From an uncultured Neisseriaceae bacterium (lineage in GTDB: Bacteria; Pseudomonadota; Gammaproteobacteria; Burkholderiales; Neisseriaceae), in assembly GCA_946481965.1 (NCBI GenBank), contig CAMLPN010000018.1, positions 1 to 39,980 on the forward strand: a stretch of 39,980 nucleotides of DNA, in the 5' to 3' direction. Made by a program: the position numbers and the translations under genes. Below the pieces are notes generated by a model. It saw only the letters and a list, made by a program, of their open reading frames with translations, did not search any database and had not been told where the DNA came from. Shown here piece by piece: positions 1 through 39,980 of the stretch (within the stretch, counting starts at the first letter, position 1; every line of letters begins with the position of its first letter).

Positions 1-243
1 TTAAGTCAATTGAAATATAACGTTATAATGACATTTCTAGTCAGGAAGTTTTGAAAACCATCAAAACAGAAAAAATAAAGAAAGTGAAATAATCAATGTA
101 GGCTTGAATTTATTAGGTTTGCACTAATTATCCGCCTCATTGTAGCTACAAATACTAGATAATGGTATATTTTTCAATGATACCGTAGTATATGGACTGA
201 AATTTGCTTGGCAGGATTAGTTAAAATAAAAGGAATTATGGTC

Positions 244-1221
244 ATGAAAATCGGGGTTTTGGGTGCTGGAGCATGGGGAACGGCCTTAGGCATTCATTTT
301 GCTTTACATGGGCATCAGGTGTGGTTATGGTCACATAATGTTGAACATGTGCGACAATTGCAGCAACAACGTAGCAATGCGCGTTATCTGCCCGATTTTC
401 TTTTGCCAGATAATCTTATTCCGAGTAATGAATTCAGTGATGCCAATTTAATTATTATCGCTACTCCGGTGTCTGCATTGCGCCAAAGTGCGGTAAAACT
501 GGTCGCTGCTGGCCTTGGTAATGTCCCTGTTATTGCTGCCTGTAAAGGTTTTGAGCAACAGTCTGGATTTTTGCCTCATCAAGTACTGGCTGAGGTTATG
601 CCAAATAATAATAGTGTCGGTGTGTTATCTGGACCTAGCTTTGCGCAAGAACTGGCACAACAATTGCCTTGTGCTGTCACTTTAGCTTCTGCCAATTTTG
701 AGTGGATTCAACAATTGGCCATTCAGCTGAATAATAATGTTCTACGTTTATATGCTAATGAAGATGTAATCGGTGCAGCAGTAGGTGGCGCAGTTAAAAA
801 TGTCATGGCAATAGCAACTGGTATTGCTGATGGCTTGAACTATGGTATTAATGCTCGAGTAGCGTTGATGACTCGTGGAATGGCGGAAATTGGACGCCTA
901 AATCAGGCCTTAGGTGGGCAGCCTTCTACATTGATGGGACTGTCTGGAATGGGGGATTTAATTCTTACTTGCACTGGGTCTTTATCACGTAACAGGCGAG
1001 TGGGCTTATTGCTGGCTGAAGGTAAATCCCTACCCGAGGCATTAACGACACTTGGACATGTAGCTGAGGGGGTTTATACTGTCGAAGAGGTATGCCGTCA
1101 GGCAGCCAAATTAGAAGTAGATATGCCAATTGCTTCTGTTTTACAGCAATTATTTCATGGTCAAATTAAAGTAGGGGTGATGGCTGAAATATTAATGGAA
1201 CGGTCACCCAAGACAGAATAG
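244..1221 (+). CDS. gpsA: Glycerol-3-phosphate dehydrogenase [NAD(P)+]
   Basis: Cytosolic enzyme that reduces dihydroxyacetone phosphate to sn-glycerol 3-phosphate, the backbone for phospholipid synthesis. The N-terminal Rossmann motif GAGAWGTALG (residues about 7-16), the CKGFEQ segment, and GGAVKNV with the expected catalytic lysine near residue 185 are all present. The length of 325 aa is normal for the family. The frame stays open upstream to a TTG at 208, but the family starts directly at MKIGVLG. ATG 244 also has an AAAGGA ribosome site ending about 9 nt upstream, whereas ATG 238 is only 3 nt from it. It is followed by the coiled-coil gene and zapA in the same direction. Identification is secure; only the start is a choice. 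Confidence 0.96.
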   Translation: MKIGVLGAGAWGTALGIHFALHGHQVWLWSHNVEHVRQLQQQRSNARYLPDFLLPDNLIPSNEFSDANLIIIATPVSALRQSAVKLVAAGLGNVPVIAACKGFEQQSGFLPHQVLAEVMPNNNSVGVLSGPSFAQELAQQLPCAVTLASANFEWIQQLAIQLNNNVLRLYANEDVIGAAVGGAVKNVMAIATGIADGLNYGINARVALMTRGMAEIGRLNQALGGQPSTLMGLSGMGDLILTCTGSLSRNRRVGLLLAEGKSLPEALTTLGHVAEGVYTVEEVCRQAAKLEVDMPIASVLQQLFHGQIKVGVMAEILMERSPKTE

Positions 1222-1305
1222 AAATTATTTACAGGGGCGATCTTCTGGATTGGACGTGAATGAATCAATTAAACAGCGTGTTTTGAAAAACGAAAGCGGT
1301 CAGTA

Positions 1306-1632
1306 ATGGAAAAGCAATTAGAACAACTGGAAGACTGCCTTAAACGCTTGGTCTTAAATTTTAATACTGTGCTGGCAGAAAAAGAAAAACTGTCTAAACA
1401 GATAATATTATTAAAAGATCAGTTGCACAAGCAAGTCTCCACTACTCAAATGGAGCGTGAAGAATTAATTAAGCAGTATGAGCAAGAAAAATTTCATTTG
1501 CAAGAAATCATGCAAGCCAGAATTGATGATTTAGTTCTGGAAAATAATCGTTTTAAATCTGCGCTGGAAAACTCCAGAGCTGATTTGCAACGTTTATTAC
1601 AACGCTTACCGATATCTCAGGGAGAAGATTAA
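1306..1632 (+). CDS. Small coiled-coil protein upstream of zapA
   Basis: A 108-aa, highly charged protein with no signal peptide or membrane segment. Heptad-like spacing of Leu and Ile from residue 1 to about 98 predicts one long coiled coil. The stop codon overlaps the zapA start (TAATG at 1630-1634), so the two are probably translationally coupled. Small coiled-coil genes directly before zapA are common in proteobacteria, and a ZapB-like role in Z-ring bundling is a reasonable inference from size and position. The sequence has no motif that proves this. No strong ribosome site precedes ATG 1306. Confidence 0.8.
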   Translation: MEKQLEQLEDCLKRLVLNFNTVLAEKEKLSKQIILLKDQLHKQVSTTQMEREELIKQYEQEKFHLQEIMQARIDDLVLENNRFKSALENSRADLQRLLQRLPISQGED

Positions 1633-1922
1633 TGGACGAAATTCAACAAGTCAGAGTGGAAATTCTTGGTCGTCCCTTTAATATTGGTACGCCTAAAAGT
1701 GAACATGAAACGCTCATGCAAGCAGTTAAAATGTTGAATGAAAAGATAATTGCTATACAGAGTTCAGGCAGAGTAATTGAAAATGATAAAATCGTTATTA
1801 TGGCTGCATTGAATTTGGCACATGATCTGCTTAAATTTACTATGCACGGAGATTTGGCAATTGGAGATTTTGAGCGTAAAATACAGGGTATGATTAAATT
1901 ATGCGAAGACACTCTGGCGTAA
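1632..1922 (+). CDS. zapA: Cell division protein ZapA
   Basis: A 96-aa cytosolic protein of the ZapA family, which binds FtsZ and stabilises the division ring. The N-terminal VRVEILGRPFNI segment and the central helix with EKI and DKIVIMAALNLAHDLL are typical of the family. The length fits the usual 90-110 aa. It overlaps the preceding coiled-coil gene by one base. The 6S RNA gene directly downstream is the classical zapA (ygfE)-ssrS arrangement and supports both calls. An open frame on the opposite strand across this gene is a shadow. Confidence 0.93.
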   Translation: MDEIQQVRVEILGRPFNIGTPKSEHETLMQAVKMLNEKIIAIQSSGRVIENDKIVIMAALNLAHDLLKFTMHGDLAIGDFERKIQGMIKLCEDTLA

Positions 1923-1936
1923 TTTAAGTTATTAGT

Positions 1937-2123
1937 TTTCTTCCCCTGCGATGTTCGTAAGGGCATATATTCCTTTGAACCAATAATTCGCTTTTTTAGC
2001 TGTTGGGTAATAGTGGGCGTGAGCATTCTTCTTTTGGAATGAACCCGAAGCTATTCGATACGGCTAGCCTTGTCCCAAAGGTTCAAGCGGATGGAGTCCA
2101 ATGCGGCATTTGTGGGGGAAACC
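1937..2123 (+). ncRNA. ssrS: 6S RNA
   Basis: About 185 nt immediately after zapA with 6S RNA hallmarks. The 5' segment has GATGTTCGTAAGGGC, comparable to E. coli GATGTTCGCAAGCGGGC. The interior has GTGAGCAT, and the 3' arm has GGTTCAAGCGG and GCGGCAT. The ends can pair as TTCCCC (1941-1946) with GGGGAA (2115-2120), closing the long rod with the central bubble that mimics an open promoter and binds sigma-70 RNA polymerase. An intrinsic terminator follows at 2131. Exact ends are estimates, because 6S RNA is normally processed from a longer transcript. Confidence 0.88.
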
Positions 2124-2130
2124 AGATAGA

Positions 2131-2161
2131 AGCTACCTGAATAATTCAGGTAGCTTTTTTC
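2131..2161 (+). terminator. Intrinsic terminator of zapA-6S RNA, with DUS-like arms
   Basis: A perfect 10-bp stem (AGCTACCTGA / TCAGGTAGCT) with the loop ATAAT, followed by six T residues. Each arm contains GCTACCTGAA or nearly so, which resembles the Eikenella-type DNA uptake sequence dialect. In Neisseriaceae, paired uptake sequences often double as terminators. Confidence 0.9.
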
Positions 2162-3296
2162 TTTGCTTATAAGTATTGTTTTTTGCTGAGTTTTAACAGT
2201 CATAAATACATCGCGCAGAAAAATTTCAAAAACTGATTATCTGAGGCATAAAATCGATATCAATACATAAATTAATTCATGGTTATCATATATTGAATTT
2301 AATAAAATTAATGGTATTTAAATGATGTGAGATAAAACTTTTAAATTACTCATATTTAATAAATATTAAAATAAATCAATTATTTATTATTAGTAATTTA
2401 TAGCTATGACAACTGTTTTAAGCTATCGCGTTGGGCTTCTGTTTTTATAAAAATCATGGAGTAATTGAAATCAATGCTCTGTAGTTTCATCTAAGTAAGA
2501 TGGATTTACCAAGTTTATAGTGACTAAAAAATATTAAATATGAGTGATATTTTACAGTAAAGGTTAGTATGGAAAATGGGTTATTGCATTATCTGCAATA
2601 AAAATATGCTCGTTATCGGTTTATGCTTATGATTTATACCGTTTTCATCTGCTAGTCATGAAAGAAAATGGTAGTTGGTATTTGTTAAAGCCGAATCGTT
2701 GCCAGTATATCGATAACTTAATGATTTCTAAATCGACAATAGCCATTACTGATTGGTTTAATGATAGCTTGGTCGCTAAATTTATCCTATGCCTATGTGG
2801 CAGTTTATATTGATAAATATCTTTCAATACATGATCAAGTGATGCAGCTAGTTTAGTGTAAGCGATAAAAGAAATTCTAAATATTATGCTAGATTGACTA
2901 ATTAGTGCCTTTTATTGATTACTATTATGGCAAAAAATAATTATTTAACTAAGTATCATGAATTCTAAGTATTGATTATCTTTATTCTGCCATTTGAAAT
3001 AATAATACGATTGACTAATGCTTTTTAAGTGGATAATCCTTTTATATTAACTAGATAAGTAATCTGGTCTGACACTAATAAAAACTTAAGGCCTTTACTT
3101 TAGTTTATTGCGGTTTTAACGCTTAAATAAGGTAAAATCAACCCACTAATTAGCTGAATTAGGGTTGTGTGAATAGTTGCAGTTAATCATGTTTGCTGAA
3201 TTATTTCAAGTACCACAGTAAGCTGATTGTGCTAATCTGTTTTCTTTTTATCTATTTTAATACTGGCCGATCTGAGCAATAACGGCGTGAATCATT
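2162..3296. other. AT-rich spacer between 6S RNA and dnaE
   Basis: A stretch of 1.1 kb with no intact gene. It holds the decayed small secreted-protein gene at 2569-2856 (listed separately). The remainder has only short broken frames. The dnaE promoter should lie in the last few hundred bases, but I could not pick out a convincing -35/-10 pair. Confidence 0.6.
2569..2856 (+). pseudogene. Decayed gene for a small secreted protein (about 94 aa)
   Basis: ATG 2569 has an AAAGG ribosome site 5 nt upstream, but the frame breaks after three codons in a run of four A (2573-2576). Restoring one A gives a start MEKWVIALSA, a hydrophobic stretch and a signal-peptidase-like SVYAYD. The frame then stays open through LYRFHLLV, WYLLKPN and DWFNDSLVAKF. 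A second single-base indel near 2782-2788 shifts into YAYVAVYIDKYLSIHDQV and a TAG at 2854. One base added at the first site and one removed at the second give a single 94-codon frame. I do not recognise the family. The signal peptide, the ribosome site and the two-indel repair make chance unlikely but not excluded. Confidence 0.45.
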
Positions 3297-6200
3297 ATGT
3301 CTGAAAAATTACAATACATTCCTCTGCGTTTGCATACTGAGTTTTCTATTGAAGATGGCATTGTACGCATTAAAGAAGCAATCAAATATGCGCTGGATTT
3401 AGGCATACCTGCACTTGGTATCAGTGATTTGATGAATGTATTTGGGTTGGTGAAATTTTATAAAGCTTGCCGTAATGCCGGAATCAAACCAATCATCGGT
3501 GCTGATGTGCGACTGGAAAATCCAGAAAATCCGGATAAACCATTTCGACTGATGCTGTTAGTTAAAAATCATGCTGGTTATCTTCGATTAAACAATTTGT
3601 TGACTGATGCCTATGTAGGATCAGACAGAAATCCCAGTCAGCCGGTTATATGCCAGCACTCACTGGCTGCAGGCGATAATAGTGGTCTGATTTGTTTGTC
3701 TGGTGCCCAGTATGGTGAAATTGGTCAGGCATTACTGGCGCAGAAGGATGAAGTAGCAGCTCAGGCATGTGAGAAGTATCAACAATGGTTTGGTGACCGC
3801 TTTTATCTAGAAATTCAGCGTTTAACGGAACGGCCGGAATGGGAGACAGTGGTGGCAGGCAGTGTGGCTCTGGCAAGCCAATATCAATTACCTGTCGTTG
3901 CGACACATCCAACTCAGTTTATTAAAGCCGATGATTTTCAGGCACATGAAGCCAGAGTATGTATTGCCAGTGGTTATGTTCTGGGCGATAAGCGTCGTCC
4001 ACATGACTTTGTTTCCAGTCAGTATTTTGCTACGCCTGAAGAAATGATCAGTCGTTTTGCCGATATTCCACAAGCATTGCAAAATACGGTAGCGATTGCA
4101 CAGCGTTGTAATCTGACCCTGACATTAGGTGAACATTATCTGCCTTTATTTCCAACGCCAGATGGTATGACATTGGATGATTTACTCACACATTTGAGTA
4201 ATGAGGGTTTGCGCGAGCGCATGGCTGTTCTTTATCCTGATGAAGCGCAACGAGCAGAAAAAATGCCTGAGTATCAACAACGTTTGGATTATGAACTGAG
4301 TATTATTATTCAGATGCAATTTCCTGGATATTTTTTGATCGTACAGGACTTTATTAACTGGGCAAAACAAAATGGATGTCCAGTTGGTCCGGGGCGTGGT
4401 TCTGGTGCAGGCTCTCTGGTTGCCTATTCGTTAAAAATTACTGATTTGGATCCGTTACGCTATAACCTGCTGTTTGAGCGCTTTTTAAATCCTGAACGCG
4501 TATCTATGCCAGACTTTGATATTGATTTTTGTCAGGAAAACCGTTGGCGCGTTATTCAGTATGTACGACATAAATATGGCGTGCCTGCCGTTAGCCAGAT
4601 AGTTACTTTTGGCACAATGTCTTCGAAATCAGTGGTGCGTGACGTTGGCAGAGTCTTGGATTTGCCTTTTGGATTATGTGACCGCCTGTCTAAACTCATA
4701 CCGGTAGAAGCCAATAAACCTTTGAGTCTGACTAAGGCCATGCAGGCGGAACCACAAATCAATCAACTTTTGCATGAGGAAGAAGCAGAAGAATTAATGA
4801 CTCTGGCTCTGAAACTAGAAGATCTAACCCGCGGACTGGGCATGCATGCCGGGGGTGTGTTGATGGCACCGGGTAAAATTGCTGATTTTTGTCCGATCTA
4901 TCAAGCCAGTGGTGAGGATGCTTCACCTGTATCCATGTTGGATAAAGATGATGTGGAGCAAATAGGTCTGGTTAAGTTTGACTTTTTGGGACTGCGAAAT
5001 CTGACCATTATTGAAATGGCGCAGGATTTTATTCTTAAAACCACCGGTGAAAAGATTGATGTCAATCATATTCCTTTAGACGATGAGGTAACTTATGCCA
5101 GTATTTTCGCCAAAGGCAATACCACGGCAGTTTTCCAGTTTGAGTCGGTAGGTATGAAAAAAATGTTAGTAACGGCCAAACCAACTAAATTTGAAGAAAT
5201 TATTGCCTTTGTGGCTTTATACCGACCCGGACCTATGGATTTGATACCGGATTTTATCCGACGTATGCATGGAGAAGAAAAGGTTGAATATCTGCACCCA
5301 TTTCTGGAGCCTGTGCTTGATTCGACATACGGTATCATGGTTTATCAGGAACAAGTGATGCAGGCCGCGCAGGTTTGCGGTGGTTATACACTTGGTGGTG
5401 CTGATTTATTACGCCGAGCCATGGGAAAGAAAAAGGTTGAAGAAATGGTTAAGCATCGAGCCATTTTTGAGGCCGGAGCAGCCAAAAAAGGGATAGATAA
5501 AAATACGGCTAACGAAATTTTCAATTATATGGAAAAATTTGCTGGCTATGGTTTTAATAAGTCTCATGCAGCTGCCTATGCGCTGGTTTCCTATCAGACA
5601 GCATGGCTAAAATGTCATTACCTGGCTGAATATCTGGCAGCAACTATGTCCAGTGAATTGACCAATACAGATCAGCTGAAAATATTTGTCGATGACGGTG
5701 TGGATAATGGTATAAATTTTTTACCGCCGAGTGTAAATCATTCTGAATACCGTTTTACTCCTGATAATCAAAAACAGATTCGCTATGGGTTAGGTGCCAT
5801 AAAGGGTACAGGCGAAGGTGCTGTCGAAGCGATAGTGCAAGCACGTAAACAAGGTGGAGCTTTTACTGATTTATTCGATTTTTGTCAGCGTGTGGATCGA
5901 CAGCATCTTAATCGTCGTACTATGGAAGCTTTAGTGCGTGCTGGTGCTTTTGATGAACTGAATGCTAACCGTGCCCAGCTATTGGCTAATATTGGTCTGG
6001 CAATCGAAAATGCCGAACAACTAGCTGCTAATGCTAATCAGGGTGGCTTATTTGATATGGTTGAAGATGCGATTGAACCTTTACAAATGATCGAAGTTAA
6101 ACCTTGGAGCCTGGCAGAAAAACTGGCGGAAGAAAAACAGGCCATTGGTTTCTATTTTTCCGGTCATCCTTTTGAACCTTATGCAGATAAGGTGCGTGAG

Positions 6201-6746
6201 CTGGTAAGTTCTAAACTGGCTGCACTTAAGCCATCTAATAACAAACAGAAACTGGCTGGTTTTGTTACATCAGTACGTTACATTATGGGTAAACGAGGCA
6301 AGTTTGCTGTGGTGTTGCTGGAAGATGGTACAGCTAAACAGGAAGTTGTGGTAGCAGGTCAGGCTTTAGAAGACTACGGACATCATCTTAAAGCTGATCA
6401 GGTATTAATTATGGAATGTAAGGTTGCTGTAGATGAATATAATGGTGGCGGTGGATTGCGTGTCACTGCAGATAACGCGTTCTCATTAGCAGAAGCTTAT
6501 GCACGTTCTGCACGAAGCCTACAACTATCCATTAATAGCGATTCATCGATAGAGCAGTTGGCGATTTTATTACAGCCTTATTGTGAAGGTAAGGGCGGAC
6601 ATGTACTGCTTAAGTTTTGTTGTCAAAATGAACAAGCTTATGGTGAATTAAGAACCCCAGCAAGCTGGTTAATTAATCTGGAAGCTCAATTATTGGAAAA
6701 ACTGCATGAATTATTAGGGGAGGAGGCAGTAGAAGTTCATTTTTAA
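3297..6746 (+). CDS. dnaE: DNA polymerase III alpha subunit
   Basis: Replicative polymerase subunit, 1149 aa, the normal size for the proteobacterial DnaE1 class. The N-terminal PHP domain starts at YIPLRLHTEFS (residues about 6-16). The polymerase core has GPGRGSGAGSLVAY and the catalytic acidic motif MPDFDIDFC with Asp406, Asp408 and Asp410. The third aspartate is in KFDFLGLRNLT (Asp562). The QVMQAAQVCGGYTLGGAD and GFNKSHAAAYA motifs follow. An OB-fold (about residues 985-1060) and a C-terminal tau-binding region complete the protein. ATG 3297 gives the expected family N-terminus, although no strong ribosome site is visible. It stands alone as a monocistronic gene. Several short open frames on both strands inside it are shadows. 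Confidence 0.98.
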   Translation: MSEKLQYIPLRLHTEFSIEDGIVRIKEAIKYALDLGIPALGISDLMNVFGLVKFYKACRNAGIKPIIGADVRLENPENPDKPFRLMLLVKNHAGYLRLNNLLTDAYVGSDRNPSQPVICQHSLAAGDNSGLICLSGAQYGEIGQALLAQKDEVAAQACEKYQQWFGDRFYLEIQRLTERPEWETVVAGSVALASQYQLPVVATHPTQFIKADDFQAHEARVCIASGYVLGDKRRPHDFVSSQYFATPEEMISRFADIPQALQNTVAIAQRCNLTLTLGEHYLPLFPTPDGMTLDDLLTHLSNEGLRERMAVLYPDEAQRAEKMPEYQQRLDYELSIIIQMQFPGYFLIVQDFINWAKQNGCPVGPGRGSGAGSLVAYSLKITDLDPLRYNLLFERFLNPERVSMPDFDIDFCQENRWRVIQYVRHKYGVPAVSQIVTFGTMSSKSVVRDVGRVLDLPFGLCDRLSKLIPVEANKPLSLTKAMQAEPQINQLLHEEEAEELMTLALKLEDLTRGLGMHAGGVLMAPGKIADFCPIYQASGEDASPVSMLDKDDVEQIGLVKFDFLGLRNLTIIEMAQDFILKTTGEKIDVNHIPLDDEVTYASIFAKGNTTAVFQFESVGMKKMLVTAKPTKFEEIIAFVALYRPGPMDLIPDFIRRMHGEEKVEYLHPFLEPVLDSTYGIMVYQEQVMQAAQVCGGYTLGGADLLRRAMGKKKVEEMVKHRAIFEAGAAKKGIDKNTANEIFNYMEKFAGYGFNKSHAAAYALVSYQTAWLKCHYLAEYLAATMSSELTNTDQLKIFVDDGVDNGINFLPPSVNHSEYRFTPDNQKQIRYGLGAIKGTGEGAVEAIVQARKQGGAFTDLFDFCQRVDRQHLNRRTMEALVRAGAFDELNANRAQLLANIGLAIENAEQLAANANQGGLFDMVEDAIEPLQMIEVKPWSLAEKLAEEKQAIGFYFSGHPFEPYADKVRELVSSKLAALKPSNNKQKLAGFVTSVRYIMGKRGKFAVVLLEDGTAKQEVVVAGQALEDYGHHLKADQVLIMECKVAVDEYNGGGGLRVTADNAFSLAEAYARSARSLQLSINSDSSIEQLAILLQPYCEGKGGHVLLKFCCQNEQAYGELRTPASWLINLEAQLLEKLHELLGEEAVEVHF

Positions 6747-7308
6747 AATTACTGACTTTTAATATCAATGTTTTTGTGGGGCAGGGTAAGCTTATCAATT
6801 AATAATCTATAATAGGGTAATAATATTGCGTCTTGGTTGTTTCATAGATAGAAGATGAATCACATGATCATAAACAAAAAGTATATAAAAAAATAACAAT
6901 CTAATACTGGTACAGATAAATATAACTTACTGAAGTCATGAACGAATAAGTGCTATGGTTAGTAATATCGACTTAGCATCTATTACGTCAGTTAGCCAAA
7001 AATAAGCTATAAATTTACTATATAGTACCAGTGTTTATCATTATGGCATAAATACTGGATTTGCATTTTCTAAGCAGGTATAGATCAGGTAAGGTGCATA
7101 TTGTATACGTCTATAGATCCCTAGATAAATGCGCTTTATCTGTTACCTTGACAGAAAAAATGGCTGCATGCAGTGCATAACTGCATAAACACTAAATCGG
7201 CAGAAAATCCGGTCTGTGATAAGGTTAAATCAGTTTAAATCAGATCAGGAATAACCATCTATTTAATTAGATAATGAATATTGCCTGATCTGAAAAACAA
7301 GAAATGAA
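6747..7308. other. Spacer between convergent dnaE and L,D-transpeptidase gene
   Basis: No gene is supported in these 562 bp. Two inverted repeats are present. A 19-bp element at 7168-7186 has arms ATGCAGT and ACTGCAT. A 10-bp stem pairs TCAGATCAGG (7240-7249) with CCTGATCTGA (7284-7293), with an inner ATCTA/TAGAT hairpin; it may act as a weak terminator for the minus-strand gene that ends at 7309. Confidence 0.5.
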
Positions 7309-8277
7309 CTACATTAAATTATCAAATCCCTGACTATTGCCAGTTTGTTTTACTTTAGCTTTCGGGACTATAGGTCGGATTGGTGTTATGGTCTGCTCAG
7401 ATTTGTCATTTACATCTTCATTTACTTCAACTGTATTACTTTCTGGAGTAACAGTGTCGTTATTATTGGCAACTTTTTGTTTCAAATGCACGATATCACC
7501 AACGCCATTTGTCCATTGTAATGAACTTAATGCTCCTTTAACTTTGGTTTTCCCCGCTGCACAGCTGATACAGGTTAAGACTCCATTGGGTTTCCCTAAT
7601 ACTGTATTAAGACGGTTCTGATTAATATTTAGATGATGAGCCTGTGCCCATGATTTAATGCTATTATTCAGGCCAGTTTTATTAAGAGAACGTTTATTGT
7701 AAGGATCATGATATATCGCCACCCATATATCATGATCAGCATCAACGTTTACCGATGCCTGCTGATAAATCACTGCTGCATCAGATCCACTTTTTACCGT
7801 AGCAGCAAAATCCAGTGCATTTTTACTGTGTAAGCGGACACAGCCATGACTGCGAACTCCAGGCACACTGCTAGGTGCATTGGTGCCATGAATACCCAAG
7901 CCGAGTTTAGGTTCTCCCAGACGTACAAATACTGGCCCTAAAGGATTTTTCGGTCCAGGTGGCACAGATTTAGTGACGGCTTTACCTTTGGCTGCCATTT
8001 CCCTCTGAATACTTACTGGTACACTCCAAGTAGGATGCGGGATTTTAGCGCCAATTTTGAATTGACCTATAGGTGTCTGGGTGCGAATTTTACCAACAGC
8101 AATAGGATAGGTTTTAATTAGTTTTCCGTCCTGAAACAAAAATAGTCGTAATTGCGGAATATTTAAAATCACTTGCTGCCCCTGCTCTGGTACAGAAAAA
8201 TCAGGAACAGCAACTGCAGCCCTTGCACCGGAAGAAATAGCAAGCGCAGTTAGCGCGCAAAGAGTACGTTTAATCAT
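7309..8277 (-). CDS. Exported L,D-transpeptidase (YkuD domain)
   Basis: Periplasmic enzyme of the YkuD family, which makes 3-3 cross-links in peptidoglycan or attaches proteins to it. The protein is about 322 aa with a signal peptide (MIKRTLCALTALAISSGARA). The catalytic domain begins at ILNIPQLRLFLF and carries the GIHGTN histidine and the SHGCVRL motif with nucleophile Cys146. A C-terminal part adds a CISC pair and a charged, low-complexity tail. The start is uncertain. The frame opens at ATG 8322, but ATG 8277 puts the signal peptide directly at the N-terminus; ATG 8286 is a third option. No neighbour on the same strand suggests an operon. Which reaction it performs cannot be read from the sequence. 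Confidence 0.9.
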   Translation of the reverse strand: MIKRTLCALTALAISSGARAAVAVPDFSVPEQGQQVILNIPQLRLFLFQDGKLIKTYPIAVGKIRTQTPIGQFKIGAKIPHPTWSVPVSIQREMAAKGKAVTKSVPPGPKNPLGPVFVRLGEPKLGLGIHGTNAPSSVPGVRSHGCVRLHSKNALDFAATVKSGSDAAVIYQQASVNVDADHDIWVAIYHDPYNKRSLNKTGLNNSIKSWAQAHHLNINQNRLNTVLGKPNGVLTCISCAAGKTKVKGALSSLQWTNGVGDIVHLKQKVANNNDTVTPESNTVEVNEDVNDKSEQTITPIRPIVPKAKVKQTGNSQGFDNLM

Positions 8278-8538
8278 TATGAACATTAATCCATTATCGC
8301 TATAAATATTGGGCATAATCATAACTTAAATTATTCGCAAATGTGAGAAAATATAAAGATTATGATTAAAAAAAGTTAAATTTTTGTATTTTATGACGCA
8401 TTGCAAAGTGTTTTATATATCTATTTAGTTATGTTTAATTGTATTTTCAAACAGTTTGTACCATAACTAAGATTTCTATTCTCTATAGAGTAGTAATATA
8501 CCAAATTTAATAGGTGCAGCTGGGCAAGGCGAAAGAGC

Positions 8539-8557
8539 GACAATCATTATCAATGTC
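8539..8557. promoter_or_regulatory. Possible Fur box
   Basis: The 19-mer GACAATCATTATCAATGTC matches 14 of 19 positions of the classical Fur consensus and is an imperfect palindrome. It lies about 180 bp before rlmD and 260 bp before the L,D-transpeptidase start, which is far for direct repression of either. AT-rich DNA produces such matches by chance, so this is only a candidate. Confidence 0.22.
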
Positions 8558-8716
8558 ATAATGTCAATGTTAAGACTAAATTTGCCATAGCTGTTTTGCT
8601 GTATGCTGGTTTTGACAAGTATTTCCAAACTCAGAGAAAATACACTCAAGAAAGTGTCAGTCTAAATTAAGATGACTAAAAAATATTTCTTCCTTAATTT
8701 TATGCTATTTATTGTT

Positions 8717-8722
8717 GAAGGA
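8717..8722 (+). promoter_or_regulatory. Ribosome binding site that fixes the rlmD TTG start
   Basis: GAAGGA ends 6 nt before TTG 8729. No in-frame ATG or GTG exists between here and the conserved TRAM domain, so the site supports TTG as the true start codon. Confidence 0.7.
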
Positions 8723-8728
8723 TTTTGA

Positions 8729-10054
8729 TTGGAACATAACAGTTTTGCACATATCACAGATTGGAATCAAGATGGAAAAGGTGTAGCTAGAGTTGATGGT
8801 AAAGTCATCTTTATTGATGAGGCTTTGCCGGGAGAGATAGTGCGCTGGCAGCCCGTACGGCAAAAAAAAACTTATGCTGAAGGTAAAATCACTCATTTGC
8901 TAAAACCTAGCGCTAATCGACAAACACCTCGATGCGAATATTATGCTAGTTGTGGTGGTTGCAGCAGTCAACATATTGAATTCACTACACAGGTTGCCCT
9001 GAAGCAACGTGCTTGGCTGAGCCAGATGCAGCGTCTAGGAAAAGTACAGCCCACAGAGCTAATTGCGCCAATTTATGGCTGGCCTTGGCATTATCGACAA
9101 CGTGTAACTTTGGCGACAAATTATAAACAAGGCCAATTACAAATGGGTTTTCGTGCTCGTCACAGCCATGACGTAGTGGATATTGCCTATTGTCTGGTAT
9201 TGCCTCGACATGTTTCTGAAGCTTTGAAACCTATTAAGGATGTATTACGGCATTGGCCAGAAAATAGTGTAGGCGATATCAAGATTAATCAGGGTAGTGA
9301 AGTAACAGCGCTGACGTTGCATGTCAAGCAAATGACTACACATATGCGGCGGGATGTTTATCAACTGATTAAACAGCTACAGAATAAGACCAATCAACGC
9401 TGGCAATGGTGGTTTAATGATGGGCATAATACCGTGCTGCAAACAGCTCCATCAGAAACCGCAGATCTGTCTTACAATCTGCCTGAATATAGAATTAGCA
9501 TTACATATTCACCAAATGATTTCACGCAGGTAAATCAAAATACCAATGCACTGATGGTACATCGAGCGATGCAATGGCTGCGACCACAAGCTGGAGAGAA
9601 AATTATTGATTGGTTTTGTGGTTTGGGGAATTTTAGTTTGCCGATTGCACGTTTAGGTGCCCAAGTGACAGGAGTAGAAGGATCAGTATTAATGTGCCAA
9701 CGGGCACAGGAAAACGCCCGTCGTAATGGGTTAACAAAATATACGCACTTTTATCAGGCTAATCTTTTTGAAATCACTAGCGAGAAGATCCAGCAATTAG
9801 ATTATGCACATAAATGGTTACTTGATCCCCCGCGAGCTGGTGCTCAAAAGTTAATTGAAGCTTTAAATGAAATGAATGATAAGTACTTACCTATTCGCAT
9901 AGTCTATATTTCCTGTGACCCAGCCACTTTGGCACGAGATGCCAATTTACTGGTTAGACGAGGTTATCAATATCGCGCTGGCGGAATAATGAATCTTTTC
10001 GCACAAACTTCACATGTAGAGTCTATAGCCATATTTGACTGGGTGAATGATTAA
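8729..10054 (+). CDS. rlmD: 23S rRNA (uracil-1939-C5)-methyltransferase RlmD
   Basis: SAM-dependent RNA methyltransferase, 441 aa, that makes m5U in 23S rRNA. An N-terminal TRAM domain covers about residues 4-58. The iron-sulfur ligands CX5CX2C (Cys69, Cys75, Cys78) and Cys155 are all present, as expected for a [4Fe-4S] member. The FTQVNQ motif, the SAM-binding DWFCGLGNFSLP and the LLDPPRAGA motif follow. The catalytic YISCDPATLARD contains nucleophile Cys396. The start codon is TTG, chosen because of the well-spaced GAAGGA site and the family N-terminus. It stands apart from the following yceI-like gene by 215 bp. Confidence 0.96.
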   Translation: MEHNSFAHITDWNQDGKGVARVDGKVIFIDEALPGEIVRWQPVRQKKTYAEGKITHLLKPSANRQTPRCEYYASCGGCSSQHIEFTTQVALKQRAWLSQMQRLGKVQPTELIAPIYGWPWHYRQRVTLATNYKQGQLQMGFRARHSHDVVDIAYCLVLPRHVSEALKPIKDVLRHWPENSVGDIKINQGSEVTALTLHVKQMTTHMRRDVYQLIKQLQNKTNQRWQWWFNDGHNTVLQTAPSETADLSYNLPEYRISITYSPNDFTQVNQNTNALMVHRAMQWLRPQAGEKIIDWFCGLGNFSLPIARLGAQVTGVEGSVLMCQRAQENARRNGLTKYTHFYQANLFEITSEKIQQLDYAHKWLLDPPRAGAQKLIEALNEMNDKYLPIRIVYISCDPATLARDANLLVRRGYQYRAGGIMNLFAQTSHVESIAIFDWVND

Positions 10055-10269
10055 ATAGGAGAGGCTGTGAGTTGAATAACATTACATTCATTGTAATAAA
10101 ATTGTTAAAGAGCCTTTATTTTGAATATGGGGAGGTGAATATAAATCATTAAATTTATTGGAATTATAAATTTGTTCACAATAGTAAATAAGGGTTGATA
10201 TTTAAATTTTGTCATAAAAAGGTTAATATAAATAAACTTTTTTAATATGGTATTAAAAAGGAATGCCTG

Positions 10270-10845
10270 ATGGCAAAATTGACTACGCTAGTGGCTGTGA
10301 TTTGCGCAGGTGTGATTATGCCTGTTTTAGCAGCCAATTATAAAATTGATCCAATACATACCAATGCTCGATTTACTCTCGATCATTTTGCTACCTCCAG
10401 TAATGTTGGCGGTTTTTACAACTTAAATGGTGAAGTGCAATATGATGCCAGCGCAAAAACCGGATTCGTAGATATTAGTATTCCGTTAACGTTGTTAAAT
10501 ACGGGACGCAAAATGTTTGATGAACATTTGTTAGGTAAGGATTTCTTTAATGTTGGCAAATACCCGACAATGCGTTTTGTATCGGAACATTGGGTTTTTA
10601 GTAAAGATGGTAAAGTCAGAGCCGTACGTGGGCAGTTAACGATGCTTGGTCAAACAAAGCCTGTGACATTAAAAGCAAATAAATTTAATTGCTATCATAA
10701 CGCCATAACGTCATCAGAAGTTTGTGGTGGGGATTTTGAAGGAATTATTGATCGTTCTCAATGGGGCCTGAATCATTTTCTCGCACAAATACCGGCCAGT
10801 CGCTTTGTGAAGTTAAATATTCAGATAGAAGCAGTTAAACAATAA
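10270..10845 (+). CDS. Periplasmic YceI-family protein
   Basis: A 191-aa protein with a signal peptide (cleavage near VLAANY, residue 21-22) and a full YceI lipocalin-like fold. It starts with YKIDPIHTNARFTLDHF and later has GRKMFDEHLLGKDFFNV and VRGQLTMLGQTKPVTL. YceI proteins bind polyisoprenoids such as ubiquinone-8 precursors in a hydrophobic barrel. The exact ligand here is unknown. AAAAAGGA lies 7 nt before the ATG. The two Cys residues in FNCYHN and SEVCGGD could form a disulfide, as in some members. No cytochrome b561 gene adjoins it. Confidence 0.92.
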   Translation: MAKLTTLVAVICAGVIMPVLAANYKIDPIHTNARFTLDHFATSSNVGGFYNLNGEVQYDASAKTGFVDISIPLTLLNTGRKMFDEHLLGKDFFNVGKYPTMRFVSEHWVFSKDGKVRAVRGQLTMLGQTKPVTLKANKFNCYHNAITSSEVCGGDFEGIIDRSQWGLNHFLAQIPASRFVKLNIQIEAVKQ

Positions 10846-11184
10846 ATGAATACAGAATCAGAGCAGTTGTTTAATGCACATTTTATAAATAAAACTTCAA
10901 AATTTACTGATTGAAATCGAGAATTATTGGTATTTTACATTATGAGCGGGTAATCAAGATGGTAAAGATAAATTTTGCGCTATTTATTTAATATATATTT
11001 TGCGGATTGATCGTTTATTCAGCCAGATGCCAAGAAGTGAATAGTAAAACTAGATAAATTATTAAATTGTAATAATTTTTCTAGAATGCGGGATTTAATA
11101 GGGGTTTTTAATTGTGTAAAAATACCTTCAGTTATATTATATAGCCATAATAAATCAATCATATTTATTAAAATCCCAAATAAA
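10846..11184. other. Spacer between yceI-like gene and parvulin gene
   Basis: About 340 bp. ATG 10846 directly follows the yceI-like stop and opens a 22-codon frame. Further along, the same frame is open for about 60 codons from 11041 to the terminator. Neither resembles a known protein, and I regard both as chance or extreme decay. Confidence 0.4.
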
Positions 11185-11207
11185 AAAGGTGCCATATGGC
11201 ACCTTTT
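11185..11207. terminator. Bidirectional intrinsic terminator
   Basis: The hairpin GGTGCC-ATAT-GGCACC is flanked by A on one side and T on the other (stem AAAGGTGCC / GGCACCTTT). It lies just after the stop of the minus-strand parvulin gene (11224) and would end that operon. It can also stop reading from the plus strand. Confidence 0.85.
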
Positions 11208-11223
11208 ATGAAGAATCTGAATA

Positions 11224-11982
11224 TTACTGGGGTTTATTAATACCATTTTTCTTCAGTAACTCTTCGATTTGTTGTTGGACTTTTTCTTGTTTAGCTATTT
11301 CACGGAGTTGTTCTTTGATCTGCTCGAATGCTGGTGCATTGTTCGCTTGCCTTACACCAGCTAATTTCAGTAGATAGTAACGCCCTTCATATTCAAATAC
11401 GCTTGAGGTAATCTGTCCTTTAACTAATGGTCGCACTATACGAGCAAATTTAGCTGGCAATTTCTGAGCACTAATCCAGTTAGTTGTCGTTGCATCTGGA
11501 TTTGTTTGCTTTAACAGTTCCTCATAAGCAAGACCTTTTTTCAGCTTAGTCAGTCCCTCTTCAGCAGCTTGTTTGGTCGGGAAAACAATTGGTAGCAGAT
11601 TAATTTCACGATTATACAAATCATATTGATGGCGCACATCACTATCGGTAACTTTAGTGTGTGCAGCAAGATATTGCACATATTGTGTGGCATAGAATCT
11701 TGCTTCAATATTTTGCCAGGCCGCCTGAGTTTCAGGCTGTTTATCCAGTCCAGCTTTTAGTGCTTCCGCTTTCAATATATCGGCAGTTTGCAACTGTCGC
11801 GTTATATCCGCTTTGAGTTTATTCAAATCGGGAGCAGTTTTTTGTGGTTGGTTCTGCATCCGTTTTTGTACCTGATGTAGAAATTCATTTACACGTGCGC
11901 TGTCAATTGAAGGCGGATCAGCAAAAGCCAGACTGGTTGTAATGACAGTCAAACCAGCTAACCAGATTGTGGATTTTTTCAT
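11224..11982 (-). CDS. Periplasmic peptidyl-prolyl isomerase (SurA/PpiC-like), paralog 2
   Basis: A 252-aa exported protein. The signal peptide is MKKSTIWLAGLTVITTSLAFA. A SurA/PrsA-type chaperone region follows (about residues 25-120), then a diverged parvulin domain (about 125-225, with LKKGLAYEELLKQ and FEYEGRYYLLKL). The C-terminus is a coiled helix. The family folds outer-membrane proteins in the periplasm. ATG 11982 has AAGGA 9 nt upstream; a TTG six bases earlier is in frame but less likely. It is the last gene of a minus-strand run and lies 46 bp after another parvulin-type gene. The two differ enough to be old paralogs. Confidence 0.88.
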   Translation of the reverse strand: MKKSTIWLAGLTVITTSLAFADPPSIDSARVNEFLHQVQKRMQNQPQKTAPDLNKLKADITRQLQTADILKAEALKAGLDKQPETQAAWQNIEARFYATQYVQYLAAHTKVTDSDVRHQYDLYNREINLLPIVFPTKQAAEEGLTKLKKGLAYEELLKQTNPDATTTNWISAQKLPAKFARIVRPLVKGQITSSVFEYEGRYYLLKLAGVRQANNAPAFEQIKEQLREIAKQEKVQQQIEELLKKNGINKPQ

Positions 11983-12028
11983 GTCCAATATTCCTTAGTC
12001 TGGATCAGGGTTTTATGCTCATAGCAAA

Positions 12029-12904
12029 TCAATTTTTGATATTTGCATTTTTGTACAATTGTTCTATAGCTTTATCTAGTACGGCATTCTGTAATTTGCG
12101 AGCTAAAAATGGTTTTGCGTCTTCTTGTGATCGGATTTCCATTGGTCTGATATCATTAACATAGAAAATGACATGGATACTACTATTCGGTTGAATTTGA
12201 ATTGGAGAAGCTGTAAATTGTCCTTTTTTCAGATTTTTGATGGCTTCAAAAATGGTTGGGGCATTTTCCTGTAATTCTTTTAAGTTAACGTAACCATCGG
12301 GAATACCACCTTTTTTACGAACATTCTCATCCGTAGTGTATTGCTTGGCTACGGTACGGAAATCTTTCTTAGCATTTAAAGCAGCAATGGCTTTATTGGC
12401 ACTGGCTGCATCTTGAGTAATAATTTCACCTAATTGAACTTCGTTTACACCTGAATATTTTTGAACCAGTTCTTTATAAGCTGTCTGGATTTCTTCAGGT
12501 TTAATAGGATTATTCTTAATAACATTGGCCAGATAGGCTTGCGTTAACAAATCATCTTTAAAAATTGCCCATTGTGTGCTGAATCCCGGTTTTTTATCAT
12601 CACCTAACTCTTTAGCTTTAGCCTCAGCTTGTTTTATCAGATTTAAATATGTGGGATCTTTATCCAATTGTTGTTTTTTAGCAGCTTGTATTAACAAGGT
12701 ACGAGTTACTAAACGATTAGTGATTTCATTACGTAATTGAGGTGAATCCTGAATCTGGTTATTACTTTCTTTAACCAACATAGATACCTCATTGTCAATT
12801 TCTTTGCTGTCGATTTTTGTGCCATTTACAGTGACAACAGTTTGCGCAGAAGCAAAACCAGATAAACTTAATAATAAAGCAGCTGCGATAAGGTGTTTTT
12901 TCAT
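12029..12904 (-). CDS. Periplasmic peptidyl-prolyl isomerase (parvulin/PpiC type), paralog 1
   Basis: A 291-aa exported protein with a clear signal peptide (MKKHLIAAALLLSLSGFASA). A SurA-like N-terminal helical region covers about residues 21-150. The parvulin rotamase domain (about 155-255) has VQLGEIITQDAASANKAIAAL, then KKDFRTVAKQYTTDENVRKKGG. In Neisseria a similar isomerase gene lies next to bolA, yciI and the septation-protein gene, which matches the order here. The likely role is folding of envelope proteins. Only a weak AAAGA ribosome site is seen upstream of ATG 12904. Confidence 0.93.
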   Translation of the reverse strand: MKKHLIAAALLLSLSGFASAQTVVTVNGTKIDSKEIDNEVSMLVKESNNQIQDSPQLRNEITNRLVTRTLLIQAAKKQQLDKDPTYLNLIKQAEAKAKELGDDKKPGFSTQWAIFKDDLLTQAYLANVIKNNPIKPEEIQTAYKELVQKYSGVNEVQLGEIITQDAASANKAIAALNAKKDFRTVAKQYTTDENVRKKGGIPDGYVNLKELQENAPTIFEAIKNLKKGQFTASPIQIQPNSSIHVIFYVNDIRPMEIRSQEDAKPFLARKLQNAVLDKAIEQLYKNANIKN

Positions 12905-12942
12905 AATTAAAATCTTTCTTTTATGTTAATTTAAAAGCAAAA

Positions 12943-13218
12943 TTATAGCGCTAAATATTCGCTGATAGTTAAGGCTTTAATATTTATAGCGTGAATCGCG
13001 CGCTGTTCAAACAAATCTTTCAATAACTGATAAATTTTTCGTTGCCGTGCCATTCGAGATAAATTAGTAAACACATCACTTACAATTAGTAACTCATAAT
13101 GCCCTCCGCCGGTATTATGTGCATGTCCACTGTGCAGGTGAGTTTGATCAGTGATTTTAATCTGTTGTGGTTGTAATGATTCCAGACACTGACAGATGGC
13201 AGACTGAACATCAATCAT
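12943..13218 (-). CDS. bolA: BolA-family protein
   Basis: A 91-aa cytosolic protein with the BolA fold: an N-terminal helix, HLHSGHAHNTGGGHYELLIVS, then LSRMARQRKIYQLLKDLF and HAINIKALTISEY. BolA proteins pair with monothiol glutaredoxins to handle iron-sulfur clusters. The conserved C-terminal His (HAINIK) is a usual ligand. The start overlaps the yciI stop by 8 bases, so the genes are translationally coupled. Confidence 0.93.
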   Translation of the reverse strand: MIDVQSAICQCLESLQPQQIKITDQTHLHSGHAHNTGGGHYELLIVSDVFTNLSRMARQRKIYQLLKDLFEQRAIHAINIKALTISEYLAL

Positions 13219-13504
13219 TCGGTAAAATTTTCTTAAATGGACGAATCAATATTTCCTCATATACACCTGCATCAACATATGGATCCTGTTCAGCCCAAGC
13301 CTGAGCATCATCCAGAGAGTTAAAATCTGCAATAATAAGACTACCAGAAAAGTTATTCTCATCGTCAGGTAATGGATTCGGACCAGCAACCAGTAAACGA
13401 TTTTGTGCCTGTAATTCTTGCAAACGTGCCAAATGTAGTGGCCTAGCCTGTAAGCGTGCTTGCAGGCTATGTTCATTATCTGTGGCTAAAATCATAAATA
13501 ACAT
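13211..13504 (-). CDS. yciI: YciI-family protein
   Basis: A 97-aa cytosolic protein with the YCII fold, a dimeric ferredoxin-like alpha/beta domain. The visible features are LFMILATDNEHSLQARLQAR, then HLARLQEL, NRLLVAGPNP and AWAEQDPYVDAGVYEEILIRPF. The His and Asp positions seen in the family (R-x-H-L, DPY) are kept. The biochemical role is not established for most members. It starts one base inside the yciB stop (TAATG) and runs into bolA, forming a tight operon. Confidence 0.92.
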   Translation of the reverse strand: MLFMILATDNEHSLQARLQARPLHLARLQELQAQNRLLVAGPNPLPDDENNFSGSLIIADFNSLDDAQAWAEQDPYVDAGVYEEILIRPFKKILPND

Positions 13505-14040
13505 TACAATTGATCCTTTCGCTGAAATATATTGATATAAAAGGATTGTCCGATAGCAAACAAAAACAGCAAAACTGGACTACCAAAGAGCTTATAGTTT
13601 ACCCATTGTTCTTCTGTGAAGTTATAGGCAACAATCAGATTTAATCCTCCTAACATCAGTAAAAAAACAACCCATGCATAAGTAAGTTTGCGCCATATTG
13701 TATCTGGGAGCATAATTTCTTTACCGATGGTACTTTTCAAAACATTTTTATTGAGTAAGTGGGAAAAAAATAAACCAGTAGCCATAATCCAGAATAAAAC
13801 TGAAGGTTTCCACATAATAAAATGCGGATTTTTTAGCAGAATAGTAGCACCGCCAAATATAATGACCAGAAGGAGACTGACCCACTGCATTGTTTGTAAA
13901 CGATGATATCTAAATAAACACCATCCTGCCTGAATAAGGCCGGCACCAATAGCTACTTCGGTAGCAAGTATAATATTTTTTGTTAACTCATACGTAACAA
14001 AAAAAAGAATAACTACTAAAAATTCAAAGATGGATTTCAT
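13504..14040 (-). CDS. yciB: Inner-membrane septation protein A (YciB/IspZ)
   Basis: A 178-aa integral membrane protein with about five hydrophobic segments. It starts at MKSIFEFLVVILFFVTYE and includes the family signatures KNPHFIMWKPSVLFW and MLPDTIWRKLTYAWV. YciB is needed for normal cell width and envelope integrity in enteric bacteria, and the homolog was described as an intracellular septation protein in Shigella. It is the first gene of the yciB-yciI-bolA-parvulin operon, which matches the Neisseria order beside TspA/FimV. Confidence 0.94.
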   Translation of the reverse strand: MKSIFEFLVVILFFVTYELTKNIILATEVAIGAGLIQAGWCLFRYHRLQTMQWVSLLLVIIFGGATILLKNPHFIMWKPSVLFWIMATGLFFSHLLNKNVLKSTIGKEIMLPDTIWRKLTYAWVVFLLMLGGLNLIVAYNFTEEQWVNYKLFGSPVLLFLFAIGQSFYINIFQRKDQL

Positions 14041-15979
14041 TGTTTGGTTGATTTCAGCTTCAGGAAAGTCGGAAAATTAGAGTCACCATTCAGAAGATAG
14101 CTATGATACCCTAAGTTTTTAGATTTAGCTTTGTTTACTGGTCACTTTTACCCCTCAGATGGATATTTTATGTATTTTCTTTAAAAAATTTTAAATATCA
14201 CTATCCTTAATTTAGTTATTTATCATTTTTAGATTTATGATCATACAGATTTTGTTCTATAGATGCTAATAGTGATTGTAGACTAAGATATATTTCTCCA
14301 TGTTCATTTATTTATGTCTATATTCTATCATGATTTTTGTTTTTTACCAGTCTTTAAACTGAATAAATTTTAGGTTGTTTAATGCTTCTATCAACCTTAA
14401 TTTCACACTCTAAAATGCAAATATAATACTAATTATATATTTTGATACTGTTTTAAAAAACATTACAGAATAGTCACTTATTAGAATTTCTTAAAAAAAA
14501 ATTCATTGCTTACTATAGAGAATAGGTAGGTGTGAAACGAGATAGTTGTTCATTTACTTTGAGTATTTGAGTAAGAGATCAATTATATCAACACAATTTG
14601 GTAAATAAAAAACAATTGAAAATGCTTCTTGGTGAGTTGTAATGGTGTTCTCGGCATAAAAGGAAGTGTCTTTATTTCTTCAGATTAGACAGTTAGGGCT
14701 CAATTTTCACTAATGTAAGCCAAAGTCGATAATATGGAGACCTATTTTTGCTTATCGCTGTTAGTACTTAATCATTAAAAATCTGATCACAATATTTAGA
14801 ATACATTTCGGAAGGTGAAAAATTTATTCCTTGGCATTATTTGTTTGTATACCCATAAGGGTTATGACAATTATAGCCTAGATAAGCTTGTCGGAAAGGA
14901 TATACCTATACTTTAAGATCTTGTAAGCACTAATCATATTAAATGCAATGCTATTAATACTTAGAATTCTAAAATTATGGATAATAAACAATATTGAAAA
15001 CATGAATATAAATCGTTTAGATAAAAAATTGAAACATAGAAGTCAAAATTAGTATATGGACGCAAAAAAATGATGATCACGAATTAAATGATCTGGGGGA
15101 TTGTTTCAGAATTGTTTAGATAGACTTATTTATATTTTAAATAATATTACTAAATTCTAAAAGAGTAAATGAGCTTATAAAAGGTTGTTGAGGTTGAAAT
15201 ATTATAATAGTTAATTACTTAGTTCATAAATTCAAATTAAATTTAGATGAAAGAATATAAAAAGCATAAATAAATTAATTTTTTCCATCTAATGCTGGTT
15301 TTGATAAAATTGGAAAGGATATAAAATTATATAATTCTTATGATAATTGGTTAAAAATAGAATGGTTTTTTTAATTAAGATTAATAGATAAATTCATTAA
15401 TAATATAGGTGACTATTATTGAAGAAAAAAATTATATGAAGTTTTCATTTTGTATCTGGATTATATTATCTTGTTTTGAAATTTTTCAGACTAACTAAAA
15501 TAGAGATTTCTTTATATTAATCTCAATCACTGCGATCAGATCATTAGAAATATGTTGTTTTAATATTTTAAATATTAACGTTTAATAAAGTGATAATGTG
15601 GTTTGCTCTAAAATGAATTCAATTGATGAAAATAAATAAAATTGTTGTATATATGCATTATAATAGGCTGAGTTATTAAATTTTGATATTTGTTAAGCAA
15701 ATAGGAAAAATCATTTGTTTTAACTTACAGTTAGCCTGCTGTTAAATTTTCTAACGCTTTAAAATATATACAGAGAGTAGATTTTACATCTGAATATGTT
15801 TCAAATCGCTAGAAGTGGCTTGGCATAAAGGTATCGTAAAAGCTATGATAGCGTGAGATAATATTAAATTAGATTTGGTAAACGTAAACACCAGTTTGAT
15901 TAATCAGTTCAGACAAAGTTTCATTTTAAAAGAAGTTCGCTGTATAGGGCGGATGATTTATACCGGTGAGGATACGGGT
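14041..15979. other. Long AT-rich spacer between yciB and fimV
   Basis: A stretch of 1.9 kb between divergent operons, with no intact gene. It contains the colinear decayed reading frame at 15033-15480 (separate entry), possibly extending upstream to about 14943. The remaining sequence is dominated by A/T runs with scattered stops on all frames. Promoters for yciB and fimV must be inside, but I could not single them out. Confidence 0.6.
15033..15480 (+). pseudogene. Decayed gene, one frame with many substitutions to stop
   Basis: A single frame (codons in phase with 15060) reads as protein-like blocks interrupted only by stop codons. The blocks are IEVKISIWTQKNDDHELN then DLGDCFRIV (15042-15116), VNYLVHKFKLNLDERI (about 15210-15257), and FPSNAGFDKIGKDIKLY then NSYDNWLKIEWFF (15282-15374). 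Each stop (TAG, TAA, TGA) is one substitution from Lys, Glu, Gln, Gly or Arg, and no frameshift is needed. Hydrophilic blocks such as FPSNAGFDKIGKDI are unlike random AT-rich translation. The frame may continue to about 15480. The family is not recognised. A small immunity-type or DUF protein is only a guess. Confidence 0.4.
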
Positions 15980-18900
15980 TTGAAAAGCGCAAATAATCAA
16001 AAAATCATTGCAATATCTTTACTTTTGCTAGGTAGTATACCTGTGTGGTCAGGTTTAGGTGGTTTGCAGGTTAATTCAGCCTTAGGTGAGCCATTTTCTG
16101 GTACTGTTGTGGTCACAGGGGATGAAGCAAAAGCCGCTTTAAAGGGAAAGCCAACCGTTTCCGGTGCGAATTTACAGGTAGTAAAAGTAACTGCACAGGG
16201 AAAAAATGCAGTGGTTCATTTGCGTTCACCTAATTCTATCAGCGAACCCATGTTGTCATTTAGTTTGGTAAGCGGTAATCAGGGGCGACAATATACCGCT
16301 TTGCTGGATCCACGAAGTTACGATAAGCGTAAAAACAGTAAAGACAAAGACAAAAGCAAAAATCAGCCAAAGTATACTAGTCAGAGAAATTCCTCTGAAG
16401 CTCGAGCCCGAGCAGCTCTAAATAATGCTTTTGCTTCAGATGCTGCAGTAGGTGAATATCAAGTTGATAAAAATGAAACCCTGATGGATGTCGCTCGTAA
16501 AGTGAGACCTCAGGGTTTAACTGTTGCGCAGACTATGCATGCACTTGTGATTGCCAATCCACATGCTTTTAAAAATGGCAATCCTGATGTAATGTATCAA
16601 AATGCTAAACTAAAGATACCTTCTGCAGCACAATTGGCTCGACTGGCGAAATTAAAGAAAGGTTCAGTTGTTAATATAGCTGCCACTATTCCTGATGAAG
16701 CTCCTGGAAGGCGTAAAGAAAATGTTCCACAAATAGCTTCTGCTAAAGAAGAAAATGGGACAGGCACTAAAAACGATAATACAAATTCTGCCATAGCTCA
16801 AACTGGTACAGCTAATATTTCTGCAATTTCTGCTTCGGCGCCAGTTATTGCTTCAGACGTCGTAGCTACAACAGCGTCTGCTGCTTCAGCTAGTTCAGTT
16901 GTAGTTGCCGAATCAGTTGAACCTAAACCAGCTTCTGCTGTTAAACCTGCCCAGCCAGCACCAACTCCAGTTGAATCAGTGCCTGTGGTCGAAGAAGAAA
17001 GTTTATTGCCTGAATGGTGGCCATATGCATTGGGTGGGGTTGCCGGAGTTTTGTTAATTGCAGTTTTAATCTGGATGCGGAGTCGAAAGAAAAAAGCAGA
17101 TTCAGATGAGTATGATGATGAAGATTATGAAGAACAAGATGACGACGAAGATGATGATATCGTCTTTGAAGAAACTCCTGTTCGTTCTGATAAATCGACA
17201 ATTAATTCAGATGTTGTAAACAAAGAACAAGAGACAGCAGAAGCTATTACAGCTAAAGCGACAACTGTAGACAAGGCTGTTGATGATTGGTCTTGGCTAA
17301 CTGAAGATGAAATTCCAACTCAGGACATGCCAAACTTAACATCTATACAAACTGAAGAAGCTAAAATTGATTCTTTTGTTCACACCCCTAATACCGGAAC
17401 AGTTAAAGAAGAAACCAGTATTGATAATGAAGACTGGTTAAATTTTAATTATGACAATAAACCACTGGTATCCGATACTGGAAAAGCAAAAACCTCTGCA
17501 GCGGAACCAAAAGCTAATGATTTATCGTGGCTGGAGCAGCTGGAAGAAGCGGAAAAATTTGAGGAAGTGCAACAAACTGTAAATACAAATCAGCCTAAAG
17601 TTTTGAAAGAGCGACCAGTTGAAACTGTAAAAGCTGGATTTGATGATGCGACTGCCAGCAGTGATTTAAAATGGGATGCTATTGAAAAAGGCCAACAGCC
17701 TAAATCTGAAGATATTACAGCTGGTGGTATATTCTCCGCGGCTCAATCAAAGCAAATAGACGATAAAATTCAATTAGAAAAAGAGTCTTTCTCAGGAGCA
17801 GATAAAGCAGATCAGCAAACACGGGATTTATCTCAAGTTGAAAAAGATAGTAATGTTTTAACTTCTCAACCAGATACTCGTTGGTATCGAGATAAACCTA
17901 TTCCACAATGGAATGTTGATTTTAGAGCAAACAGTAAATCAGAACTGATCAGAAAAAAAACAGTCAATCCTGCTGAACAAAAGCCGATGAGAGAAACTGT
18001 TGTTCCACAGAATCAGCAAACATTTGCCAGCAAGGATAATGTGGTGTCTGCAGATGTTGACTGGGATGCATTAAGTTTAGATAAAGAGGAACCTACATTA
18101 AGCGCATACGACGAAAAAGTAGCTTCTCAGATACATCAAGAAAAAGTAACATCAAATCTAAGTAGCAATGATATAGGGATTGGTTTGGATTATGAAGATC
18201 CATCACTAAGTTTAAATACTGAGGATGTGACGATTAATTTAGATCATGGGAATGTAGAGTTGACTTCTAAGTATGAAGAAGTAGGTGAAAGTTTTAATTA
18301 TGAAGATCCATCACTAAGTTTAAATACTAAGGATGAGACGATTAATTTAGATCATGGGAATGCAGAGTCGACTTCTAAGTATGAAGAAGTAGGTGAAAGT
18401 TATAATTATGAAGATCCATCACTAAGTTTAAGTACTGAGGATGTGACGATTAATTCAGATCATGGGAATGTAGAGTCGACTTCTAAGTATGAAGAAATAG
18501 GTGAAAGTTTTAATTATGAAGATCCATCACTAAGGTTAAGTACTGAGGATGAGACAATTAATTTAGATCATGGGAATGCAGAGTCGGTTTCTAAGTATGA
18601 AGAAGTAGGTGAAAGTTATAATAATGAAGATCCATCACTGAGTTTGGCTGATGACTCAGCTTCATTTGCTTTAGATTATGAAAATCAGGTCGTTAAATCA
18701 ATTGAAGATGATAATATACCTGAGGTAGTTACTTTTGATGAAAAGCAAACTTCTCAATCTAATCATGAAAAAAATGATTTATCTTCTCTGGATTTTACAC
18801 TGAGTGACGATTTTGAAATTTCTGCGCCTTCAGATATTCATATTTATGAAGAAGAAAAATCTGAGACCCATTCTGCTCATTCATCTACATCTGTTTTTGC

Positions 18901-19129
18901 TACTGGTACAGGTGTTCAGGAGTGGGAAAACGAAAAACCAAAGACTGATCAACCATTGACGCCAGAACAAATGGCTGTTCCTCTACAAGCCAAGCTTGAA
19001 TTAGCCAAAATGTATTTGGAAATGGATGATGCTGTTACTGCACGACAGACTTTACGTGAACTGGTAGAAGAGGCAAATGGTGTAATATTGACAGAGGCGC
19101 AAAAGCTGTTATACCAGTTAGGTGGTTAA
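15980..19129 (+). CDS. fimV: FimV/TspA-like polar hub protein with tandem repeats
   Basis: A large single-pass inner-membrane protein of about 1049 aa. FimV homologs organise type IV pilus assembly, twitching and polar localisation; the meningococcal homolog TspA is linked to adhesion. Order: signal peptide, FimV N-terminal domain (LGGLQVNSALGEPFSGTVVV), LysM domain (about residues 161-214, GEYQVDKNETLMDVARKV), Ala/Pro/Ser-rich stretch, transmembrane helix (about 345-366), very acidic region, tandem 36-aa repeats (about 738-890), and the C-terminal TPR-like domain (KLELAKMYLEMDD to LLYQLGG). TTG 15980 has GGTGAGG 8 nt upstream. ATG 15953 and a TTG at 15875 are alternatives. It is followed by truA and trpF, as in Pseudomonas and other relatives. 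Confidence 0.93.
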   Translation: MKSANNQKIIAISLLLLGSIPVWSGLGGLQVNSALGEPFSGTVVVTGDEAKAALKGKPTVSGANLQVVKVTAQGKNAVVHLRSPNSISEPMLSFSLVSGNQGRQYTALLDPRSYDKRKNSKDKDKSKNQPKYTSQRNSSEARARAALNNAFASDAAVGEYQVDKNETLMDVARKVRPQGLTVAQTMHALVIANPHAFKNGNPDVMYQNAKLKIPSAAQLARLAKLKKGSVVNIAATIPDEAPGRRKENVPQIASAKEENGTGTKNDNTNSAIAQTGTANISAISASAPVIASDVVATTASAASASSVVVAESVEPKPASAVKPAQPAPTPVESVPVVEEESLLPEWWPYALGGVAGVLLIAVLIWMRSRKKKADSDEYDDEDYEEQDDDEDDDIVFEETPVRSDKSTINSDVVNKEQETAEAITAKATTVDKAVDDWSWLTEDEIPTQDMPNLTSIQTEEAKIDSFVHTPNTGTVKEETSIDNEDWLNFNYDNKPLVSDTGKAKTSAAEPKANDLSWLEQLEEAEKFEEVQQTVNTNQPKVLKERPVETVKAGFDDATASSDLKWDAIEKGQQPKSEDITAGGIFSAAQSKQIDDKIQLEKESFSGADKADQQTRDLSQVEKDSNVLTSQPDTRWYRDKPIPQWNVDFRANSKSELIRKKTVNPAEQKPMRETVVPQNQQTFASKDNVVSADVDWDALSLDKEEPTLSAYDEKVASQIHQEKVTSNLSSNDIGIGLDYEDPSLSLNTEDVTINLDHGNVELTSKYEEVGESFNYEDPSLSLNTKDETINLDHGNAESTSKYEEVGESYNYEDPSLSLSTEDVTINSDHGNVESTSKYEEIGESFNYEDPSLRLSTEDETINLDHGNAESVSKYEEVGESYNNEDPSLSLADDSASFALDYENQVVKSIEDDNIPEVVTFDEKQTSQSNHEKNDLSSLDFTLSDDFEISAPSDIHIYEEEKSETHSAHSSTSVFATGTGVQEWENEKPKTDQPLTPEQMAVPLQAKLELAKMYLEMDDAVTARQTLRELVEEANGVILTEAQKLLYQLGG
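18191..18647 (+). repeat. Tandem 108-bp repeat within fimV (four units plus a partial)
   Basis: The block TATGAAGATCCATCACT recurs at 18191, 18299, 18407 and 18515, exactly 108 bp apart; a degenerate fifth copy begins at 18623. Each unit encodes 36 residues beginning YEDPSLSL and ending SKYEEVGES. Units 1 and 3 share DVT, GNV and SFN, while units 2 and 4 share DET, GNA and SYN. This means a two-unit (216-bp) block was duplicated. The unit length keeps the frame, so copy number can change without breaking the protein. Confidence 0.95.
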
Positions 19130-19180
19130 ACAGTCTCTATTTGTTTACATTCTTTAGACCATTTATACTATATTCTTATT

Positions 19181-19221
19181 AAAAGACTGGATACGGCAAT
19201 GGCTGGTATTCAGTCTTTTTT
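19181..19221 (+). terminator. Intrinsic terminator after fimV
   Basis: The stem AAAAGACTGGATAC / GTATTCAGTCTTTT has one G-U pair and an 11-nt loop, and is followed by a T run. It begins about 50 bp after the fimV stop, so truA and trpF probably have their own promoter. Confidence 0.85.
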
Positions 19222-19668
19222 ATTAAAAATTATTTCGAGATTATCTATTAGGATAGCTAACATAATAAATTATAGATTCTGTGATTTATTTACTTAGCCA
19301 TTAGTCTAAAATTATACAATATTATGTAGTACCTCTATGGTTTTATGGTTATTGCATCAAAAATTCAGTTTACCAGTTGTCATTCTATTTTCTAATATAT
19401 TTTCAGTTATCTATTACGTAGTAAATAACAATCAATTCAATTTGAGCTGAACAGGTTTAAATTTGTAATAGCCTAAAAAGATTATATGGATAATATTTGT
19501 TTGTTAAGTCCAATCATTTTTTCTATCATTTAAAATTATAGACTATATATAAATGTATTTTATCTAACAAATGAATAATCATTAAGTTATGTATTAGTCT
19601 AGTTATCAATAGAAGAGTAGCTATGCGATAATTAGAAATTGGATCTGGTAGCAGGCAAGGGAACTTTT
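19222..19668. other. AT-rich spacer between fimV and truA
   Basis: About 450 bp with no supported gene. It presumably holds the truA promoter. I see no clear promoter pair. Confidence 0.5.
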
Positions 19669-20520
19669 ATGGTTGAAGTGGTAGCAGTAAAACGGCAGAT
19701 GAAGATTATCGAAGACAGACCGCTTCAACGTTGGGTATTAAGGCTTGCATATGATGGTTGTGCTTTCCATGGTTGGCAAAAGCAGCCAAATGGTTTGTAT
19801 ACGATTCAAAGTGTGCTGGAAAGTGCCTTAACAAAAATTGCTGATGAACCGATTAATGTGGTAGTGGCTGGACGGACAGATGCTGGTGTACATGCTACAG
19901 GGCAAATTGTCCACTTTGACACTTATGCCAAACGTAGTGCTGAAGCATGGCTGCGTGGTACCAATACCGCTATGGATAAAAATATACGTATTTTACAGGC
20001 ACAGCAGGTTGCTGCTGATTTTCATGCTCGTTTTGATGCGTATGGACGTCACTATCGTTATATGCTTGAGTCCAGCAGAGTGCGTATGCCCCAATTGCGA
20101 GGTAAAGTAGGCTGGACGCATTATCCACTGAATGTGGCACTGATGCGTCAGGCAGCACAGCTACTGATTGGGGAGCATGATTTTTCCAGTTTCCGTTCTA
20201 GTGATTGTCAGGCTAAATCACCGGTGAAAACGTTATATGATTTGCGCATAGTTGGTAGTGCTCAGTTATTGGCGCTGGATTTTCATGGAAGTGCTTTTGT
20301 CCATAATATGGTGCGAAATATTGTTGGTGCACTGGTATACGTAGGAGCAGGTAAGTTAAGTGTTGTAGATTTTGCCCGATTACTAGCAGCAAAAAGTCGT
20401 CGATTCGCTCCGCCAACTTTTATGCCTGATGGACTATATCTGACTGGAGTGGATTATCCAGAAAAATGGCATGTTGCTACAGCTCCGTTACCATCATGGT
20501 TGTGGGTACATCTGGATTAA
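19669..20520 (+). CDS. truA: tRNA pseudouridine(38-40) synthase TruA
   Basis: Cytosolic enzyme that isomerises uridines 38-40 in the tRNA anticodon arm. It has [18 protein letters not shown], the catalytic motif [14 protein letters not shown] with the nucleophilic Asp in GRTDAG, and [33 protein letters not shown] is near the C-terminus. The length is about 283 aa. ATG 19669 has AAGGGAA 5 nt upstream; the frame stays open to a TTG at 19639, and ATG 19699 is also possible. It lies 41 bp before trpF, the usual fimV-truA-trpF order. Confidence 0.95.
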
Positions 20521-20561
20521 ATTAAATATTGGTTTATACAGCAGTGTTTGAAAGATATCTT

Positions 20562-21197
20562 ATGAAAATTCGTAGCAAGATTTGTGGAATGACCCGGCCA
20601 GAGGACGCTTTATTAGCAGCAAAATTAGGGGTGGATGCAATTGGTCTGATTTTTTTTACTGGCAGTAAGCGGTGTGTAAATATCGAACAGGCACAAAAAA
20701 TTTTGGCTGAAATACCCCCTTTTGTAAGTATTGTCGCATTATTTGTTAATCCTTCTGCTGCTGAGGTGCAGCAAGTGTTATCACAGTTACCAGTACATAT
20801 GCTGCAGTTTCACGGTGATGAATCACCAGAATTTTGCCGGCAGTTCTGCCGACCTTATATTAAAGCCATTCGCGTAAAAACGAGTGCTGATATTTTATCT
20901 GCTGCTGAATTATATGCTGATGCCGATGCGTTATTATTTGATGCTGCGGTTACGGGAAAATATGGCGGTACCGGACAAACTTTTAACTGGCAGTTATTGC
21001 CACAGCAATTGTCTATGGCGTGGATTTTATCTGGTGGCTTGAATCCGAATAATCTTAATACCGCCATTGCTGGGACAGGTGCGCAGGCGGTTGATGTATC
21101 CAGTGGGGTAGAGACGAGTACAGGAATTAAAGATCCTGAAAAAATGGCAAATTTTATGGCGATATTGAATAAACATTACTCTTGTTTAACCACGTAA
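20562..21197 (+). CDS. trpF: Phosphoribosylanthranilate isomerase
   Basis: TIM-barrel enzyme of tryptophan synthesis that converts N-(5-phosphoribosyl)anthranilate to CdRP. It has KICGMTRPEDALLAAKLG with the catalytic Cys, then AIGLIFFTGSKRCVN, LLFDAAVTGKYGGTGQTF with the catalytic Asp, WILSGGLNPNN, and AVDVSSGVE. The length is 211 aa. The frame is open to a TTG at 20529, but MKIRSKICGM is the family start and has GAAAGA upstream. In relatives trpF is normally next to trpB; here the autotransporter island lies between them. Confidence 0.96.
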   Translation: MKIRSKICGMTRPEDALLAAKLGVDAIGLIFFTGSKRCVNIEQAQKILAEIPPFVSIVALFVNPSAAEVQQVLSQLPVHMLQFHGDESPEFCRQFCRPYIKAIRVKTSADILSAAELYADADALLFDAAVTGKYGGTGQTFNWQLLPQQLSMAWILSGGLNPNNLNTAIAGTGAQAVDVSSGVETSTGIKDPEKMANFMAILNKHYSCLTT

Positions 21198-21474
21198 TAT
21201 ACTGTTTCTAAATTTTTATTTTACTATCATACAATAATCATACTAACTAAATTAATTTTGAGAAACCGATATATTGTAATTAATGTGTTTGCTTAACATT
21301 CGTATCTAAATATTAATCTTTTTTTGAAAATAAAAAAGTAATTTGAGTATTGAATCAGTTTTTTTATTAAAAAATTTGATAATCAAGTCTTCACACTACC
21401 TATTTGACTGAAAATAAATAGAAAACATGAAGTATTATTGTTAACACTCTCGAGCAGATTTGGTTGTCTGATTA

Positions 21475-21876
21475 TTACCACTTTACTTTCAAGCTGATAT
21501 TGCTATGGAAAATTTGATGTTTACTAATGCTAAAATCATGCTCATAACACACATCTCCACAGATCTGATTTTGTTTGGCAACCGGTATTTGTACACCAAC
21601 TCCTCTTTCACCCCAAGTATTTTTAAATTTCTCAAACACGTTGTCGCTACTCATATTGACATGATCTGGTTTAATAAGATCATGCCAGACATAATCTATC
21701 GTGCAGATACTGATACTTTGTTCGCCTTTATCCGCAGTACTAAATACCAACATAATGCCTAGTGCATTCTGATTATTATGATCCACGTGACGATCTCCAT
21801 CGTTAAACTTCCCTAAATCCAGATGTTATTAAACCAATTGTTCCAGTAGAATTATTGTCTAATTGGCATATTTACC
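21475..21876 (-). pseudogene. Decayed autotransporter, C-terminal beta-barrel fragment
   Basis: The open part (21475-21786) reads as the last 100 residues of an autotransporter barrel. It aligns without gaps to the end of the intact gene at 22399: GERGVGVQIPVAKQNQ versus GEIGVGVQIPIAKQSQ, ending SNISLKVKW versus GNIGLKINW. Upstream the same frame continues to align (GKYAN, HLDLGKFNDGDRHVD versus GKSAN, YLDLDNFNDGIRHVD), but three stop codons replace Trp, Tyr and Gln of the intact copy. No passenger or signal sequence remains. It lies just downstream of the intact gene, in the same orientation. Confidence 0.85.
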
Positions 21877-22260
21877 TATTTGGTTTTGCGATGTTTTATC
21901 AGTTCAGAACTGTCAAACTATTGACGCCAATATAATTTCGATATTATTTGATGTATTGTATTCATATTTCCCATCCGAAAAAATTCTATAGAATTTTAAA
22001 GGTTACAACTTTTTCTTTCTTATAATTAATATAACAGTATTGTTTGTGATTGTATTTATAGAATAAAAAAATCAAACATTTATTTCGATGATTCATTTAT
22101 GATATCTATATTTATTTTGCTTTATTTTTGCAAAATTTATTTAGTTAATTTTTATGTTTGTTTGTTTGAACTGGTATCGTTTTAATCTAGATATTATTTA
22201 ATTGTATATTTACTTTTATATGTAATAATATGTTTCATTAAGAAAATTTATTAAAAATAA
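21877..22260. other. AT-rich spacer between autotransporter relic and intact gene
   Basis: No coding sequence is supported in about 380 bp. Very AT-rich, with a perfect 18-bp AT-dominated palindrome at 21980-21997 that I consider chance-level. Confidence 0.4.
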
Positions 22261-22288
22261 TAAGCAGTCCGAAAAATCAGACTGCTTA
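22261..22288 (-). terminator. Intrinsic terminator of the autotransporter gene
   Basis: The stem TAAGCAGTC / GACTGCTTA can extend inward to leave a 4-nt loop. Read on the minus strand it is followed by TTATTATTTTTAAT. It lies about 110 bp after the stop at 22399. Confidence 0.75.
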
Positions 22289-22398
22289 TGTTAACTAGGT
22301 ATCATACTGGGCTAACGGATGTTTCAAAATTTAATCATTTATTTGTCATCTGATGTTATACCCATTTTTTGAATGAATTAGTCTCTAAGCTGAAAAAA

Positions 22399-25300
22399 TT
22401 ACCAGTTTATTTTTAGACCAATATTGCCACTAAAGTTTTGGTATTTACTGCTACCAAAGTTATGTTCGTAACGAATATCACCATAAAGCTGGCTTTGTTT
22501 GGCAATCGGAATTTGCACACCAACTCCTATTTCACCCCAAGTCTGGTTATATTTTTCACGCACGCTGTCATGACCTATATTGACATGAGCTGGTTTGATG
22601 AAATCGTGCCAGATATTACCCACGGTGTAGACAGAGGTATTTTTTCCACTTTTACCAGTAGCATTATAGGCCAGCATAACCCCGATACGTCCACGCAATG
22701 CATCCTGATTATTCTGATCGACATGCCGAATACCATCATTAAAGTTGTCTAAATCCAAGTATTGATATATCAGCTGTGCTTGTGGTGTTACTGTCCAATT
22801 GGCAGATTTACCTAAAGGTAAGGTGCGTCCGGTTTCGGCAGATACTGCAGCTCCCCAGCCATCCTGACTATCAGGATTATTACCGGAACGAGCAGTATAT
22901 TTGTTATGTAGGTAAGACAACTGAGCAACTAAGTCCAGATAAGAACCATTACCGGCGTAGTAGGTATTGGTGATACCCAGACTGATATTATCGGACTTAC
23001 CTTTACCGGTGTATTTATCACTGATAATCAAACCGTTTTTAGCGTGGTACTTATCTGAGAAATCAGTGTTGGCATGGCTATAAGATAAATAACCGCCAAG
23101 CATATTTAACCCATTATTATCGGTATGTTTAGTCCAGAAATCGTGACCAATTTGCAGACCATAGATATCGGTATTTAAATTAAGACGTTCTTTACCATTT
23201 TGTTTGTTATGTTTGCCGATGATCCGTCCCCAGCTATGCTGTTTGCCGTCAGCACTGCAATCATCACAGGTCATATCACCACGACGTTCACGTAATGTAG
23301 CAAGACTGGCAAAGCCTTGTTCGAGGTTAACACGTGGCATTACTACATAACCGGCTACTGGTTCTGCATAGATCAGTTTTGATTCAATGGAACCACCACC
23401 AACGCCATTACCACCACTATCATTGCTGCCATTGCCATTGCCATTGCCATTGCCACCATTGTCTTCATCTCTAACGCCATCATCAGAACTATCTTTGGCT
23501 TCAACAGTCCAGAAATATTCATCTTTACCATTTTTCTCACGTTTTGCTAATTGGACTTCACTTGCACCAGTAGTGGTGGCTGTGCCAGTAAATACCTGAT
23601 CATTACTATGGCTACCCACCTTGACTACTGGGATAGTATTGATAATTTCATCAATTTGCTTGACATCGCCATCAATGATATTCATTTGATCGTTAGCAGA
23701 AACTGGAATGATGGTGGTTTTACCAGAAGCAGTACCTTCAATATTTAACACATCTGAGTAGGAATTGGCACCATCTGCATCTCCCGGATGATTCCATACG
23801 GTATGCATTTTTATTTCGCCATTCCCATTATAATCACCGGTTATATTGACATTGTAAAAATCACTTGCACTAGCGTGTTTAAACCAAAGAGTACCATCAT
23901 TAATGAGGTTAGTTAGATTAGAATTACCGGTAATAAACCAGGTTTTGCCACTTAGATTGTTTAGGTAAATTTCTCCACGTGCAGCATCAATGATACCGGT
24001 TAAATTTCCATTGTTATCGGCTTTAATGACTCCGGCATCTATATTGGACAGTACCTTACCATTATTTTTAAGTGTTGACAGTTCATTATTATTGATTACA
24101 TTTAGAGTACCAGAACCTTCATGCCTGATGATGTCAGTCATATCGGTAATGGCATTGATATTAACGCTTCCATCATTCACAAAGGTTGCGTCATTACCAC
24201 TGCCAACATTGCTATGAATGGCTGCCTGATCATTGGAGGAGGTAAGAAATGTTAACGTACCTTTATTGGTGAATGTGCCGCCACTAAAATCAATAGCTGT
24301 GCCGGCAGTAATTTTATTAATATTAGTATCGCTTAAAGTCAGATCACCGCCAGTCATAAGTATGGCTTTGCCAGTATTGGTATTAATATTAACTGTAGTT
24401 GCTTTATTTGGATCAATAGTAACTGTTCCTCCAGACATGTTAATAGCATTACCACTACCGGTGGCAGTTAAATTATTTTCTGCCGCTAAGTTAATCGTAC
24501 CACGGCTTATTTTAACAACATCCCCAGAGACAAAGTCTTTACCATTTCTTTGAAAATTCAGGTTGGCATTTGTAGTTATATTTAATTTGTCGCCAAAGAT
24601 AATATAGCCACCTGTCACGTATATACCTGAAGAAGTAGCATTGTTTAAATCATATGGGTTATTAGGGTCTACACTGTCTCCACCATTATGAGTTGCTTTA
24701 GCATTAATATTTGCTTCACCTCCCACATAAAAATTTCCACCATGAATTTTAAGAGTGTTGTGTTTACCCTCAGTATTCAATGTCAGGTTGTTATTAACTT
24801 TAATCGATCCAGTCAGTTGTTCGGTTTGTACAATTGCTGTACCATCTGTGGCAGTAATATTGGCATTTTTTAAAAATTGAACTATACCTGCGTTATTTAT
24901 TAATCCCACAGATTTAGATTCAATAGTAACCTCATCACTAAAGGTAAGATACCCACCTTTGTGTTCTAATAAGGATGGTATTTCTTCACCATTATGGATA
25001 CCGCCACCATTTGATTTGATATATGCTTTACCATTGTGAATAAATTTAGTACTATTATAATTTTTATTCCAGACTCGGATTGCTGCACCTTCCTGATATA
25101 CTCTGGGTTTGTTAGGGTCATTATCTATATGTGACTCATTATCTTTATGCTCTATATATAAATTACCAGTAATTGTAACCGAACTATTATCGCCTATAAG
25201 CATTCCACTGGAGCGATAGTTACTTTGATTTATATCTGCATTTTGTGTAGCATCATTATAAATATTCAGGTTACCAATATAATTTAAATAACCGCTTTGG

Positions 25301-25650
25301 TTGGTATTATTTGAATCGGGAGTACCGATAACAACAGCATGGTTTTGGCCTGTACTGATGAAAGTATTATCACCAATAAAAAGAACATGCCCACCATCTT
25401 TAACAGTAAATAAATCGTTACTGTGTTGGTTATCATAAATCTGCGAACTATTTATTGGACAGTTTTCATTAATAGCAGAAATTTGTGAGTTTGTTATAGT
25501 ACAAATCGCTACTGAATAAGCCGGAATGGATGTTAAACAAGTCAGTACTAATATTTTTGCGCTTTTAGTTTTTCCTTTTTTTGCAAGTTCCGAAGTTACA
25601 GTCCACTGTCTTTTAATAGAATTCCAAACTATTTTATAAATTTTATTCAT
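22399..25650 (-). CDS. Large type Va autotransporter, ESPR signal and beta-barrel
   Basis: A self-secreting outer-membrane protein of 1083 aa. The N-terminus is an extended signal peptide region (ESPR): MNKIYKIVWNSIKRQWTVTS, then a basic patch and a hydrophobic core ending near AYSVA. The passenger (about 50-720) is Asn/Gly/Thr-rich with repeated GG-x-hydrophobic patterns typical of a beta-helix, with few Cys (two near the start). A Gly/Asn linker (about 727-760) leads to the autotransporter barrel (about 800-1083), which has SWGRIIGKHNKQNG, YGLQIGHDFW and a terminal aromatic residue (KINW). ATG 25650 has GGGA 7 nt upstream; a frame extension to 25689 is unlikely. Adhesion is the usual role, but the passenger gives no specific function. 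It sits between trpF and trpB with relics on both sides. Confidence 0.92.
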   Translation of the reverse strand: MNKIYKIVWNSIKRQWTVTSELAKKGKTKSAKILVLTCLTSIPAYSVAICTITNSQISAINENCPINSSQIYDNQHSNDLFTVKDGGHVLFIGDNTFISTGQNHAVVIGTPDSNNTNQSGYLNYIGNLNIYNDATQNADINQSNYRSSGMLIGDNSSVTITGNLYIEHKDNESHIDNDPNKPRVYQEGAAIRVWNKNYNSTKFIHNGKAYIKSNGGGIHNGEEIPSLLEHKGGYLTFSDEVTIESKSVGLINNAGIVQFLKNANITATDGTAIVQTEQLTGSIKVNNNLTLNTEGKHNTLKIHGGNFYVGGEANINAKATHNGGDSVDPNNPYDLNNATSSGIYVTGGYIIFGDKLNITTNANLNFQRNGKDFVSGDVVKISRGTINLAAENNLTATGSGNAINMSGGTVTIDPNKATTVNINTNTGKAILMTGGDLTLSDTNINKITAGTAIDFSGGTFTNKGTLTFLTSSNDQAAIHSNVGSGNDATFVNDGSVNINAITDMTDIIRHEGSGTLNVINNNELSTLKNNGKVLSNIDAGVIKADNNGNLTGIIDAARGEIYLNNLSGKTWFITGNSNLTNLINDGTLWFKHASASDFYNVNITGDYNGNGEIKMHTVWNHPGDADGANSYSDVLNIEGTASGKTTIIPVSANDQMNIIDGDVKQIDEIINTIPVVKVGSHSNDQVFTGTATTTGASEVQLAKREKNGKDEYFWTVEAKDSSDDGVRDEDNGGNGNGNGNGSNDSGGNGVGGGSIESKLIYAEPVAGYVVMPRVNLEQGFASLATLRERRGDMTCDDCSADGKQHSWGRIIGKHNKQNGKERLNLNTDIYGLQIGHDFWTKHTDNNGLNMLGGYLSYSHANTDFSDKYHAKNGLIISDKYTGKGKSDNISLGITNTYYAGNGSYLDLVAQLSYLHNKYTARSGNNPDSQDGWGAAVSAETGRTLPLGKSANWTVTPQAQLIYQYLDLDNFNDGIRHVDQNNQDALRGRIGVMLAYNATGKSGKNTSVYTVGNIWHDFIKPAHVNIGHDSVREKYNQTWGEIGVGVQIPIAKQSQLYGDIRYEHNFGSSKYQNFSGNIGLKINW
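23428..23451. repeat. Hexanucleotide repeat in the autotransporter linker
   Basis: Four perfect GCCATT units on the plus strand encode an alternating Asn-Gly linker in the minus-strand autotransporter, followed by a degenerate unit. Changes in copy number would alter linker length by two residues without breaking the frame. Confidence 0.8.
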
Positions 25651-26057
25651 ACCTATTTCCCACTGTTTGACCATCGAAAAAATTTTCAAATGGTAGTTTA
25701 TGTATTTTTAATAAATAAAATTAACAATTTATTTCAATAAAGTAGTTTAGTTTAGATTTTATATACACAAAAATCAATTTAATTAAGTAATATATTGTTG
25801 AATTTAATATTAAATGCTTAAAGTAAGCAATTTATTAACTTTTTTTATTGTTTTTATGTAATTTAATTTGAAATTATAATTATAAAGTTGTTGATTTATA
25901 AGAAAAATGTATGAATTTTGAATATTATGTAATTAGATTTATTAATATTTAAATTCAATAAAGATTTCTATTTTAAGCCTGGTTAATTAAAATACTGCTG
26001 AGGATGGATTTTAGTCAGATTAATATAGTGGCAAGTTGAGATCGTGAATTACTGAGC
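25651..26057. other. Upstream region of the autotransporter gene
   Basis: About 400 bp of extremely AT-rich DNA, presumably containing the promoter and leader of the minus-strand autotransporter. No gene and no clear promoter could be assigned. Confidence 0.45.
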
Positions 26058-26345
26058 TTATTGAACTGCCACTGCACGAAGCAGACCAATATTGCTACTA
26101 TCGATATTTAAATTAAGACGTTCTTTACCATTTTGTTTGTGATGCTTGCTGTCGGTGCTGCAATTATAAGAGGTCATATTACCAGGATGTTCTCGTAATG
26201 TAGCAAGACTGGCAAAGCCTTGTTCGAGGTTAACACGTGGCATTACCACATAACCAGCATGAGAATCTATATAAAATATTTTACCAGAATAGTTATCATG
26301 AAGATTAGGTGGTTTAGTTGTTGGATTATATGTTAATGCTGATGA
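26058..26345 (-). pseudogene. Decayed autotransporter, barrel N-terminal fragment
   Basis: The open frame contains SGKIFYIDSHAGYVVMPRV and LEQGFASLATLRE, aligning with the intact copy (AGYVVMPRV, LEQGFASLATLRE), then STDSKHHKQNGKERLNLNID. Compared with the intact gene, ten residues (QHSWGRIIGK) are missing. The match is nearly exact at DNA level: 26194-26246 equals 23291-23343 over 53 bp. The alignment ends after ERLNLN and the rest of the barrel is gone. There is no signal peptide; the frame starts after a stop at about 26350 without an ATG. It is a relic of a second or third tandem autotransporter upstream of the intact one. Confidence 0.85.
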
Positions 26346-27188
26346 AATAATTCATTGTGGTGTAAATATATGCCTTCTTCTATAATTTTTACTATTAGAA
26401 TATAAACAGTAGTTTAATGATTATATTGTTGATTTGTAATTAATATAATTAGATTAATTAATTATTCATTTAAAGTCGAATATTCATATTCAGAGCTGAG
26501 CTTGCTGAACTGCTCCAGATAAGGTTATGTAATGTTGTAGGGTATTAAGGATAAATCAGTTTTATACTAGTTACTTAATTCTAATAACCGAACTATCAAA
26601 TATGCTATTGTGTTTGATTGTATTCAGGTTGAGATACAAATAGTCAGAAAAAAGAGGATTATAGGTTTAGGTCAAATGATAGTAATTCACTGCACACAAA
26701 TCCATCAAAGCAGTAATTTTTATTAATACTGTTATTATAATTTTTTGTTTGAACTATTCTAGATATTGATACTTAAGTATGGTTACATAGCTAAAAATTT
26801 CATTCTGAACTGATACAAAGTATGGTCTTTTAATGAAGTCAAAAGGTATAAACTGCTAGGATAAGGTTAGATAACGAGTCAATATTCAGTTAATAAATAA
26901 CTAACTAATTTATATTAATTTAAAAATACTTTGTTATGCTTTTATAGCTGAGTAATTGTGTTTAGATCATGGACAGGCAAGCTAATGTAGCAATAAATCT
27001 CCATATAGAGAACTGTTTATGGATATGCTAATTATGTGCTGCTATGAACAAACTGTCATTGACGATTAGCAAGGTTGTTGTAAGAAGGTTGTTAATATGT
27101 TGTGAGAACAGGCTAATGAATTTAAAAAGTGTTAATATGTCTGGATGATTTTATTTTGCGTTTGAATAGTCGTTCAATGGAAAGAAAT
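26346..27188. other. AT-rich spacer upstream of trpB
   Basis: About 840 bp with no supported gene; presumably partly remnant of the decayed autotransporter locus and partly trpB control region. A short element (CTGAGCTT..TGAACTGC) at about 26052-26070 recurs near 26499-26517. No tryptophan-rich leader peptide or attenuator was found. Confidence 0.45.
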
Positions 27189-28391
27189 ATGGAAAATTAT
27201 CACTATCCTGATGATCGGGGTTTTTTTGGTCAGCATGGTGGATTATTTGTATCAGAAACGTTGATTGCAGCGTTAGGTGAATTAAAACAAGTTTACAATG
27301 AAGCTAAAGCTGATCCTTCTTTCTGGGCGCAGTTTCATGATGATTTGAAACATTATGTGGGTCGTCCCAGTCCGGTTTACTATGCTAAGCGTTTGTCTGC
27401 TTATTTGGGTGGTGCGCAGATTTATCTGAAACGTGAAGATTTGAATCATACCGGCGCTCATAAGGTTAATAATACTATCGGACAGGCTTTGCTGGCGCAG
27501 CGCATGGGTAAGAAGCGGGTAATTGCGGAAACGGGAGCCGGACAGCACGGAGTGGCCTCAGCAACGGTAGCTGCGCGCTTTGGAATGGAATGTACGGTAT
27601 TTATGGGTACAGAAGATATCAAGCGACAAGCTCCGAATGTATTTCGGATGAAGTTGCTTGGTGCTGAAGTTGTTGGCGTAGACAGCGGATCTAAGACGCT
27701 GAAAGATGCCATGAATGAAGCGCTGCGCGAATGGGTAGCGCGAGTGGATGATACTTACTATATTATCGGTACGGTTGCTGGTCCTATGCCTTATCCGGAG
27801 ATGGTGCGTGATTTTCAATGTGTGATTGGTGAAGAGGCAAAAGTACAAATGCAGGAAGCGATTGGTCGACAGCCTGATGTAGCGGTAGCTTGCGTTGGTG
27901 GCGGATCAAATGCAATCGGTCTCTTTTATCCCTATATTCATGTTGCTGAAACGAAGCTGGTTGGCGTAGAGGCTGGTGGTCTGGGGTTAGGTGGTAACCA
28001 GCATGCTGCTCCGATTAGTTCTGGTAGTCCTTTAGGGGTATTGCACGGTTTTCGTGGCTATCTAATGCAGGATAACAATGGTCAGGTTATTGATACTTAT
28101 TCGGTCTCTGCGGGTCTGGACTATCCTGGTGTAGGGCCGGAACATGGTTTGCTGCATGATCTTGGTCGAGTGCAATATGAAGCAATAGGCGATGAAGCTG
28201 CGATGGAGGCCTTTTATTTGCTGTGTCATCAGGAAGGTATTATTCCGGCACTGGAGTCTAGCCATGCGGTTGCTTGGGCAGTGGCTAATGCGCCAAAGAT
28301 GTCTAAAAATGAAACTATTCTGGTTAATTTATCAGGTCGCGGTGATAAAGATGTTAATACTGTGGCTATGCTCAATGGGGTGTCCTTGTAA
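27189..28391 (+). CDS. trpB: Tryptophan synthase beta chain
   Basis: PLP enzyme that joins indole and serine to form tryptophan, working as an alpha2-beta2 complex with TrpA. It is 400 aa, with [31 protein letters not shown] (PLP lysine in HTGAHK), [23 protein letters not shown] (phosphate loop) and [11 protein letters not shown] 27189 gives the expected start; ATG 27177 and a TTG at 27129 are in frame upstream. In relatives trpB is usually followed by trpA; here about 3 kb with an MFS relic, an ACT gene and a UPF0210 gene separates them. Confidence 0.97.
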
Positions 28392-28444
28392 AAATCACTG
28401 ACTGCTATTATTAATAGGTAGTGTTTAATATGTGATTTTACTTT

Positions 28445-29640
28445 ATGAATGATCGGATTGGGCTATCGACTGTACAGACATTTTTAATGGCCTTAGCCAT
28501 TGGTTTGGCGGTAGCCAGTAACTACTTTATTTTTCCACTGATTGAGGTGGCTGCCAGTAATTTTGGCATGAATGTTGTTCATAGCGGGATGTTGATCACG
28601 CTAACCCAACTGGCGTATGCTTTGGGACTAATTTTTCTGGTGCCTCTAGGCGATGTACTGGATAACAAGAAGCTGATCGTTTCTTTATATGCAGTAGTGG
28701 CGGTCAGTGCTTTGCTGATTGCTTTTGCCTCAAATTTGTGGCTTTTTATTTGTGGTCTTTTGCTGGTTGGTGCTTTTTGTACCGTTGCGCAAATTTTGAT
28801 GCCATTGGCTGCCAGTTTGACGACACCGCAGTCACGAGGACGGATAATTGGTACGCTGATGAGTGGGTTATTGCTGGGAATTTTGCTGTCGCGAACTTTT
28901 TCCGGTTTGATAGCCCAATGGTTGGGCTGGCGTATGGTGTATATTCTTGGTGCTCTGATGTTGCTGGCAATGACGCTGGTACTGCAATGGAAATTGCCAA
29001 AAATAGCGCATGTACCGAGTACACTGAGTTATCAGCAAACGCTGGTATCGGTCTGGCGGTTGTTGTGGCAAACACCGTTACTGCGTCAGCGCGGTGTTCT
29101 GGGAGCATTGGATTTTTGTCTATTTTCGATTCTCTGGACGCCGCTGACTTTATTGCTTAGTCATGCGCCTTATATTTTAGTCTGAGTACAATTGGTTTAT
29201 TCGGGCTTTTTGGGGCTTTGGGGGTTTTTGGTTCTAATGTCGGTGGTTGGGCAGCTGATAAGGGATATAGTTATGTTATGTCGCTGCTATGCGGGGTGAT
29301 ATTTCTGTGCAGCTGGGTATTGTTATATATTGGTGCAATGCATTTGTGGGCTTTGATTGCCGGTGTGATACTGCTGGATTTTGCTATTCAGGCTTTACAC
29401 ATTACTAATCAGACGCTGATATATCGATCTGATCCGGCATTAAAAGGCAGAATTGCCTCAGGATACATGAGTATGTATTTTATTGGTGGTGTGCTGGGCT
29501 CGCTGACTTCTGCTATGGCTTATGCCTATTATGGTTGGTCTGGGGTGTCAATATTAGGACTGATGGTTGCTGGTTTGATTTTATTGTGTGCTTTGGGGTT
29601 TAAAAGTAGTCAGATGTATTCGCAAGTTGCAGCTTCTTGA
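28445..29640 (+). pseudogene. MFS transporter gene broken by a one-base deletion
   Basis: The first part (28445-29185) encodes an MFS N-terminal half with about six hydrophobic segments and GDVLDNKK as the loop 2-3 motif. The second part, in another frame, continues with LSTIGLFGLFGALGVFGSN, GGWAADKGYSYVMS and further membrane segments to the stop at 29638. Adding one T to the run of four T at 29175-29178 joins them into one frame of 398 codons, a normal MFS length. The most similar known type is the YnfM-like or drug-efflux MFS, but the substrate is unknown. It is either a recent pseudogene or a sequencing error in a short homopolymer. Confidence 0.85.
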
Positions 29641-29714
29641 AGCAAATTAGAATTTAATGCAAGAACCATATTTTTTATTATGGTGATGATAGATAATTCA
29701 TTACAGGAAAAATT

Positions 29715-29990
29715 ATGTCTAGTCGTGCAGTGATGACGGTAATTGGTAAAGATCGTATTGGTATTGTGGCGGAAGTCGCCACTATGCTGGCAGAACATAA
29801 GGTTAATATTGTTAATATTAGTCAGCAACTGATGGATGATTATTTTACGATGATTATTTTGTTGAATGCTGAGGTATGTACGTTACCACGCATGCAATTT
29901 TGTGAATTTCTGGCCAGTGAAGGTGAAAAAAGGGGGCTGCATATTCGCGTGCAGGATGAAGAATTGTTCAATGCTATGCACCGGATTTAG
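29715..29990 (+). CDS. ACT-domain protein (UPF0237 family)
   Basis: A 91-aa protein consisting of one ACT domain: AVMTVIGKDRIGIVAEVATM, then NIVNISQQLMDDYFTMIILL. ACT domains bind amino acids and regulate enzymes; this family resembles the N-terminal part of GcvR. AGGAAAA lies upstream of the ATG. It ends 9 nt before the UPF0210 gene. The pair is a conserved two-gene unit in many bacteria, so they probably act together, the ACT protein possibly as regulator; ligand unknown. Confidence 0.93.
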   Translation: MSSRAVMTVIGKDRIGIVAEVATMLAEHKVNIVNISQQLMDDYFTMIILLNAEVCTLPRMQFCEFLASEGEKRGLHIRVQDEELFNAMHRI

Positions 29991-29999
29991 GAGTTATCA

Positions 30000-31361
30000 A
30001 TGTCGTTTTCTATTCAGAACAACGAGATTCTGGAAACTGTGCGAATGGTTTCTGACCAGCATTTTGATGTGCGCACCATTACGATTGGTATTGATTTACA
30101 TGATTGTATTGATACCGATATTAATCGGTTAAACGAGAAAATTTTTGCCAAAATTACTCGTGTTGGTAAGGATCTGGTACGCACTGCTACTGAATTGTCT
30201 ACTAAATTTGGTGTACCAATTGTTAATCAGCGCGTGGCCGTGACACCAATTGCACAGATTGGAGCGGCTACGGGAGCTGATTCTTATGTTTCGATCGCAC
30301 AGACGCTGGACAAGGCCGCAAAGGCAATAGGCATTTCGTTTATTGGTGGATTTTCTGCTTTGGTACACAAGGGAATGAGCCCGGCTGATCAGGTACTGAT
30401 CCGTTCTATTCCTGAAGCGTTAGCCAGTACTGATGTGGTGTGTAGTTCGGTTAATATTGGTTCTACTCGAGCCGGTATTAATATGGATGCGGTACGCTTA
30501 ATGGGTGAAACCATTAAGCGTACCGCAGAAATCACACCGGAAGGATTTGGCTGTGCCAAGCTGGTGGTATTTTGTAACGCAGTGGAAGACAATCCATTTA
30601 TGGCAGGGGCTTTTCACGGAGGCGGCGAAGCTGATTGCGTGATCAATGTAGGTGTTTCCGGACCGGGTGTGGTCTGCGCTGCATTGCAAAATACTTCAGC
30701 GCTGACGCTGACGGAAGTTGCCGAAGTGGTTAAGAAAACAGCATTCAAAATTACCCGAGTGGGCGAACTGATCGGGCATGAGGCCAGTAAAAAACTGGGT
30801 ATTCCATTTGGTATTCTGGATCTTTCCCTCGCGCCGACACCGGCCGTGGGCGATAGTGTGGCACGAATTCTAGAAGCTATGGGGCTGAGCGTATGTGGCA
30901 CACATGGTACGACTGCGGCACTGGCTTTGTTAAATGATGCGGTTAAAAAAGGTGGAATGATGGCCTCCAGTGCTGTTGGAGGCTTAAGTGGTGCCTTTAT
31001 TCCTGTATCAGAAGATGAGGGAATGATTGCGGCGGTAGAATCTGGTGTGCTGACCTTGGATAAACTGGAGGCGATGACGGCTGTGTGTTCGGTAGGTTTG
31101 GATATGATTGCGGTTCCGGGACATACTCCTGCCAGTACGCTTGCCGGTATGATTGCTGATGAAGCTGCGATTGGGTTGATTAATAGTAAAACGACAGCTG
31201 TGCGCATTATTCCGGTAACCGGTAAGGATGTTGGTGAATATGTTGAGTTTGGTGGTTTACTTGGACATGCACCGATTATGCCAGTGAAAAATGGTTCCTG
31301 TGAGGTGTTCATCAATCGTGGTGGTCGGGTGCCGGCACCGGTACAGTCGATGAAAAATTGA
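30000..31361 (+). CDS. UPF0210/DUF711 family protein (PFL-like)
   Basis: A 453-aa cytosolic protein of the DUF711 (UPF0210) family, distantly related in fold to pyruvate formate-lyase-type proteins. Visible features: [29 protein letters not shown]-like [29 protein letters not shown]-type [37 protein letters not shown] and [15 protein letters not shown] lies 6 nt before the ATG. No enzyme activity is established for the family. It is paired with the upstream ACT gene and sits between trpB and trpA. A catalytic glycyl-radical loop was not seen. Confidence 0.93.
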
Positions 31362-31445
31362 TGAGTAAATTGTCATATCGTCTGGCTGTATGGCGGGGCG
31401 AAGAAAATATAGAGTACTGTTGATCGTAAATGGATCGAGGAAGAG

Positions 31446-32231
31446 ATGAGTAGAATTCAACAAATTTTCCAGCAGCTTGATGGTCGTACTGCACTGGTAT
31501 CTTATATTACTTGTGGTGATCCTGATGTGGATACTACATTGCAGTTAATGCAGGTGCTGGTAGAAGAGGGCACAGATATTATTGAATTAGGTGTACCGTT
31601 TTCTGATCCGATGGCTGATGGTCCGGTGATTCAGGCAGCTAGCCAACGGGCACTGCGCAATGATGTTTCTTTGCATGATGTGTTATCTGTAGTGACTAAG
31701 TTTCGCCAGCACAATCAAAAAACACCGATTGTTTTAATGGGTTACCTTAATCCAGTTTATCACATGGGTTATGAAAATTTTGTACAGGCTGCTGCCAAAG
31801 CAGGTGTTGATGGTTTATTAACGGTTGATTGTCCTGCTGAATCAATTGATGATTTGCATGCTCATATGCAGGCGCATGGTCTGGATTGTATTTTTTTAAT
31901 TGCACCGACAACAACAGAAGAACGGGTAAAACTGATTGCCAGTAAGGCCAGTGGTTTTGTATATTATGTTTCGCTCAAAGGGGTAACAGGATCTTCGCAG
32001 TTGGATGTAGCCGAAGTTTCGCGTAGAATTGAACATTTACGTCAATTTATTCAGATCCCTATCGGTGTAGGATTTGGTATTAAGGATGCTGAGTCAGTCC
32101 GTAAAATCGGCGCAGTGGCCGATGCGGTTATTGTTGGCAGTCGCTTTGTTGGTACCATAGACCAGAATAAGGGGCATGAAGCTGAGGCTCTGGCGCCGGT
32201 AGTGGCTGAGTTAAAACAGGCGCTGGTTTAA
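31446..32231 (+). CDS. trpA: Tryptophan synthase alpha chain
   Basis: TIM-barrel subunit that cleaves indole-3-glycerol phosphate to indole and glyceraldehyde 3-phosphate. It is 261 aa with the catalytic Glu in IIELGVPFSDPMADGPV, the catalytic Asp loop PIVLMGYLNPVYHMG, GVDGLLTVDCPAE, YYVSLKGVTGSS, VGFGIKDAES and DAVIVGSRFV. GAGGAAG lies just upstream of the ATG. It is followed 71 bp later by accD, the usual trpA-accD order in relatives. Expression as one unit with the ACT-UPF0210 genes is possible, since no terminator is seen between them. Confidence 0.97.
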   Translation: MSRIQQIFQQLDGRTALVSYITCGDPDVDTTLQLMQVLVEEGTDIIELGVPFSDPMADGPVIQAASQRALRNDVSLHDVLSVVTKFRQHNQKTPIVLMGYLNPVYHMGYENFVQAAAKAGVDGLLTVDCPAESIDDLHAHMQAHGLDCIFLIAPTTTEERVKLIASKASGFVYYVSLKGVTGSSQLDVAEVSRRIEHLRQFIQIPIGVGFGIKDAESVRKIGAVADAVIVGSRFVGTIDQNKGHEAEALAPVVAELKQALV

Positions 32232-32302
32232 ATTGCATGTATCTATTTTGTTACGCAGAACGGCTTTATGCCGGCTGTTGAGCACTGTTCAGGAATAAGA
32301 TA

Positions 32303-33175
32303 ATGAGCTGGTTAGACAAAATCCTGCCCCCCAAGATTAATAAAGAAGCTGCGACTAAATCCAATGGTATTCCCGAGGGCTTGTGGCAAAAATGCCCTTC
32401 TTGTGCGGCTACTTTGTATGCCACAGATTTAAAAAAGAATATGGAAGTATGCCCGAAATGTGGCTATCACAATCCTGTATCGGCGCGCGAGCGTATTCAG
32501 ATGATGCTGGATGAGGGTAAGCAGTATGAAATTGGTGCTAATGTAAAGCCGATGGATATGCTGAAATTCCGTGACAGTAAGAAATATACTGATCGTTTGA
32601 GTGCTGCGCGTAAGCTAACTCATGAAGAGGAGGCAATGGTGGTGATGCGCGGGACGATGAATGGTACGCCAGTGGTATTAGCAGCCTTTGAATTCCGTTT
32701 TATCGGTGGATCGATGGGCGCAGCAGTTGGGGAAAAATTTGTCCGTGGTGTGCGTGAAGCGGTAAAACATGACTGTGCGTTTATTTGTGTGGCTGCATCT
32801 GGTGGTGCACGTATGCAGGAGGGTTTAAATTCGCTGATGCAAATGGCGAAAACCTGTGCCTCTTTGCATTTACTCAGTGACAAATCTCTACCTTTTATTT
32901 CGGTCCTCACTGATCCAACCATGGGCGGTGTTTCAGCCAGCTTTGCCTTTCTAGGCGATGTGGTTTTAGCAGAACCAAATGCTTTAATTGGTTTTGCTGG
33001 TCCTCGTGTTATTGAACAGACAGTGCGCGAAACTTTGCCAGAGGGATTTCAACGAGCAGAGTTTTTGTTAGATAAGGGAGCAATCGATCAGATTGTCGAC
33101 CGGCGCGAATTAAAAGATCGGGTGGTAAAGCTGATTAGATTGTTGCGTTCTGATGTACAGACGGATGCAGCCTGA
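32303..33175 (+). CDS. accD: Acetyl-CoA carboxylase, carboxyltransferase beta subunit
   Basis: Part of the carboxyltransferase that makes malonyl-CoA, the first step of fatty-acid synthesis; works with AccA. It is 290 aa. The N-terminal zinc ribbon has [12 protein letters not shown] and [11 protein letters not shown] (four Cys). The crotonase-like domain has [40 protein letters not shown] and [20 protein letters not shown] precedes the ATG. A strong terminator follows. folC, often the next gene in relatives, is absent here. Confidence 0.97.
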
Positions 33176-33198
33176 TAAAATCGAATCCAAATGAATTG

Positions 33199-33231
33199 AC
33201 TGCCTGATTTTTCTCAGGCAGTTTTATTTTT
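33199..33231 (+). terminator. Intrinsic terminator after accD
   Basis: A 9-bp stem, ACTGCCTGA / TCAGGCAGT, with the loop TTTTTC, then TTTATTTTT. It ends the trpA-accD transcript and lies between accD and the convergent DUF488 gene. Confidence 0.88.
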
Positions 33232-33296
33232 GGTTTTAGGTACGGAGCTTTTATTCATGCTAATGCGATTATTATATTGTTTAAACAATTAAGTGG

Positions 33297-33644
33297 TTAC
33301 TGTTGCAAAGCGACCAGTAAGACGGGTACGTGGCTGTGTGCGATATCCTTGCTGGCGGTTAGTAATGCTAATTGGCCGTACTGGTGATGCAATTGACGGA
33401 TATTATCTAGTTGCTGAAGCTGTTCTGGTTGCTGTAATTCTAACCGATAACGACGGCAAAATTCTTTATATCGCTGTTGACGATATTGGTGAAACCACTG
33501 TCGCAGTGATGTGGAAGGTGAAATAGTTTTACACCATTGCACACCATTAAGTTTGTCTTTACGAACTCCTCGTGGCCACAAACGATTAGTTAATATTGCT
33601 GGCTGTTGCCCCTGATAGTCATAGACACGTTGCACACTGTACAT
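33297..33644 (-). CDS. DUF488-family protein (YeaO-like)
   Basis: A 115-aa cytosolic protein with the DUF488 signatures VQRVYDYQ, TNRLWPRGVRKDKL (the R-WPRG motif), WCKTISPSTSLRQWF and ALLTASKD. The family has no agreed biochemical role. The start ATG 33644 has GAGA 8 nt upstream. The gene converges on accD. Gln-rich stretches are notable but match the AT-rich codon preference of the genome (CAA/CAG). A plus-strand frame over the same DNA is a shadow. Confidence 0.85.
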   Translation of the reverse strand: MYSVQRVYDYQGQQPAILTNRLWPRGVRKDKLNGVQWCKTISPSTSLRQWFHQYRQQRYKEFCRRYRLELQQPEQLQQLDNIRQLHHQYGQLALLTASKDIAHSHVPVLLVALQQ

Positions 33645-33843
33645 AACGTATTTCTCGCATGAATCATATCTTGGTTTAGTATAATCTGTATAATCTAATT
33701 TATAAGATAAATGTGATTAATTTACATTATTACTCAATGATATTATGAAAAAATATTTAGTTTTGAAGATGAAGTTTTCATTGGTCTTTATTGATTAATT
33801 GAATTATTCAATAAAGCTGGTTTATCTTCGTAAGTTATAAAAA

Positions 33844-33866
33844 AAAGCAGCTTTATAAGCTGCTTT
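33844..33866 (-). terminator. Intrinsic terminator of the DsbC-like gene
   Basis: The stem AAAGCAGCTT / AAGCTGCTTT has a 3-nt loop and, on the minus strand, a T run after it (A run at 33838-33846 on the plus strand). It lies 17 bp after the stop at 33883. Confidence 0.85.
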
Positions 33867-33882
33867 AGTTTGAATTAAATTT

Positions 33883-34734
33883 TTATTTCTGGTTTTTATC
33901 CAGTTCAGCTTCAAGTGCTTCTTTAGGCATTCCACCGGGAATGATTTTTCCGTTCGGGAAGGCCAGTGTCGGCGTGCCATCAATGCCAAGCTTATTACCC
34001 AGTTCCATGATATCGGCAATAGGATTAGTACATTCTTTAACAGCTGGAGGCATTTTACCTTTACGCATCCAGTTATTCCACGCTTCGGCAGGTTTTGGTT
34101 GACACCAGATTTGTACGGCTTTCTTCTGCGCATCTGGATGTAGTGATGGGATGGGCATCAGGAATGTATAAATAGTTACGTTTTCCAGTTTGGCCAGTTC
34201 TCCTTCCATTCTTTTGCAATATGGACAATCTGGATCAGAGAAGACTGCTAGTACACGTTTACCGTCACCACGAGTAACTTTAATGGCTTTATCCAATGGT
34301 AACTGACTAAAATCTATTTTTGACAGTTCATTCATACGCTTTTCAGTCAAGCTGGCTTTGTTATCAATATCAAGCATATTGCCTACCAACATATATTGAC
34401 CATTTTCATCGGTATAGACGATTTTATTACGACCAACAACTGCCTCATACAAGCCCTTAATTGGCGTATAGTTAACTTCTTTAATAGTGATTTCATTGTC
34501 ATTAAATGCTTTGCGCATTCTTTCAGCCAGATTCTGGCTGATTCTTTTGCTGGTTTCTTCATCAACTGGTTTATTAACATCAATGCTTTTAGTAGCACTG
34601 CTAACAGCTGAAGCTGGTGTCGCAGTAGAAGCTGCTGATGCTTCGTTGTTTTTTACGTTGGAACTGTTACACGCAGTTATGGTTAGAAGTACCATTAATG
34701 GCGCGATATATTGACTTAAATATGTTTTTTTCAT
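33883..34734 (-). CDS. dsbC: DsbC-like disulfide isomerase, predicted lipoprotein
   Basis: A periplasmic thiol:disulfide isomerase that corrects wrong disulfides. It is 283 aa. The signal region ends in the lipobox ITAC (Cys about residue 22), so it is predicted to be lipid-anchored rather than soluble. A Ser/Ala-rich linker follows, then an N-terminal dimerisation domain (about 60-130). The thioredoxin domain has DPDCPYCKRM (CPYC at 170-173) and the cis-Pro loop DGTPTLAFPNG. Another Cys pair (WCQ, ECTNP) is in the helical insert, as in E. coli DsbC. No ribosome site is obvious before ATG 34734. It is presumably re-reduced by a DsbD-type protein encoded elsewhere. Confidence 0.92.
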   Translation of the reverse strand: MKKTYLSQYIAPLMVLLTITACNSSNVKNNEASAASTATPASAVSSATKSIDVNKPVDEETSKRISQNLAERMRKAFNDNEITIKEVNYTPIKGLYEAVVGRNKIVYTDENGQYMLVGNMLDIDNKASLTEKRMNELSKIDFSQLPLDKAIKVTRGDGKRVLAVFSDPDCPYCKRMEGELAKLENVTIYTFLMPIPSLHPDAQKKAVQIWCQPKPAEAWNNWMRKGKMPPAVKECTNPIADIMELGNKLGIDGTPTLAFPNGKIIPGGMPKEALEAELDKNQK

Positions 34735-35131
34735 GTGAGAGTGCTTTTTAGTTGATAATTTATGGTTAATAAATGAGTTTTGTTTATGTAACGCTATTAT
34801 GCCTTAAGCTTTAATAAACAGGAAAGTGTTAATTATGAAAAAAAATCAATTTTTTATAAGTGAGTAATGGTTTGAGTTACGAATATCCCTTATAAAAGAA
34901 TCTATTGCATTAACCAAAATGAATGTTTACAAAAGCAGTGGTTGTTAATTAATAGAAAACTGTACAATGCGGGCATCTGATTAAACATTTTACGGCTTTA
35001 TAAGTAAAATTGGTAATAATTAGTATCTGGTTAAAATGAAGAAATATCTTGTCAACGGGCAGTTTAATAGTTGGCGATGTTTATGCTTCATGACACAATA
35101 CTTATTCTTTACTTACTGTGAAAAAGATACC
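34735..35131. other. Spacer between dsbC-like and exonuclease genes
   Basis: About 400 bp between divergent genes. A TACAAT at 34961-34966 with TGGTTG 18 bp upstream is a possible plus-strand promoter. A 10-codon frame (MKKNQFFISE) near 34834 has AGGAAAG before it but is too short to call. Nothing else is supported. Confidence 0.4.
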
Positions 35132-35926
35132 ATGATTCCGATTTTGGCTTTCGATATTGAAACAGTGCCGGATGTAGCCGGTATACGTGTGTTGAATGAT
35201 TTGCCTGATGAAGTAAGTGATAGTGAAGTAGTAGAGTTTGCCCAGCAGCAGCGTCGCGCTAAAACGGGTGGTAGTGATTTTATGCAATTGCATCTGCAAC
35301 AAGTAGTGGCGATATCCTGTTGTATGCGTTGGGGTACGGAAAAAATTCATGTTGCCAGTATTGGTAATATTGACGACACTGAAGAGACATTGATAGCGAA
35401 GTTTTTTGAGTTGGTGGAAACACATACTCCACAACTAGTTAGCTGGAATGGTGGTGGTTTTGATTTACCGGTATTGCATTATCGTGGACTGATTCACGGA
35501 ATCAGTGCGACACGATATTGGGATATGGGTGAGGGTGATTTTGGTGACAGCCGTGACTTTAAATGGAATAACTACATTAGTCGTTACCATAGCCGGCATT
35601 GTGATCTGATGGATTTGTTAGCTTTGTATCAGCCTCGCGCTAATGTGCCTTTAGATGATATGGCAAAATTATGCGGTTTCCCCGGTAAGCTGGGGATGGA
35701 CGGTAGTAAAGTCTGGAATGCCTATCATAAAGGCGATCTGGCTGATATCCGTTATTATTGTGAAACGGACGCCACTAATACTTATTTAATGTATCTGCGT
35801 TTTAATCTCATGCGTGGTTTTCTGGATGCTGATGAGTATGAACAGGAAATCCGACTTTTAAAAAGCTATCTACAAAATCAAGACGCTGCACACTGGCGAG
35901 AGTTTCTGTCAGCATGGAGTTGTTAA
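35132..35926 (+). CDS. Predicted 3'-5' exonuclease, PolB-like (DEDD fold)
   Basis: A 264-aa cytosolic protein of the family of stand-alone exonucleases related to the proofreading domain of B-family polymerases. The first catalytic acidic pair is in ILAFDIETVPD. The Exo II-like motif is LVSWNGGGFDLPVL, and the third is in YYCETDATNTYLMYLR. FGDSRDFKWNNYISRYHSRH and CDLMDLLALYQP are also family features. ATG 35132 starts at the conserved MIPILAFDIET; the frame is open to 35036 but that extension (with many Cys and aromatic residues) has no family counterpart. Its cellular role is not established. It is followed 20 bp later by tyrA. Confidence 0.88.
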   Translation: MIPILAFDIETVPDVAGIRVLNDLPDEVSDSEVVEFAQQQRRAKTGGSDFMQLHLQQVVAISCCMRWGTEKIHVASIGNIDDTEETLIAKFFELVETHTPQLVSWNGGGFDLPVLHYRGLIHGISATRYWDMGEGDFGDSRDFKWNNYISRYHSRHCDLMDLLALYQPRANVPLDDMAKLCGFPGKLGMDGSKVWNAYHKGDLADIRYYCETDATNTYLMYLRFNLMRGFLDADEYEQEIRLLKSYLQNQDAAHWREFLSAWSC

Positions 35927-35946
35927 AGTTAATGGGCTGGAAATAA

Positions 35947-36849
35947 ATGCAAAATAGAGAAGACAAATTGTCGGAGCAGTACCCAGCCATAAAATTTCGT
36001 AAACTGGTATTAATTGGCGTAGGTTTAATTGGCGGTTCACTGGCACTGGATCTTAAACGTGCAGGATTGGTTGATGAAGTTGTTGGCATCGACGTTGACA
36101 TCGAAAATCTGACCAGAGCGATGGAACGACGGGTAATTGATGGTTTCTCACTTCAGATTAATGCTGACAGTATCTGTGGTGCGGATATGATCATTATTGC
36201 TACTCCAGTGAATACTTTGCCCGATATCTGTCGAAGATTAGTTCCCTATATGGGTGAACAAACAATCATTAGTGATGTAGGTAGTACCAAACAATCGGCT
36301 TTACAAGCTTTTGCTAGTGAGTTGCCGGAGCATTTTAATCGTTGTGTAGCAGCACATCCTATTGCTGGTTCTGATCGTCATGGTGCGCTGGCGGCGCAGT
36401 TTGGATTATTTGCACAAAAAAAATGTATTATCTGTAAGCATGATCAGCAGGATGAAGTTGCATTGAGAACGGTAGTGGGAATGTGGCAGGCGGTACAAGC
36501 AAATATTTACTGGCTGGATGCAGCCAGACATGATGAGATATTTGCCGCTGTTAGCCATTTACCGCATATGCTGGCTTATGCATATATTCATCAGCTGGCC
36601 TCATGTGCAGATGCTGATGAGCTATTAAGTTTTGCTGGTAGTGGTTTCCGTGATTTTTCACGCATAGCTGCCAGCCATCCGCAAATATGGACAGATATAT
36701 GCATGTCTAACCGTGAAGCTTTAATTAAGTTGTTACAACAGCAACAGCAGGAAATAGCCTGTTTACAACGGTACTTGCAGCAAGCAGATTCAACAGCATT
36801 AGCTGACTTTTTTGATAAAGCGCATCAAATTCGGGTTAATTGGCAGTGA
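35947..36849 (+). CDS. tyrA: Prephenate dehydrogenase
   Basis: NAD(P)-dependent enzyme that converts prephenate to 4-hydroxyphenylpyruvate for tyrosine synthesis (some members act on arogenate). It is 300 aa with the dinucleotide motif LVLIGVGLIGGSLALDL, ADMIIIATPVNTLP, SDVGSTKQSA, the active-site HPIAGSDRHG, and VSHLPHMLAYA. There is no chorismate mutase domain and no C-terminal ACT domain. A GGAAAT ribosome site precedes the ATG. It may form a two-gene unit with the exonuclease gene. The separate ACT protein at 37430 is nearby, but no link is shown. Confidence 0.93.
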   Translation: MQNREDKLSEQYPAIKFRKLVLIGVGLIGGSLALDLKRAGLVDEVVGIDVDIENLTRAMERRVIDGFSLQINADSICGADMIIIATPVNTLPDICRRLVPYMGEQTIISDVGSTKQSALQAFASELPEHFNRCVAAHPIAGSDRHGALAAQFGLFAQKKCIICKHDQQDEVALRTVVGMWQAVQANIYWLDAARHDEIFAAVSHLPHMLAYAYIHQLASCADADELLSFAGSGFRDFSRIAASHPQIWTDICMSNREALIKLLQQQQQEIACLQRYLQQADSTALADFFDKAHQIRVNWQ

Positions 36850-37027
36850 AAACAAAAATTTTATTAAATTCGTTGTTTATTTGTTGCAATCGCATTATTT
36901 GTGTCTAAGTGTCAGTAAAATATGATTTTTTTTATTGATTGAAATGGTAAAATAAATAAATTTAAGCAATATTGTTTTCTTTTTAATAAAAATAACCTTT
37001 TTTTGTAGAAATAATACAAAATAATAC

Positions 37028-37056
37028 TTGCCATATTTTGTCACTTCGGGCATAAT
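37028..37056 (+). promoter_or_regulatory. Sigma-70 promoter of the candidate small RNA
   Basis: The -35 is TTGCCA (37028-37033) and the -10 is CATAAT (37051-37056), separated by exactly 17 bp. The predicted start at about 37064 is the first base of a hairpin. No protein-coding frame follows within the transcript. Confidence 0.7.
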
Positions 37057-37063
37057 TCGCTTC

Positions 37064-37152
37064 GTTAAATCAGCTACAAGTTGGTTTAACAGTTTCTCCT
37101 CTATTTCTCCTTTGTAGACTTGGCGCACACTTAATCGTGTGCGCATTTTTTT
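37064..37152 (+). ncRNA. Candidate small regulatory RNA with double anti-SD motif
   Basis: About 89 nt between a sigma-70-like promoter and a strong terminator. The 5' hairpin pairs GTTAAATCA (37064-37072) with TGGTTTAAC (37082-37090), closing a 9-nt loop. A CU-rich single-stranded stretch follows with two identical TTTCTCCT units (37093-37100 and 37104-37111). Each is complementary to AGGAGAAA, an extended Shine-Dalgarno sequence. The terminator hairpin comes last. This layout resembles anti-SD trans-acting sRNAs known in Neisseria (the NmsR/RcoF type), but I recognise no primary-sequence identity. A minus-strand frame (36895-37146) starts inside the terminator stem and is rejected as antisense. 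Confidence 0.65.
37123..37152 (+). terminator. Intrinsic terminator of the candidate sRNA
   Basis: An 8-bp GC-rich stem, GCGCACAC / GTGTGCGC, with the loop TTAATC, followed by a run of T. It is about 270 bp past the tyrA stop, so it belongs more naturally to the short transcript that starts near 37064. Confidence 0.9.
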
Positions 37153-37429
37153 ATCTTTTTTTTGTTTATTCCATAGGCATTGAAAATGATGCTATAAAGT
37201 TTACTGCCATCTAATCTGTCGGCATGATTTCAAAGGTAAAGAAGATACTTATTTAAGATTAGTACAGATTGCTATTAAGCTATTAAAGAGCACGTTTAAA
37301 AAATATTTATAGTTTTAAATACTTGGATACACAAATATAATGATTTAGATGCTTAATTAATATTATTACTATTAATAGTTGCGATTAATATGGTATTTAA
37401 TTAATTACTGGTAGATTAGGGGAGTATAA

Positions 37430-37831
37430 ATGTATGGTGAAAGTAATCTAGAGATTTTATTGCGTTCAGCTGCACCACAACATAATGTGGGCAAATATGT
37501 GTTTTGTACGGTGAAAAATATTTCAGCTGCACTACTGGCTGAGGCTGTGGCTATTGTACGAGAGGAAGAAGGCGTTACGCTCATTCTTCCTCAGGCTATA
37601 GCGGATAATCAGCAGTTAAAATATGAATATATAGCAGGCTGGATAACCTTACGAGTTCATTCTTCGCTGGCAGCGGTGGGATTAACAGCCGCTTTTTCAC
37701 AAGCATTGGCGCAACAAAATATCAGTTGTAATGTGGTGGCAGGATATTATCATGATCATATTTTTGTAGCAGAAAGTGATGTTAATCGGGCTTTGGCGAT
37801 ACTGCAAAATTTAGGGAAAGGCAATGCGTAA
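37430..37831 (+). CDS. ACT-domain protein (COG3602/DUF2241-like)
   Basis: A 133-aa cytosolic protein resembling the stand-alone tandem ACT-like proteins of COG3602. It has LEILLRSAAPQHNVGKYVFC, EEEGVTLILPQAIA, WITLRVHSSLAAVGLTAAF, SCNVVAGYYHDHIFV and ALAILQNL. Such proteins are thought to sense amino acids, but ligand and partner are unknown. GGGGAG lies upstream of ATG 37430. It is distinct from the ACT protein at 29715. Confidence 0.88.
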   Translation: MYGESNLEILLRSAAPQHNVGKYVFCTVKNISAALLAEAVAIVREEEGVTLILPQAIADNQQLKYEYIAGWITLRVHSSLAAVGLTAAFSQALAQQNISCNVVAGYYHDHIFVAESDVNRALAILQNLGKGNA

Positions 37832-38003
37832 ATGAAATCAGTTTACCTTTAAATAAGCAAGTGTTAGAAAATGCTTAGTTTCAATCTAAACCACTTAAAT
37901 GAAAGATAAGAATTTGTATAAAGAAAACATAAGATCCATAAATGGTAATCAGATTGAATACGAAAAAATTAATGTATTAATAAATTGTAAAAGGGATGGG
38001 TAA

Positions 38004-38978
38004 ATGAACTTTAAGCGTTTTTTCTATAGCTTTATTATGCTGTTATTATTAAGCTTTACGGTAAAAGCTGAAGTATTTAGTCGTCAGGATATTTCAACGA
38101 TTACTATTAGTAATAGTCCTACTAATTTTCCTAGTAGTAGTTCTGATTATAATTTTGTAAATTCTTTAAATATTAAAATAACAGCTGATTCAATTATTAT
38201 CCCTAACGGATTTTGTAATGAGAAAGAATGTTCTAGAGATGGTCCGGAAATAGAGTACCTAGGACATCATGATATTTTTAAATTTGTTCCTAAGCAATAT
38301 TTAACAGAATCAAGCTATATTAGTCCTATTACATTTAATGGTTATGGTTCGACTAAATTAGAAATTTGCATTACAGATGGTCGTTGCCATTCATGGAATT
38401 ATAAAAAGGCTTATGATGAAGAGATGATACTTTTTCATGATAAATTAAAAGAAATACTATCTGGTAAAAGTAAATATCAATTCCATTCGAAAACGGTTCC
38501 TTCAAGGCCCAAAGTAATTTTTGATAAAAAAAATTTAACATCGATTAATCTCTATCAATTAACTGCTAACCCTTTTGCTGAAGTTCTGTTATACACAATT
38601 ACTGCTGATTCAATAACTGAATATCCTTACAAAATATGTTATCTAAGTAATGGAGAACTTCAATGTGGGGTAGAAAGTGAAAGTATTCAGTATCCAGATA
38701 AATATAATATTTTTAAAGCTTTTCCAACTTTATTTTTATCTGGCTCTAATTTTATTGATCTCAGAGAATATGGCGGAGGAGATAATTATTCACCATTATT
38801 AAAAATAGAAGGTTGTTTTACTGATGGTCATTGTAATATATGGGATTTTGATGTCGTTAATCGCTATTATGATGATGTTGCTAATCGCTATCATGATAAT
38901 GAAGCAAAAGATTTCCTAAATAAAATAAAGCAACTTTATTATGATACAAGCGAAAACAATGTTGAAATAATAAGATAA
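38004..38978 (+). CDS. Exported two-domain cysteine-paired protein, unknown family
   Basis: A 324-aa protein with a signal peptide (MNFKRFFYSFIMLLLLSFTVKA). It contains two copies of one domain: copy 1 at about 25-165, copy 2 at about 170-315. Each copy has a first Cys pair (CNEKEC; CYLSNGELQC) and a second pair with TDG (CITDGRC; CFTDGHC). Copy 1 also has LGHHDIFKFVPKQYLT and ends SGKSKYQF. The same domain recurs in the next gene. An AAAGGG ribosome site precedes the ATG. Very AT-rich. The cysteines suggest disulfides in the periplasm. I do not recognise the family and give no function. Confidence 0.85.
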   Translation: MNFKRFFYSFIMLLLLSFTVKAEVFSRQDISTITISNSPTNFPSSSSDYNFVNSLNIKITADSIIIPNGFCNEKECSRDGPEIEYLGHHDIFKFVPKQYLTESSYISPITFNGYGSTKLEICITDGRCHSWNYKKAYDEEMILFHDKLKEILSGKSKYQFHSKTVPSRPKVIFDKKNLTSINLYQLTANPFAEVLLYTITADSITEYPYKICYLSNGELQCGVESESIQYPDKYNIFKAFPTLFLSGSNFIDLREYGGGDNYSPLLKIEGCFTDGHCNIWDFDVVNRYYDDVANRYHDNEAKDFLNKIKQLYYDTSENNVEIIR

Positions 38979-38997
38979 ATAGATAGAAGGAATAATA

Positions 38998-39489
38998 ATG
39001 AAAACAAAGATATTTTGGGTTTGGTTATTCGTTTTTTTCAGTTTTATTGCTAATGCAAAAATAGTCGATATTGATGATGTTGAAATTATTATCTATGATT
39101 CAAAGCCAGAAGCCCCAGTTGGAAGAATGCGCTATGAAATCGCTGAAAACTATATTATTAAATACGCAACATTAACTTGTGTTCAAAATGATAATGTTAG
39201 GCATTGTATGCCTAATGAGCCTGATAGTAAATATACCGGTCATCATAATCTTCTTCAATTAATCCCTAAAAGATATTTAACAGATGGTGACCCTTATAAT
39301 ATGAAAGAGTATGATGGATCAGGTTATAAGATTTCTATTTATTCTGATAGAATTCATCGAAGAAACTTATTTAGTTCTAATACGCCAGATCGTAAAGATA
39401 AAGATGTAGCAGAATTTTTGGATAAAATAGACCAACTTTTAGCAGGTAAAAGTGAATATCAATTTGAGCCTATTGTAGTGGATAAATAG
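38998..39489 (+). CDS. Exported single-domain paralog of the preceding protein
   Basis: A 163-aa protein with a signal peptide (MKTKIFWVWLFVFFSFIANA). Its one domain matches copy 1 of the upstream protein: TGHHNLLQLIPKRYLT versus LGHHDIFKFVPKQYLT, and LAGKSEYQF versus LSGKSKYQF. The first Cys pair is kept (CVQNDNVRHC), but at the second pair ICITDGRCHSWN aligns with ISIYSDRIHRRN, so both cysteines are replaced. AAGGA precedes the ATG, 19 bp after the previous stop, so the two genes are probably co-transcribed. Function unknown. Confidence 0.85.
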   Translation: MKTKIFWVWLFVFFSFIANAKIVDIDDVEIIIYDSKPEAPVGRMRYEIAENYIIKYATLTCVQNDNVRHCMPNEPDSKYTGHHNLLQLIPKRYLTDGDPYNMKEYDGSGYKISIYSDRIHRRNLFSSNTPDRKDKDVAEFLDKIDQLLAGKSEYQFEPIVVDK

Positions 39490-39647
39490 AGTAAACAATA
39501 TAAACTTATAGCCTTTTTTTCGGCCTTTTGATGTGTTAATAATGATCTGTACGAGAAATGCCTAAATACTGCCTGTATATTTATGTCCTAAAATAGTACA
39601 GCAAAAAATAGAAAATTCTCTATGATATTTTTAAGAAGAATTTCAAT

Positions 39648-39889
39648 ATGAAAAAATTACCCGAGCATTAAACTGTTTCTATTTAAAAGAAGCTTAGGCT
39701 AGTCTTCCGGTTAAGATCTTTGCTACAAATATGTTATCGTAGTCTCTGCTATTCTATCAATGACAGGATAATATAGCGGTATGCAATCATCGCATATTTA
39801 AGTGGTTAAAGCAGCTGGAAGCTGAAAACCATAAACTCAAACAAAATTATGCCGAATTAGGCTTAACATCTCAGCTTAGCAAGAAATAA
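39648..39889 (+). pseudogene. Decayed IS3-family orfA
   Basis: Across three frames this stretch keeps the pattern of an IS3-type OrfA. ATG 39648 opens MKKLPEH; then LKEA-ASLPVK (as in LKEAEAGLPVK), YSGMQSSHI (as in YGGMQSSDI), and finally a leucine-zipper helix, LKQLEAENHKLKQNYAEL, before a TAA at 39887-39889. At least three frame changes and several stops show it is dead. No orfB with a DDE motif or clear terminal repeats could be identified in the remaining 90 bases, so the boundaries of the element are unknown. Confidence 0.7.
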
Positions 39890-39980
39890 TATCTAAGCTA
39901 TGGTGCCAATATTCGTTCGTAACAGTTTGTAAATATCCCATAGTTAGTACACAAACCAAGTAGAAAATCATGCTATTGGT

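Follow-up and report, generated by a model that had tools for sequence, protein, structure and literature searches.

The 39,980-nucleotide stretch of DNA analysed here (the window) carries an RNA gene that, judged by its sequence, is a homolog of the NmsR RNAs and an ordinary member of that known sRNA family. Very probably its product acts in trans in Snodgrassella, the genus to which the window's genome belongs. As a sequence feature the RNA is a routine family member; less ordinary is its regulatory context, and it is mildly surprising that the RNA is intact although five of the six known meningococcal targets were not found. The original prediction was of a stand-alone sRNA gene, kin to NmsR and RcoF, that should mask ribosome-binding sites by pairing through anti-Shine-Dalgarno (anti-SD) motifs. 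A match to RF02877 (NmsRb/RcoF1/NgncR_163) supports that reading and settles whether the RNA is a homolog or an independent solution: it is a homolog, because the match is full-length, covering model positions 1-91 of 91 with 88.6 bits (gathering cut-off 52, E 6.7e-13). This match, together with conservation in related genera, confirms that the feature is real and not a product of chance.

The genome to which the window belongs (G000; the window is its contig C18) has 2,180,559 bases in 79 contigs and is 94.25% complete. Snodgrassella is known from bee guts (PMC10128065). Two genomes are treated here as presumptive sisters of G000: Snodgrassella sp. S-bin9 (G011, locus L043) and an uncultured Neisseriaceae bacterium (G013, locus L099). 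Each genome agrees with its own locus record in sequence over 400 bases to either side of the RNA's 34-nt core. All three are draft assemblies, and these two are MAGs. The term sister has no tree behind it; it is used because their TyrA proteins are the nearest to the window's among the aligned loci (78% and 74% identity, against 57-74% in the others) and because they have gene losses in common. The other labelled genomes are S. alvi wkB298 (G005), S. communis LMG 28360 (G008), S. gandavensis (G009), Snodgrassella sp. CFCC 13594 (G010) and Neisseriaceae bacterium ESL0693 (G012).

An Rfam gathering search of the whole window returned two matches, RF02877 and a 6S RNA (1940-2122, 67.2 bits), and the RF02877 match is the only one in the window's genome. 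Our own covariance model, built from 44 sequences, scores the sRNA at 97.5 bits; the next match in 35900-39980 reaches 7.1 bits (E 1.3), and no second copy or remnant was found with this model in that interval. The RNA has three stem-loops (SL1 to SL3), the last of them the terminator, and two UC-rich anti-SD regions, one in the SL1-SL2 spacer and one in the SL2 loop. It is not part of a tandem sibling pair as in Neisseria, and the Rfam score does not require such a pair. The earlier label orphan is apt for a single copy set against the Neisseria tandem pair, but not for an RNA that is widely conserved. The duplicated motif had also been held up as a contrast to Neisseria, which was mistaken: each meningococcal NmsR has two anti-SD regions (PMC5362039).

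Table 1. Features of the sRNA locus and its neighbours, in window coordinates.
Feature	Coordinates	Strand	Details
Predicted promoter	37028..37056	+	-35 TTGCCA 37028-37033, 17-nt spacer, -10 CATAAT 37051-37056
NmsR-family sRNA gene	37062..37150	+	RF02877, full model length
SL1, 12-bp hairpin	37064..37090	+	37064-37075 pairs with 37079-37090; folding, covariation
34-nt core AGTTTCTCCTCTATTTCTCCTTTGTAGACTTGGC	37091..37124	+	Identical across genera (exact search)
Anti-SD motif 1 TTTCTCCT	37093..37100	+	Between SL1 and SL2; last T is first base of SL2 5' arm
SL2, 5-bp hairpin	37100..37118	+	37100-37104 pairs with 37114-37118
Anti-SD motif 2 TTTCTCCT	37104..37111	+	SL2 loop; first T is last base of SL2 5' arm
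SL3 intrinsic terminator and U-tail	37123..37152	+	GC-rich stem 37123-37130 with 37137-37144; T7 37146-37152
tyrA (prephenate dehydrogenase family), upstream neighbour	35947..36849	+	NCBIfam best E 5.6e-81, all matches to prephenate dehydrogenase models below curated cut-offs
133-aa protein gene, downstream neighbour	37430..37831	+	No NCBIfam match

The predicted -35/-10 pair with 17-bp spacing can be read directly in the sequence, as can the two TTTCTCCT copies, spaced 11 nt start to start, and the GC-rich terminator that follows them. The promoter pattern is not commoner than in shuffles (two sites in 1.1 kb, 4.8 expected), and by itself the promoter match does not exceed chance. Over the 40 bases 5' of the RNA, identity to nine further Snodgrassella loci is 65-90%, and GCATAATTCGCT in the promoter region is invariant in all ten aligned loci; the alignment covers ten of the 13 genomes with the RNA, leaving out G004, G010 and G012. 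Three terminator-like sites were found against 0.7 expected; two are readings of the SL3 stem, and the remaining one corresponds to the first hairpin. The latter had been put at 9 bp, and folding extends it to 12. The CU-rich stretch, described beforehand as single-stranded, is so only in part: its second motif forms part of the loop of the SL2 hairpin. The RNA as a whole folds with -29.1 kcal/mol (z -6.4), a value equalled by none of 200 shuffles.

Is the structure maintained by selection on pairing? Covariation was assessed in 44 sequences taken from 67 distinct ones among 130 copies, all chosen by the exact core. That core and SL2 do not vary in this alignment therefore follows from the choice itself, SL2 lying inside the core, and the covariation result concerns SL1 and SL3, which the choice does not affect. 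SL1 and SL3 covary strongly. Changes on both sides occur in 15 of 22 pairs (shuffled mean 12.5, reached by 9 of 500 shuffles); such changes affect 10 of the 11 modelled pairs of SL1 and 5 of the 6 in SL3. The both-sides-changed cells number 166 against 52.9 in shuffles, and the covariation score is 0.558 against 0.257; neither value was reached in 500 shuffles. Paired cells make up 94.6%, and at most 46.4% when the pairing is slid.

A separate observation concerns sibling NmsR copies within one genome. Their terminator arms have a mean identity of 0.91 (15 pairs) against 0.69 between genomes (96 pairs), while the identity of SL1 is 0.59 within and 0.57 between genomes. The comparison used exact-core copies only, at loci L002, L003, L030, L032, L037, L039, L040, L051 and L057; L032 and L040, which are closely related to L030, do not enter the between-genome pairs. 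From these sequences the 3' half of NmsR looks to be evolving in concert, with SL1 free.

The RNA is widespread in relatives. The covariance search across Neisseriaceae that had been called for was positive in 74 of 83 family genomes at E<=0.001, with 71 over the cut-off under stricter filters; five misses fall among the 71 good genomes, and five of all nine misses belong to a single genus (g9, seven genomes). Within Snodgrassella, RF02877 is present in 13 of 14 genomes, the sole miss (G007) being 60% complete. All 13 positive genomes contain the exact 34-nt core; G010 and G012 have two copies and the other 11 have one. A sample of 399 genomes of the order gave 56 positives at E<=0.001 and 30 over the cut-off, and none of the 14 control genomes had a match. 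The exact core occurs in 75 genome_contigs stretches from Snodgrassella, Neisseria, Stenoxybacter, Chromobacterium, Aquitalea, Vogesella, Crenobacter, Pseudogulbenkiania and others. It is also present in every one of the 40 loci retrieved with the Rfam model, a set made up of the highest scorers.

Which mRNAs does such an RNA control? In an E. coli reporter, meningococcal NmsR represses six: prpB, prpC, sdhC, gltA, sucC and fumC (PMC5362039). Mutation of either anti-SD region abolishes the repression of five of the six, gltA requiring the second only (PMC5362039). The same paper reports that NmsR is controlled by RelA and the stringent response and that regulation of sdhC and fumC is not seen in meningococci themselves, and it leaves the role of Hfq open (PMC5362039). 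Binding of the sRNAs by Hfq has been reported in both Neisseria species (PMC9973317). Gonococcal targets lie in amino-acid uptake and in serine/glycine metabolism (PMC9973317; PMC13104608).

Most of this target set was not found here. Searches of the window's genome for the citrate synthase family, SdhC/D, PrpB and the SucC domain gave no match. The citrate synthase family search would presumably cover prpC beside gltA. Only fumC was found, with a start region that matches the core over 7 nt, and the outcome in G011 and G013 is the same for all these genes. The missing target set is a difference of regulon, not of RNA. On contig C1 of G000 the match to mdh runs up to 57802 and that to sucA-sucB-lpd starts at 59688 (L204 7803-9689); the gltA, sdhBADC and GntR-like genes of the reference genome G001 are absent from between them. 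The gltA-sdh loss is thus a deletion inside one contig and not only a matter of missing contigs. The arrangement is the same on contig C6 of G013, and in G011 the flanks lie on different contigs. No convincing gltA or sdh residue was found in the 1.9-kb gap (23% GC). In the G000/G013 lineage the TCA cycle lacks both citrate synthase and succinate dehydrogenase; G011 is likewise without a gltA or sdhC match.

Elsewhere in the genus the targets are retained to varying extents. In G010, which has two copies of the RNA, core matches in start regions extend over 12 nt for sdhC, 11 for prpB, 10 for sucC and 7 for gltA. Both gltA and sdhC are present in G001-G006, G008 and G009, with matches to the core of 6 and 7 nt, and in G012, also with two copies, with matches of 5 and 6 nt. 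PrpB or SucC over the cut-off was found in none of G001-G006, G008, G009 and G012. The order of loss events in the genus is one that we infer. ESL0693 (G012) has been reported to have a complete TCA cycle (PMC10128065); fumC and SucC over the cut-off were not found in it. In G010 (L136, L137, L237), a second citrate-synthase-family gene beside prpB, and fumC, each consist of two overlapping out-of-frame pieces, which are either frameshifts or assembly errors.

The genome-wide target prediction proposed beforehand was run on 622 start regions, drawn from 799,598 of 2,180,559 bases (37% of the window's genome), and gave no excess over a control of 300 sequences that keep both CTCCT cores with the other letters shuffled. 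Complementarity to the core of at least 8 nt was found in 16 of the 622 (control mean 19.3), of at least 9 nt in 5 (5.9) and of at least 10 nt in 1 (1.9). The arrangement AGGAGAAA-N2-9-ATG occurs 10 times in the window's genome against 8 for a backward control; in eleven other genomes at least 94% complete, AGGAGAAA near ATG occurs 18-31 times against 2-9, but there AGGAG would in any case be favoured ahead of ATG. The low count in the window's genome is not explained by gene losses, because G013, which has these losses in common with it, has 20 against 4.

The best single match, 14 perfect nt before a LacY-type permease (L205), was set aside because the origin of its contig is uncertain. This 4-kb contig (G000:C75:1-4004) encodes an arabinofuranosidase (ArfA model over the cut-off), the permease and a second probable glycosidase, a label of ours for a weak NCBIfam match; it may be misbinned, and its tetranucleotide usage ranks 19 of 98 and is not an outlier. 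Shorter matches at MetE and at an amino-acid ABC binding protein (9 nt each) and at an RpoE-like sigma factor (8 nt) do not exceed what chance would give and were rejected. In six of the seven genomes read (G001-G006) the ribosome site of succinyl-CoA:acetate CoA-transferase contains AAGGAGAAA, a match of 9 nt; the window's genome, with 7 nt, is the sole exception. The fragments of this enzyme that were read match NCBIfam succinate/acetate CoA-transferase models below full-length cut-offs. In S. alvi the enzyme functions within the TCA cycle (PMC9768450). A urea transporter (TIGR03441, 264.7 bits, cut-off 274.6) was read in three genomes and has matches of 11 nt in G001, 10 nt in G006 and 9 nt in that of the window, at sites picked by the motif itself. 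Matches of at least 8 nt at the Snodgrassella sites are built in, since these were picked by AGGAGAAA. Pairing sites may move to enzymes that replace lost targets, for example the CoA-transferase standing in for SucCD.

Is the RNA, then, a relic that is fading after the loss of its TCA targets? The absence of gltA, sdhC, sucC, prpB and prpC from what was found in the genome, the want of a second copy and the unenriched start regions would all agree with this. However, between the two sisters and the window the core is identical in 34 of 34 positions, SL1 in 93% and SL3 in 96%, against 33% for the downstream DNA and 60-62% upstream, and promoter- and terminator-like sequences are retained. L043 and L099 were found via the exact core, yet neither G011 nor G013 has any RF02877 copy besides these, and both were re-read from those genomes. 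Selection thus appears still to act on both anti-SD motifs, and a fading relic is unlikely.

The neighbourhood bears on whether the RNA works in trans. A tyrA match lies 5' of the RNA in every fetched Snodgrassella locus but one; the exception, L060, extends no more than 327 bases upstream of the core. At loci of other genera the window's TyrA is unmatched within the fetched flanks, which span 1.5 kb at most loci from L011 to L040 and as much as about 8 kb elsewhere, and as a query in genome_contigs it found no relative. Within these flanks the genomic surroundings change between genera and the RNA stays. A role in cis, as leader or attenuator for the gene of the 133-aa protein, which we take to be ACT-like, would suit a gene that starts on the same strand 279 nt downstream of the RNA; it is highly improbable, as the terminator precedes that gene and the protein is unmatched in the fetched downstream flanks of L002, L003 and L008, of the same genus, and in those of all loci from other genera. 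An independent origin, with convergence on an NmsR-like form, would account for neighbours that, within the fetched flanks, differ from those of other genera, but is scarcely credible beside a full-length covariance-model match, the same order of elements and an identical 34-nt core.

As a trans-acting NmsR-family sRNA, the RNA would be transcribed from about 37062-37064 and, by analogy with Neisseria, might be assisted by Hfq. Its CU-rich stretches would pair with the Shine-Dalgarno regions of several mRNAs and block ribosome entry, and the translation and stability of these targets would be lowered. The TCA and methylcitrate part of the regulon would be largely gone here, and other mRNAs would keep the RNA conserved; on the gonococcal model these may belong to amino-acid uptake and serine/glycine/one-carbon metabolism. 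Other targets probably maintain the RNA in the window's lineage, because the core is identical in the sisters while the downstream DNA stands at 33%, and the known targets were not found. The fuller proposal, that the regulon has been exchanged under an unchanged RNA, NmsR having outlived its TCA-cycle and methylcitrate targets and being kept by other mRNAs, is offered tentatively and leans towards doubt.

How does the locus compare with known systems? NmsRB/RcoF1/NgncR_163 of N. meningitidis and N. gonorrhoeae is alike in length, three stem-loops, U-tail and intergenic gene, and two anti-SD regions per RNA are normal anatomy for the family (PMC5362039). In contrast to NmsRB, the window RNA is single copy and lies downstream of tyrA, its SL1 and SL3 differ in sequence with pairing kept, and five of the six reporter-shown meningococcal targets are not found beside it. 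The sibling NmsRA/NgncR_162 has the same architecture and targets in common in Neisseria (PMC5362039, PMC9973317); the window's genome has no such sibling, whereas G010 and G012 each have two copies, with a distance between the cores of 305 nt in G010 and 284 nt in G012. Double-hairpin RNAs of Burkholderia cenocepacia were likened to NmsRs by their authors for structural similarity (PMC5688073). Those RNAs are not in tandem and occur in up to five copies across the genome (PMC5688073). Among the matches listed for open-licence literature, titles and abstracts, neither an NmsR RNA in Snodgrassella nor a Snodgrassella lineage without citrate synthase is treated.

The three related genomes amount to a natural experiment: they keep the targeting core letter for letter, with most of the known direct targets gone. 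This helps to tell which NmsR targets are under selection and which merely gave the regulon its name, in a genus whose host community is simple and well studied.
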